Origin: Gottschalkia acidurici 9a
Lineage (GTDB): Bacteria; Bacillota; Clostridia; Tissierellales; Gottschalkiaceae
DNA: 64,000 bases
Direction of reading: 5' to 3'
Assembly (NCBI RefSeq): GCF_000299355.1
Contig: NC_018664.1
Span: 1,782,380-1,846,379, forward strand
Shown here: positions 1 through 64,000 of the stretch, one piece after another
How positions within the stretch are numbered: the first letter of the stretch is position 1
Layout: every line of letters begins with the position of its first letter
The notes under the pieces: model-generated
Databases searched by the model: none
What the model was told of the DNA's origin: nothing
The model's input: only the letters and a program-made list of their open reading frames with translations
Position numbers and translations under genes: made by a program

Positions 1-616
1 CGCCAGTATCATCCTCTAACAACTCCTTAATCATTTTCTTTGCTTTATTTGCTTTTTTACCTTGAAGTCTACAACTAAAGACTGTAACAATTTGAATTAA
101 ATCTTCAACTAATTCCTGTTCTTCTGTCTTTTCAGTATTATCTATAATTTCAATAGTAGTTCCATACTTATTACATAAATTTTCTATTATTTCAAAGCCA
201 AATCTTAACAGCCTATCTTTATATAGAATTACTACCTTTTCAACTTCTGAATTAGTTATCATATCTATTAGTTGATTTAATCCTTTTTTATTGTAGTTAA
301 TTCCACTTCCTATATCTTGTATTATTTCAAACTGATAACCTTTTGCTATCATATATGTTTTAACATTTTCAATTTGACGTTCCAAATCGTCTTTTTGTTT
401 GTGAGAACTAACTCTACAATATCCTATTATTTTTTTAGTTTTTGTTTGAATACCTTTAATACCTAAAAAATGATTAAGTTGCTCTTGTGAATAATACCTA
501 TATCCAGTTGGTGCAACGTGATGTGGCTTTAATATATCTTTTTTATCCCACTCTCTTAATGTTTGAGGATTTTTACCTATACGTTTTGCAAATTCTCCTA
601 TTGAATAATATTTCAT
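1..616 (-). CDS. tnpA: IS607-family serine recombinase (TnpA), 3' end off the window
   Basis: At least 205 residues read from an ATG at 616 to the window edge without a stop. The start has a good ribosome site (AGAGGTGAT at 621-629). The N-terminus (about 1-55) is a MerR-like helix-turn-helix that opens MKYYSIGEFAKRIGKNPQTL. A resolvase catalytic domain follows, with the signature GYCRVSSHKQKDDLERQ; its serine in RVSS is the expected nucleophile. Further along, VEKVVILYKDRLLRFGFE matches the conserved DRLxRF segment. IS607 TnpA proteins are about 190-215 residues, so the stop should lie just outside the window. The protein catalyses cut-and-paste movement via a circular intermediate in this family. 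Confidence 0.88.
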   Translation of the reverse strand, partial: MKYYSIGEFAKRIGKNPQTLREWDKKDILKPHHVAPTGYRYYSQEQLNHFLGIKGIQTKTKKIIGYCRVSSHKQKDDLERQIENVKTYMIAKGYQFEIIQDIGSGINYNKKGLNQLIDMITNSEVEKVVILYKDRLLRFGFEIIENLCNKYGTTIEIIDNTEKTEEQELVEDLIQIVTVFSCRLQGKKANKAKKMIKELLEDDTG

Positions 617-720
617 CTTTATCACCTCTTGAATTTATTATAATACAATCATTATATAAACTCAATATAGCTATATAAACTTCTATAATGTTCTGTTAGC
701 TGTTATTGTGCCCCCTATTT
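1..720 (-). mobile_element. IS607-type insertion sequence, partial at the left edge
   Basis: The region holds a serine recombinase of the IS607 kind, transcribed leftward, plus about 100 bases of its upstream flank. IS607 elements normally carry a tnpB-type gene after tnpA; that would lie beyond the left edge. The element appears to sit directly after the 3' end of the HAD phosphatase gene. IS607 elements lack terminal inverted repeats and make no target duplication, so I cannot fix the boundary; about 690-725, near a run of C before the HAD stop, is a guess. Confidence 0.6.
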
Positions 721-736
721 TATACTGAATTATACA

Positions 737-1207
737 TCAATTTCTAAGTGTAGCTTTCATCATATTTTTGTTTAATATTATATTTAGAGCATCTATTATA
801 GATTTTGTAACTATATCGGCATATGGTAGAAGCTTCCCTGAACATCCCTCTTTTTCTATTATTGCTATAGATATTTTACAATCTTTAAACATTTCTATAT
901 CATTAAATCCATTTCCAACACATATTGTTTTTTCTTTCCCTAAACTTTTTAATATAAGTTTCTTAGATTCTCCTGCGTTTTCTTTTGGAAAAGTTATTAT
1001 ATTTATCCCTATATCTTTACATTGTTTCTCTACTGTCCCATAAGTATCTGCTGTAACTATATGTATTTTAAGTTTATCCTTCATATCTAATAGTTTTTCT
1101 TGGACTCCCTCTATTAATTGACCTTCCACTGCTATAGTTCCATTATAGTCTAATATTATATTTTCTATTTCAACTTTTCCTCTTCCCGGTATATCATATA
1201 CTATCAT
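737..1207 (-). CDS. HAD-family hydrolase, soluble P-type-ATPase-like
   Basis: A 156-residue single-domain HAD protein. Motif I is ILDYNGT (nucleophile Asp20), motif II lies near VTADTYG (51-57), motif III is a lysine near KK82-83 and motif IV is GNGFND (98-103). Position +2 of motif I is Asn, where most HAD phosphatases have the acid/base Asp. This resembles the small stand-alone proteins likened to the P-type ATPase phosphorylation domain (COG4087). No membrane segment is present. It starts 25 bases after pstB and probably shares the pst transcript, occupying the place where phoU often lies. The substrate is unknown. The IS607 element begins just beyond its TGA stop. Confidence 0.75.
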   Translation of the reverse strand: MIVYDIPGRGKVEIENIILDYNGTIAVEGQLIEGVQEKLLDMKDKLKIHIVTADTYGTVEKQCKDIGINIITFPKENAGESKKLILKSLGKEKTICVGNGFNDIEMFKDCKISIAIIEKEGCSGKLLPYADIVTKSIIDALNIILNKNMMKATLRN

Positions 1208-1232
1208 ATATACAATTCTCCTTTATTTTAAA

Positions 1233-1976
1233 TTATCCATATATGCCTTCTATATATTCTCTAGTTCTAATATCTTTTGGATTATTAAATATCTGTTCTG
1301 TCTCTCCATATTCCACAATATCTCCATCAAGTAAGAATGCAGTATAATCGGATATTCTTTTTGCCTGAGATAGGTTATGTGTAACTATGACTATCGTATA
1401 GCTTTTAGAAAATTCCAAAAGTATTTTTTCTACATTAGCTGTATTTTTTACATCTAATGCTGAACATGGTTCATCCAGTAATAAAACCTCTGGATTTACA
1501 GTAAGTGCTCTAGCCATGCATAGTCTTTGTTGTTGTCCTCCTGATAGATTCGTAGCATACATGTCTAAATCATCTTTGACTTCATCAAACAGATGTACTT
1601 TCTTCAGAGTTTCTTTCACTATTTCATCTAATTTATCCTTATCTTTTATTCCGTAATATATAGGAGCATATGTTAAGTTTTTATATATTGATAATGGAAA
1701 AGGCACAGGTTTTTGAAACAACATTCCTATACTTTTTCTTATCTCATTCTTAGAATAAGATAGTATGTCTTTATCTTTAAATACTATATCACCTTTAGAG
1801 TCTCCACCATTTTCCTCCAATATGCGATTTAAGCTCATAAGTAAAGTTGATTTTCCACAACCAGACGGACCTATTATTGCAGTTATTTTATTTTTCTTTA
1901 TATCCATAGATAAATTTTTTGATATTACCTTATTGCCGTATTTAGTATTTAAATTTTTTATTTTAATTATATCCAT
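1233..1976 (-). CDS. pstB: phosphate ABC transporter ATP-binding protein PstB
   Basis: The 247-residue ATPase of the high-affinity phosphate importer. It shows Walker A GPSGCGKST (36-44), a Q-loop at Gln88 (MLFQKP), signature LSGGQQQR (144-151), Walker B LLLDEP (165-170) and switch His200. Length is normal for PstB (about 250). It lies 4 bases after pstA in the order pstS-pstC-pstA-pstB and hydrolyses ATP at the inner membrane face to drive phosphate entry. The start has AAGGAAG upstream. Assignment to phosphate rather than another substrate rests on the neighbouring genes and PstB-like motif spacing. Confidence 0.95.
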   Translation of the reverse strand: MDIIKIKNLNTKYGNKVISKNLSMDIKKNKITAIIGPSGCGKSTLLMSLNRILEENGGDSKGDIVFKDKDILSYSKNEIRKSIGMLFQKPVPFPLSIYKNLTYAPIYYGIKDKDKLDEIVKETLKKVHLFDEVKDDLDMYATNLSGGQQQRLCMARALTVNPEVLLLDEPCSALDVKNTANVEKILLEFSKSYTIVIVTHNLSQAKRISDYTAFLLDGDIVEYGETEQIFNNPKDIRTREYIEGIYG

Positions 1977-1980
1977 CCAT

Positions 1981-2814
1981 CTATCTTCCTTTCTTCTTTA
2001 TGAATAAAATCACCGATATGATATTTATAACTAACACTATCATTATAAGAACAAGCGATGTTGCATAAGAGTTTTCCAAGGAAATACCTTCTCCTGTTAA
2101 TATATACAAATGAAATGGTAAAGCCATAACTGGGGAATGTATCGAATTTGGTACCGGAGCAGATATAACTGCTGCTGTTAGTATTATTGGCGCAGATGCT
2201 CCTATTGCAAAACTTCCTGCTAAAGTTATTGTAGATATGATATTTTCTTTGCATATTGGAAGTATAAGTTTAAAAATCATATAGTATTTAGATATTCCTA
2301 GTACATAAGATGAATTTATTATATTAATATCAACTTCTCTTAGAATTTTTTCTATTCTTACTTGAATATAAGGAAGTATCATAATGCCTAAAGTTATTCC
2401 ACCAGCTAATGCTGATCTTCCTAACCTCATATACAATACTAGCAAAGTATATCCGAATAGTCCCAATATTATAGACGGTATTCCAGCCATACATTGAATC
2501 ACCATATGTATTAAACTTTCTATTTTTTTAGATTCACAATAGAATACTATATATATGGCAGTTGATATAGCCAAAATTGATGAAAATATACAAGCTATAG
2601 TCATTAGAAGTAAGCTACCTACTATAGCTGGAAATATTCCACCCTCTGAACCTAATGGAAAACCTTTAGGATTATCAAATATAAACTCTAAGCTAATAGA
2701 ATTTATGCCATTTTTTATTATGTATATAATAACATAACTTATTGCAATAAATAAGACTAATATGCTCAATGTAATCCATATTTTAAATAAATACTCTTTT
2801 ACTTTTTCAATCAT
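1981..2814 (-). CDS. pstA: phosphate ABC transporter permease PstA
   Basis: A 277-residue inner-membrane permease with about six hydrophobic segments. The first (about 14-34) follows a short cytoplasmic N-terminus. The conserved periplasmic segment GFPLGSEGGIFPAIVGSLLL is typical of PstA, as is the EAA-like loop around residues 165-190 (LREVDINIINSSYVLGISKY). It partners with PstC to form the phosphate channel. It starts 21 bases after pstC and ends 4 bases before pstB, so it is part of one transcript. Confidence 0.93.
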   Translation of the reverse strand: MIEKVKEYLFKIWITLSILVLFIAISYVIIYIIKNGINSISLEFIFDNPKGFPLGSEGGIFPAIVGSLLLMTIACIFSSILAISTAIYIVFYCESKKIESLIHMVIQCMAGIPSIILGLFGYTLLVLYMRLGRSALAGGITLGIMILPYIQVRIEKILREVDINIINSSYVLGISKYYMIFKLILPICKENIISTITLAGSFAIGASAPIILTAAVISAPVPNSIHSPVMALPFHLYILTGEGISLENSYATSLVLIMIVLVINIISVILFIKKKGR

Positions 2815-2835
2815 ATATCTTCAATCCTCAGTTCT

Positions 2836-3699
2836 TTATATATCTATATTTTTTCTAATTGAATAAAATATCATATTAATTATTATCAATATAATCATAA
2901 GTATAAATCCAGATGCAAAAAGTGCATGATAATGCAAACTACCCACTTCTGCCATGCCCATCTCAAGTGCAATTAGTGAAGGAATAGTTTGTCCTTTTCC
3001 TAATAGTCTGGGTATTATAGGTGCATTTCCTATAACCATCATAACTGCCATAGTCTCTCCCATTGCTCTACTTAATGCTAAAACTGCACCTGCTACTATA
3101 CTTTTTTTGCTTTGAGGAATCAATATCTTTCTTAACATGTAACTCTTTGAAACTCCTAATACACTTGAATCTTTAGAATATTTCTTATTTATTTTATTCA
3201 TAGACTCACTACAAGTGGATATTATATATGGAATTATCATTATTGAAAGAAGTATACCTCCAGCTAATATCGACTCCCCTGATGAAAAAGAAAAATTAGT
3301 TTCTAAAAATTTCACTAAAACTATCAGTCCTATAAATCCATATACTACAGACGGTATTCCCACTAATATATCCAATAATAAATTTATAAATATTTTTCCA
3401 CTTCCACCTATATAACTTGATATTACTATAGAACTTCCTATACCTATAGGTAATGCTATAGTAATGGCTACTAACGATACATATAAGGTTCCTAATATTG
3501 TTGGAAGTATGGATAATTTTTCTGGTGACCCTAATGGATTCCATGTTTCCCCCGTTATAAATCTTAATATAGAGACTTCTTTAAAAAATTTAAAACTTTC
3601 CTTAAATATAAATATAATTATAAAAACAAGTATCAATAAAGAAATTAGTGTAAGTAACCTTATTATATATTTAAATATATTTTCTTTCATATTTTGCAT
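2836..3699 (-). CDS. pstC: phosphate ABC transporter permease PstC
   Basis: A 287-residue permease with about six membrane segments. Family marks are the extracytoplasmic GETWNPLGSPEKLSILPTI and the EAA-like segment LALSRAMGETMAVMMVIGNA. The ATG at 3699 follows GAGGTGATTTT. It is separated from pstS by a hairpin with a T-run, so its level is probably lower than that of PstS. It forms the translocation pore together with PstA. Confidence 0.94.
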   Translation of the reverse strand: MQNMKENIFKYIIRLLTLISLLILVFIIIFIFKESFKFFKEVSILRFITGETWNPLGSPEKLSILPTILGTLYVSLVAITIALPIGIGSSIVISSYIGGSGKIFINLLLDILVGIPSVVYGFIGLIVLVKFLETNFSFSSGESILAGGILLSIMIIPYIISTCSESMNKINKKYSKDSSVLGVSKSYMLRKILIPQSKKSIVAGAVLALSRAMGETMAVMMVIGNAPIIPRLLGKGQTIPSLIALEMGMAEVGSLHYHALFASGFILMIILIIINMIFYSIRKNIDI

Positions 3700-3710
3700 A
3701 AAATCACCTC

Positions 3711-3741
3711 AATAAAAAGGGTTGTCATTTAAGACAACCCC
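3711..3741 (-). terminator. intercistronic hairpin between pstS and pstC
   Basis: On the minus strand an 8-bp stem GGGTTGTC/GACAACCC with a 6-base loop directly follows the pstS stop, and is followed by TTTTTATT. It looks like an intrinsic terminator or a 3'-end stabiliser inside the operon. It would let PstS accumulate above the membrane subunits. Confidence 0.75.
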
Positions 3742-4671
3742 TTAGTTAACTGGAACAAATCCCATCTTTTCAATAATTTCTGATCCTTTTTCAGATGTAA
3801 CTACATCCATGAAAGCTTTTTGTTCTGCTGTTAGTTCCCCTTTTTTGACTACTATAAGAGGTCTAGATATTTTATATGAACCACTTAATATGTTTTCTTT
3901 AGTTGGTTCTACTCCATCAACTTTTAGTGTAAGTAGTTTCCCTTGATTTTGATTTACCATTCCAAACGAAGCATAGCCTATGGCATCTTTGTTTTCCATT
4001 ACTTTCGTTACAAGCGCACCCATTGAAGGTGATTGTATTGCATCTTTTCTTACTTCAGTATCTCCCATAATACTTTTTTGAAAAACTTCGTGAGCTCCAC
4101 CGCCTAAATCTCTTATAACTACTACTATCTCTCTATCTGGTAAGCTACTGTCTATTTCATTCCATTTTTTATACTCGCCTGAAAATATTTTTTTGATTTC
4201 TTCTGTACTTAAATCATCTTTTATTTTATATAGTGGATTTTCTGGATTTATAGATATAGTCAATGCATCTATTCCAAGTTTAAACTCTTTTATATCCTTT
4301 ATTTTTCTTTTTTCCTCATCTTTTACACTTCTTGCAAGCATTCCAAAGTCACTAGTTCCTTCAATTATCGATTTAGCACCAGCACCAGAACCTCCTGCTG
4401 AAACATATATGGCTATATTTTTTTCTGGAAATTTAGAGTCCACCTTATTCCACGTTGTATATTCTTCTATAAAATCCGTAGATATAGCTGATATGACAGG
4501 TGCTAAAGTTGATGAACCATTAAATGTAACTTGAGCATTAAACTCATTATCTTGTTTTACATTTTCTTGCGGTATATTATTTTGTTTATCAGTATTGGGA
4601 TTTGAGCATCCTGTCAAAGTTAATGTAAATACTAACAACAGGCATAAAAATAAGCTAGATATTTTCTTCAT
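3742..4671 (-). CDS. pstS: phosphate-binding lipoprotein PstS
   Basis: A 309-residue exported solute-binding protein. The N-terminus has a lysine pair, a hydrophobic stretch and a lipobox LTGC with Cys22, so it should be anchored to the outer face of the membrane. A Ser/Thr/Asn-rich linker follows. Phosphate-contacting motifs of the PstS/PBP family are visible: NGSSTL (51-56), SAGGSGAGAKS (91-101) and RDLGGGAHEVF. It delivers phosphate to PstCA and is the first gene of the operon. The ATG is preceded by GGAGGAATACAT. No clear Pho box could be picked out in the 200-base upstream gap. Confidence 0.95.
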   Translation of the reverse strand: MKKISSLFLCLLLVFTLTLTGCSNPNTDKQNNIPQENVKQDNEFNAQVTFNGSSTLAPVISAISTDFIEEYTTWNKVDSKFPEKNIAIYVSAGGSGAGAKSIIEGTSDFGMLARSVKDEEKRKIKDIKEFKLGIDALTISINPENPLYKIKDDLSTEEIKKIFSGEYKKWNEIDSSLPDREIVVVIRDLGGGAHEVFQKSIMGDTEVRKDAIQSPSMGALVTKVMENKDAIGYASFGMVNQNQGKLLTLKVDGVEPTKENILSGSYKISRPLIVVKKGELTAEQKAFMDVVTSEKGSEIIEKMGFVPVN

Positions 4672-4814
4672 ATGTATTCCTCCAATTGTACATTATTCTG
4701 ATATATTCTAACTTTACCATTAATACACTACACTCTCCAATAAATAATATCTATCGTATTTTACTTATTTATAGATAATTTTTATAATGATTCTATTTTA
4801 TTTATATATTTTTA

Positions 4815-4867
4815 TAATAAAAAAGGACTTTCAATTTATTTTACTTAATAAAATTGAAAGTCCTTTT
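4815..4867 (-). terminator. terminator of the gpsA operon
   Basis: A 17-bp perfect stem (4821-4837 with 4851-4867, core AAAGGACTTTCAATTT) follows the gpsA stop and is followed on the minus strand by TTTTTTATTATAA. It isolates gpsA from the pst operon. Confidence 0.88.
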
Positions 4868-4872
4868 ACAGT

Positions 4873-5901
4873 TTACCAATCTATTTCTATTCCTTTATAT
4901 ACATCTTCCATTTCATACTTTTTGTTTCTCATCATTAAATTTACAACAGAGTTTTTTACATCCGAACCACTGTATAGAACATTATATATTTCTTGAGTTA
5001 TAGGCATTTCTACATTATATTTTTTTGATAATTCATAGGCAGCCTTAGTTGTTTTAGTTCCTTCAACTACCATTCCTATGGTAGTTGACACTTCATCAAG
5101 ATTTTTACCTTCTCCTATAAGTATCCCTGCTCTTCTATTTCTACTATGTATACTAGTACAAGTAACTATTAAGTCTCCTATACCAGATAACCCTGCAAAG
5201 GTAACTTCTCTTGCACCCATCTTACATCCTAGTCTTCCTATTTCTGTGATACCTCTAGTCATAAGAGCTGACTTTGTATTATCTCCATATCCAAGTCCAT
5301 CTGATATTCCCGCTCCAAGAGCTATTATATTTTTTAACGCTCCACCCATTTCTACCCCTACTACATCTGGATTCGTATATACTCTAAGTTTGGGTGTCAT
5401 GAATATGTCTTGAATATATTCTGCTACTTTTCTTTTATCTGAAGCTACTACTAGTGTAGTTGGTAAGTCTCTTGCAACTTCTTCTGCATGAGATGGACCA
5501 GATAATACAACATACTCATTATCTGGAAGCTCTTCTTTTACTACTTCAGATATTCTACACAGACTACCTATTTCGATTCCTTTAGAGACATTTACTATTA
5601 TTTGATTTTTATTTATATATTGCTTCATATTTTTAATATTGTCTCTAACAGATTGAGTGGGTACAGCTGATATTAGTATTTCTTTATTAGATATTGCTTT
5701 TTCTAGATCATTAGTAGCTCTTATATTATTAGGAATAACTACTCCTGGTAAGTACTTTATATTTTCTCTAGTATAGTTCATATCTTCACATTGCTTTTTA
5801 TCTCTCATCCATATATCTATATCATGTCCTTTTTTAGCTAGTGAAAGTGCTAGGGCTGTACCCCAACTTCCACCACCTAGTACAGAAATTTTACCTTTCA
5901 A
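4873..5901 (-). CDS. gpsA: glycerol-3-phosphate dehydrogenase [NAD(P)+]
   Basis: A 342-residue cytosolic enzyme reducing dihydroxyacetone phosphate to sn-glycerol-3-phosphate, the backbone for phospholipids. The Rossmann motif is GGGSWG (9-14). SGPSHAEEV (134-142) and GGALKN with catalytic Lys190 are as in the family. The start is TTG at 5901 after GGGGAGAAATAAAA. It lies 19 bases after plsY, which uses its product, so the two act in sequence. Confidence 0.96.
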   Translation of the reverse strand: MKGKISVLGGGSWGTALALSLAKKGHDIDIWMRDKKQCEDMNYTRENIKYLPGVVIPNNIRATNDLEKAISNKEILISAVPTQSVRDNIKNMKQYINKNQIIVNVSKGIEIGSLCRISEVVKEELPDNEYVVLSGPSHAEEVARDLPTTLVVASDKRKVAEYIQDIFMTPKLRVYTNPDVVGVEMGGALKNIIALGAGISDGLGYGDNTKSALMTRGITEIGRLGCKMGAREVTFAGLSGIGDLIVTCTSIHSRNRRAGILIGEGKNLDEVSTTIGMVVEGTKTTKAAYELSKKYNVEMPITQEIYNVLYSGSDVKNSVVNLMMRNKKYEMEDVYKGIEIDW

Positions 5902-5920
5902 TTTTATTTCTCCCCTTTTA

Positions 5921-6517
5921 CTAAACTTTTTTACCTAACTTAGCTTCTTCCCCTCTTAAGAGTCTTGATATATTACTCTTATGTTTATATATTGCCATAA
6001 GAGCTAGTATTAAAGTAAATATAAAATATCTATGGTCAAATGGTCGTTTGGTAAAAAGATATACTATAGGCCATATTGCAACTGCTAACATAGTACCTAA
6101 AGATACATATTTAGTTTTTATGATTATAGAAATACCTATAGCTATACATATTATTCCTTGTACTGGTAATGTTACAAGCGCCACTCCAATGGTAGTGGCT
6201 ATTCCTTTTCCACCTTTAAATTTGAGAAATACTGGCCAATTATGCCCTAGAACTACAAAGATACCTGATATTAGTGCGCCCATATCGTTTAAAATATATT
6301 TTCCTATAATTACGGCTATAACTCCTTTTAGTGCATCTAAAAGGAGTGTAGCTATTGCAAATTTTTTTCCAAATACTCTTAAAGCATTAGTTGTTCCCGC
6401 GTTTCCACTTCCAAATTCTCTTATATCTGTTTTCTTAATTATTTTCCCTAGTATATACGAAGTTTGAAAGTTACCTAGTAAGTAAGATGTAATTATAATT
6501 AAGATAACATCTTTCAT
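5921..6517 (-). CDS. plsY: glycerol-3-phosphate acyltransferase PlsY
   Basis: A 198-residue membrane protein with about five hydrophobic segments; it transfers acyl from acyl-phosphate to glycerol-3-phosphate. Family motifs are SGNAGTTNALRVFGKK near residue 37, GHNWPVFLKFKGGKGIAT in the middle, and a later Lys/Arg-rich loop. I place the start at the ATG at 6517, one base after der stops, because GGGGGAC lies just upstream. An in-frame ATG at 6574 lies inside der and would add 19 unlikely residues. Confidence 0.95.
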   Translation of the reverse strand: MKDVILIIITSYLLGNFQTSYILGKIIKKTDIREFGSGNAGTTNALRVFGKKFAIATLLLDALKGVIAVIIGKYILNDMGALISGIFVVLGHNWPVFLKFKGGKGIATTIGVALVTLPVQGIICIAIGISIIIKTKYVSLGTMLAVAIWPIVYLFTKRPFDHRYFIFTLILALMAIYKHKSNISRLLRGEEAKLGKKV

Positions 6518-6518
6518 A

Positions 6519-7838
6519 TTAGTCCCCCTTTTTTTCGTTAAACTCAAATTGTAACGGTGTACCTTCAAATCCAAATGATTTTCTAATTTGGTTTTCTAGG
6601 TACCTACCATATGAAAAGTGCATAAGCTCTTTATCATTTATAAATATTACAAATTTAGGAGGTTTAGAAGCTACTTGTGTACCATAGTATATTTTCAATC
6701 TCTTTCCTTTATCTGTAGGCGGCTGATTCATGAGTACAGCTTCATTTATAATATCATTTAGAACTCCAGTTGTTATCCTCATAGCATGATTATTTGAAAC
6801 TATCTTTATTAAGTCAAAAAGCTTATTTACTCTCTGACCTGTTTTAGCTGATATAAATATTATAGGAGCATAAGTCATAAAGGATAAAGTATTCATAACT
6901 TCTTTTTCAAAATCTAAATAAGTTTTATCCCCTTTTTCAATTGCATCCCATTTATTTACTACTATTACAGAAGCTTTTCCATTGTTATGAGCATATCCTG
7001 CTATCTTAGCATCCTGTTCCGTTACTCCCTCTGTAGCGTCTATCATGATAACACATACATCGGATCTCTCTATAGCCATAAGTGTTCTTATTACACTATA
7101 TCTCTCAATGCTTTCATCTACGTTTTTCTTTCTTCTAAGTCCTGCAGTATCTATTAGTACATATTTATCTTCTCCTCTTGTAAATGGAGTATCTATTGCA
7201 TCTCTTGTTGTACCTGCTATATCACTTACTATAACTCTATTTTCGCCAAGTACTTTATTTATAAGAGAAGACTTACCTGCATTTGGCTTTCCTATAACAG
7301 CAACTTTTATAACATCATCTTCATATTCAGTATCCTTATCCTCTGGGAAGTGCCCTATTACTTCGTCTAAAAGATCTCCTAATCCTAGACTTTGTCCAGC
7401 AGAAATTACTATAGGTGATCCTAATCCTAGTTCATAAAATTCATATATACTATCTGGGTTTTTAGGAGTGTCTATCTTATTACATACTAATAAAACTTCT
7501 TTTCCTGATCTTCTAAGCATCTCTGCAACTTCTCTATCTGTAGATGTAAGTCCTTCTAAGCCATCTACTACAAATAATATTACATCTCCTGTTTCTATAG
7601 CTATCTCAGCTTGTCTTCTCATTTGAGATAATATGATGTCTTTACTTTCAGGCTCTATTCCACCTGTGTCTATTAATGTGAAATATTTGTTTAGCCATTC
7701 TGCCTCTGCATATATTCTATCTCTTGTTACTCCTGGCTTATCTTCAACTATAGATATTCGTTCTCCTACAATTCTATTAAATAAAGTGGACTTTCCTACA
7801 TTCGGTCTACCTACGATCGCTACTACTGGTCTTGCCAC
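6519..7838 (-). CDS. der: ribosome assembly GTPase Der (EngA)
   Basis: A 439-residue protein with two tandem GTPase domains and a C-terminal KH-like domain. G1 motifs are GRPNVGKST (10-18) and a second GKPNAGKSS near residue 185. DTGG and DTAG G3 motifs and CNKID/VNKWD G4 motifs are present in both domains. It acts in 50S subunit maturation. I choose the GTG at 7838 (product starts [11 protein letters not shown]) because GGAGAGG lies 8 bases upstream; the GTG at 7847 overlaps that site. Confidence 0.96.
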
Positions 7839-7853
7839 AAATATCACCTCTCC

Positions 7854-9182
7854 TTATTTTCTAAATATATCAACAAATTCTTTACCATCAACTTTTGCCA
7901 CTGTAACTTGAGTATTTAGCCTTTCCTTCAGCTCTTCTAAAGTTACATTATCTAAAAATATATCCTCATCTGCCTTCAGCATACTTTTAGTTATTAATAT
8001 TCCATCTTTTAGATCTTCATTTTTTAATTGATCTATTAAATCATTTCCTGTAATAAGTCCTGTTACTGTAATAGTTTCACCGAAAAAATTATTTTTTATA
8101 GGAATCACTTTTATATTTAAACCATCAAACTTTTCCATTACCAGACTAGTTATTTTTTTCATAAATTCATATGCTATTGTACCTGTCGGTATTATATATT
8201 CTTTATTCAAAGTTGGTTTTCCTTCTATTTTTTCAAGCTCATCTTCTACCTCTGACTGAAAAGACCTCATAAGCCCCACACCATTTTCTATTTGAGCAAA
8301 CCCTTCATAATCATCATGCTTTGGTGCTTCTCTATTAGCTAGAACAAAAAATTCATCTGAGGCAAAAACAAATCTAGTTCCTATAGACTTTAAAAATTCA
8401 CTTTGTTTATTTTCTATGAGATCTAATAGTTCATTTGATGTTTTATTGTTAAATATGTCTACCTTTTTCAAACCATCTCTATACTTAGTTATGCCTATTG
8501 GAACTACGGCAACACTATTTACATTAGGGTAAAGCTTATACAGATCATCTAAAGTTCTAGATAGCTCTTCTTTATCATTTACGTTTGGTACTAATACTAT
8601 TTGACAGTTCATTTCTATATTAACTTCATTAAACTTCTTAAGTATTTCATAAACCCTACCAGCATTCTTGTTGTTTAGCATTTTTTTCCTTAACTCTGGA
8701 TTGGTAGTATGAACAGAAATATTTATAGGGCTAATTCTATATTTTATAATTCTATCTATTTCTTCATCACTTAGATTAGTAAGGGTAATAAAGTTTCCTT
8801 GTAGAAATGAAAGTCTGGAGTCATCATCTTTAAAGTAAAGGGTTTCTCTCATACCTTTTGGTAATTGATCTATAAAGCAAAATATGCAGTTATTTCTACA
8901 GCTTTTAGCTTTATCTATTAAAGGATTAGTAAATGATATCCCTATATCTTCATCATACTCCTTTTCTATTTCTAACTCCCAAACCTCTCCATCTTGCTTT
9001 TGTATTAAAATAGTAACAAAATCATCTGTCATTATATATTTATAATCTATAATGTCCTTTATTTCCTGTCCATTTACTGAAACTAATATGTCTCCCGGTT
9101 CAATTTCTAATTCTTCAGCTATACTTCCTTTCATAACTTCTTCTACAATATTTATGCTCTGCTCTATGTTTTTTAGCTCCAT
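7854..9182 (-). CDS. DUF512 protein: PDZ domain plus radical-SAM-like core
   Basis: A 442-residue protein. Residues 1-70 look like a PDZ domain (MKGSIAEELEIEPGDILVSV). A cysteine cluster C95, C99, C102 (CRNNCIFCFIDQLPKGMR) resembles a CxxxCxxC radical SAM site, and a DUF512 C-terminal region follows. The family is widespread in Clostridia and often precedes der; its function is not established. Context suggests a housekeeping role linked to ribosome assembly or membrane lipid synthesis, but this is inference. It is the first gene of the der-plsY-gpsA transcript, with GGGG upstream of the ATG. Confidence 0.85.
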   Translation of the reverse strand: MELKNIEQSINIVEEVMKGSIAEELEIEPGDILVSVNGQEIKDIIDYKYIMTDDFVTILIQKQDGEVWELEIEKEYDEDIGISFTNPLIDKAKSCRNNCIFCFIDQLPKGMRETLYFKDDDSRLSFLQGNFITLTNLSDEEIDRIIKYRISPINISVHTTNPELRKKMLNNKNAGRVYEILKKFNEVNIEMNCQIVLVPNVNDKEELSRTLDDLYKLYPNVNSVAVVPIGITKYRDGLKKVDIFNNKTSNELLDLIENKQSEFLKSIGTRFVFASDEFFVLANREAPKHDDYEGFAQIENGVGLMRSFQSEVEDELEKIEGKPTLNKEYIIPTGTIAYEFMKKITSLVMEKFDGLNIKVIPIKNNFFGETITVTGLITGNDLIDQLKNEDLKDGILITKSMLKADEDIFLDNVTLEELKERLNTQVTVAKVDGKEFVDIFRK

Positions 9183-9720
9183 ATTATCCCCTTCTATAAT
9201 AAATTACTGATTCACTCCAAAGCCTACATATATAGTTTTAAATCACATTTACATATAGTAGCACTAATCTTAATAAAAATCAATCTATCAATAGCCACCT
9301 ATGGCTACAATACAACATTTTCTGCCACTTTTTATAACTCTATATTGCGTAGTAACTTTAAACCCACCACGAAATATCCCTATGTCTAGTTTATCTATTA
9401 TACAACAAATTATAAACCTATGGCAAAATAATTTCAGTCTATAATATTGTTCAATCTATTGCGTACATTCTTGAACCTAATAGTTATGAAATTATTTTAT
9501 AATAAATCAAGATCATATCATTTAATCTTATTATCACTATAGTTTTTTATATAAAAAACAGGGTAGACTATAGAACTAATTATAATCTCCCCTTTAAATA
9601 TTAAAATTATTTAATTTTCTTCATTATTAACAAAATTCCTATATATATTCCATTCAAAGTTGAATATTCTTTCTTCACTACTATATTATACTCTTTAATA
9701 TACTATTTATTTTTATGCAT
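9183..9720. other. 538-base gap: promoter and leader region, otherwise no gene seen
   Basis: The gap contains the promoter at 9397-9426 for the minus-strand operon and a leader of about 200 bases. It also has a small hairpin AGCCA/TGGCT near 9293-9306 and an 18-base AT palindrome at 9542-9559. The palindrome is followed by GGTAGACTATAG, which is also an arm of the hairpin at 13920-13954. I found no convincing coding sequence. Confidence 0.6.
9397..9426 (-). promoter_or_regulatory. sigma-A-like promoter for DUF512-der-plsY-gpsA
   Basis: On the minus strand a -35 TTGCCA (9426-9421) and a -10 TATAAT (9402-9397) are separated by 18 bases. The predicted start lies about 205 bases before the first gene, leaving a long leader. 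Confidence 0.6.
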
Positions 9721-10416
9721 TTATAACCCACGCTTTATAATTTCAACCACTTCATCTTCATTATATAGTTCATACTTTAAATCTTCCCAGTGCCATTTAG
9801 AATCAAATAATTTTTCCATCCCATTCTTATCATTCAAGTTTAAAACTATTTCTTCTCTTATAGTCCTTTTTCTCCTATTCCCATTAGTCAGATATTCATT
9901 TTCAAGTTCATAAAAATCTTGATTATTATAAGTCTTCAAAGCTTTGGGTAAATACACCCTAATTTTAAAGTTATTTTGTGTCATACCATAATCTATTAGT
10001 TCTAGGTTCAAAGTCATAGTTAGCTTATCATTAGAGCCTGATAAACTAACTTTTGAATCTCCAATATCTACGGATCTTAAACTATCCTTCTTTATCCAAT
10101 AGTAACCTGTCCTAGTAATATCCAAAGACCACTTCATCATTGGCATTATTACAGTTATTATCATCAAAAACAATAACAACTTATTTCTACCTTCCGCTCT
10201 TTTTAAATTAAATATCCCTTTAATACTAATGAACAACAATACTAGTGGTATTATTCCCGAAAGATAAACCACACTATCCTTATATTCTATTGGCATTATA
10301 ATATGTTCAATAATAGAGTAAGAATCATGGGGGAGTTTATATGTTATCAATACTGATATAAACATAATTCCTAGATATTTAAGTAACTTTTTGTTATCTT
10401 CACTTACAGTAACCAA
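9721..10416 (-). CDS. unknown membrane protein with three N-terminal helices
   Basis: I do not recognise this 231-residue protein. Hydrophobic segments lie at about 11-29, 49-69 and 79-99. A polar C-terminal half (about 100-231) is rich in Asn, Glu and Lys with alternating beta-like character, and is probably on the outer side. It stands alone between long gaps. The start is uncertain: the TTG at 10416 abuts the ribosome site AGGAGG, and the next in-frame ATG at 10365 has only a weak site and lies inside the first helix. No cysteine pairs or catalytic motifs are apparent. Confidence 0.6.
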   Translation of the reverse strand: MVTVSEDNKKLLKYLGIMFISVLITYKLPHDSYSIIEHIIMPIEYKDSVVYLSGIIPLVLLFISIKGIFNLKRAEGRNKLLLFLMIITVIMPMMKWSLDITRTGYYWIKKDSLRSVDIGDSKVSLSGSNDKLTMTLNLELIDYGMTQNNFKIRVYLPKALKTYNNQDFYELENEYLTNGNRRKRTIREEIVLNLNDKNGMEKLFDSKWHWEDLKYELYNEDEVVEIIKRGL

Positions 10417-10538
10417 CCTCCTAATTCTTAGTTTATATATTCTGAAGTTATCGTAATACTATGAATTATTCTAATTATGATTTTGTACTTATTAAATTAA
10501 TTAAATAACGCTTAAATTCTCATATTTATAATCACTTT

Positions 10539-11471
10539 CTATAAATCAACCATTTTTAATCTTTTAGCTATTTCTTCTATATGTGTATTATCAGTACCAC
10601 AGCATCCACCAAAAATTTTAGGAGTAAGGTAATCGTTTAACTCCATCATGTTGCAAGCCAAGCTAATGCTATCAGAAGTCTTTAAATCATCGCTATTATC
10701 TAACTCCTCTGGTGACAATTGAGAAGTGTTTGCTTGTATACCTCTAAAGCGTTCTTTTACTAATTTAGTTTCATTACAAGAACAGGATAGTGCTTTTTTC
10801 AAAACTATTGGATGAACACAATTTGCCATATAACAAATTGGCTTTCTTAAAGTTTCATTATCTATACTTAAAATTGCATCATGAATAGTGGTTCCATCTA
10901 TGAGCCTTCCATTATTTCTAATCATAAAACTAATAATATATGCTAACCCTGTATTCTCCATTGCTTTTGCCATACCAATAGCTTCAGATAATGCAGGCAT
11001 AATTCCTGCAAATAAAAAATCTACTCCTGAATTTTTAAATAAGTTTGCTTGCCATGAGTGAAGCTTATGAGCCTCTTGTATAGATAAAATTTCTGTTGCC
11101 TTATAAGCATCTCCTTTGCACCCCATTAGTCCACCTACAAACATATCTGTACTTGCATAAGTCTTGATTTTTTGTAAAAAACGTACGTTATCCTCAATAA
11201 TTTTTTCATCAAATTCCGATTGCATAACATGTTCTAAATTTGCTCTACGCGTTGGTGTGGTTGCAATAAATGGCAACTTGTACTTTTCAGCTATTGTCAC
11301 ATACTCTTTAAAGATGCTTTCCATTGCTTCCCTTGAATGAGTATTATAAACTAATCCAGCCATTGCGACTTTATCATCAAATTCTACACTATACTCTCGC
11401 TTTAATCTCTCTCCTAAGGCCCCTTCCATCAATATTGCAGAAGATATTTGAAAGCAAGTTTCAAAATTCAT
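10539..11471 (-). CDS. homocysteine S-methyltransferase-family protein
   Basis: A 310-residue (beta/alpha)8-type protein. Zinc-ligand cysteines of the family are present: Cys218 in MANCVHP, and Cys290-Cys291 in GGCCGTD near the C-terminus. The N-terminal MEGALGERL resembles the family's DGxxGT start. It should move a methyl group to a thiol such as homocysteine, using an S-methyl donor, but the donor is unknown and no methionine genes are adjacent. I place the start at 11471, after GAGGTGATACCT; the longer in-frame form at 11576 adds 35 residues unlike the family. Confidence 0.8.
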   Translation of the reverse strand: MNFETCFQISSAILMEGALGERLKREYSVEFDDKVAMAGLVYNTHSREAMESIFKEYVTIAEKYKLPFIATTPTRRANLEHVMQSEFDEKIIEDNVRFLQKIKTYASTDMFVGGLMGCKGDAYKATEILSIQEAHKLHSWQANLFKNSGVDFLFAGIMPALSEAIGMAKAMENTGLAYIISFMIRNNGRLIDGTTIHDAILSIDNETLRKPICYMANCVHPIVLKKALSCSCNETKLVKERFRGIQANTSQLSPEELDNSDDLKTSDSISLACNMMELNDYLTPKIFGGCCGTDNTHIEEIAKRLKMVDL

Positions 11472-11728
11472 AGGTATCACCTCTTCTATTATATATAATC
11501 TTCTAGTTACTAAAATGAGACTATTATTAATATAAAGTATAATATGATCTTCACTACCATTTATAAATGTGTACATATCTCTTTTGCCTTTAACGTCTCT
11601 AATATCAAGGATTTAATATTTTTATAATTAGCACATAGGTACTGATTCTTACTTTCTGAAATAAGTCTGAGTTTGTAAATTTCAATATTTATCTTATTAG
11701 ATATTAATTTTTTATCTAGTATAACAAG

Positions 11729-12583
11729 TTAGTTTATAAATATAAAAATTCTATCATCTTCATCTGGTTTTATTACTGTTATACTTCTATCTCCAAACTC
11801 TTTAATATCTTTAAAGCTTTTCTTCTTGCTAACTATTTGCTCTAAATATCTCCAAACATCATTAGTTTTATCACTAAAATAATATCTTAATACTTTTTTA
11901 AATGCATCCTGTGTTTCACCAGGTTTGAACATTTCTCCATCAATATTTGTACTGGCTATACCTCCACTTGCACTAAAATCTATTATAAATTCGATTTTAG
12001 ACCAATCTGAGGTATATGAGTAGATAGCTCTATGATATTCATCTAAGTTAAAGTTGCTATCTAGTGCTAGAACTGCCTGCTCATCTATATACATATCTCC
12101 TGTAGCAGTAATTGATATAGGTTTTTCTATAATAGGTCTTGTATTTTCTTTTGTCGTAATATACGCTATATATCTATAACCATCCCAATCTACACTGCAA
12201 TCTAATGATTCCGAAATAAATCTTAACGGTACATAGGTTCTTCCATCTATTATCCTAGCTACACTATCAAGAGTAATTCTATTATTATTTATAGTTGCAT
12301 AATCACTACCCATTTTTACCAATATTACCTTATTATTTAAAAATATATGAACTTCTTCACTTTCTTTATCCCAATATACGACTGCCCCTAATTGTTCTCC
12401 TACGAATCTAACTGGTACAAGTACTCTATTCTCATCTTTTATTAGCAAAGGTTTTGCATCAGGAAATACAAGTTTCTTTTGATCTAATTGAATTTCTACT
12501 AATTCCCCTTGTTGTGCAAATAGTTTGCCTGGTAATATGATTAAAAAACATATTATTAAGCTTAGTTTTAAGTACCTCCTCAT
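11729..12583 (-). CDS. secreted copper-amine-oxidase-N-domain protein
   Basis: A 284-residue protein with a signal peptide (about 1-23, ending LFAQ). Two copies of the stalk domain seen in clostridial surface proteins follow (about 32-80 and 82-143), each with a VPVRFVGE or VPLRFISE motif and a WD pair (VYWDKES, SVDWDGY). The C-terminal part (about 155-284) is unrecognised and may be the functional domain. The name comes from the domain family; no oxidase active site is present. It stands alone. The ATG follows GGAGAGCAACCG. Confidence 0.8.
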   Translation of the reverse strand: MRRYLKLSLIICFLIILPGKLFAQQGELVEIQLDQKKLVFPDAKPLLIKDENRVLVPVRFVGEQLGAVVYWDKESEEVHIFLNNKVILVKMGSDYATINNNRITLDSVARIIDGRTYVPLRFISESLDCSVDWDGYRYIAYITTKENTRPIIEKPISITATGDMYIDEQAVLALDSNFNLDEYHRAIYSYTSDWSKIEFIIDFSASGGIASTNIDGEMFKPGETQDAFKKVLRYYFSDKTNDVWRYLEQIVSKKKSFKDIKEFGDRSITVIKPDEDDRIFIFIN

Positions 12584-12843
12584 CGGTTGCTCTCCTTTTC
12601 ATTTCTATATATTTATTTAAAGTTTTTCTAAACTATCGAGTCACAGTGTATCTGATTAGGAATATTTTCTTTATATTATGATTCTATTTATATAATTTCT
12701 ATATTTAAATTCTATAAAATAAACAATCCCGCAGAAATACGAGAACATATTCATCATAAAATATTTTCTTATATAAGCTATTAATTAGAAATTCACGCAA
12801 CATAAATTAATAAAATTTAGATGTGAAATGTAATTATATTTAA

Positions 12844-13782
12844 TTAATTCCCTAACAGTTCATTAACTTTATCCATCATTTTAACATCATTTAACTTTGG
12901 TTTTTTATCTATATACCATTCATAAGCTCGTTTCAATCCCTCTTCTAATGAAATTGTAGGTTTATAAAGTTTACTTTTCATCAGTTGTTCTGTATCAAGT
13001 ACGTAAGTTACATCTCTAAATGGGAAGTACGATCTTGATTCTAACTTCACTTGATTTACATCTATTTTTTTCATTATAGGAGTTTTACCTATGACTTCAC
13101 CACATTTTGCTATAAAGTAATCCCATGAAATAAGTTCAGGATTTGTTACGTTATATATATTTGAAGAACTTTCATTATACATTACACTTTCAAATATTCT
13201 AACTAAATCATTAATATGTATAAATTGGGTTTTAGTATCCTTTCCAAAAGGAATGGGAATTTCCTTATTATTGATAATTCTATCGAAAAAGTATATTTCT
13301 CTATAGAGGTTATTGTTTTCCCCATAAATATATGGAGGTCTAAAAATAGTATACGGTATACCACTATTTATAATAAAGTCCTCTGCTTCTTTTTTATCGA
13401 TACCATATTTTCCCCAATTAGAATTTTCTCCTTTTTTAAAGGATTCTTTTATAGTATCACTACTCGGTTCATATACCGCTCCTGATGAACAAAATACATA
13501 TTTTTTCAACTCATTTTTATCAATAGAAGTCAGTAGTATTTCTACATCAGCTTTTGTATATGCAGATATATCAAAAACAAACTCATACTTTCTTCCTTCT
13601 AAGACCTCTTGAACTTCATTCTTTGATTTTCTATCACAGATTAGTTGTTCTCTAAAGCCGTCATAATCAATTGATTTAAGCCCTCTTGTAAGAATATCTA
13701 CATTATATCCTTGTCCAATAAGATGTTTTGCTAAAAAACTACTTACAAATGATGTGCCACCCATAACTAAAACAGATTTCAT
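12844..13782 (-). CDS. NAD-dependent epimerase/dehydratase (extended SDR)
   Basis: A 312-residue cytosolic Rossmann enzyme. The N-terminal GGTSFVS (8-14) replaces the usual GxxGxxG with a variant common in this subgroup. The catalytic pair is Y126xxxK130 (YGIDK) with CSSGAVY (98-104) before it. The mid-region FRPPYIYGENN matches the RP..YGP part of nucleotide-sugar epimerases. The substrate is not evident and no sugar genes are adjacent. The ATG has AAGGAAGCG upstream. Confidence 0.82.
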   Translation of the reverse strand: MKSVLVMGGTSFVSSFLAKHLIGQGYNVDILTRGLKSIDYDGFREQLICDRKSKNEVQEVLEGRKYEFVFDISAYTKADVEILLTSIDKNELKKYVFCSSGAVYEPSSDTIKESFKKGENSNWGKYGIDKKEAEDFIINSGIPYTIFRPPYIYGENNNLYREIYFFDRIINNKEIPIPFGKDTKTQFIHINDLVRIFESVMYNESSSNIYNVTNPELISWDYFIAKCGEVIGKTPIMKKIDVNQVKLESRSYFPFRDVTYVLDTEQLMKSKLYKPTISLEEGLKRAYEWYIDKKPKLNDVKMMDKVNELLGN

Positions 13783-13919
13783 TTTATCGCTTCCTTTTCA
13801 TTTTTCTTGTTCTTACCTTATATTATAGTTTATTATACCATGTATTTACCATTTATTAGATATAACTTCTATAAGTATTGCAATTTAAGATTAAAATGTA
13901 CGTATTTAATTATATATTT

Positions 13920-13954
13920 AAAGGTAGACTATAGTTTTTCTATAGTCTACCTTT
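13920..13954. repeat. perfect inverted repeat, possible weak terminator
   Basis: A 15-bp perfect stem AAAGGTAGACTATAG with a TTTTT loop. Neither side has a strong U-run, so termination is possible but not clear. Twelve bases of the arm recur at 9561-9572 next to another palindrome. Confidence 0.6.
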
Positions 13955-14010
13955 AAATCCATTTTAATTCAGTTTCAAATCTTTTTTATAGAATACTCCT
14001 ATTACTTGTC

Positions 14011-14045
14011 ATATAAAAAAGAGATTGCTTTTTAAGTCAATCTCT
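14011..14045 (-). terminator. terminator after the YIEGIA pair
   Basis: On the minus strand AGAGATTG pairs with CAATCTCT around a 10-base loop and is followed by TTTTTTATATG, five bases after the stop of the 64-residue gene. Confidence 0.8.
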
Positions 14046-14049
14046 CAAA

Positions 14050-14244
14050 TTAATGTTTAACTATAACATAACATCCATTTTCCAAATCATGAACCATCGC
14101 CATAGTTACTTTTGCTATTAAAAGTGATACTTTATTTCTTTCTTCTTCGCTATCTGCATAAAATATAGGAACACTTCCTGAAGAAACTTTTTCTTTTCTT
14201 GTGGTCACTATCGCCAGTATATTATCTTTTATACCTACATCCAT
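14050..14244 (-). CDS. small partner protein of YIEGIA (capping-complex-like subunit)
   Basis: A 64-residue protein starting MDVGIKDNILAIVTTRK, ending in GCYVIVKH. I place the start at the ATG at 14244, 7 bases after AAGGAGG; the GTG at 14250 is too close to it. Small proteins next to YIEGIA genes in Clostridia carry the family label capping complex subunit for YIEGIA; I assign it from sequence feel and position, 12 bases after the YIEGIA gene. No membrane segment. The biochemical role is unknown; a role in spore formation is only an inference from its occurrence in spore-formers. Confidence 0.7.
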   Translation of the reverse strand: MDVGIKDNILAIVTTRKEKVSSGSVPIFYADSEEERNKVSLLIAKVTMAMVHDLENGCYVIVKH

Positions 14245-14256
14245 AGTCACACCTCC

Positions 14257-15174
14257 TTAATCAGATGCTCTTCTAGCAACTTTAGTATTTAGAGGTTTTC
14301 TTTTTGCACTCTCTAGAACTATAGTTCCTCTCACCACGTCCAGAAGAGCATCTTCATCAGGATGCATCGCCACTAATGATAATAGAACTCTACCCGTATC
14401 TGGATCCCTTCGAGCTATAGGAGAAAAGTCTGGCTCATCGACATCTTTTCTTATTCCTAGTAATTCTGCTGCATTATGAAGTATAGCCTGCCTTTGACCT
14501 ATGTTAGCTAAAGTTACTACACCATTATCATTGTGTGGTATTATTTCAACTGCTATACCACTTTTAAGATATATTTCTCTTGATGCCTCTAACCCTATAT
14601 TCATAATTATAGTATTATTTATTTTTAGAAGTGGACCATCAAATGTAATCTTTGCTTTTTTCACATCTGCCATATCTTGTAGTGTTTGTCTTGATATAAG
14701 CTTATTTAAAATTAAAATTGTTACTATACTAACTATTATTCCAACTATTATACAGTACATTTTAGGTATATTTAGTATGAACATGATATAGATTACTATA
14801 CTACATGTTAAAGAGACTATCATAGTTACATAGTTCCTTGCTTCAAAAGCTTTTGCTATATCTTCTATATATGCAGTTCCCCTCGCTACTAATTCCGTAG
14901 GTTCCATATTATCTAAACTCTGTCTCTCTAAGTTTCTTACATCTCTAAATTGCTGCGCTGCTAATGACAAGAAAGTAACTGCTGCAAATTCGTTTGAAAT
15001 TATAGATGGTACTGCAACAGATCCAAGTGCCGATGCTATAAGCCCTAATGTTAGATGAGTAAGGAACCCTTGTGGATAACTTGGATATTGTCTATGATCG
15101 ACCTTTAACATAGATAGCCTTGATACAAAACCAATTATAATAGATGGAACTATTATAAAACCATATTTAAACAT
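14257..15174 (-). CDS. YIEGIA-family membrane protein
   Basis: A 305-residue protein. The N-terminal third carries hydrophobic segments (about 1-20, 39-60), and two close segments lie at about 118-155. A soluble C-terminal domain runs from about 165. The family's naming motif appears here as YIEDIA (102-107). The family is found in spore-forming Firmicutes, and its function is not established. The ATG follows AGGTGATGAA, and the gene overlaps no neighbour. It is cotranscribed with the downstream 64-residue gene. Confidence 0.8.
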   Translation of the reverse strand: MFKYGFIIVPSIIIGFVSRLSMLKVDHRQYPSYPQGFLTHLTLGLIASALGSVAVPSIISNEFAAVTFLSLAAQQFRDVRNLERQSLDNMEPTELVARGTAYIEDIAKAFEARNYVTMIVSLTCSIVIYIMFILNIPKMYCIIVGIIVSIVTILILNKLISRQTLQDMADVKKAKITFDGPLLKINNTIIMNIGLEASREIYLKSGIAVEIIPHNDNGVVTLANIGQRQAILHNAAELLGIRKDVDEPDFSPIARRDPDTGRVLLSLVAMHPDEDALLDVVRGTIVLESAKRKPLNTKVARRASD

Positions 15175-15274
15175 TTCATCACCTTTAAATTATTTTATTT
15201 TACTTTATATTTTCCTAATATATATTAATTTATACCAAAAGTGAATTTTTTAAAATATCTTTAGATTTATGATA

Positions 15275-15312
15275 TAAAAAAACAGCCTAAAGACTAATCT
15301 TTAGACTGCTTT
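15275..15312 (-). terminator. terminator of glyA
   Basis: On the minus strand a stem with CAG/CTG and TCTAAAGA/TCTTTAGG arms and a 4-base loop is followed by TTTTTTTATATC, shortly after the glyA stop. Confidence 0.82.
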
Positions 15313-15330
15313 TTATGTTATATTCTATTA

Positions 15331-16578
15331 TTAGAATAATGAATCTTCAGTAGCATATAGTGGGAAGTTTGCTATAAGAGCGTCAACTTTTGCTATAGCT
15401 GCTTCTTTATCTTTGTCTATTAATATTAATTTGATGATTTCTGCGATTTCTTTCATTTCAGCTTCTTTGAATCCTCTAGTTGTAACAGCTGGTGTACCAA
15501 TTCTAACACCACTTGTTACAAATGGGCTTTCTTGATCGTATGGTATAGTGTTTTTGTTAACTGTTACTTTAGCTTCGTCTAATAGAAGTTCTGCTTCTTT
15601 TCCAGTTAATCCAACAGCTTTAACGTCAACTAACATTAAGTGAGTATCAGTTCCACCTGAAACGATTCTGAATCCTTGTTTTTGTAATTCTTCTGCTAAA
15701 ACTGCAGCATTTTTAACAACTTGCTCTTGGTAAGCTTTGAATTCTGGCTTTAAAGCTTCTCCGAATGCAACTGCTTTACCAGCGATTACGTGCATTAATG
15801 GTCCACCTTGTAGTCCTGGGAATATAGCTTTGTCTATCATTTTTGCATATTTTTCTTTACAAAGGATAACTCCACCTCTTGGTCCTCTAAGAGTTTTGTG
15901 AGTTGTACTTGTAACGAAGTCAGCGTGTGGTACTGGGTTTGGATATAGTCCAGCTGCAACTAGTCCAGCAAAGTGAGCCATATCTACCATTAAGTAAGCT
16001 CCAACTTTATCAGCTATTTCTCTGAATCTAGCGAAGTCTAACTTTCTAGCGTAAGCACTCCATCCAGCAACGATCATTTTTGGTTGCTCTTTAACTGCGA
16101 TTTCTTCTATTTTGTCATAGTCTACAACTTCTGATCCTTCTTCAACTACGTAGTCTATGAAGTTATAGTAAGTACCTGATATATTTACAGGGCTTCCGTG
16201 AGTTAAGTGTCCACCGTGTGATAAGTTCATTCCTAGAACTTTATCTCCAGGTTTTAGAGTTGCAAAGTAAACTCCTAAGTTAGCGTTAGCTCCTGAGTGT
16301 GGTTGAACGTTAGCATGGTCAGCACCAAATATTTCTTTAAGTCTGTCGATTGCTAAGTTTTCTACTACGTCAACAAATTCACATCCACCGTAGTATCTTT
16401 TTGCTGGATATCCTTCAGCGTATTTGTTTGTTAAATAACTACCCATTGCTTCCATAACTGATCTTGTTACGATGTTTTCTGAAGCGATAAGCTCAATGTT
16501 TTCTTTTTGTCTTTCTAATTCTTTCTCGATAGCTCCGAATATTTCTGGATCTGTCTTCTTTAAGTTTCTGAAATCCAT
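15331..16578 (-). CDS. glyA: serine hydroxymethyltransferase
   Basis: A 415-residue PLP enzyme interconverting serine and glycine with tetrahydrofolate, the main source of one-carbon units. The PLP lysine is Lys228 in [13 protein letters not shown]. The substrate segments [16 protein letters not shown] and [15 protein letters not shown] are intact and length is normal. Codon choice (GCT, GTT, AAC, GAA) looks like a highly expressed gene. It is monocistronic, with a strong GGGGG ribosome site and a terminator. Confidence 0.97.
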
Positions 16579-16998
16579 GTTAAAATGTCCCCCTTCAATT
16601 AAGTTATTTTTATTATTCTTTATTATTTTGTATATATTTGTTTGAAAATCAATTCATATATAATATAACACTTAAATTTGATTAAATAAAGGCCTAAATC
16701 ACATTTTCTTGGTGTTATTGATTTTTTCTATAATCTTTTGATATGTATTAATTTATTCTATATCTCTTTCTGAAAACGTTTGTGGCGTCTTAAATTAGAC
16801 ATTTTTTTTCATAATTCTTATTCTTTTTCGTAGTTTTTTTAACATACTTTTGCTCATAGACTATTTTATTAGTTACTTTAATTACAACTTAACATTTTAA
16901 ATCGTTTTTTTACTGTCATTAGTGGTATATTATAAAAATATAATTTAATTAAAATGAAATATGTTCTATAATAATTATAAGATAGGAGGTTATTCTTA
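16579..16998. other. 420-base divergent intergenic region, no gene seen
   Basis: This region separates glyA (minus) from the threonine/serine exporter genes (plus) and must hold both promoters. AT-rich -10-like boxes exist on both strands (for example TATATT near 16660 on minus, TATAAT near 16970 on plus), but none has a convincing -35 partner. I could not recognise a riboswitch or operator. Confidence 0.5.
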
Positions 16999-17772
16999 AT
17001 GGGCGACAGTGCAGTTGTAAAAAAAGTTATTAATATGACCATGCTAGCTGGACGAATAATGTTAGAAAGTAGTGCTGAGACCTATAGGGTTGAAGACACT
17101 ATTGTCAGACTTTGTAGCACTATAAAGTGTGTAAATTATGTAGATGTCTTTGTTATTCCAACAGGTATATTTTTAACTATAGGATATGGCGATGATGCTA
17201 TGACTTACATAAAAAGAACTAAACCTAAGGGTATAAATTTAAATAAAATAGCTTTAGTAAATGACTTTTCTAGAAACTTCTTAAGTTCTGATATGAGTAT
17301 AGATGATGCTATTGATTGTCTAGATAAAATAGATAATACAAGTAATTATTCAAAGTTCACGCATTCACTCTTTGGAGGGTTTGCAGGTGGATTTTCTGCC
17401 CTTCTATTTGGTGGTGTCTTCAGTGACTTCGTATGGGCATTTATTATAAGCATGATAGTTATTTATATGAAAAGTGTTCTTTTAGATAATGTTGATGTAG
17501 TAGGATTTGTTAAAGATTTTATAGTTTCTGCTGTTGGAACTATGCTTACAGTTTTGGTTATACGCTTCAACTTTGCTTTAAACTTAGATCTGATAATAAT
17601 AGGTTTTATAATGCCTCTAGTTCCTGGTTATATAATTACTAATGCTGCTCGTGATTCTATATCTGGTGATTTTCTTGCAGGATTATCTAGGGCTTCGGAA
17701 GCTGTGATAAGTGCATTATCTATAGCATCAGGTGTAGGTATTGTGCTAAATTATTATTCTTACTTTTTATAG
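16999..17772 (+). CDS. threonine/serine exporter family protein, large subunit (YjjP-like)
   Basis: A 257-residue protein: a soluble N-terminal domain (about 1-110, SSAETYRVEDTIVRLC) is followed by five hydrophobic segments with small-residue motifs such as FGGFAGGFSALLFGG. It matches the ThrE-type split exporter, in which this part pairs with a small membrane subunit. The ATG follows GATAGGAGG. It is the first of a two-gene plus-strand operon ending in a strong terminator. Confidence 0.85.
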   Translation: MGDSAVVKKVINMTMLAGRIMLESSAETYRVEDTIVRLCSTIKCVNYVDVFVIPTGIFLTIGYGDDAMTYIKRTKPKGINLNKIALVNDFSRNFLSSDMSIDDAIDCLDKIDNTSNYSKFTHSLFGGFAGGFSALLFGGVFSDFVWAFIISMIVIYMKSVLLDNVDVVGFVKDFIVSAVGTMLTVLVIRFNFALNLDLIIIGFIMPLVPGYIITNAARDSISGDFLAGLSRASEAVISALSIASGVGIVLNYYSYFL

Positions 17773-17783
17773 GAGGATTTAAC

Positions 17784-18254
17784 ATGTTCTATATTAAACA
17801 ATTTCTATATGCGTTTCTCTCTACGGCGGGATTTGCAGTAATTTTTAATAGTCCTAAAGATACAATAGTCAAAGCAGGAATAAATGGTACTATTGGATGG
17901 ATTATATTTCTTGTAACAAAAAATTTATCATCATCTTCTATAGCTGGATCATTTGTTGGTGCTCTTTCTGTAGGAATATTGGGGGAAATATCTGCTAAAA
18001 TATTTAAAAAGCCTTCTACTACTTTCATTATTCCTGGAATCATACCGCTAGTTCCTGGTGCAGGTATATATTATACTATGCTAGCTCTAACAAAGAAAAA
18101 CTTTTTAAATGCTGCTGACTCGGGTAGTCAAACACTACTCGTAGCACTTGCTCTTGCTTCTGGAGTTATAGTTTCATCTGCATTAAACAGAGCTATAGTA
18201 AATTACTTACGAGAAAAGAAAGATGAGAGTGAGTTATTAAAAAAAGATAGTTAA
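17784..18254 (+). CDS. threonine/serine exporter family protein, small subunit (YjjB-like)
   Basis: A 156-residue membrane protein with four hydrophobic segments, ThrE_2/DUF3815 type. The loop FIIPGIIPLVPGAGIYYTM is the family hallmark and parallels MPLVPGYIITNAARDS in its partner. It begins 11 bases after the large subunit with its own AGGAGG. Together they would form an inner-membrane exporter; the true substrate is not shown here. Confidence 0.85.
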   Translation: MFYIKQFLYAFLSTAGFAVIFNSPKDTIVKAGINGTIGWIIFLVTKNLSSSSIAGSFVGALSVGILGEISAKIFKKPSTTFIIPGIIPLVPGAGIYYTMLALTKKNFLNAADSGSQTLLVALALASGVIVSSALNRAIVNYLREKKDESELLKKDS

Positions 18255-18260
18255 TCTAAA

Positions 18261-18298
18261 AAAACTTCCATGTAGATTTAAATCTACATGGAAGTTTT
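18261..18298. terminator. strong bidirectional terminator
   Basis: A perfect 19-bp inverted repeat (arm AAAACTTCCATGTAGATTT) with runs of A before and T after. It lies between the convergent exporter operon and the rseC-like gene and can stop transcription from both sides. Confidence 0.92.
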
Positions 18299-18299
18299 T

Positions 18300-18728
18300 T
18301 TATTTGTCTAATATTTCAACCATTTCTAGTAAAGAGTCATTATCTCTAAAATATTTATTATCTACATACTTTAATAAAAAATATGATATTACAACAAATA
18401 CTAATCCTGTTAAGAATGATAGCGTTTCATAGTTTTCATAACCCATATTATTAAATACTTTCATACCTATAGACACACCAATAATCATTAGTATAAGGGG
18501 TATTATATATGCTATAAATGCTGATTTTAATATAGTTGAGGATTTACTTTCAATTAATACATAATCTCCTGTTTTTGCTCCTAGTTTGTTTTCTATATTT
18601 AAAGATATACTGGGACTACTACACCCTCCACCACAAGTATCACAGCTATGACCACAAGCAGACTCTCTCTTTATAATCACTTGTGCCATTTCATCATCTG
18701 CTTTTACTACATATCCTTTTTGTTGCAT
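18300..18728 (-). CDS. RseC/MucC-family SoxR-reducing-system-like protein
   Basis: A 142-residue membrane protein. The N-terminal domain carries four cysteines C25, C29, C32 and C36 (CGHSCDTCGGGC), fit for an iron-sulfur or metal site. Two membrane segments lie at about 70-90 and 102-122. In Proteobacteria RseC works with the Rnf complex; in Clostridia the role is unknown, and a redox link to Rnf is inference. It overlaps the end of tcdA by 22 bases, so the two are translationally coupled. Confidence 0.82.
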   Translation of the reverse strand: MQQKGYVVKADDEMAQVIIKRESACGHSCDTCGGGCSSPSISLNIENKLGAKTGDYVLIESKSSTILKSAFIAYIIPLILMIIGVSIGMKVFNNMGYENYETLSFLTGLVFVVISYFLLKYVDNKYFRDNDSLLEMVEILDK

Positions 18729-19492
18729 GAAGATCTCTCCTTTGTAATATCTTTTACAACTTCTGAAGCTATTATAAGACCTGATACTGAAGGCACAAAA
18801 GAAACACTGCCTGGAATTTGTCTTCTAACTGTACAAGATCTGCTATTTTCATCTTTATTTGGGCAAATACAATTAGTTTTACATCCTCCACCTATTTCTA
18901 ATGGTGTTATTGGCTTCTCTTTAGAATAAACTACCTTTAAGTCTTTTATATTTCTTCTTTTAAGTTCTCTTCTCATAACTTTCGCTAAAGGACATATACT
19001 TGTTTTATATATATCTTCTACTTCTAACATCGTAGGGTTAAGCTTGTTTCCTGCTCCCATTGCACTTATTATTGGTATATCTCTGTTCTTACATCTTTCT
19101 ATTAAGTCTAGTTTTGCTGATACCATATCTATAGCATCTATTACATAATCATAATCATCTGATAATAGTTCTTCTGCCGTCTCACTGTTGTATAACTTTT
19201 TGTAAATAGTTACTTTTACATCCGGATTTATATCCAGTATTCTTTCTTTCATTACTTCTACTTTAGCTTTTCCAACTGTTTTCCTAGTAGCATGTATTTG
19301 TCTGTTTATATTTGTAAGGCATATATCATCATCATCTACTAGAACTAGTTCACCTACTCCTGATCTTGCAAGAGCTTCAACTGCAAAAGTTCCAACTCCA
19401 CCTATGCCAAAAACAGCTACTTTGCTATTTTTTAGTTTTTCTAGTGCTTCTGTTCCTATTAAGATTTCTGTTCTTGAAAATGAATGTAACAT
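18707..19492 (-). CDS. tcdA: tRNA threonylcarbamoyladenosine dehydratase
   Basis: A 261-residue ThiF/MoeB-type E1-like enzyme that cyclises the t6A base of tRNA to ct6A using ATP. The nucleotide motif GIGGVG (29-34) is followed by VDDDDICLTNINRQIHATRKT. The YgdL/TcdA-type segments DAIDMVSAKLDLIERC and ISAMGAGNKLNPT are present, and cysteines appear in CKTNCICP near the C-terminus. Length is normal. It stands upstream of the rseC-like gene. Confidence 0.9.
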   Translation of the reverse strand: MLHSFSRTEILIGTEALEKLKNSKVAVFGIGGVGTFAVEALARSGVGELVLVDDDDICLTNINRQIHATRKTVGKAKVEVMKERILDINPDVKVTIYKKLYNSETAEELLSDDYDYVIDAIDMVSAKLDLIERCKNRDIPIISAMGAGNKLNPTMLEVEDIYKTSICPLAKVMRRELKRRNIKDLKVVYSKEKPITPLEIGGGCKTNCICPNKDENSRSCTVRRQIPGSVSFVPSVSGLIIASEVVKDITKERSSCNKKDM

Positions 19493-19586
19493 CTATTTAC
19501 AACTCCTTCACTGTAGAGTATATACTATATATTATTATATATTCTCTGCAGCTTTAAATAAAGCATTTTAATTGAAAAATCGACAT

Positions 19587-21374
19587 TTATTGATCTTTCT
19601 CTACTACCGATTTAATATGGATCTCTTTAAGCTGACTTTCTTCTACTTCTGCTGGTGCATTTGTCAGTAGACAAGTAGCATTTTGTGTTTTAGGGAATGC
19701 TATAACATCTCTAATATTATCACTATTTGTTAATATCATTGTTAATCTATCTAATCCGTAAGCTATTCCCCCATGTGGTGGAGTTCCATACTTAAATGCC
19801 TCTAGTAAAAATCCAAATTGATCTGTAGCTTCTTCTTCTGTAAATCCTAATGCCTTAAACATCTTTGTTTGAAGCTCAGAATTATTTATTCTTATACTTC
19901 CACCACCTATTTCGTCTCCGTTTATAACTATGTCATAAGCCTTAGCTCTTGCTTTCTCAGGTGCTGTTTCAAGCAATTCTATATCTTCATCTACTGGATG
20001 AGTAAATGGATGATGTTTAGCTACATATCTATCCTCTTCTTCATCATATTCAAATAGAGGGAATTCTGTTATCCATAATAATTTGTAGTCATTTTCATCT
20101 ATTATATTAAGTCTTTCTGCTATTTCTACTCTTAGGTTTCCAAGTGCTGTGAACACTACTGATGGTTTATCTCCTACTATTAAGATTAAATCTCCAGCTT
20201 TACCATCCATTCTTTCTACTATATTATTTAGTTCTTCCTCACTTAAAAACTTAGCTATTGGAGAAGTTACTTCTTCATCAGTTATCTTTATCCATGCTAA
20301 CCCCTTAGCACCATAAGTTTTTGCAAAATCTTCTAGTTTCGAAATGTTTTTTCTACTAAACTCATTTCCATAACCATTTATATTTATAGCTCTTACTTCT
20401 CCACCATTTTTAATGTTTTCACTAAATGCTTTAAATTCACTATTAGCTACTATATCACTTAAGTTTTTAAGTTCAAATCCAAATCTTATGTCTGGCTTAT
20501 CTGAACCAAATCTCTCCATAGCTTCAGCGTAACTCATTCTTTGTAATGGTAACTCTATATCTATATTTTTTATTTCTTTAAATAGTTTTTGTATAAGCTT
20601 TTCGTTTATTTCTATAATGTCTTCCACATCTACAAAAGACATCTCTATATCGACCTGAGTAAACTCTGGCTGTCTATTTGCTCTTAAATCCTCATCTCTA
20701 AAACACTTAGTTATCTGATAGTATCTATCCATTCCTGAAACCATTAATAATTGCTTTAGTATTTGTGGTGATTGAGGTAATGCATAGAATCTCCCTGCAT
20801 TTACTCTACTAGGTACTAAGTAGTCTCTGGCACCTTCTGGAGTAGGTTTTGTAAGCATAGGTGTTTCTACATCCACGAAATGATTGTCATCTAAGAATTC
20901 TCTTATTATCCTTGTAGCTTTATGTCTAGTTTTTAATTTGTTTTGCATAGATGGTTTTCTTAAATCTAAATATCTATATTTTAAACGCATATTCTCAGCA
21001 ACTTCATCGTTATCCTTTATATATATAGGTGGTGTTTCTGCTTTATCTAATATTTTTAACTCTTCTACAAATACTTCAACTTCTCCAGTAGGTATTTCTT
21101 TGTTTATAGATTGTCTTTTATAAACCTTACCTCTTATAGCTAATACATATTCTCCTCTTATTTTATCTGCCTTATTAAAAGCCTCTTCTGAAACATCGCT
21201 ATCAAATACTACCTGCATAATTCCTGTAGTATCTCTTAAATCTACAAATATTAGGGATCCCAGATTTCTTCTCTTTTGAACCCATCCCATAAGTATAACT
21301 TCTTCACCTTCATTTTCTATTCTTAAATTTCCACACATATGTGTTCTTCTTAAGTTACCCATGCTTTCTGCCAC
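19587..21374 (-). CDS. aspS: aspartyl-tRNA synthetase
   Basis: A 595-residue class II synthetase of bacterial type. It has an N-terminal OB-fold anticodon domain (about 1-110), catalytic motifs FLDDNHFVDVETPMLTKPTPEGA and RCFRDEDLRANRQPEFTQVD, a GAD insertion domain, and the C-terminal GGIAYGLDRLTMILT motif 3. The start is GTG at 21374 after GGAGGATTTTAAC. It is 32 bases after hisS, as in many Firmicutes. Confidence 0.97.
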   Translation of the reverse strand: MAESMGNLRRTHMCGNLRIENEGEEVILMGWVQKRRNLGSLIFVDLRDTTGIMQVVFDSDVSEEAFNKADKIRGEYVLAIRGKVYKRQSINKEIPTGEVEVFVEELKILDKAETPPIYIKDNDEVAENMRLKYRYLDLRKPSMQNKLKTRHKATRIIREFLDDNHFVDVETPMLTKPTPEGARDYLVPSRVNAGRFYALPQSPQILKQLLMVSGMDRYYQITKCFRDEDLRANRQPEFTQVDIEMSFVDVEDIIEINEKLIQKLFKEIKNIDIELPLQRMSYAEAMERFGSDKPDIRFGFELKNLSDIVANSEFKAFSENIKNGGEVRAININGYGNEFSRKNISKLEDFAKTYGAKGLAWIKITDEEVTSPIAKFLSEEELNNIVERMDGKAGDLILIVGDKPSVVFTALGNLRVEIAERLNIIDENDYKLLWITEFPLFEYDEEEDRYVAKHHPFTHPVDEDIELLETAPEKARAKAYDIVINGDEIGGGSIRINNSELQTKMFKALGFTEEEATDQFGFLLEAFKYGTPPHGGIAYGLDRLTMILTNSDNIRDVIAFPKTQNATCLLTNAPAEVEESQLKEIHIKSVVEKDQ

Positions 21375-21406
21375 GTTAAAATCCTCCTTGTGTCAATATC
21401 TTGACC

Positions 21407-22660
21407 TTATTTCTTTAGCTCTTCTGCTAAACTATCTATATTAACTTCTTTTTGCTCTCCTGTACTCATATTTTTAAGAGACACTATTCCTTTTTCTATC
21501 TCATCGTCTCCTATAACTACAGTATACTTTGCATTTATTTTATCTGAATACTTAAATTGTGCCTTTATACTTCTTCCTAAATAATCTTTGTCTCCAGATA
21601 TTCCATTCATTCTTAACTTAGATAGTAGCTTAAATGCTTCTTTATCAGCATTTTCTCCAATGCTTACTATATATATATCTACACTATCTTGTTTTGGTAT
21701 TTCTATCCCATTATTTTCTAAAGTTAGTAGTAGTCTTTCAATTCCTAGTCCAAATCCAACTGCAGGAGTAGAGACTCCCCCAAGTTCTTCAACTAATCTA
21801 TCGTATCTTCCACCACCACTAACTGTACTTTGTGATCCTATATCATTAGATATAAATTCAAATGCAGTCTTAGTATAGTAATCTAATCCTCTAACTATTT
21901 TAGCGTCTACTACAAAATCTACTTCTGCAAGCTTCAAATATTCTTTTACTTTTTCAAAGTGTTCTGAACACTCGTCACATAAGTTGTCTATCATAAGAGG
22001 CGCATCTTTAGTTTTTTCTTTACAAGTTTCATTTTTACAGTCTAATATCCTCATAGGATTCTTTTCATATCTTGACTTACAAGTTTCACATAATTCATCT
22101 AGTCTAGAACCTAAGTATTCTTTTAATATTTTATTATAGTTTTCCCTACAACTTGGACAGCCTATGCTGTTTATATGAAGGTCTATATTTTTAAGTCCTA
22201 ATGTTTTTAAGAAAGTAGATACTAAAGTCATAACTTCAACATCTAAAGAAGCTTCTTGACTTCCAAATACCTCTACACCAAACTGGTGAAATTCTCTAAG
22301 TCTACCTGCTTGAGGTCTTTCGTATCTAAAGCAAGGAGTAATATAGTAAGCCTTTATTGGTTGTGCATCTGCGTATAGCTTGTTTTCTATATAGGAACGT
22401 ACAACTGGAGATGTTCCTTCCGGCTTTAAAGTTATACTTCTTTCCCCTTTATCTAAGAATGTGTACATCTCTTTTTGAACAACATCAGTAGTCTCGCCTA
22501 CTCCTCTTTCAAATAGTTCAGTGTGCTCAAACACTGGTGTTCTTATTTCTTTATATCCAAAATTTTTACATACATCTTTAAATACATTCTCTACATATTG
22601 CCATTTATAAGATTCTGATGGTAGTACATCCTTTGTTCCTCTAGGTGCTTTCGTTAACAT
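21407..22660 (-). CDS. hisS: histidyl-tRNA synthetase
   Basis: A 417-residue class II synthetase. It has motif 2 around FRYERPQAGRLREFHQF, the histidine signature RGLDYYTKTAFEF, and motif 3 GFGLGIERLLLTL. A zinc-like cluster of cysteines lies in the middle (SCRENY, CETCKSRY, CKNETC), an insert seen in some bacterial HisRS. The ATG follows AGGAGGATTTAC. It is cotranscribed with aspS. Confidence 0.96.
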   Translation of the reverse strand: MLTKAPRGTKDVLPSESYKWQYVENVFKDVCKNFGYKEIRTPVFEHTELFERGVGETTDVVQKEMYTFLDKGERSITLKPEGTSPVVRSYIENKLYADAQPIKAYYITPCFRYERPQAGRLREFHQFGVEVFGSQEASLDVEVMTLVSTFLKTLGLKNIDLHINSIGCPSCRENYNKILKEYLGSRLDELCETCKSRYEKNPMRILDCKNETCKEKTKDAPLMIDNLCDECSEHFEKVKEYLKLAEVDFVVDAKIVRGLDYYTKTAFEFISNDIGSQSTVSGGGRYDRLVEELGGVSTPAVGFGLGIERLLLTLENNGIEIPKQDSVDIYIVSIGENADKEAFKLLSKLRMNGISGDKDYLGRSIKAQFKYSDKINAKYTVVIGDDEIEKGIVSLKNMSTGEQKEVNIDSLAEELKK

Positions 22661-22673
22661 GTAAATCCTCCTT

Positions 22674-22714
22674 TAAAATAAAAACACCTCAGTTCTTAAC
22701 CATTCAAGAACGAG
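22674..22714 (-). terminator. hairpin between hemZ and hisS
   Basis: On the minus strand CTCGTTCTT pairs with AAGAACTGAG (one bulge) and is followed by GTGTTTTTATTTT. It resembles an intrinsic terminator or attenuator placed just before the hisS ribosome site. Confidence 0.55.
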
Positions 22715-22722
22715 ATTATGAA

Positions 22723-24192
22723 TTAAAATATTTTTCTTTTTTCTATCATTTCATCTACTCTATTTATATATTCTCTTAAATCCTTAACATTCGGAATTCT
22801 TTCTAGTCTATCTTCTTGTGGAAAATAAACTTTCGATACTCCTCCAGCTCCAACCGCTATTATAGTTTGCTTTTCTTCCATTATAAGCATATTATATATA
22901 CACTCATTACCGTCAGTTGAATAGCCTACATTCTCAAAGTTACCAAGAATCTGCTTTTGTCTATACATATAATATGGTTTCATACCCATCTTCTCTGCAT
23001 AGTGTTTTGTTACATTTAGCATTTCTTCAATGGAATTCTGACTAGTTAGAGAATATTTATCTATATCTTCTTTAAGTCTAGACGTTCTTTTTACAGCCAT
23101 AGTATGTACTGTAAGGTTTTCTGGCTTTAACTCTTCTATATACCTCATAGTATTTTCTATATGAGTTTTATCCTCTCCTGGTAACCCAACTATCAAATCC
23201 ATATTTATAATATTAAATCCTAATTGCTTAGCTAATCTAAATGAATCTAATATTTCTTGTGACTTATGTTCTCTACCTATAGTTCTTAATGTATCTTGAT
23301 TCATAGTTTGTGGATTGATACTTATTCTTTTTATATTATTACTTTTAAGCATTTCTAACATTTCTAAGGTTATAGTATCGGGTCTTCCTGCCTCAACTGT
23401 AAACTCCCTTAAGTTACTTCCAAATACAGAATAAACCTTTTTTATAATATTATCTAAATTTTTAACTGGTATTGCAGTAGGTGTTCCTCCACCTATATAC
23501 ACAGTATCTATGATTTTATCTTGCATAATTTCAAAAACTTTCTCTATCTCATGCATCAATTTCTCAGTATATATATTTACTAAATCACTAGACTTATCTA
23601 TAGCATTTGATGGAAAGGAGCAGTAAAGACATCTTGTAGGACAAAACGGTATACTTATATATAGACTATATTTTCTTTCATCTAATGGATATATAAATTT
23701 TCTTTCTGTTATGGCTATATTTATAATTAGATTTGCTTTTTCTAAGTCTACTCTGTATTCATTTACTAATATATATCTTATTGTATCTTCATCAATTTTA
23801 TTATCTAAAAGACTATGAACTATTTTCGTAGGTCTTATACCAGTAAGAACTCCCCATGGTACCTTTATATCGTTTGTTTTATGCAGTACTTCAAAAATAC
23901 TTTGCTTTGTTGCTGCTTTTATAATCTTTTTAGTATCGTTATCTTTTATATCTATTTTATTTATATCTTTTATAGACTCTGCTACTACTTGTCCATCTTT
24001 TGATAAGCTTGAAAATGCTGTATTATCATCACTATTTAATATACTTTCTATTAAAAGGCCTTGGTTATCCACCAAAGCCTTTTCTTCTATAAATATTATT
24101 TCACTGTCAGTATAAAATACTTTTATTAATGCAGAAATATCATATTTAAAGTCATGACCTTGTAAGTAAACGTAAATCTTATTCGATTTCAT
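22723..24192 (-). CDS. hemZ: HemZ-like coproporphyrinogen dehydrogenase/radical SAM protein
   Basis: A 489-residue radical SAM enzyme with the cluster motif C184, C188, C191 (CPTRCLYCSF) and the downstream GGGTPTA. The N-terminal 180 residues form an extra domain typical of the Firmicute HemZ branch, with the family phrase VPWGVLTGIRPTK at 111-123. HemZ proteins are called oxygen-independent coproporphyrinogen III dehydrogenases; the true substrate in heme-poor anaerobes is uncertain. It directly abuts the preceding small HTH gene (its ATG follows that stop). Confidence 0.85.
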   Translation of the reverse strand: MKSNKIYVYLQGHDFKYDISALIKVFYTDSEIIFIEEKALVDNQGLLIESILNSDDNTAFSSLSKDGQVVAESIKDINKIDIKDNDTKKIIKAATKQSIFEVLHKTNDIKVPWGVLTGIRPTKIVHSLLDNKIDEDTIRYILVNEYRVDLEKANLIINIAITERKFIYPLDERKYSLYISIPFCPTRCLYCSFPSNAIDKSSDLVNIYTEKLMHEIEKVFEIMQDKIIDTVYIGGGTPTAIPVKNLDNIIKKVYSVFGSNLREFTVEAGRPDTITLEMLEMLKSNNIKRISINPQTMNQDTLRTIGREHKSQEILDSFRLAKQLGFNIINMDLIVGLPGEDKTHIENTMRYIEELKPENLTVHTMAVKRTSRLKEDIDKYSLTSQNSIEEMLNVTKHYAEKMGMKPYYMYRQKQILGNFENVGYSTDGNECIYNMLIMEEKQTIIAVGAGGVSKVYFPQEDRLERIPNVKDLREYINRVDEMIEKRKIF

Positions 24193-24372
24193 CTAAAAAT
24201 CCTTTCTATGCTCATAGATTAATTCATTTATATAAGACTTTGGTATCTTTAGTTCCTGTGCTAATTCGTTCTCACGCAATCCCATATCTTTTAATAAAAA
24301 TATATCGTTTATAGACATATTAGAAACTTGATTTTCATAAAAGTCAAAAATGTAATTTTCATAATCATACAT
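24193..24372 (-). CDS. 59-residue helix-turn-helix-like protein
   Basis: A small gene starting at the ATG at 24372 with a strong AGGAGG site 8 bases upstream, ending in TAG right before the hemZ ATG. The product opens MYDYENYIFDFYENQ. Residues about 21-56 (LLKDMGLRENELAQELKIP) look like a helix-turn-helix, with a charged C-terminus. The perfect abutment to hemZ and the strong ribosome site argue that it is translated, probably coupled to hemZ. I do not know its target. Confidence 0.75.
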   Translation of the reverse strand: MYDYENYIFDFYENQVSNMSINDIFLLKDMGLRENELAQELKIPKSYINELIYEHRKDF

Positions 24373-24490
24373 AGAAAATACCTCCTAAAATGTTTTATAC
24401 AAATTCAATTAGTATTATCTTTCCACATATCTTTAGGAGTATTCTATTTATTTCTATTTATAATTAAATATTCTTAGCATATCTTATATA

Positions 24491-25105
24491 TTATAAAAAA
24501 GGATTGTTTTCTATTTCATATCCTATAGTGCTATTTTCACCGTGTCCTGGATATATTATAGTACTATCATCATATATAAGCAGTTTATTTTTTATTGACT
24601 CTAATATATTGCTAGAGCTACCATATAAGTCTGTTCTTCCAACAGATCCTCTAAATAAAGTATCTCCAGTTATTATATTATTTTCTGCTTTTAAGCATAT
24701 ACATCCTTGTGAATGACCTGGAGTATGAATAACTTCTAGTCTTAATTTACCAAAATCTATAATATCACCATCTTTTAAATTTCTATCAGATTTAAAAGAT
24801 ATATCATTCATAGGTAAAAGTGTAGATAAGTTTTTATCTGGATCTGCTATTAGCTCTTCGTCATTTTCATGAATTAATACAGGTATGTTATAAACTTCTC
24901 TTAAATCTAACACTCCTCCTATATGATCTCCATGACCATGAGTTAATATAATATATTTTAACTGTAAGTCTTTATCTTTTATGAAGTTCATAATTACATC
25001 AGAATCTCCACCTGGATCAACTACTACAGCCTCTTTGGTATCCTCACATACAAGGATATAGCAGTTTGCCGAATAACAACCTAGTGGCATCTTTTCTATT
25101 ATCAT
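24491..25105 (-). CDS. MBL-fold metallo-hydrolase (glyoxalase II-like)
   Basis: A 204-residue metallo-beta-lactamase-fold hydrolase. The metal motif is THGHGDHIGG (His56, His58, Asp60, His61). A further histidine lies in HTPGHSQG, an aspartate in ITGDTLFRGS, and the last in YPGHGE. Length matches the small glyoxalase-II-like group. It is 10 bases after dtd and part of the rsh cluster. The substrate is unknown; glutathione-type thioester hydrolysis is not assured in this organism. Confidence 0.85.
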   Translation of the reverse strand: MIIEKMPLGCYSANCYILVCEDTKEAVVVDPGGDSDVIMNFIKDKDLQLKYIILTHGHGDHIGGVLDLREVYNIPVLIHENDEELIADPDKNLSTLLPMNDISFKSDRNLKDGDIIDFGKLRLEVIHTPGHSQGCICLKAENNIITGDTLFRGSVGRTDLYGSSSNILESIKNKLLIYDDSTIIYPGHGENSTIGYEIENNPFL

Positions 25106-25115
25106 ATTCTACCTC

Positions 25116-25571
25116 CTAAAATTGTTTCTTACTGTCTATTAAAATGGTTACTGGTCCATCATTTATTAAATTTACTTTCATATCTGCACCAAATACTCCT
25201 GTTTGTATCTTTTTTATCCCTTCATAAGACTTGCATTTTTCAATAAAGTCTAAATACACCTTCTCAGCAATATCTGGCTTTGCTGCATCTGTAAAATTTG
25301 GTCTTCTGCCTTTTCTTATATCTCCCATTAGTGTAAATTGGGATACTATTAAAAGCTCACCTTCTATATCTAATAGAGATAAGTTCATTTTACTATTATC
25401 ATCTTCGAATATTCTTAAATTTACAATTTTTTCACATAAATAATCTATGTCAGTTTGAGTATCATCATGACCTACTCCTAGTAGTACTAGTATACCTTTA
25501 CCTATAGATCCTACAGTATTGTTATCCACAACCACACTACTTTCAGATACTCTCTGTATAACTACTCTCAC
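25116..25571 (-). CDS. dtd: D-aminoacyl-tRNA deacylase
   Basis: A 151-residue enzyme that removes D-amino acids from mischarged tRNA. Family motifs are the N-terminal [13 protein letters not shown], the catalytic-region SQFTLMGD and the C-terminal cross-subunit [10 protein letters not shown]. The start is taken as the GTG at 25571, 9 bases after AGAGGA; the GTG at 25580 overlaps that site. It lies 14 bases after rsh, the usual clostridial order. Confidence 0.95.
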
Positions 25572-25585
25572 TACTTTCACTCCTC

Positions 25586-27751
25586 TTAAGTAATAACTCT
25601 ATATACATCCATTACTCCATTTAATCTTTTTATCTTTTTCATAAGTTCTTTTAATTGATCTATATCTTTTATTTCCAGTGTCATATTCATAATAATTACT
25701 TTTTCTTTGCTTGTTCTAGCATTTAAAGATGTTACTGACAGTTTTGCATCTGATAATATTTGAGTTATTTCTGTAAGCAATCCAGTTCTATCTGTTGCTT
25801 TTACTTGTATTTCAGCTGAATATGAGCTTTTTTCATTTGTGGCCCAGTCTACATCTATAAATCTTTCAGCTATATCCAGACTTTCTAGATTTGGACAGTC
25901 TTTCCTATGAACAGACACACCTCTTCCTCTAGTTACATAACCCACTATATCGTCACCGGGTACTGGGCTACAACATCGAGAAAATCTTACTTTCAAGTTG
26001 TCTATACCTTTTACTGTAACTCCTTGAGTTGGCTTATAGCTTTTATTTTCATTAGTACTTACATTAGCCTTAACAAAATCTTCTTTCGTTTCTATCTTGC
26101 TTTTATAATGTTCCTTATGAAACTCTCTTAATTTTGTCATTACTTGAGATACAGTAACATTTCCATACCCTACCGATGCGTATACATCTTCTGCTGTATT
26201 TATGCTCATTTTTTCTCCGATAGCTTTTAGCCATTCATCTTTTAGTATCTCGTTTGTCTTATAACCTAATTTTTTTACTTCTTTTTCTAACATCTCTTTA
26301 CCTTTAACTATGTTCTCATCACGATCTTCTTTTTTAAACCATTGTTTTATTTTACTTTTAGCTTGAGTGCTCTTTACTATTTTTAGCCAATCTCTACTTG
26401 GCCCATTACTGTTAGGTGATGTTAGAATTTCTATTATATTTCCGTTTTTTAATTTTGTATCTAGTGGAACTATACGACCATCTATTTTAGCTCCTACACA
26501 GATGTTTCCTACTGCTGTATGAACTCTATATGCAAAGTCTATAGGAGTAGATCCTGCTGGTAAATTTATTACATCTCCAGTTGGTGTAAATACAAATACC
26601 TCATCATTAAAAAGATCTATTCTCAGTGACTCCATAAATTCACTAGGATCTTTTAAATCATTCTGCAGTTCAAGAAGTTGTCTTAACCATGAGAATCCAC
26701 CTTCGAATCCTAAATTTTTAGTCACACCCTCCTTGTACTTCCAGTGAGCAGCTATACCGTATTCCGCTGTTTTATGCATTTCCCAAGTCCTAATTTGAAT
26801 TTCAAAAGGTTCGCCTTGGGGACCTATCACTGTTGTGTGTAGAGATTGATACATATTAGGTTTTGGCATAGCTATATAATCTTTGAATCTTCCCGGTATA
26901 GGCTTCCACAATGTGTGTGCTATCCCCAGAACACCATAGCAGTCTTTAACTGTATCTACTATTACTCTTATAGCGGTCAAATCAAAAATTTGTTCGAAGG
27001 TCTTGTTTTGATAGACCATTTTTCTATATATACTATAAAAATGCTTAGGCCTACCGCTTATTTCATTTGGTATCTCCATTTCATCGAGCTTTTCTTTTAG
27101 TGACACTATAATCTTTCTTATATATTTTTCTCTTTCTTTTCTTTTCATAGATACTTTTTCTACTAAATCAAAGTATCCTTTAGGATCTATATATCTTAAT
27201 GAAAGATCTTCTAGCTCCCACTTTACTTTAGACATACCTAGTCTATTTGCAATAGGTGCATATATATCTAAAGTTTCTAGTGCTTTTTCCTTTTGTTTAG
27301 CATCAGACATAAAATCAAGTGTTCTTGCATTATGAAGTCTATCAGCTAGTTTTATTATTATAACTCTTATGTCCTTAGACATAGCTATTATCATTTTCCT
27401 TAAATTTTCAACTTGATTTTCTTCTTTTGTTTTATATTTAAGTTTTTTCAGTTTGGTGACACCATCAACTAAATTAGCTATTTCCTCACTGAACTCTTCA
27501 ACTATAGTTTCATAAGTAACATCAGTATCTTCAAGCACATCATGCATTAATCCCGCTGCAATAGTAGCTGTATCCATATTGAGTTCAGCTAAAATCATAG
27601 CAACATTTACAGGATGTATAAAGTATTTCTCTCCTGATTTTCTAAATTGACCTTCGTGAGCTTGCTCTGCAAAATGATACGCCTTTATTACTTCATCTAT
27701 GTCACCTTGATAATTATATCTTTTTATTTTAGCCAGCAGTTTTTCTAACAA
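25586..27751 (-). CDS. relA: bifunctional (p)ppGpp synthetase/hydrolase (Rsh)
   Basis: A 721-residue long RelA/SpoT homologue. Domains in order: HD hydrolase (about 25-180, His70-Asp71 in [11 protein letters not shown]), synthetase (about 235-350, [17 protein letters not shown] and YQSLHTTV), TGS (about 390-450), a helical/zinc-finger part with [13 protein letters not shown], and an ACT domain (about 645-721). Both catalytic halves look intact, so it can make and remove the stringent alarmone. The start is TTG at 27751 after AGAGG. It is encoded upstream of dtd. Confidence 0.95.
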
Positions 27752-27879
27752 TCTCTATCAACCTCTCAATAAAGTGTACTCTAGTCCAAAATTATATAAA
27801 TATAGTATAGCACATTCAATACATAACCAAAACAATTTTAAAAAAATCCCTAGTAAAAATTCTTATTATAAGGATATTT

Positions 27880-27931
27880 AAATAAATAAAAATCACTTAG
27901 GTATAAAGCAAAGTTAAAATCCAAGTGATTT
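27880..27931 (-). terminator. terminator of apt
   Basis: On the minus strand AAATCACTT pairs with AAGTGATTT around a 24-base loop and is followed by a T-rich run. It lies just after the apt stop. The large loop weakens the prediction. Confidence 0.65.
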
Positions 27932-27945
27932 TTTATACTGAAAAG

Positions 27946-28458
27946 TTAAAATTTAACTATCGATTTAACATCATATCCTTTAAGTTTTTCTATTCCTTTT
28001 AACTCTGTAAGTTCTATTAAGAATATCACTCCTACAACTTCTCCTCCTAGCTCTTCAACCATTTTAATCGAAGCTAGTGCTGTTCCACCTGTTGCTAATA
28101 GATCGTCTACTATTAAAACTTTATCTCCTTTTGAAATATCATCTTTATGTATTTCTAATTTATCTGTTCCATATTCAAGTGCATATTCATGACTTATAGT
28201 TTCTCTTGGTAACTTTCCTGTTTTTCTAACTGGTATAAAACCTGATCCTATTTCATAAGCCAATGGAGCACCCATTAAGAATCCTCTTGCTTCTGCTCCA
28301 ACTATCATATCCACATTTTTTCCCTTACAGTAATTAGCCATCTGAATTATACATTCTTTAAAGGCTTCTTTATCTCTCAGTAGTGAAGTTATATCTTTAA
28401 ATTCTACTCCTTCCTTTGGAAAATTTGAAATATTTATAAGCTTGTCTTTTAAGTTCAT
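27946..28458 (-). CDS. apt: adenine phosphoribosyltransferase
   Basis: A 170-residue purine salvage enzyme converting adenine and PRPP to AMP. The PRPP loop is VLIVDDLLATGGTA near residues 116-129, and the N-terminal FPKEGVEFKDITSLLRD is characteristic. Length is normal. It has an AGGAGG site before the ATG. It precedes rsh as in related Clostridia but is separated from it by a terminator-like hairpin. Confidence 0.96.
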   Translation of the reverse strand: MNLKDKLINISNFPKEGVEFKDITSLLRDKEAFKECIIQMANYCKGKNVDMIVGAEARGFLMGAPLAYEIGSGFIPVRKTGKLPRETISHEYALEYGTDKLEIHKDDISKGDKVLIVDDLLATGGTALASIKMVEELGGEVVGVIFLIELTELKGIEKLKGYDVKSIVKF

Positions 28459-28554
28459 TCATTTTCCTCCTGCTGTTTCTATTCATGTTTTTATATTTAA
28501 AGTTATTTGTATTTATTATATCAGTAATTTTAACTTCGAACATAACTTTCTTAT

Positions 28555-28597
28555 AAAAAAAGATTATTCTTAAAACTTTAAGAATAATCTTTTTAGT
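28555..28597. terminator. hairpin downstream of the 95-residue gene
   Basis: An inverted repeat AAAAGATTATTCTTAAA/TTTAAGAATAATCTTTT with A-run and T-run on either side. It serves the minus-strand 95-residue gene and could act in both directions. Confidence 0.82.
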
Positions 28598-28610
28598 ACT
28601 TTAATTCTAG

Positions 28611-28898
28611 TTAACTCCATGAAACTTCGTAAAAATTTTGCTGTGGATGAGTCATTGCATCTCTTAAGCTAACAGTTATGTCTGTTTTGTCTTTAAGGTT
28701 ATCTTGTAGGTATACATTTATATTATTTACTGTATGTTTAGTATAATTATCTGTAACTTCTGGCTTATTAAGTCTTACTACCTTATTTTCTACTAGTGTT
28801 GAATATATACCTGTATCATATGTCTGAAATATTCTTATTTCATTTATACCTTTTCCTTTTAATTCATTTACAGCAGCCTCATCTATTTTAATACTCAT
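28611..28898 (-). CDS. conserved hypothetical 95-residue protein, HesB-like N-terminus
   Basis: A soluble 95-residue protein opening MSIKIDEAAVNELKGKG, which recalls HesB/IscA-like A-type carrier proteins. It contains no cysteine at all, so an iron-sulfur carrier role is unlikely. The middle is beta-rich with many Asn and Thr residues. It is monocistronic, with its own terminator. AAGGAGC lies 13 bases before the ATG. I cannot name a function; the HesB resemblance is weak. Confidence 0.6.
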   Translation of the reverse strand: MSIKIDEAAVNELKGKGINEIRIFQTYDTGIYSTLVENKVVRLNKPEVTDNYTKHTVNNINVYLQDNLKDKTDITVSLRDAMTHPQQNFYEVSWS

Positions 28899-29071
28899 GA
28901 TTTAGTCATCGCTCCTTTTTATATATTTATTTGTTAAAAAGACATTGTTGTTTTGCCTTTTCTTATAATATATATTATTAACTAAATTCATGAGTAAAAT
29001 TCCACTTTTATATTATAATATTTTGATCATAAGTAAGCTTTTATTTATTTAGCAAAAAGGACATCTTTTTC

Positions 29072-29752
29072 CTATACATTGTTTATTATTTTTTTAAATT
29101 TACAAATAACTCTATCATTTTTATAGTCATATAATTTAATATTGAATCTTTCATTTAAAAATTTACTGGCTTCATTTATGGCTATAAACGAATTTCTTTT
29201 ACAACATCTTGGTCCACCTATTTTTCCGAGGCTTATTAGAGTATTTCCTGTCATTTCATTTGCTAAACCCCAGTTTTTTTCTGTTAATGGTGTCGCTTCT
29301 GTTATCACACTTATAAATAATCCTGTTCCAACTCCCACACCACAGCTTCCGTAGTTTCCACATATTCCTCCCGGAATTTTTTCAGCTCTTTCTTTAGTAA
29401 CTTTAAGCTTTTCTTCTTTTATATCTTTTTTTCCCGAAGCATTGCAGTATGAGCTTAATAGCACTGCTGGAACTAGAAAATGATGCTCTGGACCATGCAT
29501 GTTTACTCTGCTATTTTGCATGAGTTCTATAGACATCTCTATTGGATTTGCTTTGTTAGTTGTTAAGCAATAGTTATATATGAGTTCAATTGAATCTTCA
29601 GAATGACAATTGTCACAAACATAATGTCCATGTTTGCAACTTACATTACTTTTATACTCTTCCGCGCAATACATGCACTTTAAGTATTTATCTTCTGATT
29701 TATACTCTAGTTCTTCTCCACATATCATACAGTTAACATTATGCTTTTCCAT
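29072..29752 (-). CDS. DUF5714-family cysteine-rich protein
   Basis: A 226-residue protein. The N-terminal third carries zinc-finger-like pairs: CMICGEEL, CMYCAEEY and a CKHGHYVCDNCHS cluster. The C-terminal part has the conserved segments GPEHHFLVPAVLLSSYCN, PGGICGNYGSCGVGVGTGLF and GGPRCCKRNSF, with paired cysteines. DUF5714 proteins occur near radical SAM enzymes or methyltransferases in anaerobes, but no such gene adjoins this one. Function unknown. The ATG follows AAGGAGAATTTAA. Confidence 0.78.
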   Translation of the reverse strand: MEKHNVNCMICGEELEYKSEDKYLKCMYCAEEYKSNVSCKHGHYVCDNCHSEDSIELIYNYCLTTNKANPIEMSIELMQNSRVNMHGPEHHFLVPAVLLSSYCNASGKKDIKEEKLKVTKERAEKIPGGICGNYGSCGVGVGTGLFISVITEATPLTEKNWGLANEMTGNTLISLGKIGGPRCCKRNSFIAINEASKFLNERFNIKLYDYKNDRVICKFKKIINNV

Positions 29753-29792
29753 TTAAATTCTCCTTAAACATTATGGTTTATTAATCATCTAC

Positions 29793-31532
29793 TTATCTAT
29801 AATCTTGTATTACAACTTGCAGATATCTATTGCCATTGTACTCATTTATAGAAGGCAGATAAGTTATGTCAAGTTCTACATTATTGGCTTGTCCATTAAA
29901 AGCTCTATTTAACTCTTCTTCTCCATACTTATTTATAATATACTTTTGCATTAATTCTATATCTCCAAAGTATACTCCAGTTACTATCCTGCCCTTTTTA
30001 TTTTGTAGTGACATCTTTATAATTTTATAGTCTCTACCTAGAATATCAATTTTTTTGACTATTATGCCTTTGTCAGCAAATATTGGCTTATGATTTCCTT
30101 TTCCAAATGGCTCTAACATATTTAATTCTTCTGCTAATTTTATCGATGCTACATTTATAGGTACATGAGCATCTATATATAGCTTTGGTAATAAATCATC
30201 TTCTGTTAAAGTTGTTGTACCATTCAATTCATATCTCAATTTATCTATATTTGATGAGTTTAGAGAAAAACCCGCGGCCATTGGATGCCCACCAAACTTA
30301 TTTAAAAGTTCTTTACATTTTGCTATCGCTTCAATCATATTATATTCTTCTATAGATCTTGCCGAAGCTTTAGAAATACCTTCCTCTGTCGAGTCTGTTA
30401 TTATTATAGTTGGTTTGTTATACTTATCTTTTATTCTTCCTGCTATAATCCCTGCTATACTTTCATGTATGCTAGGTTCATATGCTACTATTATTTTATC
30501 TTTTATAATATTACTTTCTTCTATTTTTTGTATAACTTTATCTACACCTTCAATAGTCATAGATTTTCGCTCTTCATTTAGTTTATGGAGTTTGTTAGCA
30601 TATTCTTCAGCCTTTTCTTGGCTATCTGTTAAGAAAAGCTCCACTGCTATATCTGCACTGTCTAATCTTCCTGATGCATTTATACATGGCCCTATTACGA
30701 ACCCTAATGAATAAGTTGTTATAGTTTTTCCTTCTAATCCTGTAGCTTTTATTAGTGCTCTTATACCTATATTTTTAGTCTCATTTATTCTTTTCAAGCC
30801 TTCTTTAACTATAATTCTATTTTCATCTACTAAGTCTACAACATCACAAACTGTAGCCATTGCAACAAATTCTAGTAGATTATAAGATTCCTCTATAGGA
30901 ACGTTCATTTCTTCATAAAGTACTTGAATAAACTTTAAAGCAACTCCAGCCCCACATAATTCTTTAAATGGGTAATTACAATCAACTCTCTTAGGATTTA
31001 TAACTGCATCTGCCTCCGGCAAAGTGTTAGGAACATCATGATGATCTGTTATTATAACCTTCATTCCTAGGTCTTTTGCAAGTTTCACAGAGTCTATTGC
31101 TGATATACCATTGTCACAAGTAATAATAACATCTATACCATCTTTATTAGCATTTTCTACAATTCTTTCATTAATACCATAACCATCTATAACCCTATGA
31201 GGAATAACGTAATCTACATTTGCTCCACATCTTTTCAATCCATTATATAATGTTAGAACAGATGAGTTTCCGTCTTGATCATAATCCCCGCATATTCTTA
31301 TTTTAAGATTATTTTCAATAGCTTTTTTCATAATACTTACACCTAACTCTATATCTTTCATAAGTCTAGGATTATGAAATTTGTCCATGCTTGGATTTAT
31401 AAAACTATCCATTAGTTCAAAACCACTTATATTTCTATTTAGCATTATTCTGCAAATAAGCTCACTCACTCCAAGTGTATTCGATATTTTCTTATAATCT
31501 GCTTTGACATTTCTTAATAACCATTTCTGCAA
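29793..31532 (-). CDS. recJ: single-stranded-DNA-specific exonuclease RecJ
   Basis: A 579-residue DHH-family 5'-3' exonuclease used in recombination and repair. Metal motifs are GDYDQDG (82-88) and DHH (163-165). The DHHA1 segment GRIKDKYNKPTIIIT...GHPMAAGFS follows, then an OB-fold C-terminus. Length is at the short end of the family. The start is TTG at 31532 after GGGGGAACTAGATT. It begins 3 bases after the UbiB-type gene. Confidence 0.94.
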   Translation of the reverse strand: MQKWLLRNVKADYKKISNTLGVSELICRIMLNRNISGFELMDSFINPSMDKFHNPRLMKDIELGVSIMKKAIENNLKIRICGDYDQDGNSSVLTLYNGLKRCGANVDYVIPHRVIDGYGINERIVENANKDGIDVIITCDNGISAIDSVKLAKDLGMKVIITDHHDVPNTLPEADAVINPKRVDCNYPFKELCGAGVALKFIQVLYEEMNVPIEESYNLLEFVAMATVCDVVDLVDENRIIVKEGLKRINETKNIGIRALIKATGLEGKTITTYSLGFVIGPCINASGRLDSADIAVELFLTDSQEKAEEYANKLHKLNEERKSMTIEGVDKVIQKIEESNIIKDKIIVAYEPSIHESIAGIIAGRIKDKYNKPTIIITDSTEEGISKASARSIEEYNMIEAIAKCKELLNKFGGHPMAAGFSLNSSNIDKLRYELNGTTTLTEDDLLPKLYIDAHVPINVASIKLAEELNMLEPFGKGNHKPIFADKGIIVKKIDILGRDYKIIKMSLQNKKGRIVTGVYFGDIELMQKYIINKYGEEELNRAFNGQANNVELDITYLPSINEYNGNRYLQVVIQDYR

Positions 31533-31535
31533 AAT

Positions 31536-33215
31536 CTAGTTCCCCCTTTTAGACTTACTTTTCCAACTTCTTATTGCTGATATTATAAATAAGAATCCTA
31601 TTATTAATCCTACTATATATCCTACTATACCTAATGCTGATACACCAAATATTTTTGGTTTCATTCCTGCGTGTATAACTATAGAGGATCCTAGTATAAG
31701 TGATGATATCATAAGGCTTAATGATAACTTATTAGTCATAGTATTTACTTCTTTTTCTAAATTTTCTAGTCCCTCGTGCTTCAAAGTAACTTTAATTTTA
31801 TTCTTTTCAGCTTTATTTAATAGTGAAAAAAGTTGTTTAGGCGCTTTCTTTAATGAATCATAGGCATTCGAAATAACCTTTGCTCCATCCAAAAAGTTAA
31901 GGTCTTTTAACTTCTTTAGATTTACCTCTTTTATTATTTTTTTTGATATATTCATAAAGTCAAATTGAGGATTTAATATTCTAGCTGTTCCTTCTATTGT
32001 AACTATAGATTTTACAAGTAAAGTGAGTTGAGGAGGAATTCTTAACTTGTGCTTATAAAGAATTATCAGCAGTTCATTTAATCCTTCTGCAAAATCAATT
32101 TTATTTATAGGTAAATCAAAGTAAAAATTTATTATATTATATATATCACTCTTTAGGGATACTTCATCAGTCTCTGATGTAATCATATCTATGTCCGATA
32201 GTTCTTCTACTATTTTATTTATATTTTTATCACTTGCTGCTTTTAAACAAGTTATTATAAGTTCTAGCATTAAATTATCTAAATAACCAACTACTCCAAA
32301 ATCAATAAAACTAATCACATCTTCACTTACTACTAATATATTTCCCGGGTGCGGATCACCATGAAATAATCCATATAGAAGAACTTGCTCCATAAATAGT
32401 TTAGCACCAATTTCCGATATCTTTTCTTTATTCCATCCTCTTTCTTCTATGCTTTTTATATCAATTACCTTTATACCGTTTATTTCTTCCATTATAAGTA
32501 TCTTTCTAGTAGTATAGTCCCAATAGATTTTAGGTATTAATATATTTTTGTTTTCTTTAAAATTTTCTCTAAATTTATGTGCATTATGTGCTTCATATGT
32601 ATAGTCAAGCTCTCTGTTTAAAGAGTATGCTAATTCTCTTATTATATCTGACGCCTTAATTATTCCTTCTTTATTAAACTTATCATCTATTATCCTAGCC
32701 ATACTTCTAAGAACACTTATATCATTATCTATTACTTCTTTTATATTTGGTCTCTGTATTTTTATTACTACACTTTCTCCTGTCTTTAACTTACCCTTGT
32801 GAACCTGACCTATTGATGCTGCTGCTAGAGGTTTTTCCTGAAACTCATCAAATACATCTTCTATAAAATATCCTGTTTCAGTATTAAATACTTTTCTAAC
32901 CTCTTCAACACTGAACTCATTTACGTTATCTTGCAATGACATTAGTTCTTCGACTATATCTTCTGGTATCAGATCGTATCTTGTACTTAATATTTGTCCT
33001 AATTTTACGAATGTAGGTCCTAGCTCCTGTAAAGCTAATTTTATTCTTTCACCTCTTGACAACCTCTTTACAAACTTATCTCTTATTCTTTTAAAAGGTA
33101 TGCCTTCACCTATAATCTCTGCTACCATTTCAAATCCGTATTTTGATAATATAGAAAGAATTTCTTTATATCTTTTAATATTTTTATACTTTGTAGTTAT
33201 CCTAAACCCTTCCAT
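31536..33215 (-). CDS. AarF/UbiB (ABC1) atypical kinase family protein
   Basis: A 559-residue protein of the UbiB/ADCK family. The KLGQILSTRYDLIP segment (KxGQ motif), the AAASIGQVHKG A-rich loop, an ATP lysine in VVIKIQRP, HGDPHPGNIL and DFGVVGYL (DFG) are all visible. Two hydrophobic segments near the C-terminus (about 505-555) anchor it to the membrane. The start at the ATG 33215 is set by AAGGAGTG just upstream; the in-frame start at 33269 would lie before it. In ubiquinone-free Clostridia the role is unknown. Confidence 0.87.
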   Translation of the reverse strand: MEGFRITTKYKNIKRYKEILSILSKYGFEMVAEIIGEGIPFKRIRDKFVKRLSRGERIKLALQELGPTFVKLGQILSTRYDLIPEDIVEELMSLQDNVNEFSVEEVRKVFNTETGYFIEDVFDEFQEKPLAAASIGQVHKGKLKTGESVVIKIQRPNIKEVIDNDISVLRSMARIIDDKFNKEGIIKASDIIRELAYSLNRELDYTYEAHNAHKFRENFKENKNILIPKIYWDYTTRKILIMEEINGIKVIDIKSIEERGWNKEKISEIGAKLFMEQVLLYGLFHGDPHPGNILVVSEDVISFIDFGVVGYLDNLMLELIITCLKAASDKNINKIVEELSDIDMITSETDEVSLKSDIYNIINFYFDLPINKIDFAEGLNELLIILYKHKLRIPPQLTLLVKSIVTIEGTARILNPQFDFMNISKKIIKEVNLKKLKDLNFLDGAKVISNAYDSLKKAPKQLFSLLNKAEKNKIKVTLKHEGLENLEKEVNTMTNKLSLSLMISSLILGSSIVIHAGMKPKIFGVSALGIVGYIVGLIIGFLFIISAIRSWKSKSKRGN

Positions 33216-33230
33216 ATATACACTCCTTGT

Positions 33231-33277
33231 ATAATAAAACTCCCTTTTGGATCTATTATAGATTACCAAAAAGGAGT
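33231..33277 (-). terminator. terminator of the scf-sec operon after secF
   Basis: On the minus strand ACTCCTTTTTGG pairs with CCAAAAGGGAGT (a wobble in the arm) and is followed by TTTTATTATAC. It comes right after the secF stop and just before the UbiB-type gene. Confidence 0.8.
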
Positions 33278-33285
33278 ACTTTTTA

Positions 33286-34152
33286 TTAGTTAGTTTGAGA
33301 TTTTTTAGTTTTTAAAATATACCATATTGGGCTTGCTACGAATATTGAAGAGTAAGTTCCTATTAATATACCTATTATTAAAGGTAAAGTAAACTCTTTT
33401 ATAGCTTCTACCCCTAATACATATAGTAGAGTTATAGTTACCAATGTTGTAAATGACGTTCCTAAAGTTCTTCTAATAGTTTGTTTTATACTACTATTAA
33501 TTAAATTCTCATAGTCTCTAGTGTTAGTGATTTTCAAGTTTTCTCTAATTCTATCAAATATTATAATTGTATCATTTATTGAATATCCTATTATAGTTAG
33601 TATAGCTGCTATAAAAGTACTATCTATCGGAAACTTAAATATGGAATAGATAGAAAACATCAATAGAATATCATGAACAAGGGATATAATTGCCGATAAT
33701 CCAAAATCTATTTCAAATCTAAAAGTTATATATATAAGTATACCTATAGATGAAATCACAATAGAAAGCAGAGCTTTATTTCTTATTTCGTTTCCCATAG
33801 ATGCGCCTATAGCCTGAACTTGCTTTGGTTGGTCAGCTTTTAAATTATATTTTTCTTTAAACTTATTAAATATCTCACCAGACTCTTTTCTGCTCAAGCT
33901 TAGACTACTTTTTATTATTACTTCTTCTTTATTTTTTCCAGCATGTATTACACTAGCATTTTTATCAAATTCACTTACTATCTTTTTAACTTCATTTACT
34001 GGAACTTGTTTTTCTAGATCTATTTGAATTAACGTTCCTCCAGTAAAGTCTATACCATAGTTTAGTCCTCTAACTCCTATTAAAGCCATACCTATAACTA
34101 TTGTAACTATAGATATTATAAAAAATATATTTCTATGCTTAATAAAGTTCAA
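33286..34152 (-). CDS. secF: protein translocase subunit SecF
   Basis: A 288-residue membrane protein with six predicted helices and one large outer loop after helix 1. It shows the D1 motif YGIDFTGGTLIQIDL and D4-like segments GYSINDTIIIFDRIREN. It pairs with SecD to use proton motive force in late steps of protein export. The start is TTG at 34152 after GGGGG. It is 15 bases after secD. Confidence 0.96.
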   Translation of the reverse strand: MNFIKHRNIFFIISIVTIVIGMALIGVRGLNYGIDFTGGTLIQIDLEKQVPVNEVKKIVSEFDKNASVIHAGKNKEEVIIKSSLSLSRKESGEIFNKFKEKYNLKADQPKQVQAIGASMGNEIRNKALLSIVISSIGILIYITFRFEIDFGLSAIISLVHDILLMFSIYSIFKFPIDSTFIAAILTIIGYSINDTIIIFDRIRENLKITNTRDYENLINSSIKQTIRRTLGTSFTTLVTITLLYVLGVEAIKEFTLPLIIGILIGTYSSIFVASPIWYILKTKKSQTN

Positions 34153-34167
34153 AATACTCTACCCCCT

Positions 34168-35433
34168 TTACGCTCCAAATAGCTTTTTATTTTTTCCTAA
34201 TTCAGTATTTGCAACTAATCTTAGTAAATATTTAGTTATAAATACTGCTGTTAACATAGATACAGCTAGTCCAATTATTAGTGTAACTCCAAAGCCTTTT
34301 ATCGGTCCTGTTCCAAGATAATATAGAACTACTCCTGCTATAAGAGTTGTAGTATTAGAGTCTATAACTGCTGTCAGTGCTCTACTATATCCTTTTTCAA
34401 CCGCAATCCTAACAGTTTTTCCTGCTTTTATCTCTTCTCTTATTCTTTCAAATATTACTATATTAGCATCTACTGCCATTCCTATCGATAATATAAGTCC
34501 TGCTATACCAGGTAGTGTTAACTTAACTTCTAATATACTCATTATTGTTAATACTATAAGTATATAAATAGTTAAACATATATCTGCTATAAATCCTGGC
34601 ACTCTGTAAACTAGTAACATAAATAAAAACATGATCGTTATTCCTATTGATCCAGCTTTTATACTTTTATCTAATGCTTCTAATCCTAAAGATGGTCCCA
34701 TAACTGAAGTTTGTACTTCTTTTAATTCTACTGGAAGTGCTCCTGCTCTTATTAAGTTAGCTAATTCTGTAGCTGATTCTATAGTAAAACCACCTTCTAT
34801 TACTGCCTGTCCATTAGTTATTTCTGTTCCTACAGCTGGGCTAGATATCGTTTTACCATCTAGTACTATATATAATATATTCTTTCCACGTTCAGTTTGT
34901 TTTGAAAGTCTTCCTGTAGCCTCTTTAAAAGCCTTTGTTCCTTCTTCATCGAAATGTAAAGATACCATTGGTGTATTAGCTGATGTATTTGATTGTTGGA
35001 ATGCAACATCAGACTTTTTAATATTCTTTCCCGTTAATATGACCTTTCCATCTGGATCTATAAACTGTAATTGAGCTGTTTTACCTATCATTTGGAAAGC
35101 TTGCTCAGTATCTTTTACTCCTGCCAATTCTATTCTTATTCTATCTTTTCCTTGAATAACTATGTTTGGCTCTGAAACTCCAAGAGTATCTACTCTTTGT
35201 CTGATTATAGACTTACTTTGTTCCATTTTCTTTGCTAGTTCTTTTCCAGTATCTTTAGTCTGTGCCTCTAGTTCTACATATACTCCCCCTGCTAAGTCTA
35301 GTCCTAGTTGCATCTTTTCTTTAATCGGAGGGATTTTATACTTTCCTAAGCTTAAACCAAATATAGCTGTATATGAAGAAATAACAACTAATATAAATAC
35401 TATTCCAAGAATCACATAGTTTCTTCTTTTCAA
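34168..35433 (-). CDS. secD: protein translocase subunit SecD
   Basis: A 421-residue membrane protein. It has an N-terminal helix, a long periplasmic-type domain from GLDLAGGVYVELEA, and a C-terminal five-helix bundle with GMAVDANIVIFERIREE. The first TTG at 35439 sits almost on the GGAGG, so I prefer the TTG at 35433, 8 bases away. No yajC is visible nearby. It is encoded just after the gamma-carbonic anhydrase gene, in the SCIFF operon. Confidence 0.94.
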   Translation of the reverse strand: MKRRNYVILGIVFILVVISSYTAIFGLSLGKYKIPPIKEKMQLGLDLAGGVYVELEAQTKDTGKELAKKMEQSKSIIRQRVDTLGVSEPNIVIQGKDRIRIELAGVKDTEQAFQMIGKTAQLQFIDPDGKVILTGKNIKKSDVAFQQSNTSANTPMVSLHFDEEGTKAFKEATGRLSKQTERGKNILYIVLDGKTISSPAVGTEITNGQAVIEGGFTIESATELANLIRAGALPVELKEVQTSVMGPSLGLEALDKSIKAGSIGITIMFLFMLLVYRVPGFIADICLTIYILIVLTIMSILEVKLTLPGIAGLILSIGMAVDANIVIFERIREEIKAGKTVRIAVEKGYSRALTAVIDSNTTTLIAGVVLYYLGTGPIKGFGVTLIIGLAVSMLTAVFITKYLLRLVANTELGKNKKLFGA

Positions 35434-35456
35434 TGCCAACTCCTCCTTTTCGTATT

Positions 35457-35960
35457 TTATTTTTTATGTTTTTCAGCATAAGTACAGTAGTCTAATGCTG
35501 ATTGTTTTAACTGTTCAATTTCTTCTTCGCTAAGTTTCCTTACTACCTTTGCAGGAGAACCTAATACTAGTGATCCTGCTGGTATTACTTTTCCAGGTGT
35601 AACTATACTTCCTGCTCCTATTAGGACATTATCTTCTATTTCCACTCCATCTAATATTATTGCTCCCATTCCAACTAAAACATTATCTCCGATCTTACAA
35701 GCATGTACTATAGCTTTGTGCCCTACTGTAACATAATCTCCTATTTCCGTACTATAATCTTTACTTATGTGTATTACTGTTCCATCCTGAATGTTTGTAT
35801 TCTTACCAATTTTTATAACATTTTCATCGCCTCTTAATACACATCCGTACCATATACTAGTATTTTCTCCTAATGTTACTCTACCTATTACTTCTGCGCT
35901 ATCTGCTACAAAGCAAGTTTCATGTATTTCTGGCTTTACACCTTCATATTCTATGATCAT
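35457..35960 (-). CDS. gamma-carbonic-anhydrase-family protein
   Basis: A 167-residue left-handed beta-helix protein with hexapeptide repeats (VLIGAGSIVTPG, VLVGMGAIILDG). The three zinc histidines are present: His64, His81 and His86 (TVIHIS, GHKAIVHA). This is the YrdA/PaaY type; carbonic anhydrase activity is plausible but variable in the family. It lies 14 bases after the SCIFF maturase gene and 18 bases before secD. Confidence 0.88.
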   Translation of the reverse strand: MIIEYEGVKPEIHETCFVADSAEVIGRVTLGENTSIWYGCVLRGDENVIKIGKNTNIQDGTVIHISKDYSTEIGDYVTVGHKAIVHACKIGDNVLVGMGAIILDGVEIEDNVLIGAGSIVTPGKVIPAGSLVLGSPAKVVRKLSEEEIEQLKQSALDYCTYAEKHKK

Positions 35961-35973
35961 TTACATTGTCCCC

Positions 35974-37323
35974 CTAGTTTAAATTAGCAGCGATAGATAT
36001 AGCACATTCTATTCTTTTCTTTTCCATTTCACAGCCTATTGTATAAGGTTTTTTTATATCTTTATTGAAGTTATAGGCATTAGCATGACATCCACCACTA
36101 CAATAAAATCTAGCCCAGCAACCATTACACTCTTCTTTTGTAAATACATTAGCTTGTCTAAATTCATCTATGAGTTTAGTATTTTGTATACCATCGTAAA
36201 TGTTTCCAATTTTAAAATCATCATTACCAACAAATTGATGACATGGGAATAAATCTCCTTCAGGTGTTACTGCTAAGTATTCAACTCCTGCACCACATCC
36301 CACAACTCTTTTTATAAAGCAAGGTCCTTGATTTAAATCTATCATGAAATGGAAGAAGCTAAATCCTTTACCTTCTTTTTTTGATTCTATATATTTAGCT
36401 GATAACTCTTCATACTCTTTCATTATTTTCTCTAAATGTTCTTCTAGTAATGCATAGTCATGTTCTGGACTTGCCACAACTGGTTCAACTGATATACTAT
36501 CAAAGCCCAGTTCATTTAAGTATAGTACGTCTTTAGAAAAATCTATATTTTTACTTGTAAAAGTTCCTCTTAGATAGTAAGATTTGTCTCCTCTTAGTTT
36601 AACGAACTCTAGGAATTTAGGTGTTATAACATCAAAGCTTCCTTTACCATTGCTAGTTGGTCTCATGTTATCATTTATTTCTTTTCTTCCATCCAAACTT
36701 AAAACTACGTTGTCCATATTTTCATTCATAAAGTTCATATTATCTTCGTCTAGTAATATACCATTTGTAGTTATTGTAAATCTAAAGTTTTTATTATATT
36801 CTTTCTCTAATTCTCTACCATAAGCTACTAGATCTTTTACAACATCAAAATTCATTAATGGTTCTCCACCAAAAAAGTCTACTTCTAAATTTCTTCTATT
36901 TCCTGAACTTTTAACTAGAAACTCTAAAGCTTTTTTCCCAACTTCTAAAGGCATGTATAGTCTTTCACCATGGAAGTCTCCTTGAGATGCAAAACAATAA
37001 TTACATCTTAGATTACAGTCATGGGCTACATGTAAACAAAGGGCTTTTACTATATTTTCTTCATTATATTTAAATTTACTTATGTCAGCCGGTTCACTAA
37101 ATAATAAGTCATTTTCTTTTAACGTATTTATCTCTTCGTATGCTTCTCTTATATTTTCTTCTAAATATTTATCTTTTAAATTTTTTACTATATATTCTAA
37201 ATCGTTATTTTCATATAAATCTATTATATCCCAGATTAAGTCGTCAACCACATGAACTGACCCACTATTTATATCTAGTACTATTTTTTTACTATTAAGC
37301 TCGAATTTATGCATCTTTACCAT
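35974..37323 (-). CDS. thioether cross-link-forming SCIFF peptide maturase
   Basis: A 449-residue radical SAM SPASM protein. A RiPP-precursor recognition-like N-terminal domain (about 1-85) precedes the cluster C103, C107, C110 (CNLRCNYC). The C-terminal SPASM part has cysteines in CGAGVEYLAVTPEGDLFPCH and in CNGCWARFYCSGGC. This is the scifF-associated maturase: it should install thioether bonds between cysteine sulfurs and partner residues of the SCIFF peptide encoded just upstream. The ATG at 37323 follows AGGAGGAAGTTTT. Confidence 0.92.
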   Translation of the reverse strand: MVKMHKFELNSKKIVLDINSGSVHVVDDLIWDIIDLYENNDLEYIVKNLKDKYLEENIREAYEEINTLKENDLLFSEPADISKFKYNEENIVKALCLHVAHDCNLRCNYCFASQGDFHGERLYMPLEVGKKALEFLVKSSGNRRNLEVDFFGGEPLMNFDVVKDLVAYGRELEKEYNKNFRFTITTNGILLDEDNMNFMNENMDNVVLSLDGRKEINDNMRPTSNGKGSFDVITPKFLEFVKLRGDKSYYLRGTFTSKNIDFSKDVLYLNELGFDSISVEPVVASPEHDYALLEEHLEKIMKEYEELSAKYIESKKEGKGFSFFHFMIDLNQGPCFIKRVVGCGAGVEYLAVTPEGDLFPCHQFVGNDDFKIGNIYDGIQNTKLIDEFRQANVFTKEECNGCWARFYCSGGCHANAYNFNKDIKKPYTIGCEMEKKRIECAISIAANLN

Positions 37324-37350
37324 AAAACTTCCTCCTAATTCATTTTGACA

Positions 37351-37378
37351 AAATTAAAAAGTAGTGGTTGCCCACTAC
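37351..37378 (-). terminator. hairpin between SCIFF peptide and its maturase
   Basis: On the minus strand GTAGTGG/CCACTAC with a GCAA-type tetraloop is followed by TTTTTAATTTT. It probably attenuates transcription so that the precursor outnumbers the enzyme. Confidence 0.75.
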
Positions 37379-37390
37379 CTTTATGTACAA

Positions 37391-37531
37391 CTATTTTTGT
37401 TCGCAAGTTTGATTTCCTACTGTACAAGAAGTTTTACAAGCTGATTGACATGAAGTTTGACATTCTCCACATCCACGGTTTTCTAAACCATTTTTCATGT
37501 TACTTCCACTTAAAGTTTTTATATGTTTCAT
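37391..37531 (-). CDS. SCIFF precursor peptide (six cysteines in forty-five)
   Basis: A 46-residue RiPP precursor starting MKHIKTLSGSNMKNGLENRG. It has exactly six cysteines, at 21, 24, 28, 32, 36 and 43, in the pattern CGECQTSCQSACKTSC. That is the family name feature, together with the adjacent maturase. The ATG at 37531 follows AGGAGGCATAGAT. It has its own promoter-like sequence and is separated from the maturase by a hairpin. SCIFF is nearly universal in Clostridia, and its final function is unknown. Confidence 0.93.
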   Translation of the reverse strand: MKHIKTLSGSNMKNGLENRGCGECQTSCQSACKTSCTVGNQTCEQK

Positions 37532-37572
37532 ATCTATGCCTCCTATTAACTTACTACTCTTTTACTATAGTA

Positions 37573-37601
37573 ATTATAACATAGTATGTTTTTTAAATAA
37601 A
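37573..37601 (-). promoter_or_regulatory. extended -10 promoter for the SCIFF operon
   Basis: On the minus strand TGTTATAAT (an extended -10, TATAAT at 37578-37573) has a poor -35 TTTATT 17 bases upstream. It lies just after the stop of the TIGR04086 gene and about 40 bases before the SCIFF start. Confidence 0.55.
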
Positions 37602-37604
37602 GTC

Positions 37605-37991
37605 CTATTTTAGATTGACTCCTATCATTCCACCTATTACACCTACTATTAAAACTATCCCACTTTTTATTAGTACATAACTATTTAAAACGAAGTCATT
37701 TACTAAACCTATGTTTAACAGTACCATTAGTGCCATATATGTAAGTCCTACTATCGCTCCATTTAACCATCCTTTTTGCTTTGTCTTTAAAGATATATAT
37801 ATAGCTCCTATAGTAACACTTAGTATCATTATTATAGAATTTGTTATAGGTAATATGTTTTCTGAAATACTGGTGTATATCATAAGAAAAGTTTGTATTA
37901 TTATAGATATCAAAGTTATTCCTATACTAATTAGGCCTGCCTTACTTATATCTTTAACATAATTAATGATTTTCTTTTCTTTACTACTCAA
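37605..37991 (-). CDS. TIGR04086-family membrane protein
   Basis: A small membrane protein with four hydrophobic segments and basic N-terminal residues. I place the start at the TTG at 37991, 7 bases after GGAGG, giving 128 residues starting MSSKEKKIINYVK; an in-frame ATG at 38015 precedes that site. This family commonly neighbours SCIFF and secDF in Clostridia. The function is unknown. Confidence 0.75.
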   Translation of the reverse strand: MSSKEKKIINYVKDISKAGLISIGITLISIIIQTFLMIYTSISENILPITNSIIMILSVTIGAIYISLKTKQKGWLNGAIVGLTYMALMVLLNIGLVNDFVLNSYVLIKSGIVLIVGVIGGMIGVNLK

Positions 37992-38074
37992 GTTTCCACC
38001 TCCCAAGCTAGTCATATCTATTTTAAGTTTTACTTTATATTTATGCTCATATATTTTTTTAATGTCAAAAAATA

Positions 38075-38123
38075 AAAATAAGAGATAGTATCTTTTTATT
38101 AAATAAATACTATCTCTTATTTT
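38075..38123 (-). terminator. terminator after the polysaccharide deacetylase
   Basis: AAAATAAGAGATAGTA pairs with TACTATCTCTTATTTT. On the minus strand the hairpin is followed by TTTTTGACA-type T-rich sequence. It lies between the deacetylase stop and the TIGR04086 gene. Confidence 0.82.
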
Positions 38124-38148
38124 ATTAAAACAAACTATTTCTATATTA

Positions 38149-39000
38149 TTAATGAAATATACTCTTAAGTATTTTAAGTGCTTCTATTTCAAATATTAAT
38201 CTTCTTGTAGAACATAGTCCATCTATATTTATTCTTTTTACTAAGTAAGGTGAGTCTTTTTTACTCATGATTCCTGTATCTGTACTGTATGTCTGTTGAT
38301 ATCCTGCTTGTTTTGCTATCTCTTCAATTTCATCATCATACTCTCCATATGGATAGGCTAAAGATATCACTTTATTTCCTATATTATCCTCTATAAGTTG
38401 TTTTGATAATTTAAAGTCATTTAGTATCCTTTCCTTATATTCATCTTCACTTTCTCTATATAATTTATTAAATATTACTGGATCATTATCAATTTTATGA
38501 TGAAGATTATAAGTGTGACCTTGTATATCCATTACCCCACTATCATACATCTCTTTTAGTCTATTCCAGTCTAAGTACTGCTCATTTTTATGTTCCTCCG
38601 CAGTATGGGTTATGACAAACATATTTCCTTTCATATTCAACTTTTTTAGAACAGGATACGCATATTCATAATTATTCGTTTTTCCATCATCTAGGGTAAT
38701 CAGTATCGGTTTCTTAGGAAGTTCTTTTTTATTTTTAATAAAATCATTTAACTCAGTAACAGTTATTGTATTATAGCCTTTTTCTTTTAAAGCCTTCATA
38801 TGACTTTCAAATAGTTCTGGTTTTATTGTATAAGTTATTTTTTTAAATTCAGGATTTGGTTCTATATTATGATACATTAAAACAGGAATATATATATCAT
38901 TCTTTTTATTTTGTTTATACTTATATGTAATGAATGCAAGTAGTAAAGCAAAAATAACTATAAATAATCTAATATAGTGATTGTTTTTTATTTTTTTCAT
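38149..39000 (-). CDS. polysaccharide deacetylase family protein
   Basis: A 283-residue NodB-type deacetylase with an N-terminal signal anchor (about 9-28). Motif 1 is LITLDDGKTNN, with Asp-Asp in place of the usual TFDDG context. The zinc-histidine motif lies in DIQGHTYNLHH. A LAYPYGEYDDEI segment corresponds to motif 3. It probably acts on peptidoglycan or teichoic-acid sugars at the outer face. It stands alone. Confidence 0.88.
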   Translation of the reverse strand: MKKIKNNHYIRLFIVIFALLLAFITYKYKQNKKNDIYIPVLMYHNIEPNPEFKKITYTIKPELFESHMKALKEKGYNTITVTELNDFIKNKKELPKKPILITLDDGKTNNYEYAYPVLKKLNMKGNMFVITHTAEEHKNEQYLDWNRLKEMYDSGVMDIQGHTYNLHHKIDNDPVIFNKLYRESEDEYKERILNDFKLSKQLIEDNIGNKVISLAYPYGEYDDEIEEIAKQAGYQQTYSTDTGIMSKKDSPYLVKRINIDGLCSTRRLIFEIEALKILKSIFH

Positions 39001-39303
39001 ATTATTCTCTTCTCCAGTTAATTAAATATACTCTACTTATATAAATTATAATACACTTACATTTAATATTATAATTTAGTGTTATTAAATCAGTAGTTGT
39101 TATATTTTATATTATGAACTCTGTCTTTCCTCAATTCCTATATATTATAGCTTTTAATCTCTAATATATCCAGTAGTCTTTTTTACTCTATAGATATTAT
39201 TAAATATTTTAACGGTAATACTTTTAATTCCGGAATATTTTAGTAAGACATACTATAATTTAAAATCTAAGTCTTACGTATATAAGTAGCCGTTAAGTAT
39301 AAC
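39001..39303. other. 303-base gap with a compact inverted-repeat element
   Basis: Apart from the structured element at 39209-39296, this gap is AT-rich and I see no gene or promoter I would defend. Confidence 0.5.
39209..39296. repeat. 88-base multi-hairpin element bounded by TTAACGG/CCGTTAA
   Basis: Terminal inverted repeats TTAACGG (39209-39215) and CCGTTAA (39290-39296), with a short imperfect extension (ACTT/AAGT), enclose a TCCGGA palindrome (39229-39234) and a hairpin GTAAGAC/GTCTTAC (39243-39249 with 39271-39277). It could be a miniature inverted-repeat element or a structured 3' end of the minus-strand gene whose stop is at 39304. Confidence 0.5.
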
Positions 39304-39663
39304 TTAAATTCCATAATGAATCATCCATTTGTTTTCTTTAATTGCAGTAGATATCTTTTCAATCAACATTTCAAGCTCTTTTGAATTATGTTTAATATTT
39401 TCATTTATAGTGATACTAAGAAAATATTCGAGAGATGTTTGCGGTATCAAAGTTGTACCATAGAACGCAAGGCTTGTATTTGGTCGATTTAAGTTATGAA
39501 AGTACGTTTCAAGTTTATCTAATTTTTCTTTAAAACCTGCATGATATATTTCGCCTAAAAAGTCATCTTCTATAAAAATACAATTATACTTTTCAGGTTC
39601 AAACTCATCTTCATTAAAATCTTCAAGGTTTTCAATTATTCCAAAGTTATGTACACACGGCAT
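39304..39663 (-). CDS. hypothetical acidic protein, 119 residues
   Basis: I do not recognise this soluble protein, which opens MPCVHNFGIIENLEDFNEDE. It has a mixed charged composition with no membrane segment. I place the start at the ATG at 39663 because AGAGGTGATAAA is directly upstream; an in-frame start at 39687 precedes that site. No partner gene is coupled to it, and its stop lies 8 bases from the inverted-repeat element. Confidence 0.65.
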   Translation of the reverse strand: MPCVHNFGIIENLEDFNEDEFEPEKYNCIFIEDDFLGEIYHAGFKEKLDKLETYFHNLNRPNTSLAFYGTTLIPQTSLEYFLSITINENIKHNSKELEMLIEKISTAIKENKWMIHYGI

Positions 39664-39875
39664 TTTATCACCTCTTGTCTTGAGCAAATAGTATTTTTTT
39701 CATCATACTTAATTTTTGTAATATAACTATTTATTAATATTATATATAACAAGTTCTATTTAAACAAAATATATATTAAAGAAGTTAACAGAGTTACAAA
39801 TTGTTATAGTATGAAATAATGTTTATTTTCATTGCTAAATCAAGCTTTAATTTCTAATTAGGTATTACTTATTCT

Positions 39876-40685
39876 TTAAATTTCTTCTACTATTGAATTT
39901 CCCTTAGATTTATCACCATTTGTCCATTCCCACTCTTCAATTAATTTTATTCTTCCATCAGGTAATATCTGTGGCTTCGAATTGCATCTACCTGTTCGTA
40001 TTTGATTGTTGATGTTTATATGTTGATAGCAAAATTCAAGTTTTCCTTCTGTGTCACAAGTACCGACTAAGTATCCCCTAATTATATCACCGCCAAAATA
40101 CTCTGCCCAAATAACATTCTTTTCTTGTTTATACTTAAAAGTAGTTTTATTAGAAGCTTCACCATTATCACTATTTGAAATCGAAGTAAATACTCGATTA
40201 TTATAATCAATTAAAAATCCTGAATTACTAAGTATTTTTGACATTTCGCTATAGCAAAGTACTTGATCATTTGATGTGATGATTTTATTATATTTTACAG
40301 TAGCATATCCTCTTTTTTCATATAAACTATATGCAGGTAATGATGAGTCAAGCTCAACTGTATAGTGACCTTCTTGTATTGCTTTTTGTTCAAGTTTATC
40401 CAAAAGTCTCGACCCATACCCTAATCCCTGAAACTCTGGAAGAATAAACATCCTTTTGATCTCATTTTTAAAAATTGACCATGTTCCAATTAATTTTTGA
40501 TCAAGCTCAATAAGAAATATAGTTTCTGTATTTAAAGCTTTTCTAATATTGTCTACAGAGTGATGATTGAGAAAAAATTTTACTACCTCACTTGGATAAT
40601 ATTTAGGATATATTTTGTTAATTGTTGTTTGAACTATTGAAGTTATTTCTTCTAATTCATTTAAAGTTTCTTTAATTATTTTCAC
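39876..40685 (-). CDS. GNAT acetyltransferase fused to a DUF domain misnamed N-acetylglutamate synthase
   Basis: A 269-residue two-domain protein. Residues 1-150 form a GNAT fold with the acetyl-CoA loop LPEFQGLGYGSRLLDKLE and the late YEKRGYAT. Residues about 155-269 are a separate beta-rich domain (FTSISNSDNGE, YFGGDIIRGYLVG, EEWEWTNGDKSKGNSIVEEI) seen alone in Bacilli, where it is often labelled n-acetylglutamate synthase. The acyl acceptor is unknown. The start is GTG at 40685 with only a weak ribosome site. Confidence 0.75.
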   Translation of the reverse strand: MKIIKETLNELEEITSIVQTTINKIYPKYYPSEVVKFFLNHHSVDNIRKALNTETIFLIELDQKLIGTWSIFKNEIKRMFILPEFQGLGYGSRLLDKLEQKAIQEGHYTVELDSSLPAYSLYEKRGYATVKYNKIITSNDQVLCYSEMSKILSNSGFLIDYNNRVFTSISNSDNGEASNKTTFKYKQEKNVIWAEYFGGDIIRGYLVGTCDTEGKLEFCYQHININNQIRTGRCNSKPQILPDGRIKLIEEWEWTNGDKSKGNSIVEEI

Positions 40686-40770
40686 TATTTAATCATTCTT
40701 TTTGTTGGTTTATATTATTATTAAAGTTCAACTGACTTGAAAATTTATTAACATGTAAATATCTGCATAT

Positions 40771-40970
40771 AATTTCACATAATTATTCATATTAGTAATG
40801 TTAACTGTAGGATCCTAACAGTCAATATACCCCTATATTGAATATACTACTTGACTTAAGAATTCAAGTTAGTTATTCATATATGCCATATTCCACATGT
40901 TCATCCTAAAACCTGCTACAGCATATCTAAGACCTTTAAATGTACTAATTTAAATAGGAGAAACTCGTCT
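40771..40970. repeat. imperfect direct repeat, copy A
   Basis: Shares long runs with copy B at 41831-42060: AATTTCACATAA, CCTAACAGTCAAT, TTGACTTAAGAAT and CATATATGCCATATTC. Copy A holds a hairpin ACTGT-AGGATCCT-ACAGT. The repeat overlaps the decayed recombinase relic A, and the copies have drifted by many substitutions and a roughly 45-base length difference. Confidence 0.7.
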
Positions 40971-41060
40971 AAAATATTTTTTCTTCTGTGGCCTATCAAT
41001 TGAAGCTTCCACATTACAGAATATAATAATTAAACGTACATAGCAATTTCGCTTAAGTGG
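40855..41060 (-). pseudogene. relic A of a tyrosine recombinase (interdomain region)
   Basis: The minus strand encodes the phrase IDRPQKKKYFRRVSP, which resembles the IPRPxKEKKLPKVLS linker between the core-binding and catalytic domains of XerC/D-like recombinases. An in-frame TAA follows, then a short tail GLRYAVAGFRMNMWNMAYMNN-stop. No start codon or complete domain remains. The identification is weak by itself but supported by relic B. Confidence 0.45.
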
Positions 41061-41091
41061 ATTTCTTACATTTCTGGCCTTTTGGGTTGGT

Positions 41092-41742
41092 CTAATGTTT
41101 CGTTCTCAAAAAATTTGCTCCATCATCTGCATTAGTTGCATTTAATCCAAAAGTAGATATATATCTTTCTCCATCTACCTCATAATAAATTCTGATAATA
41201 TTATAATGCATAAAATATTTCTCATATTGGGTTCTATATCTCTTCAGTTTATAGCTATATTTCCCATCTTCGTTTTTTAGTTTATCTTTTATAATTTTAG
41301 CATTCTCAGTACTATAAGGAGCAGTGCTAACTTCATCTTCTGGAATTTCTATTTCTATTTCAGGTATATAATCTGGAACTATTTTTTCTTCATCTTTTAT
41401 AAAAGATATATATATAATATCTTTATCCCCTTTAAGATGGACCGCTGGAATATCTCCCTCTACTTTTCCAGAAATCACACCCTTTATTCTTCTAATTTTA
41501 TCTTTACTAAACTTCTTATACTCTTCTTCCTTGTAAGTTCTAATTATAGGAGTTCTAGTTTTACTCTTATCATTAATATCTACTATTATTTTTGCATTAG
41601 TTTTAGATATATTTCTCTTATGTTCTGCAGTAGGTCTAACTAGTAAATTTATAAATAAAATAATACCTACCACAACAATAAAAAATATTAATATTGCAAA
41701 AATTATATTCTTAAGTATTTTAATTCCTTTAGTTTTATTCAA
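41092..41742 (-). CDS. unknown single-pass membrane protein
   Basis: A 216-residue protein with a basic N-terminus, one hydrophobic segment (about 12-33) and a polar outer domain rich in Lys, Glu and Ile. The middle has a repeated acidic phrase (IPEIEIEIPEDE). The end has YYEVDGERYISTFGLN. I cannot name a family. The start is TTG at 41742 after GGAGG. The gene sits between two decayed recombinase copies within direct repeats, so it may have been brought in or duplicated with them. Confidence 0.6.
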   Translation of the reverse strand: MNKTKGIKILKNIIFAILIFFIVVVGIILFINLLVRPTAEHKRNISKTNAKIIVDINDKSKTRTPIIRTYKEEEYKKFSKDKIRRIKGVISGKVEGDIPAVHLKGDKDIIYISFIKDEEKIVPDYIPEIEIEIPEDEVSTAPYSTENAKIIKDKLKNEDGKYSYKLKRYRTQYEKYFMHYNIIRIYYEVDGERYISTFGLNATNADDGANFLRTKH

Positions 41743-41830
41743 TTCATCTTTCCTCCTTTCATTTCATAATATCTTACTATTCTGAATTTGATTGTAAAGA
41801 CTACTTTAAACTTAATTCTCTATTCTCATA

Positions 41831-42060
41831 AATTTCACATAACTAATCATATTCCCGATGTTGACTATACTTTCCTAACAGTCAATGCTGGGAATATTCA
41901 GTTATGTGTTGTTTACTTAGATAATCAATATGTTCTTAATTTAAACATACTAATTTTGACTTAAGAATGTAATTAATTATCCATATATGCCATATTCGAC
42001 ATAATAACCCTAGAACCTCCTACAATCTATTTAATGGACTTTGAATGTATTAACATATGA
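41831..42060. repeat. imperfect direct repeat, copy B
   Basis: Second copy of the repeat at 40771-40970, in the same orientation. It contains the hairpin TTGACT/AGTCAA at the place where copy A has ACTGT/ACAGT, and continues into recombinase relic B. A short third resemblance (TTTACATAACTAA) lies near 43039. Confidence 0.7.
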
Positions 42061-42255
42061 TGCTTAACATTTCTTTTCTTCTAGTAGATAGAATATTCAT
42101 TTTTTTATATTTTTACTGGAAACTAGCTTTAAATCATTTTGATAATAATCTATGAATCTTCTAGTGCGATTTACATAGCATTCAATTGTATTAGGACTAT
42201 ATCCTTTTAGTTTTAATACTTTTTCTAACTACAAATAAATTAATTGATGATTCAT
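41990..42255 (-). pseudogene. relic B of a tyrosine recombinase (N-terminal core-binding domain)
   Basis: On the minus strand an ATG at 42255, preceded by AGAGG, opens an in-frame but broken reading frame: MNHQLIYL, a TAG stop, LEKVLKLKGYSPNTIE, CYVNRTRRFIDYYQNDLKLV, a TGA stop and IFYLLEEKK. The phrase KGYSPNTIECYVN is the typical start of XerC/D-like SAM-like core-binding domains. The rest is lost to stops and frameshifts; the catalytic domain is absent. Confidence 0.75.
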
Positions 42256-42796
42256 TGGTTAAACCTCTTTTGATTCTAAGCATAAAGATAAACCCTAATC
42301 ATAATTAGCTAGAGTTTTAATTCCTTAATCATATTCAGTTATGGATGGAGGGTTAAAATATTATTCTAAACATTACGATTCGTATAGATACCGAAGAAAG
42401 ACATCTATATGTTCCCTACACGAAACCATCGTCACAAACATTTATTTTTACACATTCAATAGTAATTTTAACTGTTATAGTATTAATCGACTTATCACTA
42501 ACAGTATATATTGATTTTAATATAACTATTAACAATGTTTAGATACTTTAATACTGTATGATATTTAATAAAGATATGTTTAGTGGAGGAGAGGGCTTTA
42601 CATTCTCTCCCTATATCTTAGAATTATTTTCTTTATCTTATGATTCTAGCCATGTAACCTTCTAGTTGTATCTATATACCTTAACTCTGCAATCATATTG
42701 AAACTATCTGATGACTTATTTTTATCATATTATGTTATATATTCACAACTCTATTAATAATATATCTATATAGCGATATAGGAGGAAAGATTATTT

Positions 42797-42946
42797 ATGA
42801 AAAAAATTACTAAAGTAAATAAATTAGGATTTTTAGGTTTATTAGGATTGCTAGGTTTACTGGGATTATATATGAACAATCCTAAATTGTTTGGGTTGTT
42901 TGGATTCTTCGGATTTTTTGGTTACTTCAATGTGGTACAAAATTAG
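42797..42946 (+). CDS. 49-residue Leu/Phe-Gly repeat hydrophobic peptide (DUF3796-like)
   Basis: A small plus-strand gene with AGGAGG 12 bases before its ATG. The product starts MKKITKVNKLGF; residues 10-24 repeat LGLLGLLG, and residues 31-43 repeat FG with LFGLFGFFGFFG. A short polar step (YMNNPK) joins the two halves, suggesting two short membrane segments with glycine zippers. The layout resembles the N-terminal part of DUF3796 membrane proteins, which are longer. It is the only gene here on the plus strand, next to recombinase relics. Confidence 0.7.
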   Translation: MKKITKVNKLGFLGLLGLLGLLGLYMNNPKLFGLFGFFGFFGYFNVVQN

Positions 42947-43280
42947 TTATTAAGATAAAGATTGGCTCCTCAACTAACTATTGTGAATCCAATTATAAGT
43001 TAATCTACTTTAACCTCAAGATTCTCACCATATTAAATTTACATAACTAAAGTATTTCTGAACTGATATTTATAGTCTTTATAAAAGTTAATTAACCTAC
43101 TATATCATATCCTTTTCAAGTGCTAGATATAAGTTTAATAAATGCTTCGTTTTTAAGCTATAGCTCATATTTAAAATGTCCTTAATATCTATCATACTTA
43201 TTTTTTTGAATATAGCATTAATTTATAGCTGTAACTAGCAAATCGACCTTGTAAATTATCCTGTAAGTATAATGCATAAT
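42947..43280. other. 334-base gap, nothing recognised
   Basis: AT-rich sequence between the small peptide gene and the histidine operon terminator. It has a weak third resemblance to the direct repeats near 43039 and no gene I can support. Confidence 0.5.
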
Positions 43281-43320
43281 TAAAAAAGATGAATCCTGTT
43301 TGATCTAGGAATCATCTTTT
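43281..43320 (-). terminator. terminator of the histidine operon
   Basis: On the minus strand AAAAGATGATTCCT pairs with AGGATTCATCTTTT and is followed by T-rich sequence. It lies 65 bases after the hisE stop. Confidence 0.8.
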
Positions 43321-43384
43321 ACTGTATAATAAACTTTTTAGATATTATATTCTAATGCACATTTATCATTTGGTAGTTTTTCAA

Positions 43385-43678
43385 TTACTTAGAATGTCTT
43401 TTATATAATTCCTGCTTTATATCATCTATACTTATTCCCATCTCTACAAGTAGTACAAGCATATGATAAACCAAGTCTGAAGTTTCATATATAACTTCTT
43501 CTTTGCTGTTATTTTTGGCTCCTATTATAACTTCACTACTTTCTTCTCCTACCTTTTTAAGTATTTTATCTATACCTTCCCTAAATAAATATGTGGTATA
43601 AGACTTTTCTTCAGGGTTTTGCTTTCTTTCTTCAATTACACTATATAATTTACTTATTATATTATCTACACTATCCAT
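43385..43678 (-). CDS. hisE: phosphoribosyl-ATP pyrophosphatase
   Basis: A 97-residue MazG-like helical enzyme for the second step of histidine synthesis. The key [25 protein letters not shown] motif holds the metal-binding acids. It is a separate gene, not fused to HisI. It lies 15 bases after hisI and is last in the operon. Confidence 0.95.
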
Positions 43679-43693
43679 ATTCTCACCTGTTTC

Positions 43694-44023
43694 CTAATTA
43701 TTTTTTAATATATTTCTATAAAAACAAGAATAGGCTCCTGTATGACAAGCAACTCCATTTTGTTTTGCTTTTATGAGTATTGTATCTCCATCACAATCAT
43801 AGTCTATGGAAACTACTTCTTGAGTGTGACCAGAAGTTTCTCCTTTATTCCATAAACTTTGTCTACTCCTACTAAAGAACCATGTTTTCTTAGTTTCTAT
43901 AGTTTTCTTTAGAGATTCTTCACTCATATAAGCAAGCATTAAAACTTCACCTGTTTCTATATCTTGCACTATAGCTGGAATTAATCCTTTTTCATCAAAC
44001 TTTAAATTTTTTAAAAATTCCAT
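43694..44023 (-). CDS. hisI: phosphoribosyl-AMP cyclohydrolase
   Basis: A 109-residue enzyme opening the adenine ring of PR-AMP. Zinc and metal residues lie in [22 protein letters not shown] and the downstream SCFYR. It is unfused to HisE. It lies 4 bases after hisF. Confidence 0.95.
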
Positions 44024-44027
44024 AGGA

Positions 44028-44792
44028 TTACTCCTTTCTCATTGAAATACCCTTTTCACTTAGGTAATCTTTAAGTTCTGGTATTAGTATTTCTTTAAAG
44101 TGGAATACAGAAGCTGCTAGTGCAGCATCAGCCTCACCTTCACTTAATACATCATAAAAATGGTCTCTTTTTCCTGCTCCTCCTGAAGCTATTATAGGAA
44201 CATTCACTTCTTTTGCTACTGCTCTCATAAGCTCTATATCATATCCGTCTTTTACTCCGTCCGTGTTTATACTATTTATTACCAGCTCTCCTGCTCCAAG
44301 TTCTACACCCTTCTTAGCCCACTCTATAGCATCTAATCCAGTATCTGTTCTTCCTCCATTTATAAACACTTTCCATTTACCCTCTTCTTCTACTCTTTTA
44401 GCATCTATAGAAAGAACCACACATTGTGAACCAAATTTTAATGCTGCCTCTTTTATAAGTTCTGGATTTTTAACTGCTGATGAGTTTATAGAGATCTTAT
44501 CTGCTCCTGCTCTTAATATAGTAGTAAAGTCATCTATAGTATTTACTCCTCCACCAACTGTAAATGGAATGAATACTTCTTTTGCTGTTTTCTCTACTAT
44601 ATCTAGCATTATGCTTCTTTCTTCATGACTAGCCGTTATATCATAAAATACCAATTCATCTGCACCTTGTTCGTTATAGTATTTTGCTAGTTCTACTGGA
44701 TCGTCTACATCCTTAATATCTTTAAATTTTGTTCCCTTAACTACCCTACCATTTCGTACATCCAAGCACGGAATTATTCTTTTAGTTAACAT
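44028..44792 (-). CDS. hisF: imidazole glycerol phosphate synthase, cyclase subunit
   Basis: A 254-residue (beta/alpha)8 barrel that pairs with HisH. Catalytic Asp near the start in [14 protein letters not shown] and the second Asp in [15 protein letters not shown] are visible. The repeated half-barrel phosphate sites GGGVNT and ASGGAGK are present. It lies 3 bases after hisA. Confidence 0.97.
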
Positions 44793-44795
44793 ATT

Positions 44796-45503
44796 TTAAA
44801 CCTCCAATGCTTTTTCTAGTTCTATATCTCCAGTATAAAGTGCTTTACCTACTATAGCACCATACATATTCATCTCTTTTAATTTTCTTATATCTTCTAT
44901 ACTGCTTACCCCACCAGAAGCTATTACATCTATATTTACGCATTCTTGTAGAGTCTTATATATTTCGAAATTTGGTCCTGCCATCATACCGTCTTTAGAT
45001 ATATCTGTATATACTATAGTTTTTACTCCTATAGATTCTAATTCTTTCACTAAATCAATAGATTTTACTTCACTTACATTTATCCATCCATCTACTGCTA
45101 CTAATCCATCTTTAGCATCTATAGAGACTACTATCTTCTCACCATATTCATTTACTAGTTCTTTTAATAGACCTATATTATTAATTGCCACTGTACCTAG
45201 TATGACTCTATTTACTCCAGCTTCTAGAAGTAATTTTACAGTTTCTTTATTTCTTATTCCACCACCCAATTGTATAGGTATATTTATATTTTTACAGATT
45301 TCTTTAATTATATCTAAGTTTTTAGGAACTCCATCTTTAGCTCCATCTAAATCTACTAAATGAAGAAATTCTCCACCTTTTTCTTCCCACTTTTTAGCCA
45401 TTTCTACTGGATTTTCTCCAAATACAGTTACCTCATCAAACATTCCTTGCTTAAGTCTTACACATTTTCCATCCTTCATATCTATAGCAGGAAATATTAT
45501 CAT
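44796..45503 (-). CDS. hisA: ProFAR isomerase
   Basis: A 235-residue (beta/alpha)8 barrel with catalytic Asp in IFPAIDMKDGKCVRLKQG and a second in YTDISKDGMMAGPN. Phosphate-binding GGGIRN and ASGGVSS are present. It overlaps hisH by 4 bases (ATGA-type coupling). Confidence 0.97.
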   Translation of the reverse strand: MIIFPAIDMKDGKCVRLKQGMFDEVTVFGENPVEMAKKWEEKGGEFLHLVDLDGAKDGVPKNLDIIKEICKNINIPIQLGGGIRNKETVKLLLEAGVNRVILGTVAINNIGLLKELVNEYGEKIVVSIDAKDGLVAVDGWINVSEVKSIDLVKELESIGVKTIVYTDISKDGMMAGPNFEIYKTLQECVNIDVIASGGVSSIEDIRKLKEMNMYGAIVGKALYTGDIELEKALEV

Positions 45504-46102
45504 TTTATCATCCCCCCGAAAGCTTTTAATAAGTTTAGACCTACATCTCCACTCTTTTCTGGGTGAAACTGCATACCATATATATTTCCACGTGAAACAA
45601 TTCCTGGTACCTTCACTCCATAATCACTATATGCTATTACCTCATCAAAATTTGATTTTGCATAATATGAGTGTACAAAATAAACATAGTCTTCTTCTTT
45701 TATATATTTTAAAACATCATTGTTTTTATTTATCTTAAGTCTATTCCATCCCATATGTGGAATTTTAACATCTTCATTAAACTTAACTACTTCACCTTTT
45801 AAAAAACCAAGTCCTTCCCATTCTCCATCTTCAAAACTTTTTTCATATAATAATTGCATTCCTAAACAAATTCCTAGGAGTGGCTTTCCTTTGTCTACAT
45901 TTTCTCGTATACACTGAATTAAATTAGATTTTTTTAAATTCTCCATGGCATCGTTAAATGCACCTACGCCTGGTAGTATTATTGCTTTTGAATTATTAAT
46001 TTCTTGAATATTATTAGTTACATTAACTTGAAAACCTAATTTTTCTAATGCCTTGTGTACACTATTTAAATTTCCTACTCCATAGTCAATTATGGATATC
46101 AT
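45500..46102 (-). CDS. hisH: imidazole glycerol phosphate synthase, glutaminase subunit
   Basis: A 200-residue class I glutamine amidotransferase. The nucleophile cysteine is in LLGICLGMQLL, and the His-Glu pair lies in GMQFHPEKSG. It supplies ammonia to HisF. It starts 1 base after hisB. Confidence 0.97.
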   Translation of the reverse strand: MISIIDYGVGNLNSVHKALEKLGFQVNVTNNIQEINNSKAIILPGVGAFNDAMENLKKSNLIQCIRENVDKGKPLLGICLGMQLLYEKSFEDGEWEGLGFLKGEVVKFNEDVKIPHMGWNRLKINKNNDVLKYIKEEDYVYFVHSYYAKSNFDEVIAYSDYGVKVPGIVSRGNIYGMQFHPEKSGDVGLNLLKAFGGMIK

Positions 46103-46103
46103 C

Positions 46104-46688
46104 CTAAATCACTCCCTTTGTAGACATAACTCCTTCAATTCTTTCATCTATTCTAGTTGCTTTATCAAGTGTTCTTCCAAACCCTTTAAATATAGACTCT
46201 ATCATATGATGTGTATTTCCACTGCTTAGCATTTTTATATGCAGATTTATCTCACAGTGATTTACAAATCCCCTAAAAAACTCTTCTACTAATTCAGTAT
46301 CAAAGTCTCCTACTTTATCTCTCGAATACTCTACATCAAGAGCAAGATATGCTCTTCCTCCTAAATCTAATACTACTAGTGATAAACATTCGTCCATCGG
46401 TGTAAGTGTATCTGCATATCTAACTATTCCTTTTTTATCTCCAACTGCTTCTTTAAAAGCTTGCCCTAAAGTTATTCCTATATCTTCTACTGTGTGATGC
46501 CCATCTATGTGTAAATCACCTTCACACTTTACTTCTAAGTCAAATAATCCATGCTTTGAGAAAAGAATTAGCATATGATCTAAGAAGCCTATTCCTGTGT
46601 TTATATTGCTTTTTCCCGTTCCATCTATATTAAGACTTACTTTAATATCCGTTTCTGAAGTCTTTCTTAACTTTGTTGAAGTTCTCAA
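46104..46688 (-). CDS. hisB: imidazoleglycerol-phosphate dehydratase
   Basis: A 194-residue monofunctional enzyme without an HisN-type phosphatase domain. Metal histidine motifs are DGHHTVEDIGI near residues 60-70 and CEINLHIKMLSSGNTHHMIE. The start is TTG at 46688 with GGAAG upstream. A 166-base structured gap, not a gene, separates it from hisD. Confidence 0.96.
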   Translation of the reverse strand: MRTSTKLRKTSETDIKVSLNIDGTGKSNINTGIGFLDHMLILFSKHGLFDLEVKCEGDLHIDGHHTVEDIGITLGQAFKEAVGDKKGIVRYADTLTPMDECLSLVVLDLGGRAYLALDVEYSRDKVGDFDTELVEEFFRGFVNHCEINLHIKMLSSGNTHHMIESIFKGFGRTLDKATRIDERIEGVMSTKGVI

Positions 46689-46854
46689 TTTATATTTCTT
46701 CCTTTCTTGCTATATTGTTAACACTTGATTCATTAAGATCTTAAACAGATGAGGTCAATTTAAAGTGTCCAATCACCTGCTTAAGATTAACTATGTTATT
46801 ATCCGAGCATAAGCTCATCTCGCACCACTCATAGGAAACATTAAATTTGATTCC
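46689..46854 (-). ncRNA. 166-base structured gap between hisD and hisB
   Basis: On the minus strand CTATG/CATAG encloses GAGC-TTAT-GCTC. An 11-bp stem ATCTTAAGCAG/CTGTTTAAGAT with one GU wobble follows. An alternative pairing GACACTT/AAGTGTT would compete with it. No long open frame is present. It may be a regulatory RNA element or a remnant of lost sequence, such as hisC. No known riboswitch consensus is certain; a broken T-box-like phrase (GAGTGGTGCGAG) is only suggestive. Confidence 0.35.
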
Positions 46855-48147
46855 CTACTTAAATCTAACTCTTATGGAGTTAGCATGTGCCGTTAAACCT
46901 TCTGATTCTGCTATTTTTATTATCTTATCTTTGTTCTTCTCTAAGTTTTCTCTATTATAGTATATTAAGCTTGATTTTTTAACGAAATCATCCGTACTTA
47001 ATGGGGAGTAGAATTTAGCAGTACTACTTGTCGGTAGTGTGTGATTTGGTCCTGCAAAATAGTCTCCAAGTGGCTCTGGTGAGTACTGTCCTAGGAATAT
47101 AGCTCCTGCATTTTTGATTTCACTTATTATTTCAAATGGATTTTGAACCATTAGTTCTAAATGTTCTGGTGCTATTGCATTTGAAAGTTTAATAGCCTCT
47201 TCTAAATCTTTTGCAACTATTATAGCTCCAAAGTCTTTTAAAGACTTCTCTATTATATCTTTTCTTGATAATACTTCTGTTTGTTTTCTCAGTTCTTCTT
47301 TAACTTGTTCAGCTATTTCAGCTGAAGTAGTCACAAGTATTGATGAAGCTAGTGTATCATGCTCTGCTTGTGATAATAGGTCTGCTGCAACATACTCTGG
47401 ATTTGCAGTTTCATCAGCTATAACTAATATTTCACTTGGTCCTGCTATCATATCTATATCAACATATCCGTAAACTAATCTCTTAGCTATTGCAACATAA
47501 ATATTTCCCGGTCCTACTATTTTATATACTTTAGGAATAGTCTCTGTTCCAAAAGCTAGTGCAGCTATTCCTTGTGCTCCTCCAACTTTAAATATTTTAT
47601 CTACACCTGCTATCTTAGCTGATGCTAGTATATGTTTGTTTACCTTTCCGTCTTTTCCTGGAGGGGTTACCATAACTATTTCTTCAACTCCTGCAACTTT
47701 AGCTGGCACAGCGTTCATAAGAACAGTTGAAGGATATGGAGCTGTTCCCCCTGGTACATATATACCTACCTTTTCGATTGGATTATATACTTGACCTAAC
47801 ATTATTCCTTTTTTACTATTATCTATCCACGAATTGTTAAGTTGTTTTGAGTGATAATCCCATATATTTTGTTTTGCTTCTTCTAGCGCTTCTATAAGTT
47901 CTTTATCGCAATCATTATATGCTTCCTCTATTTCTTTTTCCGTTACCAGTAGACTTTCTAGACGTACTCCATCAAATTTTTCTGTGTATTCTAAGACAGC
48001 ACTGTCTTTATTATCTCTAACATTTAGTACTATATCTTCCACTGACTTATTTACTTCTCCAAATTCTAATTGGCTTCTATTTAAAAGAGTTTCTATTTCC
48101 TTTTCTACACTTCCATTTTCATCTAGAGTATTTATTATCTTTATCAT
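46855..48147 (-). CDS. hisD: histidinol dehydrogenase
   Basis: A 430-residue zinc enzyme catalysing the last two oxidations to histidine. Family motifs include IVGPGNIYVAIAKR, MIAGPSEILVIAD, and the metal site region SQAEHDTLASSILVT with GPNHTLPT. The start is the ATG at 48147, 8 bases after GGAG; the TTG at 48153 lies inside the ribosome-site region. It follows hisG by 2 bases. Confidence 0.96.
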   Translation of the reverse strand: MIKIINTLDENGSVEKEIETLLNRSQLEFGEVNKSVEDIVLNVRDNKDSAVLEYTEKFDGVRLESLLVTEKEIEEAYNDCDKELIEALEEAKQNIWDYHSKQLNNSWIDNSKKGIMLGQVYNPIEKVGIYVPGGTAPYPSTVLMNAVPAKVAGVEEIVMVTPPGKDGKVNKHILASAKIAGVDKIFKVGGAQGIAALAFGTETIPKVYKIVGPGNIYVAIAKRLVYGYVDIDMIAGPSEILVIADETANPEYVAADLLSQAEHDTLASSILVTTSAEIAEQVKEELRKQTEVLSRKDIIEKSLKDFGAIIVAKDLEEAIKLSNAIAPEHLELMVQNPFEIISEIKNAGAIFLGQYSPEPLGDYFAGPNHTLPTSSTAKFYSPLSTDDFVKKSSLIYYNRENLEKNKDKIIKIAESEGLTAHANSIRVRFK

Positions 48148-48149
48148 TT

Positions 48150-48785
48150 TCAACTCTCCTTTTCAATTAACTTATTTAAATCATCCATGATCTTCTTAAT
48201 CCTATTGTTTTTTATTTTAAAGCTAACTTTATTTGCTATCATTCTAGCACTCACTGGATGTATATCCTCTATAACTACTAGCCCATTTTCTTTTAGTGTT
48301 CTTCCTGTCTCTACTATATCCACTATCACATCAGACAGTCCTATTAGTGGCGCCAATTCTACCGAACCATTTAATTTTATCAAATCTACTTGCATCCCTT
48401 TAGATAGGAAGTGTTTTCTTGCTACATTAGTATACTTTGATGCTACTCTTAATGGTTTAGATGGATCTATCGTATATCCATCTAATGCTGCAACAGCAAA
48501 TTTGCATTTACCAAAGTTTAAATCTGCTATTTCATAACAATTTCTTTCTTCTTCCATTATAGTATCTTTCCCTACTATCCCTATATCTACAGCTCCCCTT
48601 TCAACATATACAGGAACATCTACTGCCTTTACTAAAACATATCTAACTTTATTTTCTTCACTAGTTAATATAAGTTTTCGAGAATCTTCTTCAAATTCTC
48701 TACATTCTAAACCTATTTTTTTAAGCAATTCGTATCCTTTATCTCCTAGTCTTCCTTTTGCTATAGCTATATTTAAATATTCCAA
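48150..48785 (-). CDS. hisG: ATP phosphoribosyltransferase, short catalytic subunit
   Basis: A 211-residue short-form HisG, lacking the C-terminal regulatory domain. It starts at a TTG after AGGTGATACT. Family motifs include IAIAKGRLGDKGYELL at the start and DIVETGRTLKENGLVVIEDI, the PRPP-binding segment. The short form needs HisZ, encoded just upstream, for activity. Confidence 0.96.
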   Translation of the reverse strand: MEYLNIAIAKGRLGDKGYELLKKIGLECREFEEDSRKLILTSEENKVRYVLVKAVDVPVYVERGAVDIGIVGKDTIMEEERNCYEIADLNFGKCKFAVAALDGYTIDPSKPLRVASKYTNVARKHFLSKGMQVDLIKLNGSVELAPLIGLSDVIVDIVETGRTLKENGLVVIEDIHPVSARMIANKVSFKIKNNRIKKIMDDLNKLIEKES

Positions 48786-48803
48786 AGTATCACCTGCCCT
48801 TGT

Positions 48804-50045
48804 TTATAAGTTTTTAATAAATTCTTCTAACTTTATGTTTAGTCTAGCATTGTTCTCCCTATCTATAATCTCCAGCTCATCTTTATCAAGTATTAAAATT
48901 CTCTTTATATCTGAATCGTCTCTCGTTATTTCTTCTAATGATTCATTTAATGTATCGCTCTCTACTATAAAGTCACTGTCTCTTAATAATTCCATTAGTT
49001 TAAATGCTTCTTTTCTATCTTCAGTTTTATATATTACTTTATAATCTATATAATAATTATTAGTGTCCAGTCCATTTTGCTTTTCCATCCCATTGATAAG
49101 CTCATCTATAGTTATACCAAACCCTGTAGCTGGTATATGCTCTCCATAATTTTCTGTAAGTTTATCATACCTTCCACCACTCAAGATAATGTCACCATGT
49201 TTAGCCATATATCCTTTGAAGATTACTCCAGTATAGTAATCTAAGTGATTGATAAGTCCTAAATCTACAGAAATATATTTATCATACCCGTAGTCTTTAA
49301 TAATTTCATAAACTTCTTTTAAATCATCTACAGCTTTACACATCTTATCATTCAAACATAACTCTTTAGCTAACTTTAGTACATCTTCAAAGTCTCCATA
49401 TAGTTTCGGTATTTGAACCATAACATTCTTTACTTTTTCATCTAAGTTCAGGTCTATAGTTAGCCTTTCTAACTCTACAAAGTTTTTATTTTCAATTAGC
49501 TCCTTAAGTTGTAAAGCTACTTCTTCACTATCTATATTCATCTCTTCTAACAAACCTTTATAATAATTTGCATGACCTATTTCTATATGAAAATCTATAT
49601 TTACTTTGAGTAAGCTTTTTATAGCTATACTAATTATTTCTGCATCTGCATCTGGTCTATTACTTCCAAAGAACTCTACCCCTGTTTGTGCAAACTCTCT
49701 TCTATCTTCATTGTTCATTCTAAATACTTGATGATTATAAAATACTTTAAAATTTTTCTTACAAGTTCTATAGTTATTTGCTACCATCCTAGCTATCGGT
49801 ATAGTTACATCTGGTCTAAGAACTAGTATTTCACCTGATTTATCTATAAGTTTAAACATTTCATCTTTCAAAACTGTACTCTTTATAGATGAAAATATAT
49901 CATAATATTCAATAGTAGGTGTAAATGCTTCTCTATATCCAAAACTTTTAAAAGTGTCATTTATAAGTTTAATTATTCTCTGCTTTTTTTCGTATTCGTT
50001 AAATAACTCGTCTTTTACTCCTTGAGGAGTTTGAAACTTAAACAT
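48804..50045 (-). CDS. hisZ: ATP phosphoribosyltransferase regulatory subunit HisZ
   Basis: A 413-residue HisRS-like paralogue with class II fold but without aminoacylation function. It has YREAFTPTIEYYDIF, FYNHQVFRMNNEDRREF and GGRYDKLTENYGEHIPATGFG. It combines with short HisG in a hetero-octamer that gives histidine feedback. I choose the ATG at 50045 (start MFKFQTPQG), 11 bases after AGGGG; the in-frame start at 50072 adds 9 residues. It is first in the operon. Confidence 0.93.
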   Translation of the reverse strand: MFKFQTPQGVKDELFNEYEKKQRIIKLINDTFKSFGYREAFTPTIEYYDIFSSIKSTVLKDEMFKLIDKSGEILVLRPDVTIPIARMVANNYRTCKKNFKVFYNHQVFRMNNEDRREFAQTGVEFFGSNRPDADAEIISIAIKSLLKVNIDFHIEIGHANYYKGLLEEMNIDSEEVALQLKELIENKNFVELERLTIDLNLDEKVKNVMVQIPKLYGDFEDVLKLAKELCLNDKMCKAVDDLKEVYEIIKDYGYDKYISVDLGLINHLDYYTGVIFKGYMAKHGDIILSGGRYDKLTENYGEHIPATGFGITIDELINGMEKQNGLDTNNYYIDYKVIYKTEDRKEAFKLMELLRDSDFIVESDTLNESLEEITRDDSDIKRILILDKDELEIIDRENNARLNIKLEEFIKNL

Positions 50046-50106
50046 ATGATATTCAACCCCTTGCTTTATCACTTCATCTAATTAAAGCGATGATGTGTTT
50101 TATTGT

Positions 50107-50135
50107 ATTTTACTATTATTTACCCCATATGTCAA
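50107..50135 (-). promoter_or_regulatory. sigma-A promoter of the histidine operon
   Basis: On the minus strand TTGACA (50135-50130) and TAAAAT (50112-50107) are separated by 17 bases. The leader to hisZ is about 55 bases, too short for a standard T-box or a long His-rich leader peptide. Confidence 0.75.
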
Positions 50136-50139
50136 TGAA

Positions 50140-50178
50140 AATTTATAAAAAAATAAAGAGGTCTTAAAATCGACCTCT
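50140..50178 (-). terminator. terminator of the Cof-type phosphatase gene
   Basis: On the minus strand AGAGGTC/GACCTCT overlaps the stop codon and is followed by TTTATTTTTTTATAAA. It separates the gene from the histidine promoter. Confidence 0.82.
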
Positions 50179-51013
50179 ATAATTTAAATACTTCTTTCAA
50201 AGTATAACCTACTCCACTCTCATCATTTGTTTTAGAAGTTATAATATTAGATACTTTTTTAACTTCTTTAGTTGCATTCTTCATACCTATCCCTAGTCCT
50301 GCATTTTCTATCATTTCTATATCGTTATTATCATCACCTATAGCTATAATTTCTTCTTTCTGTATCCCTTTACTCTCAGCGTATTCTATTAGGGATATCC
50401 ACTTTGAGCCCTTAGCATGTATGATTTCTAACATAGGACCTACTTTTTTAAAACTATACATAAGATATGGATTATACTTTCCTTTGTAATTTTCTATTAA
50501 GCTTTTATGAAAATCTTTTAATTTTTCTAACTCTCCCGCATAAACAATAGCTAATGCTTTAGGGTCTGAGTATTTCAAAAAATCATCAATTACTTTATAT
50601 CTATTAGCTATGTCTCCTAAATAGTCACGATATCTCTTATCATTTTTTTCTAGTTCTAGTAACACATCATAGCCTTCGCTATAATGATCCACATGAGCTA
50701 TAGCATGTAATTTTCGCTCCCTACTTTCCTTTATAAGGTTAAAAAAATCATTTTTATCAAAGTATCTAGTCGTTATTAAGCTATCGTCATTTACATGTCT
50801 AACTATAGTACCGTTATTTGCCATAACTATAGGACTTATATCTAATTGGGATATCAACTCTTTAGCTGAATAATATCTACGTCCCGTAGCTATTACTATT
50901 TCTACTCCTCTATTGGACAGTTCATTTAATATTGCTTTATTTTCATCTGTTATTTTTTTCTCATCATTTAATAGTGTACCGTCCAAGTCTATAGCCACTA
51001 ATTTATAGTTCAT
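50177..51013 (-). CDS. Cof-type HAD-IIB phosphatase
   Basis: A 278-residue sugar-phosphatase-like HAD protein. Motif I is AIDLDGTLLNDEKK (DxDGT with both Asp), motif II ATGRRYYSA, motif III Lys, and motif IV IAIGDDNNDIEMI. A mid-chain cap of type C2 is present. The substrate is unknown, as usual for this family. It is 27 bases after recX. Confidence 0.88.
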   Translation of the reverse strand: MNYKLVAIDLDGTLLNDEKKITDENKAILNELSNRGVEIVIATGRRYYSAKELISQLDISPIVMANNGTIVRHVNDDSLITTRYFDKNDFFNLIKESRERKLHAIAHVDHYSEGYDVLLELEKNDKRYRDYLGDIANRYKVIDDFLKYSDPKALAIVYAGELEKLKDFHKSLIENYKGKYNPYLMYSFKKVGPMLEIIHAKGSKWISLIEYAESKGIQKEEIIAIGDDNNDIEMIENAGLGIGMKNATKEVKKVSNIITSKTNDESGVGYTLKEVFKL

Positions 51014-51040
51014 AAAATCACCTCATTCGTATATAGAAAA

Positions 51041-51667
51041 CTATAGAATCTCTCTTAAAATCCTCATGACTATGTCCATTGAATATCCTCTTCTTTGAAG
51101 AAACCCACCTAATTTTCTATATCTAGCATTTTTATCATCATTTTTATAAGTTGTATTTAATTTTTTTACTGCTATCTCCATAGCTTTATCATATTGCTCT
51201 TCGTCATCTACCAATTCTTCTAACTCTATATTTACTGTTTTACTATCTATTCCTTTATTGAATAGTTCTCTTTTTATTCTTTCTTTTCCTATATTCTTCA
51301 AGTTTACTTTATCCTTAATAAATTTTCTAGTATATTCTTCATCATCTATATATTTTAATTCTTTTAAATAGTCTATCGTAGCTTCTATAACTTCTCTAGG
51401 ATATTCTTTTTCTATCATTCTATTCCATATTTCTTTTTCCGTTCTCATTTTATAACTTAATAACCTTAGTGCATAGTTATTAGCCTGTGATTGTTCTTCT
51501 TTTCTCAATACTTCATCTATAAATTCTTTTTCTAGTTCCATTCCTTTAGCAAGCGTATATCTAACTAAGATATCTTCATGAACACTAAAGCCATATTCCT
51601 CATTTATATATATTGAATATCTCTCTTTATTATTTTTTTGTCTCTCTATTCTTGTAATCTTAATCAT
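51041..51667 (-). CDS. recX: RecA-modulating protein RecX
   Basis: A 208-residue helical protein of the RecX family, with three-helix repeats. It shows LLSYKMRTEKEIWNRM, YIDDEEYTRKFIKD and FLQRRGYSMDIVMRIL. RecX inhibits or tunes RecA filaments; recA is not in this window. It overlaps the M18 peptidase gene by 8 bases. Confidence 0.87.
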   Translation of the reverse strand: MIKITRIERQKNNKERYSIYINEEYGFSVHEDILVRYTLAKGMELEKEFIDEVLRKEEQSQANNYALRLLSYKMRTEKEIWNRMIEKEYPREVIEATIDYLKELKYIDDEEYTRKFIKDKVNLKNIGKERIKRELFNKGIDSKTVNIELEELVDDEEQYDKAMEIAVKKLNTTYKNDDKNARYRKLGGFLQRRGYSMDIVMRILREIL

Positions 51668-52976
51668 TTTTTAAACTATATCCTATAAAACTCTTCAAAA
51701 GTTTTTTCGTATAATAGTGATCATCTACTCCACCAAGCTCTCTTATAGAATGCATACCCAATACAGGATTTCCCATATCTACCGAACGTATATCTAGATG
51801 TGTAGAATTTATAGGTCCTATAGTAGATCCGCCTCTCTGATCTGAGTGATTGACAAACTTCTGAACTGGTACTCCTGAGTTCTTGCATATAAGCTCGTAC
51901 ACAGTATTAGAATCACTATCCGTGGTATAGGATTGATTAGCACTTATTTTTATTACTGGACCTTTATTTAATATAGGCCTGTTAGTTAAGTCATGTTTTT
52001 CTGGTGAATTTGGATGGACTGCATGAGCCATATCTGCAGATATTATAAAAGAGCTGTAAAGAGATCTATAGAAATCTTCTTTGTCTTTTCCTAGTGAGAT
52101 AGATATTCTTTCTAATATAGTTTTTAGCATAGGTGAATCTGCTCCCTGCTTTGTGCTACTTCCTATTTCTTCGTTATCAAAGCAAACTGCTACATTTGTA
52201 GATTTTGAAACTCCGGCTTCTAACAAAGCATTTATGCTTGCATGTACCATTGCTAAGTTGTCTAGTCTACCACAAGATATAAAATCATTGTTTAAACCTA
52301 CTATGGATCCCTTATCAAATTCATATAAATATAAATCAAAATCAATTATATCTTCTTTGCTTACATTTAATTCTTCAGATAATAAGTTTATTAAGAAGTT
52401 ATCTTTCTCTAGATTATCATTAATCATTGAGACTAATGGTAACATGTCTTTTTGCTTACTAAGCTTTATTCCTTCATTTACATTTCTATTCATATGTATC
52501 GATAAGTTTGGAATTATCATCAAAGGCTTTCTTATATTTATATTTTTACTTACTGGATATAGAACGTCTTCAGATTTTAATGTGACTCTTCCAGCTATAG
52601 AAAGTGGTCTATCTAACCATGTATTTAAAATAGGTCCACCATATACCTCTGTATTTAATTTTAAATATGATTTTTCTGACACTATTTCGGGATTTGGTTT
52701 GATTTTGAAGTTAGGAAAGTCTGTATGTGATCCTATAATTCTGAATCCATGCTCCTCTAAGCTTCCTTCTCCCACTGTAAACGCAATTATAGATGAATCA
52801 TTTTTTGTAGTGAAATACTTTCTTCCTCTCTGAACATTCCATCTATCTCTTAGTTTTAATTCTTGAAATCCTTTATCTAATAGTATATTTTTAATATTTT
52901 CAACAACATGAAAAGCACTCGGACTATCATATATAAAGTTAATTAAATCCTGAGCAAATTCTATTTCCCTTGTCAT
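51660..52976 (-). CDS. M18-family aspartyl aminopeptidase
   Basis: A 438-residue cocatalytic-zinc aminopeptidase. Metal motifs are GSHTDFPNFKIKPNP, the CFDNEEIGSSTKQGADSP bridging segment and the later HAVHPN. It is cytosolic, trimming peptide N-termini, probably Asp/Glu-preferring in the family. The start at ATG 52976 is 6 bases after GGAGG; the ATG at 52982 abuts that site. It is coupled to recX. Confidence 0.9.
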   Translation of the reverse strand: MTREIEFAQDLINFIYDSPSAFHVVENIKNILLDKGFQELKLRDRWNVQRGRKYFTTKNDSSIIAFTVGEGSLEEHGFRIIGSHTDFPNFKIKPNPEIVSEKSYLKLNTEVYGGPILNTWLDRPLSIAGRVTLKSEDVLYPVSKNINIRKPLMIIPNLSIHMNRNVNEGIKLSKQKDMLPLVSMINDNLEKDNFLINLLSEELNVSKEDIIDFDLYLYEFDKGSIVGLNNDFISCGRLDNLAMVHASINALLEAGVSKSTNVAVCFDNEEIGSSTKQGADSPMLKTILERISISLGKDKEDFYRSLYSSFIISADMAHAVHPNSPEKHDLTNRPILNKGPVIKISANQSYTTDSDSNTVYELICKNSGVPVQKFVNHSDQRGGSTIGPINSTHLDIRSVDMGNPVLGMHSIRELGGVDDHYYTKKLLKSFIGYSLKND

Positions 52977-53050
52977 TTTCATCCTCCTAAAACTTTAAAG
53001 AATTAGTATATAGTATTTATATATTTTTCTCATTTAGTATAGATATAATA

Positions 53051-53080
53051 AAAGCACTATCTGTATTTTGATAGTGCTTT
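53051..53080 (-). terminator. terminator of the DUF1292 gene
   Basis: On the minus strand AAAGCACTATC pairs with GATAGTGCTTT around 8 bases and is followed by TTTTATTATAT, a few bases after the stop. Confidence 0.88.
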
Positions 53081-53086
53081 TGTTAA

Positions 53087-53407
53087 TTAATGGTTGCAGT
53101 CGCATCCTTCTCCGCATCCGCATCCTTCATCTTCAAATCCTTCTTCAAATATTTCATCGAATGCTTGAGCCACTAATTCATATTCATCATCTTCTATGTT
53201 ATCTAGCTCTACACCATCTTCTGTTTCTTTGTATTCATATAATAATACTTCTTCCTCATCTTGTGGAACTAGTGCTATATATTCTTTATCTTTTACTTCA
53301 AATATTCCTAGAACATGACAGTCTAATTCTGTATCATCATCAAGAACTAAATGCATTATACTTAGTTCTTCTTCACATCCACAATCATTTGTTTTGTTTT
53401 CACTCAT
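53087..53407 (-). CDS. DUF1292-family acidic protein with a cysteine-rich tail
   Basis: A 106-residue very acidic protein. The core (about 15-80) matches DUF1292 (ELDCHVLGIFEVKDKEYIALVP). Unusually, cysteines cluster at both ends: CGCEEE near the start and CGCGEGCDCNH at the very end, which could bind metal. It is single, with its own terminator. The role of DUF1292 is unknown. Confidence 0.82.
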   Translation of the reverse strand: MSENKTNDCGCEEELSIMHLVLDDDTELDCHVLGIFEVKDKEYIALVPQDEEEVLLYEYKETEDGVELDNIEDDEYELVAQAFDEIFEEGFEDEGCGCGEGCDCNH

Positions 53408-53509
53408 CTTATAATCTCCTTCTTCTCATGAATTTATTTCTTAACTAATAGTTTTAATCTTTACTTAAAAATTATACCATAATTTAATTAATACATCGAG
53501 TTTTTAAAT

Positions 53510-54970
53510 TTACTTAATTGATTTTAATATTTCTAATAGAAGATCCCACGTTCTCTTAGTAGAAGATATGCTTAACTTTTCATCTGGAGTGTGTATATCA
53601 AACATGTCTGGTCCAAAAGATATCATATCTATCTCACCGTTAAACTTTTCACTGAACTGGCCACATTCAAGTCCTGCATGAATCGCTGTTACCTTTGGAT
53701 CTTTTCCATATTTGTTTTTAAATGATTTTATAAATATATCTCTTATGTAAGAGTCTTCTTTGTAACTCCATGATGGATAACTACTTCCACTTTCAGATTC
53801 TACACCTAATAAATTTGCCAACATGTCTATTCTTTCTACTATTTCAAACTTTAGTGAATCTATTGAACTTCTTATAGCATTTTCTATTGTAACTGATCTC
53901 TCCGTAGTAGTTACCACTCCTACATTGTTAGAACTTTGAACTAGTCCTTCTATATCCATACTCATAGATTGAACCCCATTTGGAAGTAACACTAAAGAAG
54001 CTATAATTTTTTTAGTACATTTATCTGAAAAAGCTTCTTTATATATTTTTTCATCTTTTTCTAAATATATTCTTATTTCCGGATCAGAAGCTTTAAATTC
54101 ATTTTTTATTGTTCTTTCTAAAGATAATATAGTTTCTTCAAGCTTTTTCTCGTCTGATTCTTTTATTAAAATTAGAGAGTCTGATTCTCTAGGTATAGCA
54201 TTTGATTTTGCACCACCACTTATCTCAACCAATTTAAATTGTATACTAGAGTTTAGTTTGTTTAATACACGACCCATTATTTTATTAGAATTTCCTCTTT
54301 CTTTGTCTATTTCTGATCCAGAATGACCACCTTTTAATCCTCTTACTTTTATATTATATCCTATAAAACTATCATCTATATTTTCTCTATCTACAGGAAC
54401 TTCAATTGAATTTCTTATTCCACCTGCACAGCTAGTTAAAAGAATACCCTCTTCCCCTGAATCCATATTTAAAAGAATTCTTCCTTTTAAATTATCAGGA
54501 TTTAACTCTATTGCCCCAGTCATGCCTGTTTCTTCATCTGTAGTTATAAGCACTTCTAGTGGGGGATGAAGTATATCTTTCGAATCTAGTAACGCTAAAG
54601 CGTATGCCACTGCAATTCCATTATCCGCACCTAAAGTTGTTCCAGATGCCATTATAAAGTCGTCTTCTATTTTAAGTTTTAAAGGATCTTTCATAAAGTC
54701 ATGATCTGTCCCTATATTTTTCTCACAAACCATATCCATGTGTCCTTGTAATATTATTATTGGTGAATTTTCGTATCCAACAGTTCCTGATTTTCTAATT
54801 ATTACATTTAGTGCTTCATCCTGTATAACTTCTAAGTTTCTTTGCTTTGCAAAGTCAACTAAATAATCACTTATATCTTTTTCATTTTTAGATCCTCTGG
54901 GAATTTGTGATATATCTTCAAAAAATCCAAATACCTCTTTAGGTTCTAATTTTTCAAGTATTCTTGACAA
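53510..54970 (-). CDS. pepD: aminoacyl-histidine dipeptidase (PepD)
   Basis: A 486-residue M20-type zinc dipeptidase. It has GHMDMVCEKNIGTDHDF (first zinc), GADNGIAVAYALAL and TTDEETGMTGA (bridging acid and base), and a dimer-like insert. It cleaves Xaa-His dipeptides such as carnosine in the family. The start is TTG at 54970 after GGAGAG. It is alone on its transcript as far as seen. Confidence 0.92.
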   Translation of the reverse strand: MSRILEKLEPKEVFGFFEDISQIPRGSKNEKDISDYLVDFAKQRNLEVIQDEALNVIIRKSGTVGYENSPIIILQGHMDMVCEKNIGTDHDFMKDPLKLKIEDDFIMASGTTLGADNGIAVAYALALLDSKDILHPPLEVLITTDEETGMTGAIELNPDNLKGRILLNMDSGEEGILLTSCAGGIRNSIEVPVDRENIDDSFIGYNIKVRGLKGGHSGSEIDKERGNSNKIMGRVLNKLNSSIQFKLVEISGGAKSNAIPRESDSLILIKESDEKKLEETILSLERTIKNEFKASDPEIRIYLEKDEKIYKEAFSDKCTKKIIASLVLLPNGVQSMSMDIEGLVQSSNNVGVVTTTERSVTIENAIRSSIDSLKFEIVERIDMLANLLGVESESGSSYPSWSYKEDSYIRDIFIKSFKNKYGKDPKVTAIHAGLECGQFSEKFNGEIDMISFGPDMFDIHTPDEKLSISSTKRTWDLLLEILKSIK

Positions 54971-55056
54971 TTTTATCTCTCCTTATTTTCATTAGTCAGT
55001 ACTATTATACCCTATATAATCAAGTGAGTTATAAATAATTTTCTTAGTTACTTGAA

Positions 55057-56505
55057 TCATAAATCTAAAACTTTAATATGATTAACTAAAGGATCCGTAG
55101 TTCCTTGCAACTGACACTTTTCATTTTTTAATATATTTATATAATCAATTATTTCTTTAGTTATTACTTCGCCAATACAAATTACAGGTATTCCTGGAGG
55201 ATAAGCCATTACCATCTCACCAGCTATTTTTCCTTCCGACTCAGAAAGCTTCAATAATCTCTTATTCATATAATATGCTTCTCTTGGTGAAATCATATTA
55301 GACGTATATGCAGGTATATACTCTACTTTATTATAGATTTGCTTTTTATTTTTTAAAGATATATCCTTTAAAGCTTTAACTAGCTTCTCTATATCTTCTA
55401 ATCTATCACCTATAGAGATTATAGCAAGTATATTATTTAAATCTGCCAGCTCTATTTGTATGTTATATTCTTCTCTAAGTATAGACTCAAGCTCATAGCC
55501 TGTATATCCCATTTTTATAACGTTTATACTAAGTTTTGTTTCATCAAAGTCAAAGCAACCTGACTTTCCTATTAGTTCTTTTCCAAATGCATATAAGCCA
55601 TCTATTTTATTTATTTCTTCACGTGCCCATCTAGCTATTTGTAAAGTATTTTCTAGCATATCTCTTCCTTTAATAGCTATTTGCTTTCTAGCTATATCTA
55701 TAGAACACATTAATAAATATGAACCACTTGATGTATATATTAAATTTAAAATATCTCTTACTTTCCTTGGACTAATCTTCTTATTCCTTATTAGAAGAGC
55801 AGAGCTTTGGGTAAGTGAACCACATGTTTTATGCATACTTATTACACTCATATCTGCACCTGATTCCATAGCTGTTAATGGTAAGGCATCATGAAAATGC
55901 ATATGGGGTCCATGAGCCTCATCGACTAGTACTAACATATTCTTTTCATGAGCAATTTTTACTATTGACTTTATGTCTGATGTGTAACCATAATATGTGG
56001 GATTTATTATAAGAACTGCTTTTGCATTTGGATGTGACTCTATAGCTCTTTCAACTTTTTCAACAGTTACTCCATTTGCTATACCTATTTCATCATTAAC
56101 CTCCGGATATATATATACTGGTTTTGCACCACTCAATATTATTCCACCAATCACTGATTTATGTGCATTTCTAGGTATTATTATCTCGTCACCGGGCTTA
56201 CAAACACTCATTATCATAGCATGTATTCCAGATGTTGTTCCATTCAGTAAGAAAAAGGCTTCTTCTGCTCCAAATGCACTTGCCAATAACTTTTCAGATT
56301 CATATATAACTCCTGTAGGGTTGTTAAAATAGTCTAAATCTGCCATTCCATTTACGTCCATATTTAATGCTTTTGAACCTATATAGTCTCTTAATTCACT
56401 TATTCCTCTACCATGTTTATGTCCAGGTACATGAAATGGTGTAACCCCATCATCTACATACTTTTTTACTGCATCAAATAACGGAGTCTCATTTTGATTA
56501 TTCAA
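55057..56505 (-). CDS. Orn/Lys/Arg decarboxylase-family PLP enzyme
   Basis: A 482-residue fold-type I enzyme of the large decarboxylase family, short form (no wing domain). It has FHVPGHKHGRG near the start, SAFGAEEAFFLLNGTTSGIH, DEAHGPHMHFH (PLP Asp) and the PLP lysine in SMHKTCGSLTQ. Arginine, lysine or ornithine may be the substrate; these short forms include arginine decarboxylases of Bacilli. The start is TTG at 56505, 8 bases after AAAGGTGG. Confidence 0.88.
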   Translation of the reverse strand: MNNQNETPLFDAVKKYVDDGVTPFHVPGHKHGRGISELRDYIGSKALNMDVNGMADLDYFNNPTGVIYESEKLLASAFGAEEAFFLLNGTTSGIHAMIMSVCKPGDEIIIPRNAHKSVIGGIILSGAKPVYIYPEVNDEIGIANGVTVEKVERAIESHPNAKAVLIINPTYYGYTSDIKSIVKIAHEKNMLVLVDEAHGPHMHFHDALPLTAMESGADMSVISMHKTCGSLTQSSALLIRNKKISPRKVRDILNLIYTSSGSYLLMCSIDIARKQIAIKGRDMLENTLQIARWAREEINKIDGLYAFGKELIGKSGCFDFDETKLSINVIKMGYTGYELESILREEYNIQIELADLNNILAIISIGDRLEDIEKLVKALKDISLKNKKQIYNKVEYIPAYTSNMISPREAYYMNKRLLKLSESEGKIAGEMVMAYPPGIPVICIGEVITKEIIDYINILKNEKCQLQGTTDPLVNHIKVLDL

Positions 56506-56581
56506 ATATATTACCACCTTTCATACATGATATAAACTACATACTATTGTATGACCTTTGTTTCTTTTAGTGCAAGTACCC

Positions 56582-57766
56582 TTAATTCTTCCTTGATACA
56601 AATATTTTATAGTTGACATAAGTGAATATAATAGCAAAGTTTAATATAAAAACAACTCTAGCAGAATAAAATGATAGTATACCATATGTACAAACTATTG
56701 CAGTTAATTTTCCTATATTATTAAAAACATCATTTATCCCTGATACACGTGCTATAAATTGTCTATTAGCAGTAACTTGGAGTCTTGTATTTATAATTAT
56801 AGTAATAAAAGATATAAGCGAGCCTTCTATAAATTGTAATAATAACACTATACTTAAGCTATTTGATAGACTATATAATATCCAAACTATAGCTAGTGAC
56901 ACTAAGATACTATATATTATTAACGTTTGTAACTTATTAACTATTTTCTTTAATGATATAGATATAAACATAGTTATTAAATTTGTTCCATAAAAGACAG
57001 ACATCATAATTCCCCATGTTTTACTATCTACATTTAATATGTCAAAGGCAAAAGGATAAAAAGCTACATTTATGGATGCTATAGCTATGTTAACTATTGT
57101 GCTAATAATTACTATTTCTTTTAGGTTACTGTTAGATTTAAAATATTCAAATCCTTTTTTTATATCATCATACATACTAACTTTAATTTCTTTTCCGTAT
57201 AGCTTAGATTTATATGTTTTATTCTTAACAAATAACAGTATTAGCGAAGATAGTAAATAAAGAATTATATTAATTTGAAAGATAATATTTATATTTAGCT
57301 TATCTATTATAATACCTGATAAAATTGGTCCTAATATAAAAGTAAATCCAGTTATTCCTGTCAGTATAGAGTTACCTGTCATTATGTCTTCAGCTTTTAA
57401 TAATTTAGTAATTATTTTCTTTTTAGGAGGTCCGCATAAGATTTCAATAGCTGCTATTAATAGCATCAAGAGATATATGGTCATGATATTTTGACTTTGT
57501 ATAAATATTATTGCTATTATAACTTTTAAAAACTCTAAGATTGCGAGTATATATTTTTCATTAAATCGATCTCCAATACTTCCTGCAAAAGGTGATAATA
57601 AAAAACTTGTGATTGGAGTACAAACCACTGCAAAGCTAGCAGATGTACCCGATCCAGTTAATTTAATAAGTAATGCAGCTACAGCAATAAAATGAAAAGA
57701 AGCTGCTAAGCTTGAAGTGACTTGACTAGTTAAAAATAACTTAAACGATCGATTATTATTAGTCAT
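56582..57766 (-). CDS. MFS transporter
   Basis: A 394-residue protein with about twelve hydrophobic segments and the MFS-like loop GSIGDRFNEKYILAILEF between helices 2 and 3. The substrate is unknown. Its ribosome site GGAGGTA lies inside a long hairpin (57772-57822), so translation may be controlled. It follows the VanW gene by about 60 bases and may be on the same transcript. Confidence 0.85.
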   Translation of the reverse strand: MTNNNRSFKLFLTSQVTSSLAASFHFIAVAALLIKLTGSGTSASFAVVCTPITSFLLSPFAGSIGDRFNEKYILAILEFLKVIIAIIFIQSQNIMTIYLLMLLIAAIEILCGPPKKKIITKLLKAEDIMTGNSILTGITGFTFILGPILSGIIIDKLNINIIFQINIILYLLSSLILLFVKNKTYKSKLYGKEIKVSMYDDIKKGFEYFKSNSNLKEIVIISTIVNIAIASINVAFYPFAFDILNVDSKTWGIMMSVFYGTNLITMFISISLKKIVNKLQTLIIYSILVSLAIVWILYSLSNSLSIVLLLQFIEGSLISFITIIINTRLQVTANRQFIARVSGINDVFNNIGKLTAIVCTYGILSFYSARVVFILNFAIIFTYVNYKIFVSRKN

Positions 57767-57771
57767 ATTTT

Positions 57772-57822
57772 TACCTCCAATAATTTCTCACATAGACATT
57801 GTTATTAGAAATATTGGAGGTA
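57772..57822 (-). promoter_or_regulatory. hairpin masking the MFS ribosome binding site
   Basis: On the minus strand TACCTCCAATATTTCT (57822-57807) can pair with AGAAATTATTGGAGGTA (57788-57772), nearly perfectly with one bulge. The 3' arm holds the GGAGG of the MFS gene, 5-6 bases before its ATG. The loop is 18 bases. No U-run follows, so it is not a plain terminator. Confidence 0.7.
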
Positions 57823-57826
57823 TATT

Positions 57827-58756
57827 CTACTTTTCTTTATTTGTTTCTATTACATATGGCATTGGTAAATATGAGCTATTTCTTAAGTTCTTAGTTTTTA
57901 TGTTTCCCGTCTCATCTTCAATAGTTACCCAAGACTTTATTAAAGCTCCATCCATTCCTTCTATAATCATCTTTTCATCATTTTTCTTTAGTTTAGGATT
58001 ATTTATATACTGAATATTGGCTTCTCTTATTTCTAAGGTTTCATGATGCCATTCTACCTTAGGAGGCTTTTCCTTACCATAAAATCCAATATACAGTCTG
58101 TTTTCAATACCTTCAGCCCATATAAGTATAGGAAAGTCAGTATTATTTTTAAACTTTAAATCTTTAAACCCATAGGCTACAGTAGCATCTTGACCATATG
58201 GAACATATGGAACTGGCATTGTATGATTGTATCTTTCAACTACCTCTAAGTTACTATATATTGCTACATTATATAGAGTAGATGCAATCTTACATACTCC
58301 TCCGCCTTCAGTTGTAGTTATTTTAGGTCCCATATAAGTTGGACCTTTTTTGTATCCTTTAGATTCAGTGTAAGGTCCTATACTAGCATTTTGAGAAAAT
58401 ACAGCTCCAGGAGGTACAACTATACCAGCAAGTGACTTAGCAGCTAGATGCACATTATACTCTTCACCGGGTAGAGGATCTCTTAAAACTGTACGATATG
58501 CACTCATCAGAACTCTTGTTTCTATTTTTTCTATAGCTTTTTTAAACTCCTCATTTTTTTCCCATGGAAGTTTATTTACTTTTTCGGACTTTTCAGATTT
58601 ACTAGATGCCTTTTTTTCTATATCGTCTGTAATTATCTTAGTTTTTATACTTTCTTTATCTATATCTAGCTCTTTTTCAGAACTTTTAACATTACATGAT
58701 GTTAGGTAAAGAGAAGTTATTATTAATGTAAATAATAAACAATGTTTTCTTTTCAT
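57827..58756 (-). CDS. VanW-family lipoprotein
   Basis: A 309-residue protein with a lipoprotein signal ending in LTSC (Cys near residue 21), so it is membrane-anchored outside. A Lys/Ser/Glu-rich linker follows. The VanW domain (about 90-230) contains GPKITTTEGGGVCKIASTLY and YGQDATVAYGFKDLKFKN. It is not linked to vancomycin genes here; VanW domains are common in clostridial surface proteins, and the role is unknown. I take the ATG at 58756 as start, the ATG at 58765 being too near GGAGA. Confidence 0.85.
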   Translation of the reverse strand: MKRKHCLLFTLIITSLYLTSCNVKSSEKELDIDKESIKTKIITDDIEKKASSKSEKSEKVNKLPWEKNEEFKKAIEKIETRVLMSAYRTVLRDPLPGEEYNVHLAAKSLAGIVVPPGAVFSQNASIGPYTESKGYKKGPTYMGPKITTTEGGGVCKIASTLYNVAIYSNLEVVERYNHTMPVPYVPYGQDATVAYGFKDLKFKNNTDFPILIWAEGIENRLYIGFYGKEKPPKVEWHHETLEIREANIQYINNPKLKKNDEKMIIEGMDGALIKSWVTIEDETGNIKTKNLRNSSYLPMPYVIETNKEK

Positions 58757-58943
58757 TTTTATCATTCTCCATATAGTCCCTATCTGACTTCATTTTATAT
58801 TACACTAGTTATATATTTTCCTACTTTCTAATAAAAATATACATGTTCTTTAGTTTAATTTAAGTTAGTCATAATTATTAAATTAGAGAATAATTATTAA
58901 ACTAGTAGGTTTATATATGTACCAGTTTGAGGGAGGAATTTTT

Positions 58944-59363
58944 GTGGTTTTTTGGTTGTCTATATTTGGAATGATCTGTTGGGGAATAGCTCCAGTTTTT
59001 GCTAAAGTAGGTTTGAGTAATGTTAATCCTTTACCTGGTTTAATAATAAGAACTTTAATGGCATCTGTTTTTGTAGCGAGTTTATTAGGAGTGAATGATA
59101 ATTTTAATCAAATAAAAAGTTTATCATTTAATGCATTGGTGTTAATTGGAATAGAAGCTCTTCTTGCTACTCTAGTTGGAGACTTAGCATATTATGCTGC
59201 AATAAAAAAAGGAAATATATCTGTAGTAACTACTATAATGGCTAGTTCGCCACTAGTGACTATGTTAGTATCTACCTTGTTTTTAGGCGAGGAACTCACA
59301 CCTACCAGAATATTCGGAGCTGCATTAATAATTTTTGGTATAATGATTGTTTCAATTAAATAG
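58944..59363 (+). CDS. half-size EamA-type transporter
   Basis: A 139-residue membrane protein with one EamA domain, about five helices. It begins GTG at 58944, 7 bases after GGAGG, rather than the ATG at 58917. It shows IFGMICWGIAPVFAKVGLSN and LATLVGDLAYYAAIKKGNIS. Full DMT carriers have two such domains, so this should work as a dimer. Substrate unknown. It is alone, converging on sdaAA. Confidence 0.82.
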   Translation: MVFWLSIFGMICWGIAPVFAKVGLSNVNPLPGLIIRTLMASVFVASLLGVNDNFNQIKSLSFNALVLIGIEALLATLVGDLAYYAAIKKGNISVVTTIMASSPLVTMLVSTLFLGEELTPTRIFGAALIIFGIMIVSIK

Positions 59364-59371
59364 AAAAATAA

Positions 59372-59397
59372 AAAACAGTCTATGTCGAGACTGTTTT
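59372..59397. terminator. bidirectional terminator between EamA and sdaAA
   Basis: AAAACAGTCT pairs with AGACTGTTTT around a 6-base loop, with A-rich sequence before and T-rich after. It lies between convergent genes. Confidence 0.85.
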
Positions 59398-59404
59398 CTT
59401 CTTA

Positions 59405-60292
59405 TTAGTTTCTATCACCAAATATTTTTCTTTCTAATTCTTTACCAGTTTTAGTAGCAGCAACTCCACCAAGTGCTGTTTCTCTTAATTCCATTGGTAA
59501 TGATTTACCCACTTCATACATAGCTTCTACAACTTCATCAAATGGAATTACGCTTTTTACTCCAGCCATTGCAAGGTCTGTTGATATCATAGCATTTACA
59601 ACTCCTGATGAGTTACGCTTAGCACATGGTGCTTCAACTAGTCCTGCTATTGGGTCACAAACAAGTCCTAATATATTTTTAATGGCAGCAGCTCCTGCAT
59701 GTAATCCTTGTTCTGGTGTACCTCCAGCCATTTCTACCATCGCAGCAGCAGCCATTGCAGCAGCAGCTCCACACTCAGCCTGACATCCACCTTCTGCACC
59801 TGAAACAGTTGCGTTAGTAGCTATTATTATACCTACTCCTGAAGCTGTAAATAGTGCATTTATTATTTCTTCTTCAGTTGATCCGTATACTTCTGCAGCT
59901 GTCAATACAGCAGCCGGTACTATTCCACACGATCCTGCCGTTGCTGAAGCACATATTTTTCCCATAGAAGCATTTACTTCTGATGATGATAAAGCCATTG
60001 CAGCTGCTTTATTAACTGTATCTCCACAAAGAGTTTTCTTACCTGACTTAATGTAGTCCATAACTCTTTTAGCATCTCCACCTATAATTCCACCAACACT
60101 TTTAACCTCTTCGTTCAATCCCTTTGTAGCAGAAGATCTCATAACTTCTAAGTTAGCTTTCATTCTATCTATTACTTGTTCTCTAGTTAATCCGTATAAT
60201 TCGATTTCTCTCTCTATTGTAATTTCTGATATTTTTTTGTTATGCTTTTTAGTTAATTCAATTAACTCATGTCCATATCTAAAGTTAAACAT
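59405..60292 (-). CDS. sdaAA: L-serine dehydratase, iron-sulfur alpha subunit
   Basis: A 295-residue subunit of the oxygen-labile enzyme converting serine to pyruvate and ammonia. The cluster cysteines are visible in LCGDTV, CASATAGSCGIVPA, GGCQAECG and LVCDPIAGLVEAPC. Typical glycine- and alanine-rich helices follow. It is 36 bases after sdaAB and is the catalytic partner. It ends close to a shared terminator. Confidence 0.95.
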   Translation of the reverse strand: MFNFRYGHELIELTKKHNKKISEITIEREIELYGLTREQVIDRMKANLEVMRSSATKGLNEEVKSVGGIIGGDAKRVMDYIKSGKKTLCGDTVNKAAAMALSSSEVNASMGKICASATAGSCGIVPAAVLTAAEVYGSTEEEIINALFTASGVGIIIATNATVSGAEGGCQAECGAAAAMAAAAMVEMAGGTPEQGLHAGAAAIKNILGLVCDPIAGLVEAPCAKRNSSGVVNAMISTDLAMAGVKSVIPFDEVVEAMYEVGKSLPMELRETALGGVAATKTGKELERKIFGDRN

Positions 60293-60328
60293 TATCTATT
60301 GACCTCCTAAAGAGTTTTTATTTTAGTA

Positions 60329-60736
60329 TTATAATATTTGTATATTTCCCCCACCTATAGATGATCCTAATACTTCTACTTCACTTCCATCATTCTTCGT
60401 AAATATCATCTTAACTGTATTAGGGTGCTTGTCTTCTCCTAAATCCGTAGGTATAAATTCAATATCTATGCCTTTTTCTTTAGCTATATTTAAAGCATCT
60501 CTAAGTTTCTCATCATCTGGTTCCATTCCTAGAGCTCCAGCTACTAGTGCTCTATCAGTTCCGTGACCTTTATAAGTTTCAGCAAAAGAGCCATGTAAGT
60601 AAAATTTTATAGCTTTAAAATCATCCCCAACTATATTTCTAGCCTCTTTACCTAATCTAGCTGCTCCTGCTGTGTGTGAACTTGACGGTCCTATCATTAT
60701 AGGTCCAAGTATATCGAATACACTATACTCTCTCAT
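60329..60736 (-). CDS. sdaAB: L-serine dehydratase beta subunit, short form without ACT domain
   Basis: A 135-residue beta subunit with the conserved FDILGPIMIGPSSSHTAGAARL start and GSSIGGGNIQI end of its core. Most beta subunits run to about 220 residues with a C-terminal ACT domain. Here the frame stops at TAA just after the core, and the spacer to sdaAA shows no ACT remains in other frames. It has its own ribosome site. Confidence 0.9.
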   Translation of the reverse strand: MREYSVFDILGPIMIGPSSSHTAGAARLGKEARNIVGDDFKAIKFYLHGSFAETYKGHGTDRALVAGALGMEPDDEKLRDALNIAKEKGIDIEFIPTDLGEDKHPNTVKMIFTKNDGSEVEVLGSSIGGGNIQIL

Positions 60737-61004
60737 TCTTGTGCTCTCTCCTTGTCCTTTATATTTTTACTCATACCAAGTTAAAATTTTATCATAATAT
60801 ATAACTAATTTCAACATCTTCCAACCGTATTTATGTATCTTTATTTCATGTCTTCCGATTAGATTATATCACACAGTTCTTGCTTTTACTAACTAATATA
60901 TTGCCTTTATTCTTTATACTAAATTAATATTATTTTTCTATATTATATATATTTTTCAGTTTGCTTGATTTACATCTTTCTTAATGTTAAAATTTATATA
61001 AACT

Positions 61005-61102
61005 ATTAATATGGGGAGCTGAATATGGTCGGCTGAGAAAAAGACCCCTAAGTCTTTGACCCTTATACCTGATCTGGATAATACCAGCGTAGGAAAATAA
61101 AT
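61005..61102 (+). ncRNA. TPP riboswitch (THI element)
   Basis: Conserved THI-box phrases are present in order: GGGGAGCT (61013-61020), GGCTGAGA (61030-61037), ACCCTTATACCTGATCTGGA (61060-61079) and TAATACCAGCGTAGGAAA (61080-61097). The J3-2-like CTGAGA and the pyrophosphate-sensor helix match the class. It precedes thiW by about 150 bases and turns the operon off when TPP is abundant. Confidence 0.95.
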
Positions 61103-61168
61103 AACAAAACATGCGGAAGTCTATTTTATATAAATATACTTTAGACTATTATATTTATGTTTGTCATT

Positions 61169-61220
61169 AAACTCCTTTAGGTATAGGATCATCTGCTCTA
61201 TATCTTTAAGGAGTTTTTTA
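61169..61220 (+). terminator. expression-platform terminator of the TPP riboswitch
   Basis: AAACTCCTT pairs with AAGGAGTTT over a 30-base loop, then TTTT. It is likely the regulated terminator between the aptamer and thiW. Confidence 0.75.
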
Positions 61221-61250
61221 TTTGCTTATAAAATAAAGGAGGGAGTTTTT

Positions 61251-61745
61251 TTGAAAACAAGAAAATTAGTTTTATCTTCACTACTTATTGCAATAGGAGC
61301 ACTTAGTTCCAATCTAATATATATTCCTATTGGACCATCTAAATGTTTTCCTGTTCAGCACATAATAAACGTTGTTTGTGGGGTAACTTTAGGACCATTT
61401 TATGCAGTAATAAATGCATTCATAACATCTCTTATTAGAGTCTCATGGGGTACAGGCTCTCTACTTGCATTTCCTGGCAGTATGGTAGGTGCGTTTCTAT
61501 CAGGTTTAGCTTTTAAATATACCAGGTCTTTAGGTGGGGCATTAATTGGCGAAGTCTTGGGTACAGGTGTCCTAGGTGCACTAATAGCATATCCTATATC
61601 TACTTTTATACTTGGTCAAAATGTTTCTGTATTCTTCTTTATAACACCTTTTATGATGAGTACTGTAGTTGGAAGTATAATTGCATATGTGGTTTTAAAA
61701 GTTCTATTATCAAAAAATAAATTTCTAAATTTCAAGGGGGTATAA
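61251..61745 (+). CDS. thiW: ECF transporter S component ThiW (thiazole uptake)
   Basis: A 164-residue membrane protein with about five helices. It opens MKTRKLVLSSLLIAIGALSS and has the substrate region GPSKCFPVQHIINVVCGVTLG. ThiW proteins bind the thiamine thiazole and act with an ECF core. The start is TTG at 61251, 5 bases after AGGAGGGAG; an in-frame ATG at 61161 lies within the terminator and is not used. It is first in a riboswitch-controlled operon. Confidence 0.9.
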   Translation: MKTRKLVLSSLLIAIGALSSNLIYIPIGPSKCFPVQHIINVVCGVTLGPFYAVINAFITSLIRVSWGTGSLLAFPGSMVGAFLSGLAFKYTRSLGGALIGEVLGTGVLGALIAYPISTFILGQNVSVFFFITPFMMSTVVGSIIAYVVLKVLLSKNKFLNFKGV

Positions 61746-61748
61746 ATT

Positions 61749-62567
61749 ATGAAAAATGTTTTAACTATAGCTGGATCTGATTGTTCTGGTGGAGCTGGTA
61801 TTCAAGCAGATTTAAAGACCTTCTCAGCACATGGTGTATATGGGATGAGTGTTATAACTGCTATAACTGTTCAAAATACACAGGGGGTTTTTGGAATACA
61901 AGATATTACAGATGATATTATAGAAGGTCAGATTAAAGTAATATTTGAAGATATAGAAGTAGATGCAGTTAAAGTTGGAATGGTGTCTAAGGTTCCTACG
62001 ATTAAGGCTATTTCAAAAAAATTAAGAGAATATAATCCTAGTAATATAGTGATAGATCCCGTTATGATTTCTAAAAGTGGATTTGACTTACTTAGTCCTG
62101 AAGCTAAAAAAGCTTTAATAGAAAATCTTCTTCCTATTGCTACAGTAGTTACTCCTAATCTTCCAGAGGCTACGGCTATAACTGGTATGGAGATTAATAA
62201 TATACAAGATATGAAAAAAGCAGCTAAAATAATGCATTCTTTTGGTTGTAAAAATGTGTTAATAAAGGGTGGTCATTTAGAAGACGATGCTACAGACATA
62301 TTGTTTGATGGAAATGAGTTTTATTTGTTTCATGGTGAAAGAATAGATACTAAAAACACTCATGGAACTGGATGTACACTGTCGTCTTCTATAGCGTCTA
62401 ACTTAGCTCTAGGGCACGATATAATATCTTCAGTTAGAAATGCGAAAAGCTATATAAGTTTAGCAATAGAGCATTCTTTAGATATAGGTAAAGGTGTTGG
62501 CCCTACTAATCATTTTTATAGTCTATATAAGAAAGCTGGTATTTTAGATGAAGATAGAAGTCAGTAA
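61749..62567 (+). CDS. thiD: HMP/HMP-P kinase
   Basis: A 272-residue ribokinase-fold enzyme phosphorylating hydroxymethylpyrimidine and its phosphate. It has TIAGSDCSGGAGIQADLKTF near the start and the late GTGCTLSSSIASNLALG anion-hole site. It lies 3 bases after thiW and overlaps thiM by 20 bases. Confidence 0.95.
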   Translation: MKNVLTIAGSDCSGGAGIQADLKTFSAHGVYGMSVITAITVQNTQGVFGIQDITDDIIEGQIKVIFEDIEVDAVKVGMVSKVPTIKAISKKLREYNPSNIVIDPVMISKSGFDLLSPEAKKALIENLLPIATVVTPNLPEATAITGMEINNIQDMKKAAKIMHSFGCKNVLIKGGHLEDDATDILFDGNEFYLFHGERIDTKNTHGTGCTLSSSIASNLALGHDIISSVRNAKSYISLAIEHSLDIGKGVGPTNHFYSLYKKAGILDEDRSQ

Positions 62568-63354
62568 GCTCCTATTAGAAGTTAGAAATAACAATCCTCT
62601 AGTTCACCATATTACAAATTATGTAACTGCAAATGATTGTGCAAATATAGTTTTAGCTATAGGCGGTTCTCCTGTAATGGCTGATGATGTGCATGAAGTA
62701 GAAGAAATGGTTTCAGTAGCATCTTCATTAGTTATTAATATAGGTACATTAAATTCAAGATCTATAGAATCTATGATAATGGCAGGAAAAAGAGCAAACT
62801 CTTTGAATATACCCGTTATATTAGATCCTGTAGGTATAAGAGCAACCGAATTAAGAACTAAGACTGTTAATAGACTATTAGAAGAAATTAAGTTTTCTGT
62901 AATACGTGGAAATATGGCAGAAATAAAAGCTATAGGTGGTGAGTCTAGTAATATTAAAGGTGTTGATTCTATGGACGATACTATTATTGATGAGGGTATT
63001 ATTAAAAATATTGCGTCAAATTTAGATACAGTTATAGCAATGACAGGAGCTAAAGATATAGTAACTGATGGTAGTAAAGTCTGTATTATAGATAACGGTG
63101 TTCCACTTTTATCTAAAGTCACTGGTACAGGATGTATGTCTACATCTTTAGTTGGTACATTTTGTGGTATTACTAATAACTATTACTTATCGAGTATAGC
63201 TGGAATAGTCTCTATGGGGTTAGCTGGAGAAATGTCCTATAACTCACTAGAAAATAAAAGTGCTCTTGGAAGCTTTAAAGTCGGCATACTAGATAATGTA
63301 TCATCCTTAACTGCCAATGATATCATCAATAGCGGAAATTTTTATGAAATTTAA
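62548..63354 (+). CDS. thiM: hydroxyethylthiazole kinase
   Basis: A 268-residue ribokinase-like enzyme phosphorylating thiazole in the salvage path. It has NPLVHHITNYVTANDCANI, GSPVMAD and the C-terminal VTGTGCMSTSLVGTF. It overlaps thiD and uses the thiazole taken up by ThiW. ThiE, needed to join the two halves, is not in the window. Confidence 0.95.
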   Translation: MKIEVSKLLLEVRNNNPLVHHITNYVTANDCANIVLAIGGSPVMADDVHEVEEMVSVASSLVINIGTLNSRSIESMIMAGKRANSLNIPVILDPVGIRATELRTKTVNRLLEEIKFSVIRGNMAEIKAIGGESSNIKGVDSMDDTIIDEGIIKNIASNLDTVIAMTGAKDIVTDGSKVCIIDNGVPLLSKVTGTGCMSTSLVGTFCGITNNYYLSSIAGIVSMGLAGEMSYNSLENKSALGSFKVGILDNVSSLTANDIINSGNFYEI

Positions 63355-63434
63355 AGTAACGAAAACTTTAAATATAAAATTATAAATAACATTCAAACTA
63401 TCGATAAAACTGAAATCATATTTTTCTTATATAT

Positions 63435-63471
63435 AAAGAGATAGGGTTCTATTAAGGAAAACTATCTCTTT
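63435..63471 (-). terminator. hairpin after the siderophore-binding-protein relic
   Basis: AAAGAGATAG pairs with CTATCTCTTT. On the minus strand it overlaps the relic's stop and is followed by ATATATAAG, so it is a weak terminator at best. It could also stop thiM transcription from the other side. Confidence 0.5.
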
Positions 63472-63822
63472 ACACCTCTTGTATATCTTTATTCTCTATA
63501 AATTTCTTTAAATCATCTAACATTAAATTAACTGCATTAACTCCACCTGCCGTATTCCAAATAACATCATCAACTTTAGAGGCTTTTTTTATTTTTAACA
63601 GCATTTAAGTTTTAAAATAAAGGATCATTAACCCAATCTTGCTCTCTTTGACTAGCTTGTTCATTCCCTTGTTCATAAATAAAATATTGTATCTGCATCA
63701 GCTTCTTTTAGCCTTTCCTTACCTATTTCTAAGGTAAAATTATCTTTGTCATCTTTTTGATGCTCTTGTTTTTAAAAACCGACTTCTTTCAATATTATTC
63801 CAGACAAACTATTTTCTAAAAT
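63470..63822 (-). pseudogene. broken iron-siderophore ABC transporter binding protein
   Basis: The minus strand carries the C-terminal third of a Fe3+-hydroxamate-type binding protein in pieces: LSGIILKEVGF, a stop, EHQKDDKDNFTLEIGKERLK, then DADTIFY, a frameshift, EQASQREQDWVNDPLF, a further stop and SKVDDVIWNTAGGVNAVNLM. The N-terminal half is absent. At least two stops and one frameshift exclude function. Confidence 0.75.
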
Positions 63823-63870
63823 AAGAGAGTCTCACTTCTGGATTCTATCTTTCAGGAATGAGACTCTCTT
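63823..63870 (-). terminator. terminator of the partial gene at the right edge
   Basis: On the minus strand AAGAGAGTCTCA pairs with TGAGACTCTCTT and is followed by ATTTTAG. It starts within the last codons of that gene. Confidence 0.78.
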
Positions 63871-64000
63871 TACAGTAACCTAAGCTGTACCATTGACAAC
63901 TTCCGCATATTTCGTCAAACTTTTTTTCTGTCAAACTTTCTTTTATTCTATTTAATAAGTCTTTATATAAATATTCTTTTCCGATTTCTATATTTAGCAC
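63845..64000 (-). CDS. C-terminal 51 residues of a DUF1284-like protein, 5' end off the window
   Basis: A reading frame enters from the right edge and stops at TAG (63847-63845). It ends ICGSCQWYSLGYCKESL, a cysteine pattern like the tail of DUF1284 proteins, with a preceding LNIEIGKEYLYKDLLNRI. The family call is tentative since only the tail is seen. Confidence 0.5.
   Translation of the reverse strand: MLNIEIGKEYLYKDLLNRIKESLTEKKFDEICGSCQWYSLGYCKESLIPER

Follow-up and report, generated by a model that had tools for sequence, protein, structure and literature searches.

Does the 49-codon open reading frame at positions 42797-42946 (+) of the window, i.e. the whole stretch of 64,000 nucleotides of Gottschalkia acidurici 9a analysed here, encode a protein in its own right, or is it the remnant of a longer gene? 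The frame (MKKITKVNKLGF...NVVQN) is real, as a preliminary description of this DNA had claimed, and so is the strong ribosome binding site reported there, AGGAGGAAAG at 42780-42789 (+), with the ATG 7 bases further on. The encoded peptide is small, cationic and hydrophobic, with an N-terminus rich in lysine. Its two glycine-spaced hydrophobic arms were recovered, every third residue being a glycine (G11-14-17-20-23 and G33-36-39-42); across all six frames of the window (127,996 codons), a run of at least five glycines spaced in this way occurs in this frame only. The gene does stand alone, with a single copy in its own genome. The recombinase relic mentioned nearby was also found, outside the gene, on the minus strand at 42100-42228, which matches the N-terminal domain of tyrosine recombinases (PF13495 Phage_int_SAM_4; E 5.5e-6, 27.1 bits for a cut-off of 27). 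A terminator-like stem of 8 pairs is present at 42588-42610 (+), about 190 nt upstream of the frame. Elsewhere in the window, a TPP riboswitch at 61002-61112 (+), distant from the frame, is the sole Rfam match (68 bits), and a Radical-SAM-like protein adjoins a 46-aa peptide with six cysteines at 35974-37531 (-), a pair presumably resembling the SCIFF maturase and its precursor.

The peptide had been judged too short for DUF3796 and treated as separate from this family. The Pfam score contradicts this judgement, as does the alignment of a related locus, L006, presented below. The 49-aa protein matches PF12676 (DUF3796) with 29.3 bits for a gathering cut-off of 24.8, while the same frame in a six-frame scan of the genome reached 21.8 bits, under the cut-off. 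The match corresponds to profile positions 1-41 of 120, i.e. the first third only and not a full-length member, and the frame is the first hairpin of DUF3796. From the eight solitary or tandem forms compared with the Pfam cut-off, three are above and five below. The six-frame scan found no full-length DUF3796 member in the own genome, and no solved structure matched at E 1. DUF3796 is a known family, though uncharacterised, and the peptide would be a solitary, truncated form of it.

The full-length genes have a characteristic organisation, being placed immediately ahead of a small HTH gene and mostly downstream of a palindromic promoter. An HTH motif of the VRRET type was found within about 270 nt after the gene in 38 of the 42 full-length loci read, the 38 including L102, whose motif has stop codons around it. 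These 42 are fetched loci, outside which are L051 and L052 (weak matches in frames of 142 and 300 aa), L053, L055, L056, the duplicates L009-L011, L090 (read separately), matches without a fetched locus, the weak matches L013-L032 except L026, and others. The four loci without the motif are L049, L094 and L110, which were misregistered (L049 does show an HTH start), and L101 (G710), whose DUF3796 frame carries an in-frame TGA. The locus read separately, L090 of Romboutsia weinsteinii, presents a full-length gene, then an HTH gene. The operator ATGTKATATATTTATAACAT was matched at 16 of 20 positions or more within 100 nt before the gene in 35 of the 42 loci; as a baseline, 300 shuffles of the window's upstream letters gave a mean of 12.6 and a maximum of 16. 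Several full-length loci display near-perfect palindromes over the promoter, which suggests that the operon may be autoregulated. In L075 (G378), a DUF3796 form of 69 aa whose middle part is reduced, the operator and the HTH gene are both still present. DUF3796 and HTH genes under a palindromic promoter constitute a widespread, barely studied pair, brought to view here.

The way in which such a gene can become a short one is visible in L006, which reads GAT-TAG-TTATTTAAA where the full-length gene L090 reads GAT-GAG-TTATTTAAA. TAG stands in place of GAG, the E codon of PDELF; a second stop comes next, and the dead remainder can still be aligned downstream. At the same point, the window reads AAT-TAG-TTA-TTA-AGA: here TAG occupies the E position of PDE(L/M)F and is followed by a possible trace of lost coding sequence, TTATTAAGATAAAG (42944-42964, +). 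The preliminary description had considered a frameshift from a longer DUF3796 gene; an origin from a longer gene seems likely, but through an in-frame stop, as seen in L006, and not through a frameshift.

We used anchored identity just after the stop to 19 full-length genes, against flank controls, to look for a lost tail in the short forms (all P values uncorrected). L006 was above the flank controls (P = 0.002 over 12 nt and 0.001 over 21 nt), as was L007 (0.012 and 0.017); the window was marginal (0.029 and 0.081), L005 likewise (0.073 and 0.36), and no such trace was present in L036, L038 and L040. In an N-terminal tree, built on few columns and leaving out L077, six of the seven short forms fall into one group with the tandem rows (96/91), and L006 branches outside, without a firm placement. 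Given these identities and this grouping, a single truncation is plausible, or one to which L006 later added a second. Since L006 lies outside the group and its pairs show little constraint (below), the gene may have been cut short there independently and not long ago. For the window, the same stop event as in L006 fits weakly.

The short form is patchy in its distribution. A profile built from four short forms and searched at E 0.01 through 249 genomes of the order matched 21 of them, and the short solitary frame was found in seven, the own genome counted (G000, G056, G235, G024, G220, G020 and G208). One of the seven, L005 in G056, has a broken start, its start codon no longer being in frame. 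None of three members examined from the window's own family matched at E 0.01 with this profile, and one of four genomes has the short form in the family of G020. In this last genome (L006/L034), the second arm is enlarged by repeated FGF units, in a slippage-like manner. G220 possesses a full-length gene (L054) in addition to its short form. In broader draws, which have a few genomes in common with each other and with the order survey, matches were found in 14 of 391 genomes of the class (open frames of 116-135 codons except in G000 and G024) and in 24 of 398 genomes of the phylum. One of the latter, G910, belongs to another class and carries a solitary 45-aa form (L095), and G208 encodes, besides its short form, a tandem two-hairpin solitary protein of 101 aa (L053). 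That the hairpin exists as a unit is shown by L095, a second short form found in another class, and by the tandem protein. L053 matches DUF3796 with 30.4 bits, in two stretches.

A search of genome contigs gave no match with the 49-aa peptide alone and at least three loci with the profile. No relative was found in viral contigs with the short-form profile, nor in plasmids and phages, for which the query was the full-length Romboutsia protein only. The peptide had no match in PADLOC or PHROGs, the full-length protein having a single weak PHROGs match (E 0.09). The searches made therefore found no link to phages, plasmids or defence. A literature search for the strings LGLLGLLG and FGFFGFFG returned nothing related.

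The short-form loci appear to lack the regulator of the parent operon. No HTH motif was found in the window with three motif spellings, nor in the seven short or tandem regions searched. We also looked for a cognate HTH protein elsewhere in the genome: the seven matches, of which the best had 43% identity (65 residues) and 49% (57 residues), were taken as generic HTH proteins. What is left upstream is a putative, decayed left half of the operator, ATGTTATATATTCACAACT at 42732-42750 (+), whose best match to the full-length operator half, 16 of 20, equals the best of the 300 shuffles; no palindrome upstream of the frame rises above shuffles. This half overlaps a promoter-like block common to most short forms, ACAACTCTATTAATAATATAT at 42745-42765 (+). 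The longer upstream pattern, which joins this decayed half-site to ATTAATATAATATA, has a single occurrence in the genome; this speaks against a regulon under the short-form promoter. Operator-like half-sites are not enriched across the genome either (65 + 71 matches vs. 84 + 76 in a reversed control). The comparison of neighbours between short-form loci gave only two matches, and no neighbour is common to these loci beyond one protein family, found near the window's gene and L038. The 127-aa protein encoded in the window at 39304-39687 (-) has no Pfam match; a relative of 125 aa, 44% identical, lies just upstream of the short gene of G220 (L086).

Is the short form retained, or is it disappearing? 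When the seven short forms are compared two by two, their DNA is on average 0.67 identical over the 72 nt before the frame and 0.71 identical over the first 126 nt of the frame itself; in blocks lying further out on either side, the value is 0.41-0.46. Of the columns without any variation, 16 fall in the 72-nt upstream stretch, 47 in the frame and 0 to 1 in the outer blocks. These alignments show that the block running from the putative promoter to the stop is conserved and that the sequence after it is not. Conservation of the frame itself, on which the preliminary description had made its proposal depend, is borne out by its presence in 6 further genomes of the 249. The pN/pS of the short forms ranges from 0.22 to 0.55, and in a neutral simulation the number of amino-acid changes was under the mean in all 21 short-form pairs and at the 1% level or below in 12 of the 21, these pairs being overlapping and non-independent. 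Only one of the six pairs involving L006 reached 1%, which indicates little constraint.

The same data bear on another explanation, in which the frame is what is left of the 5' end of a DUF3796-HTH operon that has died, lying beside other relics of mobile elements and not yet completely eroded. A patchy occurrence, the broken start frame of L005, the dead coding sequence still present in L006, the decayed operator and the recombinase relic 570 nt away all speak for such a stump. Erosion does not readily account, however, for the conservation of the frame and its upstream block next to former coding DNA that is not conserved, for the fact that most pairs within the short-form group have kept their amino acids better than neutral change would allow for, or for the good ribosome site still present in the window. 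We consider a decaying relic to be fairly unlikely.

Our best reading, to which we give a probability of about 0.6, is a truncated but retained DUF3796 membrane hairpin that stands alone. AlphaFold2 predicted two helices in the peptide, at residues 9-25 and 29-46 (mean pLDDT 72.7, pTM 0.43, four sequences), and four helices in the full-length Romboutsia protein, the first two as in the short form (65.7 and 0.48). Hydropathy, glycine spacing and this hairpin prediction of modest confidence agree with the small membrane-type peptide proposed initially. Based on the helix models and the lysine-rich N-terminus, we favour a membrane hairpin that would act alone or with a partner; a small subunit is possible. 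An ancestral in-frame stop at PDE(L/M)F would have removed everything after the first two helices, the partner regulator would have been lost, and the operator would have decayed while the promoter was retained. The peptide would sit in the membrane as a helical hairpin, its lysine-rich N-terminus inside, with the glycine faces mediating packing or oligomerisation. In the parent operon, we expect the membrane protein either to pass a signal to the HTH autorepressor or to retain it; of this arrangement the mini form would preserve the membrane part only, as a membrane-active or partner-binding hairpin. A broader scheme, speculative and unlikely as a whole, would make DUF3796 and HTH a partly mobile switch of Bacillota, built from a membrane sensor and an autorepressor; the mini form would then be a freed hairpin with its own promoter, either a membrane-stress or killing peptide or a decoy binding the full-length sensor of incoming elements.

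A small, cationic and hydrophobic peptide also calls to mind a toxin or a bacteriocin, and both had been suggested; from the sequence, we found no positive evidence for either. A type I membrane-active toxin would be restrained by an antisense RNA, for which there is one leftward promoter-like match (10/12, at 43019-42992). Such matches are nevertheless below chance (8 vs. 14.7 expected), folding is no better than in shuffles (RNA z-scores of -0.79, 1.24 and 0.53) and Rfam has no match at the gene, so that neither an antisense nor another structured RNA is supported. Moreover, conservation is confined to the frame and about 72 bases upstream, leaving no conserved flank able to hold an antisense gene. 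Membrane-associated type I toxins (reviewed in PMC8309996) share the small hydrophobic membrane peptide but are defined by the paired antisense RNA, of which no sign was found here; this explanation is improbable. A secreted or leaderless bacteriocin, which could likewise be cationic and hydrophobic with two helices, is very improbable: the peptide is homologous to an operon-encoded membrane protein, and, a single protein close to one locus aside, no neighbour is common to the short-form loci, hence no immunity or export gene was seen. In the retained membrane hairpin, which we prefer, a membrane-regulator operon would have lost its regulator, with a conserved micro-protein as what remains. 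Its interest is modest, and would be greater if the parent switch matches what its anatomy suggests.

Among known systems, SdpI/SdpR is a membrane-receptor and repressor pair and can be compared, by analogy, with the full-length operon, since a membrane protein is encoded there beside a small autorepressor; the families of the two pairs are not known to be related. A Tn6189 variant of Clostridioides difficile carries a DUF3796 gene and, next to it, an HTH gene (PMC11983580). This pair belongs to the same family and travels on a transposon, but the passage concerned presents the full pair and no short form. Compared with the full-length DUF3796 operon, the short form ends at the PDE(L/M)F motif, without helices 3 and 4, and lacks the HTH gene; its palindrome is not intact, and no TTGACA-like box stands at the customary spacing. 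It shares with the full-length form the N-terminal hairpin with its LG/FG glycine spacing, the NKLGFLG start, the FNV end and, putatively, half of the operator.
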